Below are positions 1-45,927 of a stretch of 45,927 bases of DNA, piece after piece (position 1 is the first letter of the stretch; every line of letters starts with the position of its first letter). The stretch comes from Prevotella sp. (GTDB taxonomy: Bacteria; Bacteroidota; Bacteroidia; Bacteroidales; Bacteroidaceae). The position numbers and the translations under genes are program-made. The stretch lies in NCBI GenBank assembly GCA_017474485.1, contig JAFVHO010000078.1, positions 1 to 45,927 on the forward strand. The letters are read 5' to 3'. The notes beneath the pieces are model-generated. The model searched no databases. It had not been told where the DNA came from and saw nothing but the letters and a program-made list of their open reading frames with translations.

Positions 1-1840
1 AGAAAAACTCTTTAGCGAGTTCCAAGCGCCAACCACCCAAGAATGGCTGGACAAGATTGAAGTGGACCTGAAAGGTGCCGACTTCCAGAAGCGACTCGTG
101 TGGAGAACCAACGAAGGGTTTAACGTACAACCCTTCTATCGTCGTGAGGATCTGAAAGACCTTAAGGCGGTTGATTCGCTGCCTGGCGAATTTCCGTTCG
201 TTCGTGGCAACAAGAAAGACAACAACCTGTGGTGTGTCCGTCAGGACATCAATGCTGAGGATGCAAAGGCTGCTAATGCCAAGGCTCTCGACATTCTAAA
301 CAAGGGTGTTGACTCTCTAGGTTTCCGTATTCCTGGTGACAGCGTCAGCAAGGAGTTCGTGGCAACTCTGCTTGAAGGCATCCTGCCTCAGTATGTGGAG
401 CTGAACTTTACGACCTGTCAGCGCCATTGTGTTGAACTGGCAACTGTGCTGCTTAATTACTTCAAGGAGAAAGATTATCCGCTGGCTGAACTGAAGGGTA
501 GCATCAATTTCGACCCCATCAGCAAGATTCTGGCCAAGGGTAAGGATACTTCTGCCGTGCTCGTACAGGGCAAGTCGCTCATTGAGACGCTGAAGGAACT
601 GCCTGGCTGCAAGTGCATCAACGTGAATTCTGTAGCTCTGAATAATGCCGGTGCCTACATTTATCAGGAATTAGGTTATGCATTGGCTTGGGGCGCTGAG
701 TATTTGAACATCCTCACCGATGCTGGTGTCGATGCTACGGAGGCTGCTAAGCGTATCAAGTTCAATATGGGTGTTTCTGAGAACTATTTCATGGAAATCG
801 CCAAGTTCCGTGCCGCCCGTCTGCTGTGGGCTCAGATAGTCAAACAGTACGAGCCCAAGTGCGATTGCGCCTGTCAGATGCATGTCTGTGCTTATACCTC
901 TGAGTACAATCAGACTTTGTTCGACTCGTATGTAAACTTGCTCCGTTCCCAGACGGAGACGATGTCGGCAGCCCTTGCCAATGTTGATTCTATCGTGGTG
1001 ACACCGTTCGACAAACCTTACGAGACCCCAACAGATTTTGCTGAGCGTATTGCCCGTAATCAGCAGTTGTTGCTGAAGGAAGAGGCTCACTTCGACAAGC
1101 TCGTTGACGTGGCTGGTGGTTCTTATACTATCGAACACCTCACAGATGCCATTGCCCAGGAGGCTTGGAAGTTGTTCCTCGCTGTCGAGGAGGCTGGCGG
1201 TTTCCTGGCTGAGGCTTTGAAAGGTAATATCACCAAAGCAGTTAACGAATCGAATACCAAGCGTCATGCTGATGCAGCCAAACGTAAGGAGTTCATTCTG
1301 GGTACTAACCAGTTCCCGAACTTTACGGAAACTAGCGAAGGTAAGCAACCCGTTGCTGCATGTTGCTGTGCCACAGCAACAGATGGAACGGAGCTTCCCG
1401 CTCTGAATACGGCTCGTCTGGCTTCTGAGTTTGAGACTCTGCGCTTGGCTACTGAGGGCGCTAAGAAGCAGCCTATTGCCTTCATGCTGACTATCGGTAA
1501 TCTGGCTATGCGTCAGGCTCGTGCTCAGTTCTCTTGCAACTTCCTTGCTGCAGCTGGCTACAAGGTGATGGACAACCTCGGCTTTAAGACCGTCGAGGAG
1601 GGTGTCGATGCTGCTTTGGAAGCCAAGGCTGACATCGTGGTTATCTGCTCTTCTGACGATGAGTATGCAGAGTATGCCATCCCTGCCTTCCAGTATCTCA
1701 ACGGTCGTGCCATGTTCGTGGTAGCTGGTGCCCCCGCTTGCTCTGACGACTTGAAGGCTGCTGGCATCGAGAACTTTATTAACGTTAAGTCTAACCAGCT
1801 CGGCACTCTTAAGGAGTACAATGCTAAACTCGGAATCTAA
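1..1840 (+). CDS. mutA: Methylmalonyl-CoA mutase small subunit MutA (5' end cut)
   Basis: MutA is the non-catalytic partner in the MutAB heterodimer that interconverts succinyl-CoA and methylmalonyl-CoA in the propionate pathway of Bacteroidota. The frame is already open at base 2, reading EKLFSEF and then [18 protein letters not shown], which is the normal MutA N-terminus. Only a few residues (perhaps MAK) should lie outside the window, and the GTG at 62 is an internal valine. The barrel domain is followed by a linker containing a CCC cluster and then a Rossmann-like C-terminal domain. That domain lacks the DxHxxG cobalamin motif, as expected for MutA. The stop is 2 nt before mutB, so the two are co-transcribed. 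Identity is secure; only the start is missing. Confidence 0.95.
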
Positions 1841-1842
1841 TT

Positions 1843-4011
1843 ATGGCACGTAAGAATTTTAAAGATATCAATATCTACGCTGGCATTCAGCAGAAGAATG
1901 GTCAGCAGTGGCAGCAGGAGAATGGCATTAGCGCTAACTGGCGTACGCCCGAGCAGATTGACATTCAGCCTGTTTATACGAAAGAAGACCTCGAAGGCAT
2001 GGAACACCTCGATTTCACAGCCGGTATTCCTCCCTATCTGCGTGGTCCGTACTCCATGATGTATCCGTTCCGCCCGTGGACTATCCGTCAGTATGCCGGA
2101 TTCTCAACGGCCGAAGAGTCGAATGCCTTCTATCGCCGTAATCTGGCTTCTGGTCAGAAGGGACTTTCTGTAGCCTTCGACCTGCCTACCCACCGTGGTT
2201 ACGACCCCGATAACGCTCGTGTCGTTGGTGATGTGGGTAAGGCTGGTGTATCTATCTGTAACGAAGAGAATATGAAGGTGCTCTTCTCTGGTATCCCCTT
2301 GAACAAGATGTCCGTGTCTATGACTATGAACGGTGCAGTTTTGCCTATTCTGGCATTCTACATCGTAGCAGGTCTGGAGCAGGGCGCTCAGTTGGAGGAG
2401 ATGGCTGGAACTATCCAGAACGATATTCTGAAGGAGTTCATGGTGCGTAACACATACATTTATCCACCTGCATTCTCAATGAAGATTATCGCCGATATCT
2501 TCGAATACACCTCGCAGAAGATGCCTAAGTTCAACAGCATCTCTATCTCAGGTTATCACATGCAGGAGGCTGGTGCTACTGCCGATATCGAGTTGGCATA
2601 TACCTTGGCCGATGGTATGGACTATCTGCGTACGGGTGTGAATGCTGGTATAGATGTGGATGCTTTTGCACCTCGTCTGTCGTTCTTCTGGGCTATCGGT
2701 ATGAACCACTTCATGGAGATTGCCAAAATGCGTGCAGGTCGACTGCTGTGGGCTAAGATTGTAAAGAGTTTCGGCGCTAAGAATCCTAAGTCGCTGGCTT
2801 TGCGTACCCACTCGCAGACATCGGGTTGGTCGTTGACAGAGCAGGATCCATTCAATAACGTAGGTCGTACCTGTATCGAGGCTATGGCTGCTGTGCTGGG
2901 TCATACTCAGTCGCTGCATACCAACGCTCTTGATGAGGCTATCGCTCTGCCTACCGACTTCTCGGCTCGTATCGCTCGTAACACCCAGATCTATATCCAG
3001 AACGAGACCAAAGTTTGCAAGCAAATCGACCCATGGGCAGGTTCTTACTACGTGGAGACCCTGACCAACGAACTGGTTCACAAGGCTTGGGAACACATCC
3101 AAGAGATTGAGAAGCTGGGTGGTATGGCTAAGGCTATCGAGACGGGTCTGCCTAAGATGCGTATCGAGGAGGCTTCTGCCCGCACTCAGGCTCGTATTGA
3201 CTCTGGTGTTCAGACGATTGTTGGTATCAACAAATATCGTTTGGACCATGAAGATCCTATTGATATCCTCGAGGTCGACAACACTGCTGTACGCAAGCAG
3301 CAGGAAGAGTGCCTCAAGGAGGTGCGTGCCGCTCGTGACGAGGCTGCTTGTCAGGCCGCTCTTAAAGCTATCACGGATTGTGTCCGTGATTTCAAGGAAG
3401 GCAAGAAGAGCGAGAACAATCTGCTTGACCTTGCTGTGAAGGCTGCACAACTTCGTTGTACTTTGGGTGAGATTTCAGATGCCTGCGAAGAGATCGTAGG
3501 TCGTTATAAAGCAGTAATCAGAACAATTTCAGGCGTGTATAGTTCAGAATCAAAGAACGATGCAAACTTCGAGAAGGCCAAAAAGATGACCGACGAGTTT
3601 GCCAAGAGAGAGGGTCGTCGTCCGCGTATCTTTATCGCTAAGATGGGTCAGGACGGTCACGACCGTGGTGCAAAGGTGGTTGCAACGGGTTATGCAGACT
3701 GTGGTTTCGACGTGGATATGGGTCCCTTGTTCCAGACACCTGCAGAGGCTGCCCGTGAGGCTGTAGAGAACGATGTGCATATCGTTGGTGCATCGTCATT
3801 GGCTGCTGGTCACAAGACGCTCATCCCGCAGCTCATCGAGGAACTCAAGAAACTGGGTCGTCCTGACATCATGGTCACTGCTGGTGGCGTAATTCCCGCT
3901 CAGGACTACGACTTCCTCTACAAAGCTGGTGTGGCCTGCATCTTTGGCCCTGGTACTCCTGTTCCATATTCTGCTGTTGAGATGATGAAAATCCTCTTAG
4001 ACGAGGAATAA
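1843..4011 (+). CDS. mutB: Methylmalonyl-CoA mutase large (catalytic) subunit MutB
   Basis: This is the cobalamin-dependent catalytic subunit that isomerises succinyl-CoA and methylmalonyl-CoA in the cytoplasm. The 722 residues match the usual family length. The N-terminal TIM barrel contains the substrate-binding stretch around TYIYPP and [12 protein letters not shown]. The C-terminal B12-binding domain shows DGHDRG (Asp604, His606, the lower axial cobalt ligand), then SSLAAGH and TAGGVIP, which together are the full base-off/His-on signature. The ATG follows the mutA stop by 2 nt. A hairpin terminator follows the stop by about 20 nt, closing the mutAB unit. No epimerase, MeaB chaperone or decarboxylase gene is adjacent. 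Confidence 0.98.
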
Positions 4012-4031
4012 GTCTACACCTTAATTATATT

Positions 4032-4069
4032 ATAGTCCCTGGTCACATGTGGTCAGGGACTATTATTTT
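4032..4069 (+). terminator. Rho-independent terminator after mutAB
   Basis: The stem ATAGTCCCTG (4032-4041) pairs perfectly with CAGGGACTAT (4054-4063) around a 12-nt loop and is followed by TATTTTG. It lies 20 nt after the mutB stop. Confidence 0.85.
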
Positions 4070-4123
4070 GTTAAACATGTTTAATGAATTGGCATCATAT
4101 ATACAAAGTTGTGGAAAAATCTC

Positions 4124-4131
4124 TATCTTTG
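4124..4131 (+). promoter_or_regulatory. -7 promoter box TATCTTTG for the 4140 gene
   Basis: This is an exact match to the Bacteroidota TAnnTTTG -7 element. No clear TTTG -33 box sits 19-20 nt upstream. The box ends only 9 nt before the ATG at 4140. The other clear promoters in this window stand about 23-30 nt before their start codon (56 nt for the lacI-type gene). Confidence 0.6.
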
Positions 4132-4139
4132 CACCCGAA

Positions 4140-4526
4140 ATGAAGAAGTTTACTCATATCATGTTGTCGTTGCTGCTTTCGTTGGCATTGCTGTTCATCG
4201 GAAGTGGTGTGAACATCACGCGTTGTGCCCATACGGGAACGGTCAAGTTGATGACCGTGTTCAGTAACGGAGCTATGGACAATATGAGTTGCAGTATGAA
4301 TTCCCCTTGTATGACAGTGGAACATTTCGAGCTTTCGCCAACGAATATGGCGCAGACCGTCTCGTACGACTTCCACGTCATACAGCCCCTGTTGGCCACT
4401 CTGCCAAGCTTTGTCGCAGAATGGTTGTTGCCGATAGAGAATAAGGTAGAAGTTCAGTATTATCCCGATGTGTGGAAGAGTCCGCCCCGTGACTATCTGA
4501 ACTTCATACAAGTACTTCTGATTTGA
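4140..4526 (+). CDS. Small exported cysteine-containing protein, HYC_CC_PP-like
   Basis: A 128-residue protein starting MKKFTHIMLSLLLSLALLF, a signal peptide or N-terminal anchor. After it come GVNITRCAHTG, then scattered cysteines (MSCSMNSPC) and a C-terminal SPPRDYLNF segment. This order (a His/Cys motif just after the leader, a cysteine pair, then PP near the C-terminus) resembles the small HYC_CC_PP proteins that sit before TonB receptors in Bacteroidota; the assignment is by pattern and the HYC motif itself is degenerate. The neighbours, a TonB receptor and an HMA protein, support a metal-related role. An in-frame ATG at 4161 would give a normal leader length but would remove the KK of the signal peptide. 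Function unproven. Confidence 0.7.
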   Translation: MKKFTHIMLSLLLSLALLFIGSGVNITRCAHTGTVKLMTVFSNGAMDNMSCSMNSPCMTVEHFELSPTNMAQTVSYDFHVIQPLLATLPSFVAEWLLPIENKVEVQYYPDVWKSPPRDYLNFIQVLLI

Positions 4527-4613
4527 TTTTAATATGATTCTTTTTTCTGGGAATGGCTAGTGCTGTGCCCAGATGATTGATTATTCCATATTAACATCAA
4601 AACGAATAACACA

Positions 4614-6602
4614 ATGAGATTATTTTTGACAAGCATCACGATGATGCTTACCTTGTCTGTTTTCGGACAAGATATCGACGCGCAGCAGGCTGACACGATG
4701 AAGACGCAGAACCTGCAGAATATCACGATTACCTCGCGCCGTGCTGGTACCCGTCGTGTCAAAGGACCGACGAATGCGCAGCTGATTACGCGTGACGAAC
4801 TGTTCAAGGCTGCGTGCTGTAATCTGGGCGAGAGTTTTACTACCAATCCGTCTGTAGACGTGAACTATAGTGATGCTGCTACTGGTGCCAAGCAAATCAA
4901 GCTGTTAGGATTGAGCGGCACTTATGTGCAGATGCTGACTGAAAATCTGCCAAACTTCCGAGGGGCAGCAGCACCCTATGCTCTCGACTACGTGCCTGGT
5001 CCTTGGATGAACAGCATTCAGGTGTCGAAAGGTTCTTCGTCTGTCCGCAACGGCTATGAGAGTATCACGGGCCAGATTGACATCGAATACCTGAAACCCG
5101 ATAACGATGAAGGTTTGACGGTAAACCTTTACGGCAATACCATGAGCCGCTTGGAGGCTAATGCTGATGCCAATATTCATCTGGACGACAAACTGAGTAC
5201 GGAACTGCTGGTCCACTATCAGGATGACTTCGGACACCACGACGTGAATGACGACGGTTTTCTGGATCAGCCTAACGTACGCCAATGGAACCTATCGAAT
5301 CGCTGGAAGTGGAAGGGTACTCATTACATGTTTCACGGTGGCTTCAGCCTCGTGAAAGAGAAACGCGAAGGCGGACAGACGCATAAAACAGCTCCCGACA
5401 CCCATCACCTCTACGAAATAGGTATCGAAACCGATCGTTACGAGGGCTATATGAAGCACGCCTTCATTCTTGATCCGGAGCACGGTACGAACATTGCCCT
5501 GATGGGAAACGTGTCGATGCATCTGCAGGATGCCAACTATGGCACAAAGCACTATAGCGTGAACCAGAAGAACGCTTACGCCCAGCTGCTGTTCGAGAAC
5601 AATTTTACAGAGCAGCACAACTTGTCGGTAGGTCTCTCGTTGAACTACGACTATCTGAGTGATAATGATTCATTGTCAATGATTAATTATCAATTAAAAA
5701 GGGAGACCACGCCTGGTGCATACGCCCAGTATACGTATAACCTAAACGACAAGATAGTGGCTATGGCAGGTGTTCGTGTCGACCACAGCAGTCATTACGG
5801 CACATTCGTGACGCCCCGTTTCCATCTGAAACTGACACCCAACGAGATTGTCAGTCTGCGACTCTCGGCAGGTAAGGGCTATCGCACTGTGCATGCTCTG
5901 GCAGAGAACAACAATCTGTTGGCCAGCGGACGCAATTTGGTTATTGATGACTTGGAGCAGGAACAGGCTTGGAACTACGGTATCAGCAGTTCGTTCTACA
6001 TCCCCCTGTTCGGCAAGACGCTGAAGCTGAATGCGGAGTACTACCACACGCATTTCAGTCAGCAGGCTGTCGTCGACTATGACAGCAATCCCTCAGAGAT
6101 TCGCATCACCAACCTCGATGGTAAGTCGTATTCCAATACCGTTCAGATAGATGCCACTTATCCTGTGGTGAAGGGTCTTGAGTTGACAGCTGCCTGGCGT
6201 TGGAACGATGTGAAGTGCACCTATGGCGGTGAACTGATGGAAAAACCATTGACCAGCCGTTACAAGGGCCTTGTCACCGCCAGCTATAAGACGCCCCTCG
6301 GACTCTGGCAGGTGGATGCCACGTTGCAGCTGAATGGCGGAGGCCGCATGCCCACTCCTGTTAATGGTCTTTGGGATAACAGTTTCCAAGCCTACGAACA
6401 GGTGTCGGCACAGATTACACGCTGGTTCCGTCACTTCTCCGTCTATATCGGTGGTGAGAATCTGACTGGTTTCCGTCAGAAGCAGACCATCATCTACGCT
6501 GCTGAACCTTTCAGTAGCACCTTCGACCCCACGATGGTGTGGGGACCCGTCCAGGGTGCTATGTTTTATGTAGGAATTAGAATTAACATAGGAAGACTGT
6601 AA
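4614..6602 (+). CDS. TonB-dependent outer membrane receptor, probably metal-related
   Basis: A 662-residue outer-membrane receptor. A signal peptide (MRLFLTSITMMLTLSVFGQ) leads to a TonB-box-like stretch (LQNITITSRRAG), a plug domain with LGLSGTYVQMLTENLP and SSVRNGYESITGQIDIE, and then a beta-barrel with alternating aromatic strands to the C-terminus. There is no carboxypeptidase-like N-terminal domain and it is far shorter than SusC proteins. Its place between a HYC_CC_PP-like gene and an HMA gene suggests a metal or metal-chelate ligand, but nothing in the sequence fixes the substrate. The 87-nt upstream gap holds a weak hairpin (TCTGGG with CCCAGA, 4546-4573). The barrel carries a 35-bp heptad repeat encoding SLSMINYQL. 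Confidence 0.88.
   Translation: MRLFLTSITMMLTLSVFGQDIDAQQADTMKTQNLQNITITSRRAGTRRVKGPTNAQLITRDELFKAACCNLGESFTTNPSVDVNYSDAATGAKQIKLLGLSGTYVQMLTENLPNFRGAAAPYALDYVPGPWMNSIQVSKGSSSVRNGYESITGQIDIEYLKPDNDEGLTVNLYGNTMSRLEANADANIHLDDKLSTELLVHYQDDFGHHDVNDDGFLDQPNVRQWNLSNRWKWKGTHYMFHGGFSLVKEKREGGQTHKTAPDTHHLYEIGIETDRYEGYMKHAFILDPEHGTNIALMGNVSMHLQDANYGTKHYSVNQKNAYAQLLFENNFTEQHNLSVGLSLNYDYLSDNDSLSMINYQLKRETTPGAYAQYTYNLNDKIVAMAGVRVDHSSHYGTFVTPRFHLKLTPNEIVSLRLSAGKGYRTVHALAENNNLLASGRNLVIDDLEQEQAWNYGISSSFYIPLFGKTLKLNAEYYHTHFSQQAVVDYDSNPSEIRITNLDGKSYSNTVQIDATYPVVKGLELTAAWRWNDVKCTYGGELMEKPLTSRYKGLVTASYKTPLGLWQVDATLQLNGGGRMPTPVNGLWDNSFQAYEQVSAQITRWFRHFSVYIGGENLTGFRQKQTIIYAAEPFSSTFDPTMVWGPVQGAMFYVGIRINIGRL
5664..5698 (+). 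repeat. Heptad repeat insert, 5 x 7 bp, inside the TonB receptor gene
   Basis: Five 7-bp units: AATGATT, CATTGTC, AATGATT, AATTATC, AATTAAA. They stay in frame and encode SLSMINYQL, like the peptides at the other heptad loci of this window. Confidence 0.7.
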
Positions 6603-6604
6603 GA

Positions 6605-6653
6605 AGTTAAGAGTTAAGAATTAAAAGTTAAGAATTAAAAGTTAAGAATAAAA
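6605..6653 (+). repeat. Heptad repeat spacer, 7 x 7 bp, between TonB receptor and HMA genes
   Basis: Units AGTTAAG and AATTAAA alternate for seven steps and fill nearly the whole gap between the receptor stop (6600-6602) and the HMA start. The same AGTTAAG/AATTAAG sequence, in the same sense relative to the genes, fills the spacers at 19633-19660 and 28685-28712. Confidence 0.85.
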
Positions 6654-6663
6654 TAAAACGATT

Positions 6664-6975
6664 ATGAAAAAAGTATTAGTATTAAGCGCCATGATGCTGA
6701 CCGCAGTGGTCGGTATGGCCAAGGACTTCAAGACATTAGTTGTCACTACAGTTCCCCAGATGCATTGTGAAAGCTGTGAGAATAAAATCAAGGGCAACCT
6801 TCGTTTTGAGAAGGGTGTCAAGCAGATTGAGTGTGACATTCCCAAGCAGATGGTGACTATCACTTACGATGGTGAGAAGACTACTCCCGAGAAGCTGATT
6901 CAGAGCTTTAGCAAGTTTGGCTATAAGGCTACGGAAATTAAAAAGCAAAATCCTGAGCCAAAGAAAGACAAGTAA
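6664..6975 (+). CDS. Exported heavy-metal-associated (HMA) domain protein
   Basis: A 103-residue protein with a signal peptide (MKKVLVLSAMMLTAVVGMA) followed by one HMA fold. The metal motif is MHCESC, with Cys35 and Cys38, as in CopZ/Atx1-type copper or mercury carriers. The FGYKATEI end of the domain and a lysine-rich tail follow. Because it has a signal peptide it probably works in the periplasm, handing on or capturing metal brought in by the TonB receptor encoded upstream. It is the last gene of the unit and its stop codon lies inside the following terminator stem. Copper is the likeliest ligand by family, but this is inference. Confidence 0.88.
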   Translation: MKKVLVLSAMMLTAVVGMAKDFKTLVVTTVPQMHCESCENKIKGNLRFEKGVKQIECDIPKQMVTITYDGEKTTPEKLIQSFSKFGYKATEIKKQNPEPKKDK

Positions 6976-7014
6976 ATAAATGAGCCCACCTAAAAAAGTG
7001 GGCTCATTTATTTA
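6973..7014. terminator. Bidirectional terminator between converging genes
   Basis: A perfect 17-bp stem (6973-6989 with 6998-7014) encloses an 8-nt A-rich loop. AT-rich arm ends supply U-rich tails in both directions. The stop codons of both converging genes (6973-6975 on +, 7012-7014 on -) are the outermost bases of the stem. Confidence 0.92.
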
Positions 7015-9120
7015 CTTCTTCCATTTCTCCCCCATATTATAGAAGATGAACGAGTAGATGTCTGCCTGCTCCTCCAGCACTTTGGCTAGGGGCTTGCCAC
7101 CACCGTGTCCGGCTTTGGTGTCGATGCGGATAAGCACGGGGTTCTGACCTTCGTGACACTCCTGCAGGGTTGCTGCAAACTTAAACGAGTGGGCAGGTAC
7201 CACGCGGTCGTCGTGGTCGGCAGTGGTGACGAGGGTAGCAGGGTATTTAGTACCCGGCTTTAGATTGTGGAGTGGGGAATAACCGCGAAGGTATTCAAAC
7301 ATCTCCTTCGAATCCTCGCTGGTACCGTAGTCGCTGGCCCAGTTCCATCCGATGGTGAACTTATGGTAGCGCAGCATGTCCATGACGCCTACTTGTGGAA
7401 TGGCCACACGGAACAAGTCAGGACGCTGTGTCATGCAGGCACCGACCAACAGTCCGCCATTCGAGCCACCTACAATAGCCAGTTTCTCCTTCGAGGTATA
7501 GCCCTCTTTAATCAGATACTCTGCTGCCGAGATGAAGTCGTCGAACACGTTCTGCTTCTGCATCTTCGTACCTGCCAAGTGCCACTCCTCGCCATACTCG
7601 CTACCACCACGCAAGTTCACCTGTGCATAGATGCCGCCCTGTTCCAGGAAGGGAATACGTGTAGCTGAGAAGCCAGGACCCAACGGAATGTTGAAGCCAC
7701 CGTAGCCATAGAGGTAGACAGGATTCTTGCCGTTGCGCTTCAAGCCTTTCTTATACGTAATAAACATAGGTACGCGCGTACCATCCTTGCTTTGGAAGAA
7801 TAGCTGCTGGCTCTCGTAATCCTGCTGTTTGAACTTCACGTTGGGCTGTGCGTAGAGTGTGCTCTCGTTCTTGGCCATATCGTAGCGGTAGATGGTGCCA
7901 GGCATGGTGAACGACGTGAAGGTGTAGAAGCATTCGGGCTGCTTCTCGTCACCCGTAAAGCCAACACTTCCCACCATCGGTAGCTTCACTTCGTGGCGCA
8001 TCTTACCGTCCAAACCATAGACAAAGGCATGGTCGCAGGCATCCTGAGCATAGGTGAGAATCAGCTGACGATTGATGACATCCACGTCACCCAATACATT
8101 CTTCTGCTCACCGATCAGCACCTGCCAGTCCTGTACGCCAGGCTTCTTGATGTCGGCTGTCATGATGCGTCCCTTGGGGGCACCGTAGTTGGTGTAGATG
8201 TAAATCTTGTCGCCTTCGTTGTAGACGGGCGAATACTGGAAGTCCATATTGTCCGTCAGCTGGATGAACTGCGAGTCCTGCTGGCGCAAGTCGCGTACAA
8301 ACAGGTTGTTACCGGCACCGGCACCACTCTCGTACATATACATCAGCGTCTCTTCCTCGTTGACGCTGACATCATAGAAACGCTTGGGCTGTGTGGGATT
8401 CTGGTAGAACAGTACATCTTGCGACTGCGGTGTGCCCATCTTGTGATAGTAAATCTTCATGCCCTCGTTGACGTTCGAGAACTCCTTACCCTCTATGGGA
8501 CGGTCGTACGAACTGTAGTAGAACCCGTCGCCCAACCATGCTGCCCCTGAGAACTTGGCCCATTCAATATGGTCGCTGGTCAGCTGTCCCGTCTTCAGGT
8601 CAATGATGTAGAACTCCTGCCAGTCGGAGCCGGAGCGTGATATGGCATAGGCCATCCATCGTCCGTTGTGCGAGAAGTACGTTCCTTTCAGTGCCACCGT
8701 ACCATCTGTGCTCAACGTATTGGGGTCGAGGAATACGCGTGGCTCACCACCCAGTTCGTCCATCTGGTAGAGCACATACTGGTTCTGCAGACCATTGTTC
8801 TTGTAGAAGTACCACTTGCCGTGACGCTTCCGTGGTGCACCGATTTTCTCGTAGTTAGCGAGCTCGGTCAGTCGTTTCAGTATTTTCTGGCGGAAGGGGA
8901 TACGGCTGAGGAAATCAGCCGTCACTCGATTTTCTGCCTCCACCCAAGCGGTAGTCTGTGCCGAAGTGTCGTTCTCCAGCCAGCGGTAGGGGTCGGCAAC
9001 CTTCGTACCAAAGTATTCGTCTACTGTGCCTTCTTTAGCGGCCTTGGGATACTGGATTTGCTGCGCCATCGCAGCCGTTGTGGCTATCATTGCCATTGTC
9101 ATGAATAATGTTTTTTTCAT
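7012..9120 (-). CDS. Prolyl oligopeptidase family serine peptidase (S9A)
   Basis: A 702-residue exported peptidase that cleaves after proline in short peptides. It has a signal peptide (MKKTLFMTMAMIATTAAMAQ), then the typical S9A start (YPKAAKEGTVDEYFG, DPYRWLEND), a seven-bladed propeller and a C-terminal alpha/beta-hydrolase domain. The nucleophile lies in GGSNGG (Ser553). The catalytic Asp is expected in DHDDRVVPAHS and the His in GHGGGK. Length and motif order are normal. The channel gene ends 27 nt upstream on the same strand, so both may share the promoter at about 10 kb. The terminator at 6973-7014 follows directly. Confidence 0.95.
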   Translation of the reverse strand: MKKTLFMTMAMIATTAAMAQQIQYPKAAKEGTVDEYFGTKVADPYRWLENDTSAQTTAWVEAENRVTADFLSRIPFRQKILKRLTELANYEKIGAPRKRHGKWYFYKNNGLQNQYVLYQMDELGGEPRVFLDPNTLSTDGTVALKGTYFSHNGRWMAYAISRSGSDWQEFYIIDLKTGQLTSDHIEWAKFSGAAWLGDGFYYSSYDRPIEGKEFSNVNEGMKIYYHKMGTPQSQDVLFYQNPTQPKRFYDVSVNEEETLMYMYESGAGAGNNLFVRDLRQQDSQFIQLTDNMDFQYSPVYNEGDKIYIYTNYGAPKGRIMTADIKKPGVQDWQVLIGEQKNVLGDVDVINRQLILTYAQDACDHAFVYGLDGKMRHEVKLPMVGSVGFTGDEKQPECFYTFTSFTMPGTIYRYDMAKNESTLYAQPNVKFKQQDYESQQLFFQSKDGTRVPMFITYKKGLKRNGKNPVYLYGYGGFNIPLGPGFSATRIPFLEQGGIYAQVNLRGGSEYGEEWHLAGTKMQKQNVFDDFISAAEYLIKEGYTSKEKLAIVGGSNGGLLVGACMTQRPDLFRVAIPQVGVMDMLRYHKFTIGWNWASDYGTSEDSKEMFEYLRGYSPLHNLKPGTKYPATLVTTADHDDRVVPAHSFKFAATLQECHEGQNPVLIRIDTKAGHGGGKPLAKVLEEQADIYSFIFYNMGEKWKK

Positions 9121-9147
9121 TGTTTGTGTTTTGTGTGTTTATTAAAT

Positions 9148-9963
9148 TTATAATTTTTCTCCGCAGTGTGCACAATAGTGGTCTTCGTCGTGCACCATGG
9201 CGTCACAACGCGGACAGTGACCGTCCTTTGGTTTTTCTTTCGTCTCGTCAATGATGGTGGCTGTCACAATACCCGTAGGTACGGCAATAATGGTGTAACC
9301 CAACAGCATGACAAATGCCGAGAGCAGACGTCCGATGGGGGTCACAGGCGTAATGTCGCCATAGCCCACTGTCGTCATCGTCACAATGGCCCAATAGACC
9401 GATGTTCCCAAATCGGTGAATTGTGTGTTTGGTTCACCGTTCTCAACCATGAACATCAGCGTACCAAGACAGGTGACCAATATCATCAGAAACAGGAAAT
9501 AGACAGAAATTTTGGTGAGACTCTTCTGAATCGAGCGCATCAGTATGTAACCCTCGTTGATGAAGCTGAACAACCTGAAAATGCGGAAGATGCGGATGAA
9601 ACGGAACGAACGCATCAGCATCATGTATCTCGCATTTGGCAGGAAGTACGATAGGTAAGGCGGCAATATGGCCAGCAGGTCGATGACGCCAAAGAAGCTC
9701 AGCACGTACTCACGGGGACGGGGCGAACAGTAGATGCGTGCAATATACTCGACTGTAAAGAAGAAGGTCAACAGATACTCCAGTATCTCCAGTACCAGCT
9801 TAAAGGTATGGGCCAACGACGGTATCGTCTCGATGAACGATATGATGATGCTCAGCGAGATAGCAACTATCAGGATGATGTCAAAAAGCCGTCCAATCGG
9901 GGTGTCCGACTCGAATATAATGCTATAAAGCTTTTCTTTCTCAAGCCAATGAGGTTTCTTCAT
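9148..9963 (-). CDS. Voltage-gated-type potassium channel with C-terminal zinc ribbon
   Basis: A 271-residue inner-membrane channel of the Kv (6TM) superfamily. Five hydrophobic segments precede an arginine-rich S4-like stretch (RFIRIFRIFRLF), then the pore helix and selectivity filter TVGYGD, a last helix, and a soluble tail. The tail ends with CPRCDAMVHDEDHYCAHC, four cysteines in two CxxC pairs, a zinc ribbon that is unusual on a bacterial Kv channel. The ATG at 9963 is preferred over an upstream TTG because a -7 box lies 28 nt before it. The protein would conduct K+ and respond to voltage; the ribbon may bind zinc or help assembly (inference). Confidence 0.92.
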   Translation of the reverse strand: MKKPHWLEKEKLYSIIFESDTPIGRLFDIILIVAISLSIIISFIETIPSLAHTFKLVLEILEYLLTFFFTVEYIARIYCSPRPREYVLSFFGVIDLLAILPPYLSYFLPNARYMMLMRSFRFIRIFRIFRLFSFINEGYILMRSIQKSLTKISVYFLFLMILVTCLGTLMFMVENGEPNTQFTDLGTSVYWAIVTMTTVGYGDITPVTPIGRLLSAFVMLLGYTIIAVPTGIVTATIIDETKEKPKDGHCPRCDAMVHDEDHYCAHCGEKL

Positions 9964-9990
9964 AACGACCAATATTTACTAATGACGTTG

Positions 9991-10021
9991 CAAATTTACG
10001 AAAAAACGAGTGAAATGCAAA
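9991..10021 (-). promoter_or_regulatory. Promoter for the channel-peptidase unit
   Basis: On the minus strand TAAATTTG (9991-9998) is the -7 box and TTTG (10018-10021) the -33 box, 19 nt apart. This matches the Bacteroidota consensus spacing. It is divergent from the promoter at 10102-10132. Confidence 0.8.
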
Positions 10022-10101
10022 AGAAAGCCAGCTTTTCTTTTCATTTCCGAGTGCAGAGTAAGTTCGGCACAGCCAAATTTACGAAAATAATCGCAATTTA
10101 T

Positions 10102-10132
10102 TTTGCATTCCGTCCTTTTTTTATTAATTTTG
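10102..10132 (+). promoter_or_regulatory. Promoter for the ATPase-CYTH gene
   Basis: TTTG at 10102-10105, a 19-nt gap and TAATTTTG at 10125-10132 form a consensus promoter 30 nt before the ATG. Confidence 0.82.
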
Positions 10133-10161
10133 CACACTAAAGGCATAAAACTTAAAACAAG

Positions 10162-11259
10162 ATGAAAGATATCAAGCGAATTGTGTTGACGGGTGGTCCT
10201 TGCGCAGGCAAGACAACGGCATTGGTGCGTATTATCGAGCATTTCTCGAACCTGGGCTTTAAGGTGTTTACGGTGCCTGAAGTTCCAACGATGTACAGTC
10301 AGGGCGGATGGAGCTACCTGACACCTAACCACGACCTCTATTACGAGGGTGAGTTGGCCATTCTGCGCACGCAGCTGGCGTTAGAGAACTCGTTTATGCG
10401 ACTGGCCGAGACCTGTACCAAGCCCACCTTCGTTGTATGCGACCGTGGTACGATGGACATTTCGGCGTATATCGATAAACCCATGTGGGAGGATCTGTGC
10501 GAGAAGTGTGGTACCAATTCGAACGAACTGCGTCAGCGCTACGATGCCGTGCTGCACTTGGTGAGTGCTGCCGACGGTGCCGAGCAGTATTATACCACTG
10601 CCACCAACTCGACCCGTTACGAGCAGGCCAACGAAGAGGGATTGCGCATAGCCCGCGATTTGGATAAGAAGGTGAACAAGGCATGGACGGGACATCCGCA
10701 TCTGCGAGTTATCAACAACCACGACGACTTCGACACCAAACTGCGTCGCGTGTTGAAGGAGATATCGAACGTGCTTGAGATTCCTCAGCCCATCGAGGAT
10801 GAGCGTACGTATATCGTAGAACTGACGGGCCAATTGCCTGAGAACATCGAGAGCGAGATAACACAGACTTACCTCGTGGCTGATCCTGATTGCGAAATCC
10901 GTCTGCGTCGTCGCTGCTGGAGTGGGGAAGTGGTCAACGTGCATAAGACCAAAAAACGTATCTCGGCTAATGAGGTGCTTGAGACGGAGCGTCAGGTGTC
11001 GAATGCCTTGTACGAGTCACTGTTGCAACAGGCCGACCCCTATCGTGCTACCATCCGCAAGACGCGTCGCAGCTTCATCTGGCGTGGTCAGTTCTTCCAA
11101 ATCGATACCTTCCACGAGCCTATTGACAACCTCGTCCTTTTGGAAACCAAGGGCGTTGCACAGCAGGAGGACGTCAACTTCCCACCGTTCATCCGCGTGG
11201 TTAAGGATGTCACGGGTAATCCGGAGTACTACAACTACAATATTGCGCTGAGACGATAA
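10162..11259 (+). CDS. P-loop ATPase (AAA_28 type) fused to a CYTH-like domain
   Basis: A 365-residue cytoplasmic protein. Residues 1-200 form a P-loop NTPase with the Walker A motif GGPCAGKTT (residues 11-19) and a conserved CDRGTMD strand, as in the AAA_28 family. From about residue 215 the strands VELTGQLPENI, ESEITQTYL, EIRLRRRCW and VHKTKKRIS look like a CYTH/triphosphate-tunnel barrel of alternating charged residues, although the classic ExExK is degenerate. The same domain pair is found in the animal TTD14 family, whose members bind GTP and phosphoinositide. The bacterial role is unknown; a nucleotide- or polyphosphate-handling enzyme is a reasonable guess. It is monocistronic, with its own promoter and a separate promoter for the next gene. 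Confidence 0.85.
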   Translation: MKDIKRIVLTGGPCAGKTTALVRIIEHFSNLGFKVFTVPEVPTMYSQGGWSYLTPNHDLYYEGELAILRTQLALENSFMRLAETCTKPTFVVCDRGTMDISAYIDKPMWEDLCEKCGTNSNELRQRYDAVLHLVSAADGAEQYYTTATNSTRYEQANEEGLRIARDLDKKVNKAWTGHPHLRVINNHDDFDTKLRRVLKEISNVLEIPQPIEDERTYIVELTGQLPENIESEITQTYLVADPDCEIRLRRRCWSGEVVNVHKTKKRISANEVLETERQVSNALYESLLQQADPYRATIRKTRRSFIWRGQFFQIDTFHEPIDNLVLLETKGVAQQEDVNFPPFIRVVKDVTGNPEYYNYNIALRR

Positions 11260-11272
11260 TTACCTATATTTG
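11242..11272 (+). promoter_or_regulatory. Promoter for the 11299 gene
   Basis: A -7 box TATATTTG (11265-11272) lies 27 nt before the ATG. The weak -33 ATTG (11242-11245, one mismatch) is 19 nt upstream and overlaps the end of the previous gene. Confidence 0.6.
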
Positions 11273-11298
11273 AAATATACTATAAATCAATAACTAAG

Positions 11299-12426
11299 AT
11301 GATTATGACAAAAAAAAAACTATGGAATCAGACTGCAGGTTGTGTGTTTGCACTACTGCTGTCTTTCTCATTCTGCCAGCCTACTTATGCTCAGTTTGGG
11401 GGACTGGTGAAGAAAGCCAAAAGTACAGTGAACAAAAGCGTGGTTAATAACAGCGAAGACAAGCAGAAACGTGACGATGCTGACGCAAGTAACCAAATGC
11501 TGAACCAGATGGTTCGTGACAACGAGTCGGGTGTCAACAAAAACAATCAGGCAACACCCAGCAAGGCGAGTAGCCTGAACAAAATCTACAAAGGAACTTC
11601 CAGAGATGATAAGGACGTTGTTGCCACTTGGGACGAGGCCAACAATCGTTTTACGCTTGTCCGCACCTTTACCGAAGGCGAGCTGGCAGGGCAGCCCATC
11701 GTCTATACTGTCAACTGGGAAACGGGCGAAGTAACCCGCAACGATGGTCAGCTGATAGCGACTTTCAAGGGTGATGATATAATCTTCCCAGAGATTGGTA
11801 TTTTGACTGTAAACAGCAAGACAGGTGGTGGATTGAGCCTCGATGGCAAATCGCTGGGCAAGGCAACCCGTACTGAAGCCTATTGCTATGGCAAGCAGTT
11901 CGGCAGTTTCCGCAAGGAAGCTTCACGTCAGCTCGTAGCTTTCTTCTTCTTTAATGAATATGCCAGTCAGGAAGAGGTGGCCAAACTGAAGACTGCGATG
12001 GATAAGCGAGACAAAGCTGCAGCTGAGGGTCAGGCTAACTTCAAGGCTAATATGAAGAAAATCACAGCAGGCAATTTCCAAAACTCCGCAGGTACCAAGA
12101 TAGGATCAATAGCTGCCAATGGTAAAGTGCTTAATCGCTTGGGTCAGCAAATAGGAGTCATACAGGCAAACGGTAAAATCACGGATGCCTATAATAGAGA
12201 TTTAGGCTATTTTACTGAGAAGGGTGAAGTGTATAAGGGAAACACCTGGTGCGGAAAGATTCAGGCCAATGGTGCAGTGGAAGACCCTCGCAGGACACCG
12301 TCGGGTATTGGTCGCATCCAAGGCAATGATTTCTACGATGCCAGCAGTAACCGTATAGCCAGCTTCACAGGTGAAGGTAGTTATGTGGCTGCCGTCTGCT
12401 ATTTCTTCTTCTTCAGCTTCAAATAA
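11299..12426 (+). CDS. Exported protein with repeated beta-strand (NGK/IG) C-terminal region, unknown function
   Basis: 375 residues, not confidently assigned. The N-terminus is a signal peptide (KKKLWNQTAGCVFALLLSF to YAQ). A low-complexity, charged region (about 30-95) follows, then a domain with short Gly-rich hairpins. From about residue 255, near-repeats such as GTKIGSIAANGKVLNR, GQQIGVIQANGKITDA, CGKIQANGAVED and IGRIQGNDFYD suggest a repeated beta structure like the WG/MORN-like repeats of surface or periplasmic proteins. The ATG at 11299 has a second ATG two codons later. A run of ten A residues (11310-11319) follows it and could allow slippage. The end is aromatic-rich (YFFFFSFK). 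Confidence 0.75.
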   Translation: MIMTKKKLWNQTAGCVFALLLSFSFCQPTYAQFGGLVKKAKSTVNKSVVNNSEDKQKRDDADASNQMLNQMVRDNESGVNKNNQATPSKASSLNKIYKGTSRDDKDVVATWDEANNRFTLVRTFTEGELAGQPIVYTVNWETGEVTRNDGQLIATFKGDDIIFPEIGILTVNSKTGGGLSLDGKSLGKATRTEAYCYGKQFGSFRKEASRQLVAFFFFNEYASQEEVAKLKTAMDKRDKAAAEGQANFKANMKKITAGNFQNSAGTKIGSIAANGKVLNRLGQQIGVIQANGKITDAYNRDLGYFTEKGEVYKGNTWCGKIQANGAVEDPRRTPSGIGRIQGNDFYDASSNRIASFTGEGSYVAAVCYFFFFSFK

Positions 12427-12495
12427 CCTTTAATCCACATATTCGGATTGATAGGTTGTTTATGTTGTTTTTCTTTGTATTCATCATTAAAAATG

Positions 12496-12533
12496 AACCG
12501 TTCGCTGAAACTTTTCGGCGGACGGTTAAACTT
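12496..12533 (+). terminator. Hairpin after the 11299 gene
   Basis: AACCGTTCGC (12496-12505) pairs with GCGGACGGTT (12518-12527), with one G-U pair and a 12-nt loop, followed by AAACTTTTC. On the opposite strand the hairpin is followed by CATTTTTAA, so it may work both ways. The rest of the 200-nt gap (12427-12625) holds an AT-rich stretch and no convincing gene. Confidence 0.6.
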
Positions 12534-12625
12534 TTCATACCCTTGTTGCGTCAAAGATAGCGAATCACGAAACGAAATAAAACGCAAGAACTTTTAATAA
12601 TAACAATTCAAAAACTAAAAAGAGT

Positions 12626-13120
12626 ATGAAAAAGATTGTGATGACAATGGTTGCCCTGCTGACAATGACAACAGCTATGGCACAGAACAACGAGAATGGA
12701 CAACGTAGAGGTTTTCAGAGACAGACCCCTGAAGAGATGACCAACCGCATGGCCGACCAGTTGAAGCTGGACGACAAGCAGAAGTCAAAAGTGCTCGACC
12801 TGAACAAGGAGTACGAAGGTGTATTGGGTGGTCCTGGCATGGGCAGAGGTTTTGGCAGAGGTCAGGGTGGTCCTGGCGGTCAGGGTGGCTTCCAAGGCGG
12901 ACAGCAAGGACAGCGTCCTCAACTGACTGAAGAGCAGCGTGCCGAGATGCAGAAGCAGATGCAGCAGCGTATGGAGAAGCGTCAGGAGTACGAGAAGAAG
13001 TTGAAGGAGATCCTGACTGACGACCAGTTTAAGACCTATCAGGAACAGCAGCAACAGCGTCGCGGACGTGGCGGCTTTGGTGGCCCTGGCGGTCCTCGCG
13101 GTCAGCGTCCCAATATGTAA
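12626..13120 (+). CDS. Exported Gly/Gln-rich Spy/CpxP-like protein (DUF4890-like)
   Basis: A 164-residue secreted or periplasmic protein with a clear signal peptide (MKKIVMTMVALLTMTTAMA). The mature part has helical, charged segments with LTxxQ-like spacing: PEEMTNRMADQLKLDDKQKSK near residue 35 and LTEEQRAEMQKQMQQRMEKR near 95, then LTDDQFKTYQEQQQQRRG. Between and after them are Gly-rich linkers (GGPGMGRGFGRGQGGPGG and a GGFGGPGG tail). The alternation of LxLxxxQ helices resembles Spy/CpxP-type periplasmic chaperones or DUF4890 proteins common in Prevotella; function is inferred from that likeness only. A hairpin terminator follows 27 nt after the stop. Confidence 0.8.
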   Translation: MKKIVMTMVALLTMTTAMAQNNENGQRRGFQRQTPEEMTNRMADQLKLDDKQKSKVLDLNKEYEGVLGGPGMGRGFGRGQGGPGGQGGFQGGQQGQRPQLTEEQRAEMQKQMQQRMEKRQEYEKKLKEILTDDQFKTYQEQQQQRRGRGGFGGPGGPRGQRPNM

Positions 13121-13147
13121 GAAATATATTTCAGGATAACAACAAAA

Positions 13148-13188
13148 CAAAAGGAAATCCGTATTTTTACGTGATTTCCTTTGTTTTT
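13148..13188 (+). terminator. Rho-independent terminator after the 12626 gene
   Basis: AAAGGAAATC pairs with GATTTCCTTT, with an inner CGT/ACG pair around a short T loop, followed by GTTTTTTG. The right arm also supplies the TTTG -33 box of the next tiny gene. Confidence 0.85.
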
Positions 13189-13210
13189 TGAAATAAAATG
13201 GCTATCTTTG
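13180..13210 (+). promoter_or_regulatory. Promoter for the 27-residue membrane peptide gene
   Basis: TTTG (13180-13183), exactly 19 nt, then TATCTTTG (13203-13210), 23 nt before the ATG at 13233. It is a full consensus match, and its -33 box lies inside the preceding terminator arm. Confidence 0.8.
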
Positions 13211-13232
13211 CCCAACTAAATCATTTTTTCGT

Positions 13233-13316
13233 ATGGACTTACTACACATCATAGCAGTCGTGGCCCTCGTCATTATCGGTGTGGTCATCTACATCAACAA
13301 AAGGAAGAATCAGTAA
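13233..13316 (+). CDS. 27-residue single-span membrane peptide
   Basis: The frame encodes MDLLHIIAVVALVIIGVV and then IYINKRKNQ, followed by TAA. That is a single transmembrane helix with a short, positively charged tail expected to stay in the cytoplasm. A consensus promoter with correct spacing lies just upstream and the leader is about 20 nt, so transcription is likely. The 3' end overlaps the last 7 bases of the converging rhamnosidase gene. Function is unknown; such tiny membrane peptides often modulate a larger membrane protein, but no partner is indicated here. It is below the length cut-off of most gene callers. Confidence 0.65.
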   Translation: MDLLHIIAVVALVIIGVVIYINKRKNQ

Positions 13317-15352
13317 CTGATGCAGACCTCAGTGCCGCTCTTGACGGGAATTTGTTGTCCGGCAACGAAGAGCGTACCGCTGCCCTCAGTGGCCAGAACC
13401 TTCACCTCGTGACGGTTCATTTCAATATGTATCATACCGTGAGGCGTGGGGACATCGCCTTGTAGCCAGTCGAGGTCGCCCAACGAGGGACGTATCTCGA
13501 ATTCCTCGTAGCCAGGCTTTGTGGGACGGACGCCTAAATAGTACTTGCCCAACAGGTAGATGGGCGAGGCACCCCAGGCGTGACATAGCGACTTGCCGTA
13601 GGGTCGACCATACATAGCCAGATGTTGCGTACCCGTTTCTGAGGGTACGTATTTCTCCCAGAACGAGGTAGCTCCCTCGCGCAACATACCGCCCCAGTAG
13701 TCGCGCATCTCTTGCAATACCTGCGAGTGCAGCCCGTCAATGCAGAGCGTTTCCAATTCGTAGAAACGCATGTAGGGCGTCGTAATGGCAGGGATATCTG
13801 GATTCAGCATGACGCTTTGCATAATCTCGCGACGCTCCTCTTCGTAAGCCAGTCCGTAAAGGATGGCAAACATATTGGGGAACTTGGTGATTTGGCGGTT
13901 CATCTGCCCCTCCTCTATGGCATGATAATATGCCTTCGTCTCGTAGTTCCAGAAGGTCTGCTTAATCTTGTTGCGCAGCTGTTCAGCCATAATGCGGTAT
14001 TTTTTGTGGCTGGCAGTGTAGTCGGATGTGGCGACAGAATCGCCACACACGATGTCGGCGCAAAGGGCCATCGTCTCCATAGCCTTCATCAGCAGAATCT
14101 GTTCGAAACACAGCGTGCCGCGCTTGTGCATGGGGAAATCTACCCAGTCTACGAATATCCAGTCGTCAGCCTGTCCCTCAGCCATGCCGTCAGCGTTCAG
14201 TCGTCCTTCGACGTAATCCATCAGTGTCACCATACGGGGCCACATCTCACGCACGAAGGCGACGTCGGCAGTGTACTGGTAGTAGTCGAGGATGGACTTG
14301 AACCAGTAGAACGTATAGTCCATAATGGTGTTGATATGGGCTGTGACGGGGTCCTTGCCGCGCAGCTGGCGGATGGTACGCTTGACGCATTCCGTGTCGA
14401 AGCGCAGATAATAGTTCATCAGGTACGACTGGATGGCATCTCCACTCCACGTCCAGCGGTCGCGCTTGATGCCGTCCATAAAGAACTCGCGCGTGGTTAG
14501 GTCCATCGTGTAGGCAGCCACATCCCAAATGCGGTTGATGTCCTCGTCGCTGCAACGGAAGGAACCTGTGTGCTGTGGGTCGTGCGGCGCGTATTCGTAG
14601 TCCATCAGCACGTCGTCGTACGAGGCACCCTCGTCAGTCTCGATATAGACGTAGCGGAAAGCCTTGGATAATTGACAATTGACTACGTCCAGCGTTTCGC
14701 AGTGTTCCTTGTCCAACGCCTCCTCGCGGCTCTCGCCATAGTAGATGCGGACGGTGCCCTGCAGCCCCTTTAGCTTCAGGTAGCCGAAGGTCTCCTGACC
14801 GAAGTCGTAGAGCGTGCCGTTGATTGTTATCGCATGGTGACTGACAGGACGGCGCTCTTCGCGTTGCAGATGGTAGGAAGAGGGTGGGGTGTCTGGACTG
14901 TCGAAGTTCCATGAGGCGGCAGGAACATAGATGCCCGAACCGTGTGCCACGCCATTCTCGTCAATCCACAGCTTATCTTCGTACGTGGCCAACCATGAAC
15001 TGTCGCTGTGGATGGTTTCTCCGTCTACGAACAATGCCGGGGGCGTGGCTTGGTTCCACACCTTAAGGTTTAGTTTGTGGTCGCCAGCAGGGATGGTAAA
15101 AGTCGTTGGCATGCCAAACTGCAATTTGCCGTCGAGCGCCAGATTATACTGACCCTCGGCGGCAATGCTGATCGTCTCTTCCCGTTCCAGTGAGAAGGCT
15201 TTGCTGAATTCTACCGTGACGTAGTGGGAGTCCTGTTTCCAGAAGGGCGGAAACATCGCTCCTCGCTCCGTACGACGGTTATTGAAGATGTTGCCCAACC
15301 ATATCTCGAAGTCTCCTGGATACCATATCCATGTTGCCTTTGTCGTCTTCAT
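13310..15352 (-). CDS. Alpha-L-rhamnosidase (GH78 family)
   Basis: A 680-residue glycoside hydrolase that removes terminal alpha-L-rhamnose. No signal peptide is seen, so it is probably cytoplasmic. The N-terminal beta-sandwich begins WIWYPGDFE. It leads through jelly-roll segments to the (alpha/alpha)6 barrel starting near YAPHDPQHTGSFRCSD. The GH78 signature FMDGIKRDRWTWSGD holds the conserved acidic residues expected in the active site. The barrel is followed by a short beta-sandwich (PSLGDLDWLQGDVPTPHG). The short heptad repeat at 14666-14683 gives VVNCQLS in a loop. It lies 60 nt after cysK on the same strand and may be read from the cysK promoter. The substrate could be a plant pectin or host glycan. 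Confidence 0.9.
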   Translation of the reverse strand: MKTTKATWIWYPGDFEIWLGNIFNNRRTERGAMFPPFWKQDSHYVTVEFSKAFSLEREETISIAAEGQYNLALDGKLQFGMPTTFTIPAGDHKLNLKVWNQATPPALFVDGETIHSDSSWLATYEDKLWIDENGVAHGSGIYVPAASWNFDSPDTPPSSYHLQREERRPVSHHAITINGTLYDFGQETFGYLKLKGLQGTVRIYYGESREEALDKEHCETLDVVNCQLSKAFRYVYIETDEGASYDDVLMDYEYAPHDPQHTGSFRCSDEDINRIWDVAAYTMDLTTREFFMDGIKRDRWTWSGDAIQSYLMNYYLRFDTECVKRTIRQLRGKDPVTAHINTIMDYTFYWFKSILDYYQYTADVAFVREMWPRMVTLMDYVEGRLNADGMAEGQADDWIFVDWVDFPMHKRGTLCFEQILLMKAMETMALCADIVCGDSVATSDYTASHKKYRIMAEQLRNKIKQTFWNYETKAYYHAIEEGQMNRQITKFPNMFAILYGLAYEEERREIMQSVMLNPDIPAITTPYMRFYELETLCIDGLHSQVLQEMRDYWGGMLREGATSFWEKYVPSETGTQHLAMYGRPYGKSLCHAWGASPIYLLGKYYLGVRPTKPGYEEFEIRPSLGDLDWLQGDVPTPHGMIHIEMNRHEVKVLATEGSGTLFVAGQQIPVKSGTEVCISY
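14666..14683 (-). repeat. Short heptad repeat in the rhamnosidase gene
   Basis: Two full units (AATTGAC twice on the + strand) plus a partial third. On the coding strand they give VVNCQLS, the same signature as the longer copies elsewhere. Confidence 0.55.
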
Positions 15353-15412
15353 GTATATACCTTTTTCTTATAATAAGAAGACGCATGGCGGGGCGTTTTG
15401 TCACCTTCATCT

Positions 15413-16360
15413 TTACAGGGGATAGTCCTCGAAAGCGTAGAGCACAGTGCTCAAGTAGCGCTCACCAGTGTCGGGCAGCAGCACCACAATCTTCTTGCCC
15501 TTGTTCTCAGGACGCTTGGCCACCTGAATGGCTGCGTAGAGGGCTGCACCAGCAGAGATGCCGACCAATAGACCTTCGCTTTGGGCAATCTCACGACCTG
15601 TGCGGATGGCGTCGTCGTTCTCTACGTCAAACACCTCGTCGATGACGTCAGCATCGTAGGTCTTGGGTACGAAACCGGCACCGATACCCTGAATCTTGTG
15701 AGGACCGCTCTGGCCACCATTCAGCACGGGGCTCGACTTCGGCTCTACGGCAATGATCTTCACATTGGGGTTCTGCTCCTTCAGGAACTTACCTGTACCT
15801 GAGATAGTACCACCCGTACCAACACCACCAATAAAGATGTCTACCTGTCCGTCGGTGTCGCGCCAGATTTCAGGACCCGTGGTGGCATAGTGCTTAGCGG
15901 GGTTGGCACCGTTCTCAAACTGCTGCAGGATGACGGCACCGGGAATCGAGTCGCGCAACTCCTCGGCGGCGCGGATGGCACCTGGCATGCCGTCTTTACC
16001 AGAGGTGAGGCGTACCTCGGCACCGTATGCCTTCACGAGGTTACGACGTTCCACACTCATGGTTTCGGGCATGGTAAGGATAAGACGGTAGCCTTTGACG
16101 GCTGATACCAGTGCCAGTCCTACACCCGTATTTCCGCTGGTGGGTTCAATGATGGTAGCACCGGGCTTCAAGATGCCCTTCTGCTCTGCATCTTCGATCA
16201 TGGCCAGTGCGATACGGTCCTTCACGCTACCGCCGGGGTTGAAAAACTCTACTTTGGCAATCACTGGGGTTTCCAGACCCTTTGCCTGTGAATACTTGTT
16301 GAGCTCCAGAAGTGGGGTGTTGCCGACGAGCTCGGTCAGCTGCTTTGCAATCTTTGTCAT
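15413..16360 (-). CDS. cysK: Cysteine synthase A (O-acetylserine sulfhydrylase)
   Basis: A 315-residue, PLP-dependent cytoplasmic enzyme that makes cysteine from O-acetylserine and sulfide. The PLP lysine is Lys47 in NPGGSVKDR. The substrate loop TSGNTG (residues 74-79) and the phosphate-binding [15 protein letters not shown] glycine loop are both intact, and the length is normal. Its promoter (16408-16480) shares a dyad operator and exact spacing with two other promoters in this window, so cysK is probably co-regulated with the OprC-like operon and susD. The GH78 gene follows 60 nt downstream. Confidence 0.97.
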
Positions 16361-16407
16361 AGTCTTATCCTTTTTATAATTAATAAATGATTAAATGTTT
16401 CTGGGTG

Positions 16408-16480
16408 CAAAGGTAGTGGGTTTTGGGGAATACCACAATAACTATGATATGGCATTCTATATACCATAAGTTTGGTATAT
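16408..16480 (-). promoter_or_regulatory. cysK promoter with dyad operator (shared type, copy 1)
   Basis: On the minus strand: -7 TACCTTTG (16408-16415), -33 region ATTGTGG (16433-16439), half site TGGCATT (16450-16456, + strand) and dyad ATATACCA/TGGTATAT (16459-16466 and 16473-16480). The -7 to -33 and -7 to dyad offsets (25 and 53 nt) are the same as at 20632 and 45661. The dyad centre lies about 65 nt upstream of the expected start site, suiting an activator. It abuts the stop codon of the symporter. Confidence 0.8.
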
Positions 16481-17673
16481 CAGCCTAAATCGTGGTTTGT
16501 CATGGCACAAACACAGGAATCTGACCATACATTCTCGGCTGTTTCCACCATATCGATGATGGTATAGATGGGCAGGATGATGCCCAGAATGGCAACGGGA
16601 GCGCCAATGCCTGACATCAACGAGAGCGTCAGGAAGAAGCAACCCATGGGGACACCTGCATTACCGATGGCAGAGATGACAGAGATAAGTATCCACAACA
16701 GAATGGTGCTCCACGTCAGGGGAGTACCGCCGTTCTGCATCACGAAGAGCGAGGTGACAAGGATGAAGGCGGCGCAACCGTTCATATTGATGGTAGTGCA
16801 GATGGGCAGTACGAAGCGGGCAATGTCTTTGCGGACGCCGAGGCGGTTCTCGGCAGACTCCATGGTGACGGGCAGTGTGGCAGCACTGCTCTTGGTGAAG
16901 AGGGCCATCAGCACGGCAGGCATCATGCGTCCTAACACATGAACGGGATTCAAGCCGCGTGCCAACAGGAACAGCGGTAGGACGACGAAGAACTGAATGA
17001 CGTTTCCGCCTAAGACTACGAGCACGTATTTGCCTATTGAATCGGCCACAATGCCTGCGGAGACCTGAGCCGACAACTGTGCCGAGAAGGCTACGATGCC
17101 GAGGGGCAGCATCCAGATAAGACCGCGAATGAGCAGGAAGAGCAGATCCTGCAGGCCCAAGAGTCCTTTCACAACGACGGCCTTGTTCTCGCTTTCAGGC
17201 AGTTTTGATAGGCCGATGCCAACGGCAAAGGCCAACATGAGCAGAGACAACACATTGCCTTCGAGAAATGGCTTGACGATGTTATTGGGGATGATGCTGA
17301 GGAGGTGGTCGGAATATGACAATTGAGAATTGACAATTGATAATTGAGAATTATGATTACCAGCAAGCTCGCCTAAAGGCAGATTGCCGGGGGCTACCAA
17401 CACATAAAGCACAGCACCCACAGCGGCAGCGGTGAAGGTGGTCAGCAGCGTATAGGTGAGCGTATGGCCAAAGATACGCCCTGAACCTTTCGAACCGAAA
17501 GTGGCAAACGTGGTGATAACGGCCAGCACGATGGTCGGCACGGCCAGCAGCTGGAACAGGCGGGTGTAGACCGTCGCCACGAAGTCAGCTGTTGCGTTGA
17601 TCCAACTGATGCCAAGTATTCCCAATATCGCACCCACTATAAGGGCACTTATCCAAATAATCGTTTTCTTCAT
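16480..17673 (-). CDS. Dicarboxylate/amino acid:cation symporter (DAACS family)
   Basis: A 397-residue inner-membrane symporter of the GltP/SstT/TcyP superfamily that uses a Na+ or H+ gradient. Several hydrophobic helices lead to the conserved core: KSSAATLPVTMESAE, the NMNG motif (TINMNGCAAF), SAIGNAGVPMG and NVWSDSCVCAM. These are the usual substrate- and ion-binding hairpins. The family imports glutamate, serine/threonine or cystine; the sequence does not settle which. The gene starts 1 nt after the OprC-like receptor stop, so it is co-transcribed with it. A heptad insert (NSQLSIVNSQLS) sits in the periplasmic or cytoplasmic loop after GELAGN. Confidence 0.93.
   Translation of the reverse strand: MKKTIIWISALIVGAILGILGISWINATADFVATVYTRLFQLLAVPTIVLAVITTFATFGSKGSGRIFGHTLTYTLLTTFTAAAVGAVLYVLVAPGNLPLGELAGNHNSQLSIVNSQLSYSDHLLSIIPNNIVKPFLEGNVLSLLMLAFAVGIGLSKLPESENKAVVVKGLLGLQDLLFLLIRGLIWMLPLGIVAFSAQLSAQVSAGIVADSIGKYVLVVLGGNVIQFFVVLPLFLLARGLNPVHVLGRMMPAVLMALFTKSSAATLPVTMESAENRLGVRKDIARFVLPICTTINMNGCAAFILVTSLFVMQNGGTPLTWSTILLWILISVISAIGNAGVPMGCFFLTLSLMSGIGAPVAILGIILPIYTIIDMVETAENVWSDSCVCAMTNHDLG
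17321..17355 (-). repeat. Heptad repeat insert, 5 x 7 bp, in the symporter gene
   Basis: Units AATTGAG, AATTGAC, AATTGAT, AATTGAG, AATTATG on the + strand. The coding strand gives NSQLSIVNSQLS in a loop of the transporter. Confidence 0.85.
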
Positions 17674-17674
17674 C

Positions 17675-19633
17675 TTACAATTCTAACGTCAAATTCATGT
17701 AAATATTGCGTCCTTTCTGAGGAATATGGTTCCAGTCGGCGTATGTGGCATATTGCTTGTCGAAGAGATTCTCGACGCCAAAGCGTATTGACCATTGACT
17801 ATTGACCATTGACCATTGATACTGTGCCGAGAGGTTGACGATAGCCCATTCACTGGCTGGCGTCTCCCCGTATTTCTCGCCATAGTTGCTTTGGCGGGTG
17901 TTCCCCTTGACGGTGGCTTGCGCCTGTAGTCGTTTGTAATGGTATTGTAACTCCGTTTGCCAACTGACGGGCGATATAAGGGGCAGCGCATCGCCGTCCG
18001 CATCGCGTCCGCTGCTGTAGCTTACCTTACCATTCCAGCGCAGTTGTTCCGTCAACTGCCAATCGGCCGTCAGCGAGGCGTTGGCGATGGTGGCGTGACT
18101 AATGTTGCCATACACCTTGACGCCCTCGGCACCAACGGTCATCGGCGACAGACGCGTCTCGAACTGTCCGATGATGTAATTGCTGAAGAAGAAAGTGTTG
18201 GCATCGATAGCCAACTGCCAATTGCTAACAGCCAACTGCCATTTGGCGTTCACCTCAATCGCGCTCTCGTTCTTCAGCGAAGGATTGCCGATGTAGTCGT
18301 ACTGGTCGAACGTGTTGTTCAGATAGTAGCCGTAAGCCTCCGTCACCGTAGGTGCGCGACTGCCCCAGCCGGCGCCGATTGACCATTGACCATTGACCAT
18401 TGACCATTGATAGGCAGCGGCAATGCGGCCCGTGGTCTGGTGATACACATCCGTCATACCTGGGAAAAAGACGCGCAAGGCGTGATAGCCCTCCTCGTTG
18501 TTCAGTTTCTGCTGCTGCCAGGCCAGCTTCGCCGAGAGGCGCAGCGACTGGTTGCGGGCTATACGCACGTTATCCGTCAGCGCCAAGCCCGTATTCAGCG
18601 TCCCTACGTCGGGCCACGTCACCATATACATCGGAGCCGCACCGCCTGGATACATCGTCATGTCGGCAAACAGGCGGTTGTAATACAGGTCGTAGTTCAG
18701 CGCCAGGTCGTGTTGCTTGATTGATGTCGTCAGAAGACTGTATATGCCTGCCGTCCAACTGTCGCCCGGCATGTCCATGTGGATAGCTACGTCGGGGCGC
18801 GTGGTGTCGTCCATCACGTGGGTGATGTGGTTGTAGTAGACCTTCGTCTCCCAGCTGGCCTTGCTGAAAAGGTGCTTGTACGACAGCGACGTGATCAGTC
18901 CCTCGGCTTTCGCCACGTCCATGTTCAGGGCGGGATAGCCCACATCAGTAGCACGGTCGAAGATAAACGTTGCCTCCAGCATGTCTTTCTCTGCCAATCG
19001 GAATCCAGCGTTTGTAAACACGTTGACCTTTTGGAATTGCGAGAACTGCAGCTCATCGCCACCGCCTACCTTGTAGTTGTCGGCATGGCGATAGAAGGCA
19101 CCCGCGTTCAGATACGTCCTATGACTGCTCAGCGCAGCATCGGCACCATACACTTGCACATGTCCGTTCCATTCGTGACCTGCTGATGCGCTGGCATGAA
19201 ACGGATCGTTGTCGAAACCTGCCTTGCGCAGCTTCAGGTCCAGACTGCCGCCGATGTTTCCCGTGGCCTGCGGATTGCCGTCGAGCCCGCTGTTCAGACT
19301 GATGCTCTGCAGGTTGCCGCTCTCCACGTAGCTAGTCACGGGGTCCATCTTGTCCGTGCAGGCATAGAATATTTTCATGCCGTCGATGGTTGTCGACAGG
19401 CGTTCCATCTGCATGTTGTTCACTACGGGTTCCCAGGCATACGAGCCGCGGCGCACGAGGTTCACATGGCGCAGCTTGCCGAGGTGTTCGTCGATGCTGG
19501 CCACCTGCCCCTTCACCGAGCGTTTCCTTCCGCTCTGTCCGCGCGATACGACCACCACCTCGTCCAGGTTCTGCGACGAGGTGGCAACGGTGTCCGGTTG
19601 GAGCGGTATTATAGATAAAAGCAGTGCTATCAT
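17675..19633 (-). CDS. TonB-dependent receptor, OprC/NosA-like (copper uptake)
   Basis: A 652-residue outer-membrane receptor. A short hydrophobic leader is followed by a TonB-box-like LDEVVVVSRG, then a plug with SYAWEPVVNNMQMER, GMKIFYACTDKMDPVTSY and LNSGLDGNPQATGNIGG. The CxxxM motif in ACTDKMDP (Cys92, Met96) matches the copper-binding ACPGRMDP region of Pseudomonas OprC/NosA, so copper import is the best guess. The barrel carries three separate heptad inserts (17787, 18210, 18378), encoding QWSMVNSQWS, WQLAVSNWQL and QWSMVNGQWS, probably in loops. The gene lies between a copper-type lipoprotein and a symporter; its start codon is inside a repeat-built 24-nt spacer. Confidence 0.88.
   Translation of the reverse strand: MIALLLSIIPLQPDTVATSSQNLDEVVVVSRGQSGRKRSVKGQVASIDEHLGKLRHVNLVRRGSYAWEPVVNNMQMERLSTTIDGMKIFYACTDKMDPVTSYVESGNLQSISLNSGLDGNPQATGNIGGSLDLKLRKAGFDNDPFHASASAGHEWNGHVQVYGADAALSSHRTYLNAGAFYRHADNYKVGGGDELQFSQFQKVNVFTNAGFRLAEKDMLEATFIFDRATDVGYPALNMDVAKAEGLITSLSYKHLFSKASWETKVYYNHITHVMDDTTRPDVAIHMDMPGDSWTAGIYSLLTTSIKQHDLALNYDLYYNRLFADMTMYPGGAAPMYMVTWPDVGTLNTGLALTDNVRIARNQSLRLSAKLAWQQQKLNNEEGYHALRVFFPGMTDVYHQTTGRIAAAYQWSMVNGQWSIGAGWGSRAPTVTEAYGYYLNNTFDQYDYIGNPSLKNESAIEVNAKWQLAVSNWQLAIDANTFFFSNYIIGQFETRLSPMTVGAEGVKVYGNISHATIANASLTADWQLTEQLRWNGKVSYSSGRDADGDALPLISPVSWQTELQYHYKRLQAQATVKGNTRQSNYGEKYGETPASEWAIVNLSAQYQWSMVNSQWSIRFGVENLFDKQYATYADWNHIPQKGRNIYMNLTLEL
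17787..17821 (-). repeat. Heptad repeat insert, 5 x 7 bp, in the OprC-like gene (1 of 3)
   Basis: Units ATTGACC, ATTGACT, ATTGACC, ATTGACC, ATTGATA. The coding strand gives QWSMVNSQWS. Confidence 0.85.
18210..18244 (-). repeat. Heptad repeat insert, 5 x 7 bp, in the OprC-like gene (2 of 3)
   Basis: Units GCCAACT, GCCAATT, GCTAACA, GCCAACT, GCCATTT. The coding strand gives WQLAVSNWQLA. The same unit types (GCTAACA, GCCAACT) recur in mutY at 26829-26863. Confidence 0.8.
18378..18412 (-). repeat. Heptad repeat insert, 5 x 7 bp, in the OprC-like gene (3 of 3)
   Basis: Four identical ATTGACC units followed by ATTGATA. The coding strand gives QWSMVNGQWS. Confidence 0.88.
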
Positions 19634-19660
19634 TAATTCTTAATTCTTAACTCTTAACTA
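19633..19660 (-). repeat. Heptad repeat spacer between lipoprotein and receptor genes
   Basis: Units TTAATTC, TTAATTC, TTAACTC, TTAACTA on the + strand. They fill the 24-nt spacer and overlap the ATG of the receptor and the TAG stop of the lipoprotein gene. The layout is almost the same as at 28685-28712. Confidence 0.85.
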
Positions 19661-20599
19661 AATCGTGACGTCCCAATAAAGTGTACTCAGTTCTTCGCCG
19701 CCCGCCACGACGTTGCCGTCAGCGTCGCGCACCGTCAGGTGTATGCGCCAGAGACCTGTCATCGTCAGGTTCACCGTACCCTGATAGCTGCCGTCGCTTT
19801 GCTTGGTCAACGCCACGTTGTCGGGCGATGTGTGGTTGCCCATATCGGGCATGCGTGGGTCAATCTCTATGGTAAACTGCTCCTCTGCCAGACCGTAAGG
19901 TGTTGTGGCGGGCGTGTTCTTCTTCGACACGTAGGCCGTAATCACGTTCTTGCCCGTAATCCAGTCCGTTGGGTTCACCAGCGAGAGGTAGTAGGTGTCA
20001 TTGCCCACCTTGAACGACTTCAGCCACTGTTGGCCCTCGGGTAGCGCATCTACCGTGATGTCCGTTGCCTCGATACTGCCGTTGCTACCCAGCACGCTCA
20101 CGTTGTATCCCAGCGTCCACGAACCAGCCTCACTGGTGTTCATCACGAACGACACCCACGTGCGCTTTACGGCCAGATAGTCCTTATTGAACGACTCAGC
20201 CTTTCCGCCTACTGGCGTGCTGTGCTTCATGTTCATCTTCACCATCAGCATCAGCGGTGTCAGGCCGTCAATGTCGTAGTTCTTGATGTAGTTGCCGTTC
20301 TTTTTCTTCGTGGCCACAAAGAAAATCTCGTTGTAGCCCGTGTGGAACTTCCCCGTCTTCGAGTAGGCAAACACGTTGTACTGTCCGTCCACCACCGTCG
20401 ACAGCTCGGGAATGATCTTCACCGTCTGCAAGAAGTTATACACCTGTAGTGCCTCCTCTGCCGAGCAGCAATCCACGTCACCGTCTATCGTCACACCAGG
20501 AATCTCAATTGCCTGAGTTCCAAAATCATCATTCGAGTTGCAGGCTGTCAGTCCCACCAGAACTGCTGCTGCGAAAAACAATCTCATTACCTGTTTCAT
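19658..20599 (-). CDS. Lipoprotein with YtkA/FixH-like domain, copper-linked
   Basis: A 313-residue lipoprotein. MKQVMRLFFAAAVLVGLTAC is a lipobox leader with lipidated Cys20. The start at 20599 is chosen because a promoter lies inside the longer frame, 33 nt upstream. A CC pair and the Met/His segment LMLMVKMNMKHSTP (about residues 117-129) follow. The C-terminal domain has PRMPDMGNHTSP and then YQGTVNLTMTGLWRIHLTV, the pattern of YtkA/FixH-like domains that often carry Met/His copper ligands. With the CxxxM receptor next to it, the protein probably binds or passes copper at the outer membrane or in the periplasm. It is the first gene of the operon. Confidence 0.82.
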   Translation of the reverse strand: MKQVMRLFFAAAVLVGLTACNSNDDFGTQAIEIPGVTIDGDVDCCSAEEALQVYNFLQTVKIIPELSTVVDGQYNVFAYSKTGKFHTGYNEIFFVATKKKNGNYIKNYDIDGLTPLMLMVKMNMKHSTPVGGKAESFNKDYLAVKRTWVSFVMNTSEAGSWTLGYNVSVLGSNGSIEATDITVDALPEGQQWLKSFKVGNDTYYLSLVNPTDWITGKNVITAYVSKKNTPATTPYGLAEEQFTIEIDPRMPDMGNHTSPDNVALTKQSDGSYQGTVNLTMTGLWRIHLTVRDADGNVVAGGEELSTLYWDVTI

Positions 20600-20631
20600 A
20601 TCCTTACTACGTTTAAAATGTTTATCGATTG

Positions 20632-20702
20632 CAAAGGTACGGCGATTTCCGCACTCCCACAATCGCCTTTTCATGGCATTCTGCATACCAAATGTTTGGC
20701 AT
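20632..20702 (-). promoter_or_regulatory. Promoter of the lipoprotein-OprC-symporter operon (shared type, copy 2)
   Basis: -7 TACCTTTG (20632-20639), -33 region ATTGTGG (20657-20663), TGGCATT half site, and dyad ATACCAAA/TTTGGCAT (20685-20702). The spacings equal those of the cysK and susD promoters. About 40 bp between dyad and -33 is nearly identical to the susD copy. Confidence 0.82.
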
Positions 20703-20814
20703 AGCCGCTCATTGATTTGTAGTTTCGACCGAAAATACCCTCTTCCATCTTCCTTCTTTTCCGTGTCGTTTGAATCGTGGCACCACCTGTTGCACCGAGG
20801 ATTACAAAAAATAA

Positions 20815-20889
20815 TCGAGAAAACGTTTTGGTTTTCTCGAAAATCGTACAGCCTCCATCAAGGAGGCTTGTTTTGCCTCCTTGTTTTTT
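20815..20889. terminator. Two adjacent hairpins in the 20.7-21.0 kb gap
   Basis: First hairpin: TCGAGAAAAC with GTTTTCTCGA (20815-20840). Second: AAGGAGGC (20860-20867) with GCCTCCTT (20875-20882), followed on the + strand by GTTTTTT. The second looks like a terminator on the + strand although no + gene precedes it; on the minus strand both follow the gene remnant at 20888. Apart from these and the remnant, 20703-21053 holds no gene I can support. Confidence 0.55.
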
Positions 20890-20959
20890 ATTCTGCTGTC
20901 ACGTCAATCATCTTCGAGCACGTGCCACTCGTTTCATACATAATATGTTTCGTCTTCAT
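20888..20959 (-). pseudogene. N-terminal remnant of a TSCPD-domain (TIGR03905-like) gene
   Basis: A 23-residue frame: MKTKHIMYETSGTCSK then MIDVTAE and TAA. The YETSGTCSKMIDV stretch resembles the start of small TSCPD-domain proteins (about 80 residues, usually continuing into a GGCxGN motif). Here the rest is missing: the stop is followed at once by hairpins. A good promoter is still present upstream with a leader of about 20 nt. The likely story is loss of the 3' part. It could also be a very short real peptide. The family call rests on remembered pattern likeness of about 13 residues. Confidence 0.5.
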
Positions 20960-20982
20960 ACCTTATTTATTATTATAGGCTG

Positions 20983-21014
20983 CAAAGATACGAATAAGCG
21001 AGTAAAAATGCAAA
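20983..21014 (-). promoter_or_regulatory. Promoter of the TSCPD remnant
   Basis: -7 TATCTTTG (20983-20990) and -33 TTTG (21011-21014) on the minus strand, 20 nt apart, 24 nt before the ATG. Confidence 0.75.
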
Positions 21015-21053
21015 TGTATTTGCAATTTTTCTATCGGACTACAGAAAATGTGT

Positions 21054-21411
21054 TTTACCCATCACCCTACACTCAAATCTTCTGGAATGCCGATGTATAA
21101 AGGGATTGAGGCCAGTGTAGGGTCAGAGACACCCTACACTGACCCTTACCTTACCCTACACTATCTCGCTATTTTTCCGTAGGCAGCAAACTCTGATTCC
21201 GTAGGCTGCGAACTGGCAGACCGTGCCCGTCGGACTGATGGTTTGCATTAATGGTCTCAATTGCTAGTATTAATGTCTACTGGCGTTAGTGGTGATACCT
21301 TGAGTGAGGGGTCAGTGTAGGGTGAGTGTAGGGTCAAGAGCACCCTACACTCCTTTCAATCCCTTTATACATCGGCATTCCAGAAGATTTGAGTGTAGGA
21401 TGTGGGGTAAA
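21054..21411. repeat. Inverted-repeat element with 11/22-bp phased interior
   Basis: The outer arms 21054-21109 and 21356-21411 are inverted copies of 56 bp with 3 mismatches; the inner 44 bp (21066-21109 and 21356-21399) are perfect. The 246-bp interior is not coding. It holds several AGTGTAGGG/CCCTACACT motifs at 11-bp or 22-bp steps (for example CCTACACT at 21133 and 21155; AGTGTAGGG at 21314 and 21325), CCGT at 21177, 21199 and 21221, and ATTAATG at 21247 and 21269. Two hairpins (21114-21140 and 21325-21351) are built from the decamer. No transposase or promoter is seen inside. It could be a MITE, an invertible segment or a protein-binding array. From 21412 to 21538 I see nothing further. 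Confidence 0.85.
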
Positions 21412-21538
21412 TCGATAAAAAGGCTTTTTCCAGAATAGTGGTTCTTGAGTTTGGGCGTCAGCCTCACAAGGGGATTGTCCACGTGTGAGCACAGATGTGA
21501 CAGTACGAAGGCTGTATTTAACGTTCGTACCGTGTGTT

Positions 21539-21648
21539 AATTACTAATAATTGCCGATGAATTACTAATAATGAAAGTTAAAGAATCGCTGATTTTGAAA
21601 GATTTGCGATTACTAAGACTTTAGATTTTTAAAAACATAGTAATTTTG
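21539..21648 (+). promoter_or_regulatory. Promoter and candidate operators of the blaI-like operon
   Basis: The -7 box TAATTTTG (21641-21648) lies 29 nt before the ATG. Upstream, a 13-bp direct repeat AATTACTAATAAT occurs at 21539 and 21560 (21-bp step). A third ATTACTAA (21609-21616) faces an inverted TAGTAAT (21638-21644) overlapping the -7. These are good candidates for BlaI-type autorepression, by position only. Confidence 0.6.
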
Positions 21649-21676
21649 CGGCAGACTAACAATAAAGGTAATTGGC

Positions 21677-22051
21677 ATGAAACAACAGACATTGACCAGA
21701 GGTGAGATGCAGGTGATGAACGTTCTGTGGGATTTAGAAAAAGGGGCGTGCGTCAACGACATCCTGGAGCATTATCCAGAACCGAAGCCTGCTTACACAA
21801 CCATCGCCACCTTTCTGAAAATCCTGACCCAAAAAGGATTTGTAGAGCATAAGAAAGGAACTGGCAAACTGCTCATCTATACACCCCTTATCACCAAGGA
21901 GAAATATCGTCGTCAGGTGATGGAAGAGGTGAAGGACGATTTCTTCGGCAATAGCTTCAAGTCGATGTTCAGTTTCTTCGTGAAGGAAGAACATATCTCT
22001 GCGGATGACATTAAGGAGCTCTTGAAACTGATGGAGAAGGATGCTTTATGA
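21677..22051 (+). CDS. BlaI/MecI/CopY-family transcriptional repressor
   Basis: A 124-residue winged-helix repressor. The DNA-binding part reads LTRGEMQVMNVLWDLEKG, CVNDILEHYPEPKPAYTTIATFLKIL and KGFVEHKK, the standard BlaI fold. The C-terminal half (KEKYRRQVMEEVKDDFFGNS to LLKLMEKDAL) is the dimerisation helix bundle. Such repressors are removed by a membrane M56 protease, and that gene overlaps this one by 4 nt (ATGA), so they are translationally coupled. Upstream ATTACTA repeats are candidate operators. The controlled signal is unknown; in Bacteroidota these pairs need not concern beta-lactams. Confidence 0.95.
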   Translation: MKQQTLTRGEMQVMNVLWDLEKGACVNDILEHYPEPKPAYTTIATFLKILTQKGFVEHKKGTGKLLIYTPLITKEKYRRQVMEEVKDDFFGNSFKSMFSFFVKEEHISADDIKELLKLMEKDAL

Positions 22052-23445
22052 TGACACTGTTTATATTTAGCATCAAGTCTGCCCTTGTGCTGACTTTGCT
22101 CTATCTGCCCTACACACTGATGCTGCGACAGGAGAGTTTCTTCCGCATGAATCGTATCACATTACTTACGATTCTCGTGCTGGCTTTGGTGCTGCCGATG
22201 GTGGACATCCCCTCGTTGGCAACCCCCGACCAATCTGTTGTCTATGAGATGCAACATCGTATTATGTTAATGACACAGGAAGCTGAAACGGCTCCGATGT
22301 CATTGGCTGCAACAAGTCGTACAACTTCATGGTTAGGTATTCTCGCGCTTGTATACATGATAGGTATAAGTCTAGCGTTTTGTATCCGTCTTTGGCAGTT
22401 GTTCCGAATTGGTCAGATCATTCGTGGCGGTTGTCTGTGGACTGATAAAAGCGAATATGCTACTGTCTATTGCCATATTGATGACGTGTCCCCTTTTAGT
22501 TGGATGCGGAGTATAGTTATCAGCGAGAGTGACTACAAGCCTTTTGGCCGTGAAATTCTGCTACATGAGAAAGCCCATATTCTCAGTCTTCACTCGATGG
22601 ACATCTTGTTTTTGACGCTTGTAGAAGCAGTACAATGGTGGAATCCCATTGCTTATCTACTGGGACGTAGTCTTCGCGATGTCCATGAATATGAGGCCGA
22701 TGACTATGTTCTGCATCAAGGCATTTCGTTGCACAATTATCAGGCGCTCCTCGTGAAGAAGGCCTTGGCAAATACTTCCTACGCTTTTGCCAACAACTTC
22801 ACCCACAGCCTCATCAAGAAGCGCATCTATATGATGAATCATTCAAAATCAAGTCTTTGGCTCCGCAGCAAGGTACTATATGTCCTGCCTATGACACTCG
22901 TTGTGTTGACGGCTTTTGCCACACCAAAACTGAACGAAAAGGTAGAGGAAATAGTGGAGGGAACCGAGAAGGCTGTGGAGATACCGACACAAAACTCACA
23001 GCCTGACCAGCAACCTGAAAGCGTTACATCATCCGTTGTAGCTGAATTTCGATCCGCTGAGTCAGAAGAGATACCAGTGGTCAAGGAAACTACAGCAGAC
23101 AGCCTTTCTTCCGTGGACTATGTCAACGCTGTCTATCGGAACGAAAACTTTGACCTTGCCCCCGAATTTCCAGGTGGTATGTCTGCGTTGCGGACTTTTT
23201 TACAACAGCATGTGGCTCGGACTTTAGAGAATGATGCTTCTTTGGCAGGCAAACGGGCCTATGTACAGTTCCGCATCAGGAAAGACGGGACAATAGATAA
23301 CATCGGACTGGTTCGTGGCGACAGAGAGGCATACCATGAGGCTGCCAAAATCGTAGAGCAGATGCCTCAATGGACTCCTGCCCGCCGCTATGGAGAGCTT
23401 TCTGATGCGCATTTTGTCCTGTCCGTTGATTTTATTAATGACTAA
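22048..23445 (+). CDS. M56-family (BlaR1-like) membrane metalloprotease with TonB C-terminal domain
   Basis: A 465-residue inner-membrane protein. Transmembrane helices lie near residues 5-25, 35-52 and 93-115. A zincin domain follows with HEKAH (His173, Glu174, His177) and a downstream Glu in VHEYEADD, then a fourth helix near 278-295. After a Pro/Gln/Ser linker, the last 90 residues (LAPEFPGGMSALRTFLQQHV to SVDFIND) are a TonB-like C-terminal domain. The protease most likely cuts the BlaI-type repressor on a signal. The TonB tail replaces the penicillin-binding sensor of true BlaR1, so the stimulus is probably envelope-related (inference). Confidence 0.93.
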   Translation: MMTLFIFSIKSALVLTLLYLPYTLMLRQESFFRMNRITLLTILVLALVLPMVDIPSLATPDQSVVYEMQHRIMLMTQEAETAPMSLAATSRTTSWLGILALVYMIGISLAFCIRLWQLFRIGQIIRGGCLWTDKSEYATVYCHIDDVSPFSWMRSIVISESDYKPFGREILLHEKAHILSLHSMDILFLTLVEAVQWWNPIAYLLGRSLRDVHEYEADDYVLHQGISLHNYQALLVKKALANTSYAFANNFTHSLIKKRIYMMNHSKSSLWLRSKVLYVLPMTLVVLTAFATPKLNEKVEEIVEGTEKAVEIPTQNSQPDQQPESVTSSVVAEFRSAESEEIPVVKETTADSLSSVDYVNAVYRNENFDLAPEFPGGMSALRTFLQQHVARTLENDASLAGKRAYVQFRIRKDGTIDNIGLVRGDREAYHEAAKIVEQMPQWTPARRYGELSDAHFVLSVDFIND

Positions 23446-23456
23446 ACAAAAAAACG

Positions 23457-25451
23457 ATGATGAGAAAATTATTGCTTTTGTCTATCATGATTGTTGTTGC
23501 TGTCTGTCAGGCTACGGCCTCAGAACGCACCATAGTAAAGCCTGAAAGCATATATCAAAATATGCTCGCTCTTCTGAGGACAGACTCCGTTATCATAAAT
23601 GATACGGCAACCGTATTCTATCTGCATATCGCAAAAAGGGATGAGAACGCAATCTTCTTCAGCCATGAGACCTGCCTAAGAGACATGAAAGGCCGCACCT
23701 ATCCCCTCCGTCAAATGATTTCAGATAATACTATCCATCTAGACGAGCCGAGGACATTTGATGATATTGGTAAGAATGTGTTTGAAGTACAATTCGTATT
23801 TCCGCCATTGCCTGTTGATGTGACAGAAGTAGACATGATTGAACCTCTGTTTTACAATCAAGGCATATTCGGCATGCGTCTTGATGGCAATCCCTTGCCA
23901 CCCTCTCAGTTACCACAGGAAATAGAGGGACGAATGAAAGAAATCATGGCTCAGCAAGACACATTGCCCAATATGGACTTTCGTTTTGGATGGGCTACCA
24001 TTAAAGGGCATCTGATGGACTACAGACCTAATATGTGCAGTCAGATGACACTCGTATTTCGTCAGCCGAACTCATCACCACATCAATATGGTGATACGCT
24101 CTGTGCTCAGGTATCGCCTACAGGTGACTTTACCTTCCGCATACCAGTTGCCCACATCACACCTGTCTCGCTGACATTTGAACCTTATCAACGAGGTAAG
24201 GGTATTGTCTATGTAGGACCAGACACAGAGACTGAAGTTTATTTCAATATGCGTGAGATAAACTATCGGTATATGAATAATAAGCCCAACAGCAGCACCA
24301 TACTCTACATAACGAAGGGTCCCTTGGCGCAATTGGCCAATGAGCTGAACGAGCATTTGTTTTTTTATAATATAGATTTCATCGTAAAGTACTTCGCAAA
24401 CATCTTCACGGACAAAGAAGAGTGGGAACGTTATAAGGAAATACAGGCGATGCAGCCTACCAAACAACTGGAACTGCGGATGGCTGAACTCGACTCCATG
24501 AAGGTTGATGAGCAATGGTCCCCAGCCATGAAGGAACTGGTCAGACTTTGCTGGCAGATTCAAGCAGCGATACGGGTATTTACGTTCCCCCCAAAGGAAC
24601 TGGAAAACGGGGCCAATGAATCCCCAAAAGCCAAAGAGAGGTTGATTGCCTGGCAGCGTGATGCGGTGGTTGCGGAATTAGAGTCCCTTGAGCGTCTCGT
24701 GAAGGAGCCAAAGATGATCTACTGTCCAAACCTGAGTGATTTATTAGATTTCAGTATTCGTGTAAATACCCTCCTCCCGCCTTTTATTGAACGTGAGAAA
24801 ACCGTTTGGAAGTTACTGGATAGGATGAGCAGTGAGTTCATGTTGCTTGACAGTGACGAGATTGCTGAAACGTTGGTCAATCTTCCTCCAGCCTATCAAC
24901 AATGGTTGCTGGCGTGGCAGGATATCTTCCGTGAGGAATATAATAGATTGGATGGGAAGGTAATTGTCGGTGATACCTTACAGGGCATTCCAGATTCGTT
25001 GGTCTTCCAGACGCTATGTGAACGCTATCGTGGACATACTATCTTCGTCAGTTTTTGGCGAGGGATCAACCCGACGTTTTTGAATCATGTAATTTTACCA
25101 TTACAACGTGAATTGGCTAACCTTGATATAGTGTGGGTGAATGTCTATAATAGCAATCTAAACCTGAAGTCCAAGTATGCAGGATGGGAAAATGCTAACT
25201 GGCTGCGTTATTTTACGAAATTGCAAGGCGAGCATTATTATTACAACATGCCAAGCCGCATGGACTGGATAAAGAGTTTCAATAAAACCATGGGCATCAG
25301 CAATTCCTTAGATGCCTATTGTATCGTTTCACCAGACGGCAGAATTGTCCGCAACAGCGATTCAAAGCCGATACCAATCTGTTTGATGGGCTATCAAGAC
25401 TACCTCGGCATCCGCCACTGCCTCTTCCAGACGGCTAGCCCTCGCAACTAA
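23457..25451 (+). CDS. Exported protein with thioredoxin-like C-terminus lacking CxxC
   Basis: A 664-residue exported protein starting MMRKLLLLSIMIVVAVCQATA (a second ATG directly follows). The N-terminal half is beta-rich, including a carboxypeptidase-regulatory-like stretch from about 180 (IKGHLMDYRP to FTFRIPVAH). The middle is helical and charged. The last 160 residues look like a TlpA/thioredoxin fold (RGHTIFVSFWRGINPTFL, DIVWVNVYN, SLDAYCIVSPDGRIV). Where TlpA has WCxxC, this reads FWRGINP with no cysteine pair, so redox activity is unlikely. It follows the M56 gene by 11 nt and is probably the output gene of the BlaI circuit, but its role is unknown. Confidence 0.75.
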   Translation: MMRKLLLLSIMIVVAVCQATASERTIVKPESIYQNMLALLRTDSVIINDTATVFYLHIAKRDENAIFFSHETCLRDMKGRTYPLRQMISDNTIHLDEPRTFDDIGKNVFEVQFVFPPLPVDVTEVDMIEPLFYNQGIFGMRLDGNPLPPSQLPQEIEGRMKEIMAQQDTLPNMDFRFGWATIKGHLMDYRPNMCSQMTLVFRQPNSSPHQYGDTLCAQVSPTGDFTFRIPVAHITPVSLTFEPYQRGKGIVYVGPDTETEVYFNMREINYRYMNNKPNSSTILYITKGPLAQLANELNEHLFFYNIDFIVKYFANIFTDKEEWERYKEIQAMQPTKQLELRMAELDSMKVDEQWSPAMKELVRLCWQIQAAIRVFTFPPKELENGANESPKAKERLIAWQRDAVVAELESLERLVKEPKMIYCPNLSDLLDFSIRVNTLLPPFIEREKTVWKLLDRMSSEFMLLDSDEIAETLVNLPPAYQQWLLAWQDIFREEYNRLDGKVIVGDTLQGIPDSLVFQTLCERYRGHTIFVSFWRGINPTFLNHVILPLQRELANLDIVWVNVYNSNLNLKSKYAGWENANWLRYFTKLQGEHYYYNMPSRMDWIKSFNKTMGISNSLDAYCIVSPDGRIVRNSDSKPIPICLMGYQDYLGIRHCLFQTASPRN

Positions 25452-25564
25452 TCCCAAATACACAGCGAAGACCCTATTGTGCGCTTTTTCAGTTGTTTCT
25501 TTTTGGGGTAATAAGAGAGTCGGACAGGTTCGATTCCTTCATGATTCACTCTGAATAATGACAT

Positions 25565-25603
25565 TGCGGACTGAAGTGGCATTGCTTCGGTCCGCAGTTT
25601 ATT
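25565..25603 (+). terminator. Probable terminator of the blaI operon
   Basis: TGCGGACTGAAG (25565-25576) pairs with CTTCGGTCCGCA (25585-25596), with one G-U pair and an 8-nt loop, followed by GTTTATTT. It lies 114 nt after the stop. Confidence 0.65.
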
Positions 25604-25607
25604 TAGT

Positions 25608-25975
25608 GCTTATCGCTCGTCGCCTTCGAGCGATAAGCGGATGAGCTGCGAGCGATATCCTTGATGAGAGGAAGGCTTACTATTAATAGATGCTATCTCA
25701 AGTATTAATAGTTGGAACTGCTACGATTAATAGTTACAGTTGTGATCATTAATAGTAATGATTGCGGATATTAATCGTGGAAAGGATGTCGCCTTACGGT
25801 TGTTTGGACGTCACTTGCAGGGGGAAAGTGACTCGTATACAGGGAGTAAATGACGTTGGGACAGGGAGAGAGACAGTCTCTTGCGAGTCAGCAGCGAGTG
25901 TGTCTTATATCAGCAGCGGCCGCTGCTGATATTGTCTGCGGGCGTGTCTGAAGTCGGCAGCGTTCGTTGCGTACC
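25608..25975. repeat. 22-bp lattice island with hairpin and 26-bp palindrome
   Basis: Non-coding. A perfect 12-bp hairpin (25608-25619 with 25627-25638) opens it. Then short motifs recur at exactly 22-bp steps: GAGCGATA at 25628 and 25650; ATTAAT at 25682, 25704, 25726, 25748 and 25770; CAGGG at 25818, 25840 and 25862; TCAGCAGCG at 25888 and 25910, with TCGGCAGCG at 25954. A perfect 26-bp palindrome spans 25907-25932. The sequence between motifs is unrelated from unit to unit. No gene or promoter is seen. The spacing is that of two DNA helix turns. Confidence 0.85.
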
Positions 25976-26024
25976 TAATTTTTATACGCTTATACGAAGG
26001 GATAGATATTTCACATAGAACGGT

Positions 26025-26312
26025 TTAGACTTTGTTCTTAGGATTTTTAGGGAACCAGCCTTTCTCTACACGCTTCTTCTGTTCGAACAGTTCTCCGATG
26101 CCCCAAAGAGCCGAAGCTCCAAACACACCGAGGAACGAAGACAGGTATATGTTCTCAATGAAAAGGGCTGCTACGCAACAGCCAATACCAACGAGCAGAT
26201 AGATAATCCAAGGCCGTGTGCCCCAGTAATATTCTGTCTTGATAACGATTGGATGCCAGAGACCTATCGTAAGAAAGGTCATTGCTGCAATAAGAATTCC
26301 TGTATAATGCAT
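26025..26312 (-). CDS. DUF4491 family small membrane protein
   Basis: A 95-residue protein with three hydrophobic segments: YTGILIAAMTFLTIGLWHP, WIIYLLVGIGCCVAALF, and SSFLGVFGASALWGIGELF. A basic soluble tail follows (EQKKRVEKGWFPKNPKNK). The pattern fits DUF4491, an uncharacterised Bacteroidota family. It follows mutY by 6 nt and is the last gene of the rlmL-like/dpp/serB/mutY run. Function unknown; the tail with GWFPKNP is a family hallmark by memory. Confidence 0.82.
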   Translation of the reverse strand: MHYTGILIAAMTFLTIGLWHPIVIKTEYYWGTRPWIIYLLVGIGCCVAALFIENIYLSSFLGVFGASALWGIGELFEQKKRVEKGWFPKNPKNKV

Positions 26313-26318
26313 ATGTGG

Positions 26319-27359
26319 TTATGTAAAGAGATCAGCTAACAATATTTCTATGAGGCGGGGTAGGGCGTAGTTGTCGATGTCCGCCTCTGGAATCCAGATG
26401 TAGTCAGAGGGAAGTGAGGGCCGCTTATCAGGCTCCCACAGATAGAAGTCGGCATAGAGGATGCGGTGGGTAAGGACGTGGCGGACGTTCTTACGAAGTA
26501 ATTGACAATTGACAATTGACAATTGATAATTATTCTGCGCAGCCCAATTGTCAATTGTCAATTTCCCATTATCAATTAACAACGGCTCCCATAGCCCTTG
26601 CCAGATATCGCCTGCACCACGACGATGGATGGCGGTCTGGCCCTTATACCTTATATATATATAGATAAGGTGGCGCTCACGAATCTTCAGGGTCTTCAGT
26701 TTGACGGGCAATTCCTGAATGCGATTGGTGCGGAAAGCCTCGCAACTCTCCATTAACGGACAGACTTCACATTTGGGTGATTGGGGCGTACACTGGATGG
26801 CGCCAAAGTCCATGATGGCTTGATTGTAGTTGGCTGTTAGCTTTTGGCTGTTAGCTTTTGGCAGCAACTCTTGCGCCATAGCGGCAAAAAGCTTTTTGCC
26901 TTCAGTGGTGTTGATGGGTGTGTCGATGCCGAAATAGCGGGAGAGGACGCGATAGACGTTGCCATCGACGACGGCAGCTGGCAAGTCAAATGCAAAAGAA
27001 CCAATGGCTGCTGCGGTATAGTCGCCAACGCCCTTCAGTTTTTTGATTTCTTCAATCGTATTAGGGAAACCACCACGGGCGACGATTTGGCTGGCTGCAT
27101 AGTGCAGATTGCGGGCACGACTATAGTAGCCCAGTCCCTGCCATTCGCGCAGTACTTCGTCTTCCGTCGCAGCAGCGAGTGCTTCAACGGTAGGCCAACG
27201 GCGCATAAAGCGTTCCCAGTATTCCCAGCCCTGTTTGACCTGTGTCTGCTGAAGGATGATTTCAGAGAGCCAAATGGCATACGGGTCGCGTGTCTGTCGC
27301 CAAGGCAGATTGCGTCCGTTCTCACGGAACCATTCCAATAAAATACTCGCAAACTCCAT
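26319..27359 (-). CDS. mutY: A/G-specific adenine glycosylase MutY
   Basis: A 346-residue DNA repair enzyme that removes adenine mispaired with 8-oxoguanine. The N-terminal HhH-GPD domain has NLPWRQTRDPYAIWLSEI, then LKGVGDYTAAAIGSFAF and the catalytic Asp in AVVDGNVYRVLSR. The 4Fe-4S cluster motif C-x6-C-x2-C-x5-C (from QCTPQSPKCEVC) is intact. The C-terminal NUDIX-like oxoG-recognition domain follows. The ATG at 27359 is preferred to an upstream TTG. Three heptad inserts interrupt the gene: one before NYNQAIMDFG and an inverted pair in the C-terminal domain (IDNGKLTIDN and NYQLSIVNCQL). Confidence 0.95.
   Translation of the reverse strand: MEFASILLEWFRENGRNLPWRQTRDPYAIWLSEIILQQTQVKQGWEYWERFMRRWPTVEALAAATEDEVLREWQGLGYYSRARNLHYAASQIVARGGFPNTIEEIKKLKGVGDYTAAAIGSFAFDLPAAVVDGNVYRVLSRYFGIDTPINTTEGKKLFAAMAQELLPKANSQKLTANYNQAIMDFGAIQCTPQSPKCEVCPLMESCEAFRTNRIQELPVKLKTLKIRERHLIYIYIRYKGQTAIHRRGAGDIWQGLWEPLLIDNGKLTIDNWAAQNNYQLSIVNCQLLRKNVRHVLTHRILYADFYLWEPDKRPSLPSDYIWIPEADIDNYALPRLIEILLADLFT
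26500..26579 (-). repeat. Two opposing heptad repeats in mutY (inverted pair)
   Basis: 26500-26534 has units AATTGAC x3, AATTGAT, AATTATT. 26545-26579 has CAATTGT x2, CAATTTC, CCATTAT, CAATTAA in the other direction, 10 bp away. Each is 35 bp and together they could form a hairpin. Both stay open in the coding frame. Confidence 0.85.
26829..26863 (-). repeat. Heptad repeat insert, 5 x 7 bp, in the mutY catalytic domain
   Basis: Units AGTTGGC, TGTTAGC, TTTTGGC, TGTTAGC, TTTTGGC. The coding strand gives KANSQKLTAN just before the conserved NYNQAIMDFG. Unit types match those at 18210-18244. Confidence 0.8.
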
Positions 27360-27373
27360 CGTTCTTATTTTTT

Positions 27374-27448
27374 GCAACGGACTACAGGACTTAAGGACTA
27401 ATTTGTGGCAGTATAATAAAAAGTCGTGTTAGTCCTGTAGTCCGTTGC
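27374..27448. repeat. Long inverted repeat between serB and mutY
   Basis: An 18-bp arm (27374-27391, GCAACGGACT then ACAGGACT) is perfectly repeated inverted at 27431-27448. Inside the arms GGACT recurs at 8-bp steps. It fills the 96-nt gap after serB, directly before mutY, and would form a strong hairpin in the mutY leader. Confidence 0.85.
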
Positions 27449-27455
27449 TAGAAAA

Positions 27456-28685
27456 CTACAATTTCCCTTGGTCGCCGAGGTACGAATCCTTAAAGCCGAG
27501 GAAGTAGAGCACGCCATCCAAACCAATGGTGTTGATGCTCTGTTCGGCATTGGCCACTACACGGGGCTTGGCGTGGAAGGCGATGCCCAGACCAGCCTCA
27601 CTGATCATCGGCAGATCGTTGGCACCATCACCCACAGCAATGGTCTGGGCCAGATTGACCTTCTCGACCTGAGCAATTAACTTGAGTAGCTCTGCCTTAC
27701 GATGCCCGTCAACAATCTCACCAACATAGCGACCTGTCAACTTGCCGTCCTCGCCAATCTCCAGTTCGTTGGCATATACGTAGTCGATGCCATAGCGACG
27801 CTGCAGATATTCGCCAAAGTATGTGAATCCACCACTGAGGATAGCAATCTTATAACCACACGTCTTGAGGATATTCATCAGACGGTCGACACCCTCAGTG
27901 ATAGGCAGATGCTCGGCAATGTCCTGCATGACGCTGACGTCAAGACCCTTCAGCAGGGCTACGCGACGGGTAAAGCTCTCCTTGAAGTCTATCTCACCAT
28001 GCATAGCACTTTCCGTAATGGCACGTACTTCGGCACCCACGCCGTTGCGCTCTGCCAGTTCGTCGATACACTCTGTTTGGATGAGTGTCGAGTCCATATC
28101 GAAGCAGATAAGTCGACGCATACGACGGAACATATCATCCTTCTGGAACGAGAAGTCTATCTCCATTTGTTGCGACAGCTTCATGAGCTTCGACTGCATC
28201 TCCTGACGATTGATGGGTTCGCCACGCAGCGAGAACTGGATGCAGGCACGTGTGTGCTTGTCCAATTGCTTGATGCTCTTACGACCCGTGAGTCGCAGAA
28301 TAGAGTCGATGTTCAGTCCCTGGTCAGCCAGAATCTGCGTAGCTGCCTGTATCTGGCGCGCCTCCAACTGTCGTCCCAGCACCATGAGGATGTAGCGGTT
28401 CTTGCCTTGATGGCCCACCCAGTCCTCGTACTCATCGTCGCTGATGGGCGAGAAACCGATGTTGACCCCCAACTCAGTGGCCTTAAACAACAGTTCCTTC
28501 ATGGCCAGTCCTGACTTCATCTCATCCATACGTATCAGGATGCCCAGTGATAGGGTGCTGTGAATGTCGGCCTGACCAATGTCCAAAACCTGTGCATCAT
28601 ATTTTGCCAGAATGCCCATGACTGCTGCTGTCAGTCCAGGACGGTCTTGTCCTGTGATGCGAACTAAAATCTGTTCTTCTTTCAT
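27456..28685 (-). CDS. serB: Phosphoserine phosphatase SerB with N-terminal ACT domains
   Basis: A 409-residue cytoplasmic HAD phosphatase making serine from phosphoserine. Residues 1-180 contain two ACT-like regions (ILVRITGQDRPGLTAAV and ILMVLGRQLEARQIQAA), expected to sense amino acid. The HAD core has DMDST (196-200, nucleophile Asp196), then ILSGGFTYFG and VGDGANDLPM. All catalytic motifs are intact. The gene follows the DPP gene with a 23-nt spacer made wholly of heptad repeat. Serine supply connects it loosely to the cysK gene elsewhere in the window. Confidence 0.96.
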   Translation of the reverse strand: MKEEQILVRITGQDRPGLTAAVMGILAKYDAQVLDIGQADIHSTLSLGILIRMDEMKSGLAMKELLFKATELGVNIGFSPISDDEYEDWVGHQGKNRYILMVLGRQLEARQIQAATQILADQGLNIDSILRLTGRKSIKQLDKHTRACIQFSLRGEPINRQEMQSKLMKLSQQMEIDFSFQKDDMFRRMRRLICFDMDSTLIQTECIDELAERNGVGAEVRAITESAMHGEIDFKESFTRRVALLKGLDVSVMQDIAEHLPITEGVDRLMNILKTCGYKIAILSGGFTYFGEYLQRRYGIDYVYANELEIGEDGKLTGRYVGEIVDGHRKAELLKLIAQVEKVNLAQTIAVGDGANDLPMISEAGLGIAFHAKPRVVANAEQSINTIGLDGVLYFLGFKDSYLGDQGKL

Positions 28686-28712
28686 AACTCTTAATTCTTA
28701 ACTCTTAACTAC
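28685..28712 (-). repeat. Heptad repeat spacer between DPP and serB genes
   Basis: Units TAACTCT, TAATTCT, TAACTCT, TAACTAC on the + strand. They overlap the serB ATG and the TAG stop of the upstream gene, the same arrangement as at 19633-19660. Confidence 0.85.
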
Positions 28713-30910
28713 TTCAGGTAGTCTTCGAAATACTGTGTGATACGTTCGTGCAGATGTACGCTGGCGTGGCCTCGCATGTTGTGCTCTTCGCCAGGATAAG
28801 CAAAGAAGTCGGGCTGTGTGCCAGCCTTGATGCAGGCATCGAGGAACGACAGACAGTGCTGCGGAACAACGGTGTTGTCGTTGTAGCCAGTGATAATTTG
28901 GAGCTTACCTTTCAGATTGCAGGCCTTGTCGATGAGGCTGGCCTTTGCGTATCCCTCAGGATTCTGCTGTGGTGTGTCCATATAGCGCTCGCCATACATG
29001 ACCTCGTACCATTTCCAATCGATGACAGGTCCGCCGGCCACGCCAACCTTAAAGACGTCTGGGTAGTTCAGCATGAGCGAGATGGTCATGAAACCACCAA
29101 ACGACCATCCGTGAATGCCCAAGCGATTCATGTCAACATAGGGCAGACTCTTCAGATATTCCACGCCCTTCATCTGGTCCTGCATTTCTATCTGTCCCAG
29201 TTGGCGGAAGGTTGCCTGTTCGAAGTCACGTCCACGATATTCAGAGCCTCGATTGTCGAGGATGAAGAGCACATAACCCTTCTGTGCCATGTAGGTTTCC
29301 CATGTACGACTGTACCAATGCCAGCCAGCTTCCACATTGTGGGCATGAGGACCACCATAGACATAGACAACGGTAGGATATTTCTTCTGCGGATTGAAGT
29401 TGTGGGGCTTCACCATGCGGTAGTAGAGGTCCGTCACACCATCGGCAGCCTTGATGGAACCACACTCGAAGATGGGCTGTTCGTAGCCATCCCAAGGGTC
29501 GGAGGCAGTGAGAAGACGGACAGCTTTTCTTGCAGCAGAACCGCCAGACACCGTAACAACATTGATGTTGCGTGGCTCAGTAGGAGCTGAGTGACGATCA
29601 ATGACGTAATTGCCTGACGATGACAGATCTCCATGATGAACACCGTCTGCTATGGTCAGCTGCGTCATCTTGCCATTGCTGACACTGACGCTATACAGTT
29701 GACGATGCAATGGGTGATATTTGTTAGCCTCGATGATGATGCTTTTCTGTTTTGCGTTAAAGCCCAATACCTCCTGAACAACCCAAGAGCCGCTGGTCAG
29801 CTGGCTTAATAGTTTTCCCTCCTTATTATATAAATAAAGGTGGTTGTATCCGTCGCGTTGGCTCTGCATGATGAACTTGTTGTTGTCCCAAGGCAGGAAC
29901 TGGATGGGGTTCATCGGTTCGACGTATTTGTCGCTCGTTTCGCGATACAGTTCTGCAATGCGTTCGCCCGTCGAAGTATCGTAAGACACCAGGCGACAGT
30001 CGTTCTGATCGCGATTCAGTTCGAACATATAGATGGTCTTGGCATCAGGACTCCATGCGATGTTGGTAAAATAGATGGGGGTAGAGGTGCCCACAGAGTC
30101 ACCACATACGGAACCAACAGGTGTCTTGAGATAGACGGTCTTGTTTGTGTTTATGTCATAGACACCTACTGTTACCACATGAGCATTCATGCCAGCCATA
30201 GGATACTTGTCAGGTTCATAAGTCGCTTCGCGTGGGAAGATGTCGACCTGCGGATAGTCCTGTACCATGCTCTGGTCCATGCGGTAGAATGCCAGACGTT
30301 GTCCGTCAGGACTCCAGAAAGTTCCTTTGTGGATGCCGAACTCATTTCTGTGTACGGCAGAACCGTACACTACACTGCGACTGCCGTCAATAGAAAGCTG
30401 GTGCTTCTTGCCCTCACCATCAACAACAAAGAGTTGATAGTCCTCTACATAGGCAGTTGCCCGTGAGGTTTTGTTCCAATCGTTAGCTGTCTGACCAGAG
30501 ATGCTGTCTTGCCATACAATCTCATGCTTCTTGAAGTCCAGCAACAAGAATGATTGTTTGTTGCCTAAAGCCACCAATGGCAGGTCAGGGTAGGGGAACG
30601 TGGCATTCATCAAGTGTCGCACATAGCGATTGGCCTCTTCATCACTATTAGCCCATTTGTTCACCTCGTCGAGTGTGAAGAGCCGTGTCTCTTTGCCAGT
30701 CTTTTTGTCTACAAGATAGCATTCTTCCACATCAGTTCGAACCAATTCGTCGCCCCACCAAGTCAACCATTTGTTCTCGGGCTGCAGGTTACGGTAGTTA
30801 TTGCCGCCGAAGTTCAGGTCCTCGAGGGAAAATAGCTTTTGGGCTGACATAGGGAGTGATAATGTGACAAATGCTATGATGAGCAGGTATTTAGTCTTCT
30901 TCATCATCAT
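28709..30910 (-). CDS. Dipeptidyl peptidase IV family serine peptidase (S9B)
   Basis: A 733-residue exported peptidase that trims dipeptides, typically Xaa-Pro, from peptide N-termini. The signal peptide (KKTKYLLIIAFVTLSLPMSAQ) is followed by an eight-bladed propeller and a C-terminal hydrolase domain. The catalytic Ser603 lies in GWSFGG, the Asp in GYNDNTVVP, and the His in EEHNMRGH. Three consecutive ATGs open it, and the gene overlaps the end of the methyltransferase by up to 20 nt, so they are probably translationally coupled. Together with the prolyl oligopeptidase at 7.0 kb it gives the organism two proline-specific exported peptidases. Confidence 0.95.
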   Translation of the reverse strand: MMMKKTKYLLIIAFVTLSLPMSAQKLFSLEDLNFGGNNYRNLQPENKWLTWWGDELVRTDVEECYLVDKKTGKETRLFTLDEVNKWANSDEEANRYVRHLMNATFPYPDLPLVALGNKQSFLLLDFKKHEIVWQDSISGQTANDWNKTSRATAYVEDYQLFVVDGEGKKHQLSIDGSRSVVYGSAVHRNEFGIHKGTFWSPDGQRLAFYRMDQSMVQDYPQVDIFPREATYEPDKYPMAGMNAHVVTVGVYDINTNKTVYLKTPVGSVCGDSVGTSTPIYFTNIAWSPDAKTIYMFELNRDQNDCRLVSYDTSTGERIAELYRETSDKYVEPMNPIQFLPWDNNKFIMQSQRDGYNHLYLYNKEGKLLSQLTSGSWVVQEVLGFNAKQKSIIIEANKYHPLHRQLYSVSVSNGKMTQLTIADGVHHGDLSSSGNYVIDRHSAPTEPRNINVVTVSGGSAARKAVRLLTASDPWDGYEQPIFECGSIKAADGVTDLYYRMVKPHNFNPQKKYPTVVYVYGGPHAHNVEAGWHWYSRTWETYMAQKGYVLFILDNRGSEYRGRDFEQATFRQLGQIEMQDQMKGVEYLKSLPYVDMNRLGIHGWSFGGFMTISLMLNYPDVFKVGVAGGPVIDWKWYEVMYGERYMDTPQQNPEGYAKASLIDKACNLKGKLQIITGYNDNTVVPQHCLSFLDACIKAGTQPDFFAYPGEEHNMRGHASVHLHERITQYFEDYLK

Positions 30911-32363
30911 TGAAACGTCGGTTGTTCTTTTTAAAGGATTTTTTGAAATCTCTGGAGTCTCTAGAATTTCTAGAATCTCTAGAACCTTTAGAATTTCTGG
31001 AATCTCTAGAGCCTCTAGAATCTCCAGATTCTCTGAAGTCGCGGGCTTTCTTGGGTTCTTTCTTCTCTAATGAGCGGAATTTGAACGAACGGATGTCAGC
31101 ATCAGCATTCTCCTGTTCCTCGTCCAGACGCTTTTTGAACTCGCGGTTCTGCTTGAAGCGACGCTTTTCAGCCATCTGACGCTTTTCTTCTTCCGTCTTG
31201 ACAACGCCGCCTTCCTCGCGGAATTCACGCATCTTACCGTCGAACATCTGGTATTTGCGGAATTCACACTCCAGCGAACCGTTGAATACGGGAATCTTGA
31301 TGCTGGGCTTTAGGCCAATCTGCGCAAAGCATTCCTCGCGATAAGACAGAATCCATGCCTCGTTGCCAGTGAACTGGTGTTTCAGTCGTTCGCCAATCAT
31401 CTTATAAGTGCCTAGCAGGTCGTTGGTCGAAATGCGCTCACCGTATGGCGGATTGGTTACCATGATGCTTTTGTTCTTGGGCTGGACGAAGTTTTTGAAG
31501 TCTTGTTCCTCAATGGTAATGTCACTGGACAAGCCTGCAGCCTTCACATTCAGACGGGCAGTGTTGACAGCCTTAATATCCACATCATAACCATAGATAT
31601 GGTGATTGAACTCACGTTCTTGAGAGTCGTCGTTGTAAATCTCGTCGAAGAGGTCGCGATCGAAGTCAGGCCACTTCTCGAAGGCATACTCTTTACGGAA
31701 CAGACCAGGTGCCATGTTGTGGGCAATGAGTGCCGCTTCGATGAGTAGCGTTCCAGAGCCACACATGGGGTCGATGAAGTCGGTCTCGCCATGCCAGCCC
31801 GTCATCAGGATCATACCAGCTGCCAATACCTCGTTGAGGGGTGCCTCGACAGATTCCTGACGATAGCCACGACGATGCAGCGATTCACCGCTGGAGTCAA
31901 GACACAGTGTACACTGGTCTTCGGCAATATGGATATGCAGACGGATATCCGGATTGGAGATACTGATGTTAGGACGCTGTCCGGTCTTCTCGCGGAACTG
32001 GTCGACAATGGCATCCTTTACCTTGTAGGCCACAAACTTGGAATGGCGGAACTCCTCAGAAAATACAACAGAGTCAACGGCAAATGTCTTATCGATTCCA
32101 ATGTATTCGCTCCAGTCGATGTCCTTAACGCCCTCATATACATCATCAGCCGATAATGCCTTGAAATGCTTGATGGGTTTCAGAATGCGGATGGCAGTGT
32201 GCAGTTGGAAATTGGCGCGATACAATAGTTCCTTGTCGCCCTTAAACGATACCATACGACGGCCTATCTGCACGTCGTTTGCGCCCAACTGCGTCAGTTC
32301 TTTCGCCAAGACGGGCTCTAAGCCCATAAAGGTCTTAGCGATGATTTCAAAATGCTGTGTCAT
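30891..32363 (-). CDS. THUMP-domain class I 23S rRNA methyltransferase (RlmL-like) with SR-rich tail
   Basis: A 490-residue cytoplasmic RNA methyltransferase. The N-terminal ferredoxin-like/THUMP region (MTQHFEIIAKTFMGLEPVL to about 160) precedes the SAM domain with DPMCGSGTLLIEAAL and the catalytic NPPYGERI of N2-guanine methylases. The length fits the single-domain RlmL/YpsC class. The C-terminal about 90 residues are charged and end in ten near-perfect triplets (DSR, GSR, NSR, NSK, DFR, ESG), encoded by a 90-bp nonamer repeat. The tail is likely disordered and RNA-binding. It has its own promoter (32389-32419) and is first in a probable five-gene unit. Confidence 0.9.
   Translation of the reverse strand: MTQHFEIIAKTFMGLEPVLAKELTQLGANDVQIGRRMVSFKGDKELLYRANFQLHTAIRILKPIKHFKALSADDVYEGVKDIDWSEYIGIDKTFAVDSVVFSEEFRHSKFVAYKVKDAIVDQFREKTGQRPNISISNPDIRLHIHIAEDQCTLCLDSSGESLHRRGYRQESVEAPLNEVLAAGMILMTGWHGETDFIDPMCGSGTLLIEAALIAHNMAPGLFRKEYAFEKWPDFDRDLFDEIYNDDSQEREFNHHIYGYDVDIKAVNTARLNVKAAGLSSDITIEEQDFKNFVQPKNKSIMVTNPPYGERISTNDLLGTYKMIGERLKHQFTGNEAWILSYREECFAQIGLKPSIKIPVFNGSLECEFRKYQMFDGKMREFREEGGVVKTEEEKRQMAEKRRFKQNREFKKRLDEEQENADADIRSFKFRSLEKKEPKKARDFRESGDSRGSRDSRNSKGSRDSRNSRDSRDFKKSFKKNNRRFNDDEED
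30951..31040 (-). repeat. Ten-unit 9-bp tandem repeat in the methyltransferase tail
   Basis: Units of TCTAGAATC type, 9 bp each, ten in a row. Each encodes a D/N/G-S-R-like triplet and keeps the frame. Near-identical nonamers favour length change by slippage. Confidence 0.9.
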
Positions 32364-32388
32364 TATGTGTACGTACTAATATATGGTG

Positions 32389-32419
32389 CAAAGGTAATGA
32401 GAATTAAGCAAAAAGCAAA
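32389..32419 (-). promoter_or_regulatory. Promoter of the methyltransferase operon
   Basis: -7 TACCTTTG (32389-32396) and -33 TTTG (32416-32419) on the minus strand with a 19-nt gap, 26 nt before the ATG. The dyad seen in the cysK-type promoters is absent, so this one is not part of that set. Confidence 0.8.
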
Positions 32420-32459
32420 GAAAAATCATTTTTTTCTTTCATTTTCCATTTTTTTTGCT

Positions 32460-32467
32460 TACTTTTG
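32460..32467 (+). promoter_or_regulatory. -7 box of the histidine kinase gene
   Basis: TACTTTTG 23 nt before the ATG at 32490, with a T-rich stretch in the -33 region. It is divergent to the methyltransferase promoter. Confidence 0.65.
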
Positions 32468-32489
32468 CGCCAACTTATCCCCAATAGGC

Positions 32490-33743
32490 ATGGCATATAA
32501 CGTAATTCTTTTTGCTTTGCAGAACTTGCTGAGACTCGATATCATGATATGGATAGCGGGTATTCCGTTGTTGGTTTTGGCCTGTATGTGGTTGTATCAT
32601 CAGATACATCAACGTAACGAATTACAGAAAGAATTGTCTATGTTGTCAAAGGTACAGCGACACTCTGTGGAGTACGACTTGGTGTTGAAGGTGATGAAGT
32701 TGGCAATCTATCGTATTGACGTGCAAGCTCAGACCATTACTTTTGAGAGTGACTTCCGTGACGTGATAGGCAGTTTCCATTTTTCTCCTAATACGCCATT
32801 GGAGGATTTCTATGAGTTGATGTTGCCCCAGTCTCGTGTCAAGATTAAAAAGGCGCTGATGGACTTGATGGAAGGCCGTACGGATGAGGCACATGAACAG
32901 TTCGAGACACGCTTGCCCCATTCTGAGCAGATCCACTGGGAGGATGCCTATGCCACTATTGAGAAACGTGACTTGCATGGAAATCCACTGATGATAGTTG
33001 GTACAGTGACTTTTATCGACAATCAGAAGTCTGTTGAACAAGCTCTGATTGAAGCACGTAATCAGGCAGAGGAAAGTGACCGTCTGAAATCAGCTTTCCT
33101 GACCAATATGTCGCACGAGATTCGTACACCACTGAATGCTATTGTGGGCTTTAGCGATGTGTTGCCTATGGCCCAGAACGATGAGGAACGTGGTGAATTG
33201 ATCAACTTGATTAAGCAGAACAATGCTCACTTGTTGCGTTTGTTTGACGATATGGCAAACATGTCGAAGTTGGAAGCTGGTGATCAGGCTGTCAGGAAGC
33301 AACATTTCAATCTCGACCAGTTGTTGATGGATGTGGTGGATAAATTTGCTAATAAGAGTAGAGAAACAGGTATCAGAATAGAAATAGAGCCGGCAACCGA
33401 TGTAGTACAGCCGTTTTCTGATCGTAACCGACTGCGCGAGATATTGAATCAGTATGTGGACAATGCACTGAAGTTCACAGATAAAGGTGTCGTGACTATA
33501 GGTTATTATGTGAATAATGGATTGTTGCGTATTTGGGTCCGCGATACAGGTAAAGGCATTCCTGATAATCACTGTAACGACCATCTTTTCGAGCGTTTTG
33601 TAAAAGTTGATGAATTTTTCCCTGGCTCAGGTCTGGGACTTAGCATTTGTCGCAGTATGGCGTTGAGCATTGGTGGTAAGGTCGGTGTGGAGTCGAAACT
33701 GAACGTTGGTTCACTCTTCTGGGTTGAGATACCTGTGGAATAA
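32490..33743 (+). CDS. PAS-like sensor histidine kinase
   Basis: A 417-residue membrane kinase. One transmembrane helix (IMIWIAGIPLLVLACMWLY) is followed by a short coiled segment, a PAS-like region (YRIDVQAQTITFESDFRDV to TVTFIDNQ) and the kinase core. The H box reads MSHEIRTPLNAIVGFSDV with phospho-acceptor His209. N box NQYVDNALKFTD and G boxes DTGKGI and GSGLGLSI are intact. The ATG at 32490 is preferred because a promoter lies within the longer frame. No response regulator gene is adjacent. The next gene starts 13 nt downstream and may be its target or partner (inference). Confidence 0.9.
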   Translation: MAYNVILFALQNLLRLDIMIWIAGIPLLVLACMWLYHQIHQRNELQKELSMLSKVQRHSVEYDLVLKVMKLAIYRIDVQAQTITFESDFRDVIGSFHFSPNTPLEDFYELMLPQSRVKIKKALMDLMEGRTDEAHEQFETRLPHSEQIHWEDAYATIEKRDLHGNPLMIVGTVTFIDNQKSVEQALIEARNQAEESDRLKSAFLTNMSHEIRTPLNAIVGFSDVLPMAQNDEERGELINLIKQNNAHLLRLFDDMANMSKLEAGDQAVRKQHFNLDQLLMDVVDKFANKSRETGIRIEIEPATDVVQPFSDRNRLREILNQYVDNALKFTDKGVVTIGYYVNNGLLRIWVRDTGKGIPDNHCNDHLFERFVKVDEFFPGSGLGLSICRSMALSIGGKVGVESKLNVGSLFWVEIPVE

Positions 33744-33756
33744 TTTGTATTTAGGT

Positions 33757-36282
33757 ATGCGTCAAATATTTTTCTTCTTTTTTCTGTTTTTGTCTATTGC
33801 GCTGCATGCTCAAACCATTGTCGGACATGTGGTCGATGAAGCTACTGGCGAAAACATCGGGTTTGCCAGTGTGCAATATAAAGGCCATCATGTAGCAACT
33901 ATCACTGACCTTAACGGACGTTTTACGATAGAGCGTCATAAAGGTTGGAAACTGACTGTCAGTGCCGTGGGCTATAAGTCGCGCACCTATACTGTTGATG
34001 CTGATATGGATAAACTGTTTGTATCGTTACGCGAGGATAACCGTTCGTTGAAGGAGGTGACGGTACGTTCTAAACGCACGCGTTACAAACGGAAGAATAA
34101 TCCAGCAGTGGAGCTGATGAAAAAGGTGATAGCCCATAAGAAGGCTACCGACCTTTCCATGCGTGACTACTACCAGTACATGAAGTATCAGAAGTTGACG
34201 CTGGCACTCAACGATATGAAATTGGAAACGTTGCATTCACCTAAAATCAGTAAATACAATTGGATTATCAATCAGGTGGAGACCTGCGAACAAACAGGCA
34301 AACTCATCCTGCCGGCCAGTGTCGATGAGACGGTGACGCAGAAAATTTACCGCCGCTCTCCGCATGCTGAGAAAGAGATTATCAAAGGACAACGTTCTGC
34401 AGGTATTAACGACTTTTTTCAGACAGGCGATATTCTGAATACGGTATCGAAAGACGTCTTTACGGATGTTAATATTTATGACGATCAGGTGCGACTACTT
34501 CAACATCCCTTTACGTCACCTATCAGTGATGGTGCTATCTCTTTCTATCGCTACTATATTGAAGATACGCTGTTAATTGATCGTGACTCCTGTATCCACC
34601 TGCATTTCCTGCCTAACAACCAACAGGATTTCGGATTCCGTGGCGACTTGTATGTATTAAAGGATTCTTCTTATCAGGTGAGGCGTTGCGAACTCATCCT
34701 GCCCAATCAGACAGATGTTAATTTTGTTGAAGGTCTGAAGGTCATACAAGAGTTTACTCAATTGCCTACGGGCGAATGGGTGCTCAGCATCGACGATATG
34801 GTGGTGGAACTGGTATTGTTCGACTTTCTGCAGAAAGGTGTAGCTATTCGAACCACTCGCTTGTCTGACTATCAGTTTACAGAGATTCCTGCAAAACTCT
34901 TCAAAGGGAAAGCCAAGACGGTTACCGACCCTGATGCTGCGCTGATGGATGACGGTTTCTGGAATGAGCATCGTAAGGTGAGACTGACGCGTAGTGAGGC
35001 AGGTATGGAAGACTTTCTTAATGGTATGCGTACTGTTGGTGGTTTCAAATATATTCTTTTGGGACTTAAACTGTTGGCAGAGAACTATATTGAGACAGGC
35101 AATCCCAGTAAGGTGGATATTGGTCCCGTCAACTCAATGGTGAGTACCAATTTCATCGATGGCTTGCGTACCCGTATCTCACTTCAAACAACAGCAAACC
35201 TGAATCGTCATCTCTTCTGGAAAGGCTATGCGGCACGCGGATGGCGCAGCCGTAATAACTATTACAGTACGCAACTGACGTGGGCATTTAATAAGAAAAA
35301 GTATCTGCCTGACGAATTCCCCAAGCGTAACCTGTCGTTTCTCTCGACCTATGACGTGATGGCGCCTTCTGACAAGTTCCTCTCTACGGATAAAGATAAT
35401 GTGTTCACTGCTTTCAAGTGGGCCAAGGCTGATAAGATGATGTTCTATAATCGTCAGCAGCTTACCTTTGATTATGAGCAGATGTATGGTTTGCGTACAT
35501 TGCTGAGTGTCAAGATAGAGAAAAACGATGCCGCTGGTAATATGACGTTCACACCACTGAACTCAGATCATACTATTGGCTTTAGAACCACGGAGTTGCA
35601 TGCTGAGATAGAATATTCGCCAGGTGCGCTTTATACCAACTCTAAACAGCGACGTCTGAAGGTCAATCGTGAGGCTCCCGTCTTTATCCTCAGCCATACC
35701 ATGGGTGTCAAGGGTCTGTTAGGAGGCGATTATGACTATCATTATACGGAAGCCAGTATCTTCAAACGCATTTGGCTGAACAGCTGGGGACGTATTGATC
35801 TGTATACTCGTGGGGGTGTGCAGTGGAGTCAGGTGCCCTTCCCGTTGTTGTGCATGCCTGCAGCCAATATGTCGTACTTCAGTCAAAAGCAGTCGTTCAA
35901 CCTGCTGACCAGTATGGAGTTCTTGAATGACCGTTTTGTCAGTGTGGACTTGAACTGGGATATGCAGGGTAAGATATTCAACCGCATACCGTTGATTAAG
36001 AAGTTGCGTTGGCGTGAATATATTGGTGCCAAGATGCTGTGGGGCGCTTTGTCCGACAAGAATAACCCCTATCTTGAACGCAATGCCAACAGTGATGTGC
36101 TGATGTATTTCCCAGAAGACTCGTATGTGATGGATTCAAAGGTGCCTTATTGGGAAATATCGTTAGGTATTCGCAGCATCTTCCGCTTCTTCCAGATTGA
36201 GTATGTTCGTCGTATGAACTATAATGACCATTCGCATGGCCATAAGAACAGCGTGCGATTTGGCTTTACTCTGATGTTCTAA
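33757..36282 (+). CDS. DUF5686 outer-membrane protein with carboxypeptidase-like N-domain
   Basis: An 841-residue protein. A hydrophobic signal (QIFFFFFLFLSIALHAQ) is followed by a carboxypeptidase-like regulatory domain (TIVGHVVDEATGENIGFASV to GYKSRTYTV), as found before TonB plug domains. The rest matches the DUF5686 family: helical linker, then a long beta-strand-rich C-terminal part ending VRRMNYNDHSHGH and FGFTLMF, a barrel-type terminus. It probably sits in the outer membrane; its role is unknown. The ATG at 33757 is chosen because the frame upstream overlaps the kinase gene and the leader starts here. A hairpin follows about 25 nt after the stop. Confidence 0.88.
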   Translation: MRQIFFFFFLFLSIALHAQTIVGHVVDEATGENIGFASVQYKGHHVATITDLNGRFTIERHKGWKLTVSAVGYKSRTYTVDADMDKLFVSLREDNRSLKEVTVRSKRTRYKRKNNPAVELMKKVIAHKKATDLSMRDYYQYMKYQKLTLALNDMKLETLHSPKISKYNWIINQVETCEQTGKLILPASVDETVTQKIYRRSPHAEKEIIKGQRSAGINDFFQTGDILNTVSKDVFTDVNIYDDQVRLLQHPFTSPISDGAISFYRYYIEDTLLIDRDSCIHLHFLPNNQQDFGFRGDLYVLKDSSYQVRRCELILPNQTDVNFVEGLKVIQEFTQLPTGEWVLSIDDMVVELVLFDFLQKGVAIRTTRLSDYQFTEIPAKLFKGKAKTVTDPDAALMDDGFWNEHRKVRLTRSEAGMEDFLNGMRTVGGFKYILLGLKLLAENYIETGNPSKVDIGPVNSMVSTNFIDGLRTRISLQTTANLNRHLFWKGYAARGWRSRNNYYSTQLTWAFNKKKYLPDEFPKRNLSFLSTYDVMAPSDKFLSTDKDNVFTAFKWAKADKMMFYNRQQLTFDYEQMYGLRTLLSVKIEKNDAAGNMTFTPLNSDHTIGFRTTELHAEIEYSPGALYTNSKQRRLKVNREAPVFILSHTMGVKGLLGGDYDYHYTEASIFKRIWLNSWGRIDLYTRGGVQWSQVPFPLLCMPAANMSYFSQKQSFNLLTSMEFLNDRFVSVDLNWDMQGKIFNRIPLIKKLRWREYIGAKMLWGALSDKNNPYLERNANSDVLMYFPEDSYVMDSKVPYWEISLGIRSIFRFFQIEYVRRMNYNDHSHGHKNSVRFGFTLMF

Positions 36283-36304
36283 TATCAATATCTTAAGGGG
36301 AATA

Positions 36305-36422
36305 GAAAAAGGCTGTCTCCCGACAGCCTTAATCTTGTTTTCTAACTAACTTATTATCAACTATTCATTACTCATTCTTTTACCTTAAGATCAAAAGTAT
36401 GACCTTGCATTTTGTTTTTCTG
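36305..36422 (-). ncRNA. Candidate short transcript (about 120 nt) with terminator
   Basis: On the minus strand a -7 box TAACTTTG (36426-36433) is followed, about 95 nt later, by a 9-bp perfect hairpin (36309-36317 with 36322-36330) and TTTTTC, a textbook intrinsic terminator. The span holds only a 12-codon frame (36372-36410). The -33 region is weak. This could be a small RNA antisense-adjacent to the DUF5686 end; the hairpin may also stop the + strand gene. Confidence 0.4.
36309..36345. terminator. Hairpin after the DUF5686 gene
   Basis: AAGGCTGTC with GACAGCCTT, 4-nt loop. The U-run is better on the minus strand (TTTTTC); on the + strand AATCTTGTTTT follows, which is weaker. From 36346 to 36425 there is no gene apart from the minus-strand RNA candidate. 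Confidence 0.7.
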
Positions 36423-36478
36423 GTGCAAAGTTACGCACTTTTTCGACTATTTGGAGCATAAAACAGCAAAAAACGCAC

Positions 36479-36517
36479 GTAAACGTTTGCGATTTTCAAA
36501 GTTAATTTGTAACTTTG
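36479..36517 (+). promoter_or_regulatory. Promoter and LacI-type operator of the 36573 gene
   Basis: -33 TTTG (36486-36489), 20-nt gap, -7 TAACTTTG (36510-36517). The operator candidate GTAAACGTTTGC (36479-36490) has the AAACGTTT core with the central CG typical of LacI-family sites and overlaps the -33 box, which would give autorepression. The leader is about 50 nt. Confidence 0.75.
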
Positions 36518-36572
36518 TAGCCGATATTGCATCGCTGCACTTTATACCTTATAGGTTAAAGAACTAACTATT

Positions 36573-37595
36573 ATGACTAATAAGAAACAACACAGAACTT
36601 CGTTGAAGGACCTTGCCCGTGAATTAGGGGTGAGCATTGCTACTGTGAGTCGCGCGCTACGCAACTCACCGGAGATCGGCAAGGAAATGCAACAACGTGT
36701 GAAGGATCTGGCTAAAAAACTCAACTATCGCCCCAACCCGTTTGCCCAAAGTCTGCGCAGAGAAGCCCCCAAGGTTATTGGTGTGGTGGTTCCCAATCTG
36801 GTGACGCACTACTATGCCGCAGTACTTGATGGTATTGAGGATGAGGCTCGCCGTGCCGGCTATAGTGTTCTCAGCGCCAATAGTCATGAGCGTTATGAAG
36901 ACGAAGAGCATGCTATCGACAATTTTATCTCCATGCATGTGGAGGGTATCATAGCCTGTCTAGCGCAAAGTACTACCGATTATCACCATTTCGAGGAGAT
37001 TGCTGAAATGGGAATCCCATTGGTGTTCTTCGGACGTACCTGTCTTTCAGACCGTTTCTCCAGTGTGACTGCCAATGGTGATGAAGCTGCCCAGCAGGCC
37101 ACTCAGCATCTGATAGATACTGGAAGCCGACGTGTCGCTTTTATTGGAGGTCCTAACCATCTTGATATGGTGCGTCGTCGCAAACATGGCTATTTAGAGG
37201 CATTACGCGAAAACCATATTCCTATTGAACGGGAATTGGTGCTCTGCGATAAGATTGACTATCAGCTGGCTCTCGAACGGACAACGGCCCTTTTGAAAAG
37301 TGACCATCGCCCTGATGCAATTCTGGCATTCAACGATATCATTACCTTTGCTGCGTTTACAGCCATCAAAGAGTGTGGCTTGCGTATTCCTGAAGATGTG
37401 GCCCTGATGGGCTTTACGGATGATGTGCATGCAGCATACGTGACGCCTCGTATGTCTGCCATTCAGGACCAGTCGCACCAGATGGGTGTCAAGGCCTGTC
37501 AATTGTTGTTGCGCAATATCAATGGCGACAGCAAGGTGTATAAAGAGATAGTTCCACAGCAATTAGTAATTAGAGATACTTCCAGCAAGAAGTAA
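36573..37595 (+). CDS. LacI-family transcriptional regulator
   Basis: A 340-residue repressor. The N-terminal helix-turn-helix reads TSLKDLARELGVSIATVSRALRNSPEIG with the hinge LNYRPNPFAQSLRR. The sugar-binding core starts KVIGVVVPNLVTHYYAAVLDGIEDEA and ends with RMSAIQDQSHQMG, the usual dimer surface. The sensor gene starts 1 nt after the stop and the GH31 gene follows, so the regulator likely controls alpha-xyloside or glucan use. An operator with an AAACGTTT core overlaps its own promoter. Confidence 0.95.
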   Translation: MTNKKQHRTSLKDLARELGVSIATVSRALRNSPEIGKEMQQRVKDLAKKLNYRPNPFAQSLRREAPKVIGVVVPNLVTHYYAAVLDGIEDEARRAGYSVLSANSHERYEDEEHAIDNFISMHVEGIIACLAQSTTDYHHFEEIAEMGIPLVFFGRTCLSDRFSSVTANGDEAAQQATQHLIDTGSRRVAFIGGPNHLDMVRRRKHGYLEALRENHIPIERELVLCDKIDYQLALERTTALLKSDHRPDAILAFNDIITFAAFTAIKECGLRIPEDVALMGFTDDVHAAYVTPRMSAIQDQSHQMGVKACQLLLRNINGDSKVYKEIVPQQLVIRDTSSKK

Positions 37596-37596
37596 T

Positions 37597-40500
37597 ATGG
37601 CCAATCGCAAGACACTGTACCTAATAGCAGCATTATTGCTGATACCCGCCTTGTCGTTTGCTGACAGCATTTCGAACAAGGGGACTACCGAACGTAGCAT
37701 CATTCCTGAGATGAAGTTCAAACGCCTGGATACGAGTGAAGGATTGTCGAACTCTCAGGTAAACTGTACGTTCCGTGACTCTCGTGGCTTCATGTGGTTT
37801 GGTACGTCTTACGGATTGAACCGTTACGACGGGTACCGCATGAAGACCTATTATTCGAACATGCGTGATACCACGACCATGCGCGATAACTATGTCGCAT
37901 TCATCATGGAAGCCTGGGACGGTAAGCTGTGGTTGGCGCAAAGCATGAATTACAGTATCTATGATCCTGTAACTGAAAGCTTTGAACGTAGTGCTTCGCG
38001 TGAGCTGGAACAGTATTTCGGATTCAACGACGGCGTGGAGCGTGTCTTTATTGATGCGAAAAAGAATTATTGGGTGAAGTTCTACGAAAAGGGCTTCTAT
38101 TGCTATAACCCTTATACGAAAAAGAAGAAAGCCTTCAAGATGGGTTATGGTCCTCAAGAGATCAACCCCAACTACAGTTTCCTGATGTCGGCAGACGATG
38201 GCGACGAAACCATCTTTGTCACCAACGACGGACGTCTGCTTTGCCTGAACGGCGAGAAAGGTGTGAAGGTGTGGGAAGACAACTGGATGCATGATAATGG
38301 TGCTCCGGAAAATACTAACTATCGTCTTAGTATTGACAAGTTCCATAATATCTGGGTGGTCAACGAAACGTATGCTTTTGTCAGGCTTCACAAAGAAAAG
38401 GTTTGGAAGAGCTTCGTTCAATTGATACGTGAATATCAGGTGGAAAATGTTCCTCAGCCGCTCATGATATGGGACGTGAAGATTGACGACCGTGGACGTA
38501 TCTGGTGTGCTACCGACCATGAAGGATTGCTGGTGTTTGACTTGCGGCATCATGCCATGAAACAGTTCTTGAACAACAAGTTCGACGAGTCGTCTATCAG
38601 CGACAATACGCTGCGAACTGTCTATTTGGACAGAGACGGCCTGATGTGGATTGGTACCTATAAGAATGGTGTCAATATGTATAAGGAAGGTTCCAGGAGT
38701 ATGCATAATCTGGAACTGGGCGACATCAATGCCGTCACTGAAGACAACTACGGCAATTACTGGTTAGGCACCAACGACCGTGGTATCGTTGTCTATAATC
38801 CGAAAACTGGCGAACAACTGGCTCACTATACGTCAGCCAACAGCCCGATGTTTGGCAATATCATGGTGGGTGCCTTTAAGGCCAGCGATGGCAGTCTCTG
38901 GTTTGGCGGTTATAACAGTGGCTTGACACATTGTATTCCTCACAATGCCAACGGCGAGGCTACCATCATTACCTATCGCCATACAGGTGCACCTGACGGA
39001 TTGGCCAGCGATAATGTATGGAGCATCACAGAAGATCATTGGCACCGTATTTGGATAGGTACGTTGGGTGCTGGTGTGCAGAGGCTTGACCTTCGAACAG
39101 GGAAATTCCGCACGTGGAATGATAAGAATACCCAGATGCCAGGCAATTATTTGACGTCGGCTGCTTGGATCAAGAAAGGATGGCTGATGATGGGTACCAG
39201 TTGGTACTACTGCTTTATCAATCCTGTTACGGGCGAATTGGTAAACCGGGTTATACCAGAAGATCCCAGTGTGCCTGTGCAGCCAGGTAACACCGTTTGC
39301 GTGATGGAAGATTCGCGCGGACTTATCTGGCAAGGTTCTGCTTCTGGTGTGCTCGTTTATGACCAGCAACGTAAGACGGTGCGCTTGCTTGATATGCAGA
39401 GCGGACTATTTGGCTCGAATGTTTGTTCTATTACTGAGGATACGAACCATGCTATGTGGGTGGTGACCGATCATGGTGTGTCGAAAGTCACACCTGTACT
39501 GGACAATGGTAAGTGGAATCTCAGTGTGAGTAGCTATAACAGTCGTGATGGCTTGATGCAGGGAGCCTATAATCAGCGTTCTACCTGTCTGACACATGAC
39601 AGCTTGCTGTTGATAGGCGGACAAGGCGGTTTGGATGTCATCAATCCTAAGGCACTTTCTGTTGTCAAGAAGAAAGAGCGTCCCATCTTCAGTGGCTTGC
39701 AGATTTTTGATGCTGATGTCGCTGTTGGTCAGGAGGTCGATGGACGTGTCATATTGGACGAGGCGCTTGACGCTTGTCGTGAACTGACACTGCGATTCAA
39801 CGACCAGTTTACTATCCAGTTGGGCAGCGATGCAGGTATTGTCAACAACGGTAAACGTTTTGTATATATGCTGGAAGGCTTCAATGACAACTGGGTGAAG
39901 ACATCGGAACAGAATCCCAATATCACCTACAACTCGTTGCGTCCTGGCAGCTATACCCTCCGAGTCAGAATGCTGAACGACGATGGTACAATTGGCGAAG
40001 AAGAATCGACGCTCGAAATCACCATTCGTCCATCCTTGTGGCGAACACGCTGGATGATATTGTTGTACATGCTCGTCATTGCTGGTGTAGCCTTCCTGTG
40101 GCGCAAGTGGTTTATGAAACGTCTGGAGAAGCGTATGAAAGTTGAATCGATGCGACGTGACCTTGAAAAGCAGCAATGGATGAACGAGATGCGTATGAAG
40201 ATGGCTACAGAGCAAGCTAACAAACAGCAGTCAACTGGAACCAAACAAGAGATTGTCAAACTAGATCTGACGACAGAAGACATCGTCGTCTTTATACGTG
40301 CTATCTGCGAACATTATGAGTCGCCCAATCCAGACAAGAAAGTCAAGGTGAATTTCCTGTCTGCGGTAGACCAGTTGACGGCTGATTTCGATGAGGCTAA
40401 GTTAAAGGAAGTCTTAGAGATATTGTTCCGCAATTCAATTAACTTTACCCCATACGATCCAATGATCAGTGTCGGCGTGGCTCGTACGCAAAACGATATG

Positions 40501-40734
40501 GCACAAATTCAGGTGGCAGATAATGGTATTGGTATCAAGGACGAATATAAGGAACATGCCTTTGATCCGATGGTGAATGGTGAAGGCATTGGTCTTGATC
40601 GTGTGAAGAGTATTATTGATGCCCATAACGGAACAATCCGTATCGAAGATAATCCAGGTGGTGGCACCATCTTCTTCATCACGCTGCCTGCCCAGTCAGA
40701 AATTGAGGTTGTCGAGGCTGAAGTGATAGATTGA
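37597..40734 (+). CDS. Two-component-type propeller sensor with ATPase but no visible phospho-acceptor
   Basis: A 1045-residue membrane sensor. A signal peptide (TLYLIAALLLIPALSFADS) leads to a periplasmic region of WxGT-type propeller blades (DSRGFMWFGTSYGLNRYDG, DDRGRIWCATDHEGLLVFD, DRDGLMWIGTYKNGVNMY and others), a Y_Y_Y domain (VYMLEGFNDNWVK to GSYTLRVRML) and one transmembrane helix near 813-835. In the cytoplasm a short coiled segment precedes a HATPase domain (N box EILFRNSINFTP, DNGIGI, GEGIGL). No HELRTPL-like H box, receiver or AraC domain is present, unlike hybrid two-component sensors of Bacteroidetes. It may act as a binding or modulating partner. It is co-transcribed with the LacI gene. 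Confidence 0.85.
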   Translation: MANRKTLYLIAALLLIPALSFADSISNKGTTERSIIPEMKFKRLDTSEGLSNSQVNCTFRDSRGFMWFGTSYGLNRYDGYRMKTYYSNMRDTTTMRDNYVAFIMEAWDGKLWLAQSMNYSIYDPVTESFERSASRELEQYFGFNDGVERVFIDAKKNYWVKFYEKGFYCYNPYTKKKKAFKMGYGPQEINPNYSFLMSADDGDETIFVTNDGRLLCLNGEKGVKVWEDNWMHDNGAPENTNYRLSIDKFHNIWVVNETYAFVRLHKEKVWKSFVQLIREYQVENVPQPLMIWDVKIDDRGRIWCATDHEGLLVFDLRHHAMKQFLNNKFDESSISDNTLRTVYLDRDGLMWIGTYKNGVNMYKEGSRSMHNLELGDINAVTEDNYGNYWLGTNDRGIVVYNPKTGEQLAHYTSANSPMFGNIMVGAFKASDGSLWFGGYNSGLTHCIPHNANGEATIITYRHTGAPDGLASDNVWSITEDHWHRIWIGTLGAGVQRLDLRTGKFRTWNDKNTQMPGNYLTSAAWIKKGWLMMGTSWYYCFINPVTGELVNRVIPEDPSVPVQPGNTVCVMEDSRGLIWQGSASGVLVYDQQRKTVRLLDMQSGLFGSNVCSITEDTNHAMWVVTDHGVSKVTPVLDNGKWNLSVSSYNSRDGLMQGAYNQRSTCLTHDSLLLIGGQGGLDVINPKALSVVKKKERPIFSGLQIFDADVAVGQEVDGRVILDEALDACRELTLRFNDQFTIQLGSDAGIVNNGKRFVYMLEGFNDNWVKTSEQNPNITYNSLRPGSYTLRVRMLNDDGTIGEEESTLEITIRPSLWRTRWMILLYMLVIAGVAFLWRKWFMKRLEKRMKVESMRRDLEKQQWMNEMRMKMATEQANKQQSTGTKQEIVKLDLTTEDIVVFIRAICEHYESPNPDKKVKVNFLSAVDQLTADFDEAKLKEVLEILFRNSINFTPYDPMISVGVARTQNDMAQIQVADNGIGIKDEYKEHAFDPMVNGEGIGLDRVKSIIDAHNGTIRIEDNPGGGTIFFITLPAQSEIEVVEAEVID

Positions 40735-40764
40735 GAAGTGATAATTAAAAATATAAGTATAAAT

Positions 40765-43743
40765 ATGAAGATGCAAAGATTATTAATGACAGTGCTGACC
40801 TCTATGACAGCATTGGCATTGATGGCTGCTGACTATACTGTCAGTGGTCAGTATGTAACGCTTTCTGTGAAGGATGCAAAAACGGGAGGCCCACGAGTGG
40901 TTCGCCTGCAGGTGGTGACAGACAATATTATCCGTGTGCAGGCTACATCTGAGGCGCAATTGCCTGAGAAGCAGAGCCTGATTATCGTCAAGCAGACTGC
41001 CAAACCGAAGTTTGAAGTTACTGATGGTCAACTGCTACGTGTCAAGGCCGCCAATATCGAGGCGCGTGTTGACAAGCAGACAGGACAGGTGCGTTTCTAT
41101 GATGCTGCAGGGAAGTTGATGATCGGTGAGGCCAAGAATGGCAAGACCTTTAAGCCTTTCCGTGTGCCCGATCGTGAGATAGGTGTCGATGTGGCTAAAG
41201 TGCCTGAAGAGCAACGCAACGGACTGACGTGGCGCCTGCTGTTCGATAGTCCCACCGAGGAGGCTTTCTACGGTCTGGGACAACACCAGTCTGAGGAGTT
41301 GAATATGAAGGGCCTGAACGAAGACCTCTTTCAGTATAATACGAAGGTCAGCGTACCCTTTGTGCTATCCAGTAAGAACTATGGCCTGCTGTGGGACTCG
41401 TACAGCTATTGCCGCTTTGGAAATCCCGATGACTATCTGCAATTGGGCCGTGCTTTTACAATCTACGATAAGCAGGGTAGGGAAGGCCATCTGACAGGAA
41501 CCTATACTGACCGAGATGGCCGGCGTTTGGTGCGCGATGAGGACTCTTTGTATTTTGAGTTCGATTGTCCTGCTACCTCAGAACTGGGCAACCGTACCGA
41601 ACCAGGCGGCATCAAGAACCTGCCGAAGGGCTTCCGACTCAATGGTGCCAATGTGGTTTACGAAGGTTTTATCGAATCCCCCGATACTCGTCAGTATCAT
41701 TTCATCCTTTATTACGCAGGTTATATTAAGGTATATATTGGAGGCGAGGAGGTGGTGCCCGAACGTTGGCGTACCGCTTGGAACCCAAATACTTACAAGT
41801 TCCGCAAGATGATGCACGCAGGAAGGCGTGAACAACTCCGTATCGAGTGGCGTCCTGATGGCGATGTGTCGTATTGTGGACTGCGTGCGTCCAGAGCCCA
41901 TAGCGATCAGCGCAAGCTTTCCATTTGGAGCGAGATGGCCAAGGATATGGACTATTACTTCATTGCTGGCCAGAATGCTGACGAGGTGATTTCCGGTTAT
42001 CGTACCTTGACAGGTAAGGCTCCCGTCTATCCTAAGTGGGTGCTGGGCTTCTGGCAGAGTCGCGAGCGCTATAAGACTTCCGATGAAATCGTCGGCACAC
42101 TCAGTGAGTTCCGCCAGCGCCAGATTCCTTGCGACAACATCGTGCAGGACTGGAACTATTGGGTCGAGGACCAGTGGGGTTCGCATCAGTTTGAGTCGTC
42201 ACGCTTCCCCAATCCGCAGGCTATGCTCGACAGCGTTCATCAGATGGGTGGTCGCTTCATGATATCCGTTTGGCCTAAGTTCTATTGCAATACTGATAAC
42301 TACAAGGAACTCGACAAGAATGGCTGGATGTATCATCAGGCTGTTAAGGACGACATCCACGACTGGGTAGGTCCAGGCTATGTCGGTTCGTTCTACGATG
42401 CCTATGATGCAGGAGCCCGCAAGATGTTCTGGCGACAGATGGACGAAAACCTGTATACAGGCCTAAGCAAAAACTCAATGGTCAATGGTCAACGGTCAAT
42501 GATTGATGCTTGGTGGATGGATGCCTCAGAACCGAATGTTCGCGACTGCACGCCCATGTGGTATCGCAAGGCCCTCAGCGGACCTACTGCTTTAGGCACG
42601 ACGACGGAATACTTCAACGCCTACAGCATCGTCAATGCCGATGCCATCTACAACGGTCAGCGTTCAGTCTTTAAGGGAAAGGCCAACGAGCCTCGTGTGT
42701 TCCTGTTGACTCGTAGTGGCTTTGCTGGTGAACAGCGTTACAGCACGGCTACGTGGAGTGGTGATATTGGTACGCGTTGGGAAGATATGCGTGCACAGAT
42801 GACGGCAGGTCTCAATTACTCTATGTCGGGTCTGCCTTTCTGGGGTATGGATCAGGGCGGCTTCTGTGTCGAGAACCGTTATATGCAGGCCCAGCAACTT
42901 TACGACCGTATGAAGGTCGAGAACGAAGACCTGAAGGAGTGGCGCGAACTGCAGGCTCGTTGGAGCCAGTTTGGCACCTTTATTCCTCTGTTCCGCGTCC
43001 ATGGTCAGTGGCCTCTGCGTGAGATTTGGAATATTGCCCCCGAAGACCATCCCGCTTACAAGTCGTTTGTCTATTACGACAAGTTGCGCTATCGTCTGAT
43101 GCCCTATCTCTATTCGATGGCTGGCTGGGTACATCTGAAAGACTACACCATGATGCGTGGCCTTGTGATGGACTTTAATGGCGATCGCGAAACCTATGAT
43201 ATCAAGGACCAGTGGATGTTTGGTCCAGCCTTGATGGCCTGTCCTGTAGGCTACTATAAGGCCCGCAGTCGCAGCGTATATTTCCCCAAACAGTGTGGCT
43301 GGTACGACCTGTATACGGGTGAGTTCATTGAGGGTGGTCACCATCTGATAGTCGATGCACCATACGAGCGCATTCCCGTCTATGTCCGTGAGGGCTCCAT
43401 TATTCCTTTCGGTCCAGAGATCCAGTATTGTGACGAGAAACCTGCCGACCTCATCAACCTCTACGTCTATGCAGGCAAGGACGCTACGTTCCAACTCTAC
43501 GAGGACGAAGACACCAACTACAACTACGAGAAGGGCAAGTTTGCTACCATCGACATCACCTACGACGATGCCTCCCGCACCGTTACCTTTGGCAAACGTA
43601 ATGGCCAGTTCAATGGCATGCTGAAGAACCGCCAGTTCAACGTGGTCCTCATCACCAAGGACAGCGCCAAGCCCCTTAACCTTGAGAACCCTGAGGGCAA
43701 ACTGGTCACCTACAACGGCAATGCCCTCAATGTCCAGCTTTAA
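40765..43743 (+). CDS. GH31 alpha-xylosidase/alpha-glucosidase with PA14 insert
   Basis: A 992-residue glycoside hydrolase. The signal peptide (MKMQRLLMTVLTSMTALALMAA) suggests export. The N-terminal beta-sandwich is interrupted by a PA14 domain (YEGFIESPDTRQYHFILYY to EQLRIEWRPDG), as in xyloglucan-type alpha-xylosidases of Bacteroidetes. The barrel holds IVQDWNYW, the nucleophile Asp586 in WWMDASEP and the acid/base Asp667 in TWSGDIGTRW. A 35-bp heptad insert sits just before the nucleophile. The ATG at 40765 is preferred over a GTG at 40738. The gene follows LacI and the sensor, so it is likely their target. A strong terminator follows. Confidence 0.93.
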   Translation: MKMQRLLMTVLTSMTALALMAADYTVSGQYVTLSVKDAKTGGPRVVRLQVVTDNIIRVQATSEAQLPEKQSLIIVKQTAKPKFEVTDGQLLRVKAANIEARVDKQTGQVRFYDAAGKLMIGEAKNGKTFKPFRVPDREIGVDVAKVPEEQRNGLTWRLLFDSPTEEAFYGLGQHQSEELNMKGLNEDLFQYNTKVSVPFVLSSKNYGLLWDSYSYCRFGNPDDYLQLGRAFTIYDKQGREGHLTGTYTDRDGRRLVRDEDSLYFEFDCPATSELGNRTEPGGIKNLPKGFRLNGANVVYEGFIESPDTRQYHFILYYAGYIKVYIGGEEVVPERWRTAWNPNTYKFRKMMHAGRREQLRIEWRPDGDVSYCGLRASRAHSDQRKLSIWSEMAKDMDYYFIAGQNADEVISGYRTLTGKAPVYPKWVLGFWQSRERYKTSDEIVGTLSEFRQRQIPCDNIVQDWNYWVEDQWGSHQFESSRFPNPQAMLDSVHQMGGRFMISVWPKFYCNTDNYKELDKNGWMYHQAVKDDIHDWVGPGYVGSFYDAYDAGARKMFWRQMDENLYTGLSKNSMVNGQRSMIDAWWMDASEPNVRDCTPMWYRKALSGPTALGTTTEYFNAYSIVNADAIYNGQRSVFKGKANEPRVFLLTRSGFAGEQRYSTATWSGDIGTRWEDMRAQMTAGLNYSMSGLPFWGMDQGGFCVENRYMQAQQLYDRMKVENEDLKEWRELQARWSQFGTFIPLFRVHGQWPLREIWNIAPEDHPAYKSFVYYDKLRYRLMPYLYSMAGWVHLKDYTMMRGLVMDFNGDRETYDIKDQWMFGPALMACPVGYYKARSRSVYFPKQCGWYDLYTGEFIEGGHHLIVDAPYERIPVYVREGSIIPFGPEIQYCDEKPADLINLYVYAGKDATFQLYEDEDTNYNYEKGKFATIDITYDDASRTVTFGKRNGQFNGMLKNRQFNVVLITKDSAKPLNLENPEGKLVTYNGNALNVQL
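42470..42504 (+). repeat. Heptad repeat insert, 5 x 7 bp, in the GH31 gene
   Basis: Units AAAACTC, AATGGTC, AATGGTC, AACGGTC, AATGATT. They encode SKNSMVNGQRSMI, ending about six residues before the catalytic nucleophile Asp586. Confidence 0.75.
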
Positions 43744-43768
43744 GCAGGTATCCTTTTCCCTCCAACAT

Positions 43769-43806
43769 AAGCGGTTGTGTCGATTGGCACAGCCGCTTTA
43801 TTTTTT
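43769..43806 (+). terminator. Rho-independent terminator of the lacI-type/GH31 operon
   Basis: AAGCGGTTGTG (43769-43779) pairs with CACAGCCGCTT (43788-43798), with one G-U pair and an 8-nt loop, followed by TATTTTTT. Confidence 0.9.
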
Positions 43807-43817
43807 CCTCTTCCATC

Positions 43818-43908
43818 GGGGGTCTGTAGTCATTACAAAGGGCCGTCCGACCCTCGGATGGGGGTCTGTAGTCACAACAAGAGCGGCGCAACTAGATGGT
43901 CGCGCCGC
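43818..43908. repeat. Direct repeat and GC hairpin between GH31 and SusD genes
   Basis: GGGGGTCTGTAGTCA occurs at 43818 and 43860 (42-bp step). Between them CCGTCCGA and TCGGATGG form an imperfect hairpin. GCGGCGC (43883-43889) pairs with GCGCCGC (43902-43908) and may end the SusD transcript. No gene is seen. Confidence 0.6.
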
Positions 43909-43929
43909 GGAGTCGTGTCCTCAAGTGAC

Positions 43930-45588
43930 TTAATAGCCTGGGTTTTGTGCGATGCCGAGGTCTTCGCCCTGCAGGCCGTTGGGGATGGGTTGGCGGTAGT
44001 GCTTGCCGCGCACGTTGTTGTACTTGGCCACGAGGTGGTTGTGCACCTTCTGGAAGTAGGCTTCCTGATCGGCGGTGAAGGTCTGCTTGTCCTTCCAGTC
44101 GTCGGCGAAGTGCTTGTAGTTCTTCACCTGCTGCACGCTGCTGATGAGGTTCTTCCAGCGGTAGCTGTTCAGCACCGAGAACTGCTCGTAGGTGAACTCA
44201 TAGTCCCACTCGCGCTTGATCTGGTCGAAGGTGGGAGCGCTGACCTCGGCGATGCCGGCACGACGGCGTAGCTGGTTGAAGGGCTCGGCGGCCTCGCTGT
44301 TACGACCCAACTGCACGAGGGCCTCGGCTTTGGTGAGCAGCACTTCGGCATAGCGAATCTCGATGCGGTCGATGCTGTTCTGCTTGATTTCCAGATTCTC
44401 TGCGTCCTCGTAGCTCTGGTCTACACCCTTACCGTTGATGGGCGTATAGACGGGCGAGTAGTAGTGGTGGGTCAGTCCGGTTTCGGGGTTCTTCAGCTCG
44501 ATGAGGTAAGTCTCGGCCAAGCGCTTGTCGTTGGGCTGCTCGCGCTTCCAGTCATCGTAGAGGTTATCGTCGGCCACCTCGGTATGGTTCTGTTTATAGC
44601 CGTTGCCGTTCTCACCGTTCAGGAAGGGATAGGTCCACGAGCAGTGTGTCTGGTGGTTGCCCTGAGCATCCAGCTTGTCGCCGTCGTGAGCAATGGTGAA
44701 CAGGTGCTCATTGGTGTTACGCTTGTTGCTCTCGTAGTCGCGTCCGAAGAGCTTCGAGAAGTCGGGATCGAGGGCCAGACGACCACTGTTGATGACCTTG
44801 TCGGCATACTCGACGGCCTTCTGCAGACGGGCGTCGTTTTTGGTGAACTGTGGGTCGGTCTGCGTGTTGGCGATGGCGGCTACCTGATCGGCTGTCAGCG
44901 GATTGTCGCCCCAGACGAGATAGGTACGTGCCAGCAGTGCCTGGGCAGCCTGCTTGGAAGGTACGCGTGGGTCGCCGCTGTAGTCGAGCAGCAGGCTCTC
45001 GGCATCGGTCAGGTCCTTGATGATCTGTGCAAAGACGTTGTCGATGCTCTGGCGCTCGGTGGTTGAGCCGCCTTCCTCAGTGAATACGGGCACTTCGCCC
45101 CACAGCTGCGTCAGCTTCAGATAAGCCAGGGCACGCAGGAACTTGGCCTTACCCACGGCAGCGTTGTAACCGTTCTGGGTCACCTTGCCCAACTTCAGCG
45201 AATTGGTGACGGTGGTGATGGCCTCGTTGTCCTGGGCGATACCCAACAGCAGGTGGTTGAAAATCTTGACCTGATACCACGTTGTAGGCTCCTGTTCGAA
45301 ACGGCTGTTCAGCGGGCCTTCCTTGCTCTCGGCACCTTCAAACGAGATGAGCTTGTTGGAGTTCAACTCGATGATGAATGAGAACGATGACGAGAGTGGC
45401 TGCCAATGGCTGTAGACGCCGTTGACGAGAGAGAGGGCCGAGGCGTCATTGTTCACCACGTTCGTCTCGTCTATCTGATTACCGCCGCTGGTGTTCGCGG
45501 TGTCGTCACTATTACTTGAGCAGGCTGTAAAACCCGTCGATGTTGCTACTGCCACGAGGGCTGCGAAAAGTAATTGCTTCTTTTTCAT
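43930..45588 (-). CDS. SusD/RagB-family outer-membrane glycan-binding lipoprotein
   Basis: A 552-residue lipoprotein. The leader FAALVAVATSTGFTAC ends in a lipobox cysteine. The mature part has the SusD helical TPR-like fold (AAVGKAKFLRALAYLKLTQLWGEVPV is a hallmark, about residues 143-168) and ends in IPNGLQGEDLGIAQNPGY, also typical. It binds oligosaccharide or peptide ligand and closes over the SusC transporter in the outer membrane. The partner SusC ends 150 nt upstream. Unlike most susCD pairs there is a separate promoter in the gap, of the same type as that of cysK. No glycosidase gene on this strand is visible downstream. Confidence 0.93.
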   Translation of the reverse strand: MKKKQLLFAALVAVATSTGFTACSSNSDDTANTSGGNQIDETNVVNNDASALSLVNGVYSHWQPLSSSFSFIIELNSNKLISFEGAESKEGPLNSRFEQEPTTWYQVKIFNHLLLGIAQDNEAITTVTNSLKLGKVTQNGYNAAVGKAKFLRALAYLKLTQLWGEVPVFTEEGGSTTERQSIDNVFAQIIKDLTDAESLLLDYSGDPRVPSKQAAQALLARTYLVWGDNPLTADQVAAIANTQTDPQFTKNDARLQKAVEYADKVINSGRLALDPDFSKLFGRDYESNKRNTNEHLFTIAHDGDKLDAQGNHQTHCSWTYPFLNGENGNGYKQNHTEVADDNLYDDWKREQPNDKRLAETYLIELKNPETGLTHHYYSPVYTPINGKGVDQSYEDAENLEIKQNSIDRIEIRYAEVLLTKAEALVQLGRNSEAAEPFNQLRRRAGIAEVSAPTFDQIKREWDYEFTYEQFSVLNSYRWKNLISSVQQVKNYKHFADDWKDKQTFTADQEAYFQKVHNHLVAKYNNVRGKHYRQPIPNGLQGEDLGIAQNPGY

Positions 45589-45660
45589 ACTGAAATCTCC
45601 TTTTACCTTTAATTAATTAATACTATGTTTCGTTTCTGTTTAAATTAAAATTTCATGCTG

Positions 45661-45731
45661 CAAAGGTAGTGGGTTTTCTGCGCTCCCACAATCGCCTTTT
45701 CGTGGCATTCTGCATACCAAACCATTGGTAA
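45661..45731 (-). promoter_or_regulatory. Promoter inside the susC-susD gap (shared type, copy 3)
   Basis: -7 TACCTTTG (45661-45668), -33 region ATTGTGG (45686-45692), TGGCATT half site, and dyad TACCAA/TTGGTA (45715-45720 and 45725-45730). Offsets (25 and 53 nt) equal those of copies 1 and 2. The leader is about 70 nt. Confidence 0.82.
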
Positions 45732-45738
45732 TCGCCGT

Positions 45739-45927
45739 TTACAACGTCACGCTGACGCCGAAGGTGAAGGTGCGCGAGGCGGGATAGGCGCCAGAGTCGG
45801 TGCCGCTGCTGACCTCAGGATCGTAGCCCTTGTAGGGGGTGATGGTCAGGAGGTTGGTGGCGGTGGCATAGAGACGCACAGCTTCAATTCTTACATTTTT
45901 TAATTCTTTAATTTTTAAACTATATCC
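45739..45927 (-). CDS. SusC-type TonB-dependent transporter (C-terminal end only)
   Basis: 62 residues are visible before the stop. They contain RLYATATNLLTITPYKGYDPE and end with PASRTFTFGVSVTL. The NLLTIT-x-Y-x-GYDPE motif and the final aromatic beta-strand are the standard SusC C-terminus. The rest lies beyond the window. The stretch 45888-45923 is A/T-rich with partial heptad periodicity and may be another small insert. It pairs with the SusD gene. Confidence 0.88.
   Translation of the reverse strand, partial: GYSLKIKELKNVRIEAVRLYATATNLLTITPYKGYDPEVSSGTDSGAYPASRTFTFGVSVTL

Follow-up and report, generated by a model that had tools for sequence, protein, structure and literature searches.

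Two dispersed repeat elements with tandem 22-bp units in an intergenic region of a Prevotella genome

The locus described here raises the question of why several different motifs should each return at exactly 22 bp within one short piece of intergenic DNA, and whether they belong to a single structure. The region lies in a window of 45,927 nucleotides (the whole stretch of DNA that was analysed) between two convergent genes, a plus-strand open frame that ends at 25451 and a minus-strand DUF4491 gene at 26025-26312. An earlier note had described it as a new type of array made of four unrelated motifs, and when the motifs were re-located in the sequence the spacing proved exact for all four series: GAGCGATA lies at 25628 and 25650 (22 bp apart), ATTAAT at 25682, 25704, 25726, 25748, and 25770 (each 22 bp), CAGGG at 25818, 25840, and 25862 (each 22 bp), and TC(A/G)GCAGCG at 25888, 25910, and 25954 (22 bp, then 44 bp). 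Identity at lag 22 is 0.494 over 25608-25975, and in the autocorrelation check that had been proposed for the period none of 2000 dinucleotide shuffles equaled this value at lag 22 or at any lag from 5 to 79. Equal-length stretches of the 45.9-kb window have a mean lag-22 identity of 0.251 (sd 0.031), and the top five of them all begin within 25601-25606.

Two elements placed end to end

The genome that holds the window (hereafter the own genome; 2.98 Mb, 73% complete) was searched for further copies. Instead of a single new array, the region contains two small non-coding dispersed repeat elements that lie end to end, one at about 25516-25775 (blocks A and B) and one at about 25774-25992 (blocks C and D). 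The description of a single array with four unrelated motifs fails because A+B and C+D are found apart from each other elsewhere in the own genome. At the core of each element, a few degenerate units of exactly 22 bp follow one another in tandem. The sequence between the motifs, which had been taken to be unconserved, consists mostly of such units: within a block the units are degenerate copies of one 22-mer, and between copies of an element the spacers are kept at 81-90% identity over 168-216 bp. What had been offered as a second possibility, a degraded but phase-locked repeat, fits degenerate tandem repeats within dispersed elements.

The A+B element opens with a leader (25516-25606, plus strand) that carries a terminator-like hairpin at 25563-25598, and parts of 25516-25626 recur with 80-89% identity on own contig C146 and, in genome G007, twice on C35 and on C68. 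Block A (25608-25659, plus strand) is built of GAGCGATA units spaced by 22 bp, of which the first is inverted, with a hairpin at 25608-25638; its unit also occurs in 22-bp tandem on own contigs C79 (L008) and C146. In block B (25674-25784, plus strand), a palindromic ATTAAT unit comes five times with a spacing of exactly 22 bp; further copies of the block are on own contigs C146, C216, and C218. The left half of the region (25608-25775) recurs as A+B on C146, leader included.

The C+D element begins with a left end and block C (25774-25880, plus strand), which holds three CAGGG units at 22 bp, followed by block D (25885-25972, plus strand), made of four 22-bp units in fixed order, the second of which is a 26-bp perfect palindrome (25907-25932). 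Its right end (25973-25992, plus strand) is TACCT and then a T-rich stretch, beyond which the copies diverge; this right edge is sharp in all 11 aligned copies except the divergent L028. The right half (25774-25992) recurs with 81-90% identity on own contigs C183, C96, C64, and C139, and C+D sequence is also present at six G007 loci, with left ends that differ in some copies. Relative to the other copies, block C of the copy on G007 C35 is longer by exactly 22 bases, and a G007 copy beside a gene that we take, from its Pfam domains, to be mutY is internally deleted, having kept its two ends and lost most of its middle.

Dyad centers placed by hand fall at 25623 (A), 25684.5 (B), and 25919.5 (D), which modulo 11 are 4, 10.5, and 3.5. 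Since A and D nearly agree and B is off, a single four-motif lattice with a common phase was rejected; the blocks have the period in common without a single shared phase.

The copies adjoin different genes and are, like MITEs, dispersed, multi-copy, intergenic, and without a transposase gene (C+D is on five own contigs and at six G007 loci). Their multiple copies, their whole-unit differences, and their absence from the few orthologous places tested point to spreading, MITE-like repeats. A tie between the array and its neighboring gene found no support in a comparison of 24 DUF4491 loci (own included; in three of them no gene could be called): a lag-22 array lies beside the gene in 0 of the other 20. 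The test is a weak one, as only four of these 20 gaps are at least 75 bp long and synteny mostly differs. Similarly, for one array of G016, a genome of the same genus, 19 loci were compared and none of the 18 that hold the neighboring gene has lag 22 on top; six of the gaps are too short for an array, no left neighbor was found in L325 and L333, and the left neighbor often differs. By eye, the left and right ends of C+D in the 11-copy alignment do not form an inverted repeat, no target-site duplication is evident in these copies or in the G016 elements, and a clean empty site was not found. The C64 copy has a left flank that is 97% identical in G007, where the right flank was not found next to it.

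The flank just mentioned is shared by G007 contig C28 and own contig C64, where the 97% identity extends over 1458 bp and ends beside the C+D element; the mutY/serB region of G007, by comparison, matches the own genome at 80-85%. A recent exchange or rearrangement with its edge at the element is possible, judging from these alignments.

The earlier exclusion of CRISPR and of an iteron set holds. A CRISPR has near-identical repeats and unique spacers beside cas genes; here the units are degenerate and contiguous, and no cas family is among the Pfam matches of seven neighboring proteins. Iterons are direct repeats next to a gene for a replication initiator; no replication initiator is among the Pfam matches of the same seven neighbors (one of them without a match), and no similar plasmid record was found. 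Phage and plasmid records gave no match to the elements, and viral contigs gave none to the block D pattern.

The window holds other repeats. A second intergenic lag-22 array lies at 21147-21250 (identity 0.66, dyad p 0.097). AATTGAC-type heptamers in inverted arrangement occupy 26500-26582, inside a frame (26319-27377) that is presumably mutY-like by its Pfam domains, and the heptamer recurs many times in the own and related genomes. Another dispersed repeat with many own-genome copies is at 27362-27455, between this gene and one that we take, on the same grounds, to be serB-like. A CTAG-rich tandem repeat of 9/27 bp lies at 30947-31034, at one end of the minus-strand frame 30891-32363.

Spread and anatomy of the 22-bp arrays

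The array is not one of a kind: arrays of other motifs on a 22-bp period are common in the own genome and in G016. Intergenic DNA of G016, of G024, and of twenty stretches from the genus was sampled without reference to any motif or known copy. In 200 kb of G016, 13 arrays were found at lag 22 and 10 at lag 44, with at most two at every other lag from 9 to 60. In 600 kb, the counts were 38 at lag 22, 26 at 44, and 24 at 66, followed by 10 at 41, 9 at 14, and 5 at 82, with 4 at 21 and 1 at 23; shuffled intergenic sequence yields about 0.07 arrays per lag. Of the 151 G016 gaps of at least 150 bp, 41 carry a lag-22 array. The peak is weak in 200 kb of G024 (three arrays at 22, three at 44). Stretches of the own genome, partly chosen around known copies, gave 15, 9, and 8 arrays at lags 22, 44, and 21, and G007 stretches, chosen around known copies, gave 9 at lag 22 and 9 at 44.

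Beyond these genomes, the twenty genus stretches (253 kb, seven of them about 3 kb or less) held 10 arrays at lag 22, 11 at 14, and 9 at 21, the last two lags fitting heptamer repeats. In other families of the order, twenty stretches (270 kb, three of them shorter than 1.3 kb) held two arrays at lag 22, with no peak there. In the flanks of named loci, with taxon groups assigned by hand, Prevotella-type records show a modest excess (lag 22, 9 arrays; lag 20, 1; lag 23, 2; lag 14, 10; lag 21, 6), as do Bacteroides records (4 at lag 22, at most 2 at other lags), and the remaining taxa show no excess at lag 22. As the earlier note had expected of close relatives, such arrays are present in 8 of 100 genomes (own included), all of one genus. 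In the search with ATTAAT that it had proposed, three ATTAAT at 22 bp occur in 36 of 299 genus genomes, as against 2 at 23 bp, and the reversed word, used as a control, occurs in 7 at 22 bp and 3 at 23 bp. Unit motifs differ between families of arrays, and the 22-bp building block is common to them.

Three further observations concern related periodicities. Genomes G125 and G181 show expansions, with 40 and 47 exact ATTAAT lattice matches (three words) per strand, the next of the 299 genomes having 11. G016 has, apart from its 10 lag-41 arrays in 600 kb, a long 44-bp repeat at L057 (for example, L057 2483-2653). Finally, 22-bp minisatellites whose unit is palindromic and almost perfectly repeated occur at several places in a Thiotrichaceae MAG, a distant taxon (L146, L189, L190, L192, and L220).

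The anatomy of the arrays was resolved best in G016. Expectation maximization over 41 arrays, picked by lag-22 identity, converged on one 22-mer, GACGCAAATTACAnGGTAATTT, with 12.75 bits as compared to 2.1 bits for one set of random intergenic pieces; 37 of the 41 arrays hold at least three such units and four do not fit the consensus. Variation is position-specific, column information ranging from 0.03 to 1.14 bits. A scan with this model recovered 61 arrays in 600 kb, of which 59 lie outside any called frame and 52 have 4 to 6 units (3 units, n = 5; 4, n = 13; 5, n = 31; 6, n = 8; 7, n = 4). The distance between unit matches is 22 bp in 303 cases and 44 bp in 208, and the next best distance, 45 bp, occurs seven times. 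Subsets of these elements are homologous over 170-230 bp with 66-90% identity, flanks included, which indicates that the G016 arrays, too, are copies of an element. Some end in GCGTTGCAA / TTGCAACGC, which could be the lattice palindrome itself rather than terminal inverted repeats. The orientation of arrays relative to genes (16 to 3 in 37 arrays, but 20 to 14 among the 61) was dropped as a candidate signal, and orientation along the chromosome showed no pattern by eye.

Palindromic units and the keeping of the period

The unit is palindromic in most families tested. Dyad symmetry exceeded that of phase-permuted versions in 10 of 12 array sets (p from 0/2000 to 0.007), a count in which D enters two sets and two sets share one motif. 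For six of the 12 sets, and in effect for own block B, it was the palindromic word ATTAAT that led to the arrays, such that the dyad result is partly built in; block B itself gave z 3.1 over 25651-25796 (0/300 permutations). Cleaner evidence comes from own block A (p = 0.0015, a set of three own arrays), the two block D sets (0/2000 for three other genomes, p = 0.007 for own and G007 copies), and G016, where 0/2000 phase permutations were as dyad-symmetric. Block C (p = 0.10) and the UBA2850 set (p = 0.078) are not significantly palindromic. At the level of single arrays, the dyad results are again partly built in for 102 of 173, which come from loci found through ATTAAT (80 stretches of at least 120 listed). 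Of the other 71, 36 have a dyad p < 0.05, three of which hold an ATTAAT lattice; 33 of the 68 arrays that come from outside these loci and lack such a lattice thus reach p < 0.05. It should be noted that palindromic 22-mers in tandem necessarily show two dyad axes 11 bp apart, which is one fact and not two.

The explanation that we favor, with a probability of roughly 0.4, is that these are spreading elements whose 22-bp period stems from a homodimeric DNA-binding protein. Such a protein would recognize each 22-bp palindrome, and recognition by a dimer could explain why motif families that are unrelated have so sharp a period of 22 bp. With a helical turn of about 11 bp, abutting sites would lie on one face of the helix, on which 3 to 7 dimers might sit side by side and bind cooperatively. 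The putative protein could be a mobilizing enzyme or a host nucleoid or regulatory protein, with a specificity that would differ between families and species. The earlier suggestion of docking sites for a repeated protein is a candidate reading that fits the palindromic 22-bp unit of most tested sets. A far-reaching version, which we consider unlikely, is a genome-wide docking lattice: hundreds of intergenic, same-face arrays of 22-bp palindromes would be occupied by side-by-side dimers of a putative DNA-binding protein whose specificity changes fast between species within a fixed 22-bp geometry, and which would act as a sequence-addressed nucleoid organizer or as a mobilizing enzyme that spreads its own platform.

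Complementarity across the dyad axis bears on whether the two halves of a unit behave as half-sites or as a stem. In the same 41 G016 arrays, it was 0.50 as compared to 0.47 predicted by column frequencies at distances of 3-10 bp and 0.47 as compared to 0.44 at 11-21 bp, with differences of -0.02 to 0.03 farther out. On average this is hardly above the column prediction, which suggests half-site rather than stem behavior; excesses of about 0.10 at the single distances of 4, 18, and 28 bp count against the protein reading. Block D pulls in the opposite direction. In 20 copies of unit 2 from five genomes (an alignment that leaves out the L014 copy), 94% of 200 cells are paired and 12 of the 200 are unpaired, double changes that keep pairing occur at four of ten pairs, and covariation is 0.140, a score that none of 500 shuffles reached (shuffled mean 0.079). 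Pooled D copies, L014 included, have a complementarity near the dyad of 0.551 against 0.466 expected from a column model that takes no account of the four units having a fixed order. The double changes and the pooled excess are both what a hairpin would produce, and they count against the protein reading. The block D results favor pairing, or else two half-sites that may have changed together between species. The two sets without significant palindromy, block C and UBA2850, also count against the protein reading.

The strongest rival to a measuring protein is a period kept by common descent. The elements would then be inert dispersed repeats, minisatellite-bearing and MITE-like, with a period that goes back to a single ancestral palindromic array and is maintained by unequal exchange and conversion between units, without any binding protein or function. 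We regard this as quite possible, if short of an even chance. Descent together with homogenization within arrays would keep the period without a protein, and the homology of G016 elements over 170-230 bp means that their fixed number of units may only have been inherited through common descent; both points weigh against the protein reading. Inert repeats would also account for the absences at the few orthologous places tested, for the whole-unit difference in the G007 C35 copy, and for the internally deleted copy. Nor is there a clear preference for gap type, by raw counts, among the 57 G016 arrays with both neighbors called (34 co-directional, 15 convergent, 8 divergent; 79, 38, and 34 among all G016 gaps of at least 150 bp), and an element of broadly this type, BrickBuilt, has been described (PMC4596501). 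Left unexplained by inert repeats alone, however, are the exact 22 bp in families without recognizable similarity, with 21 and 23 bp rare in G016, and the position-specific variation of 0.03 to 1.14 bits per column.

Nucleic-acid hairpins, whereby the units would act as RNA stem-loops in termination or stability, or as cruciforms or single-stranded DNA hairpins, are in our judgment distinctly improbable. The pairing, double changes, and covariation of block D unit 2 speak for them, as do the folding of A+B (z = -3.95), the mean folding z of the two strands (-3.1 and -1.9) in the 20 of 37 G016 arrays that were folded (mononucleotide shuffles only), and the two terminator-like sites between 25400 and 26100 (0.7 expected), one in the A+B leader and the other inside block D. 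On the other hand, the folding z of C+D is just -1.76, covariation in G016 is little on average, no Rfam match in the window exceeds the gathering score, good folding is expected of any palindrome, and stems need no single fixed 22-nt period. The protein is weighted slightly above hairpins for one reason only: unrelated sequences that share a fixed 22-bp period call for a ruler, which hairpins would not provide.

A further alternative, very improbable in our view, is that the elements are REP/BIME-like and owe their movement to a RAYT (Y1 tyrosine) transposase. Of 11 genomes, 7 (among them own and G016) have Y1_Tnp matches above the cut-off. Eleven loci were read among the 14 matches listed, and four of them (G016 L379, L384 on both sides, and L388, and own L386) have lag-22 arrays within 1.5 kb. 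Against this, the other seven have none, and no array abuts the gene in any locus read, the closest approach being about 200 bp, at L384. The inverted palindromes that directly adjoin the G016 gene in L379 are by eye a different sequence, and 41 of the 151 longer G016 gaps carry arrays regardless.

Relation to described repeats and significance

Bacterial minisatellites (VNTR) consist of head-to-tail units and their copies differ by whole units. The units described here are likewise head-to-tail, with copies differing by whole units; unlike minisatellites, they are strongly degenerate, have one period across unrelated motifs, show dyad symmetry, and number 4 to 6 in 52 of 61 G016 arrays. Porphyromonas belongs to the same order of bacteria as the own genome. 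The nearest described element found is the BrickBuilt MITE of Porphyromonas gingivalis (PMC4596501), an intergenic, multi-copy element of 23-nt tandem repeats, present in 19 copies in ATCC 33277, with a variable number of units, a leader and a tail, and long predicted stem-loops. It has one motif and IS5-family-like terminal inverted repeats, and its authors found it only in P. gingivalis and P. gulae. The same source notes 22-, 23-, and 41-nt tandem repeats in strain W83 and PgRS elements with 41-nt repeats, to which the lag-41 arrays of G016 may be compared (PMC4596501). The elements reported here resemble BrickBuilt in being intergenic and multi-copy, in their tandem units and whole-unit differences in number, and in having a leader; they differ in a period of 22 bp rather than 23 nt, in several motifs rather than one, in mostly palindromic units, in the lack of a terminal inverted repeat seen in C+D, and in an abundance of 61 arrays in 600 kb of G016. 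By eye, the C+D ends match none of the BrickBuilt/IS5-like terminal inverted repeats listed in that source (PMC4596501).

REP/BIME elements, according to PMC2817692, are abundant, extragenic, and palindromic, form regularly spaced groups, and keep the palindrome while the sequence changes, all of which holds here. In BIMEs, however, REPs alternate in orientation and REPs directly flank the RAYT gene (PMC2817692), whereas the present units run head to tail with an exact 22-bp spacing, and none of them adjoins a RAYT gene among those read. In the open-licence literature, as covered by top-ranked titles and the beginnings of abstracts, no 22-bp palindromic arrays are described in Prevotella. Within that scope, what appears to be new is that motifs which are unrelated and mostly palindromic share one exact period, at dozens to hundreds of sites in a genome.

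Annotation pipelines and predictors of small RNAs could mistake such palindromes for terminators or structured RNAs. Prevotella is an abundant genus of the gut and rumen, and the arrays bear on what the intergenic DNA of genomes that look like Prevotella contains, given that 41 of the 151 G016 gaps of at least 150 bp hold one. If one exact period persists through replacement of the sequence, there may be something that measures 22 bp, in which case a protein or enzyme should be findable, and a five-unit array would be a ready bait.
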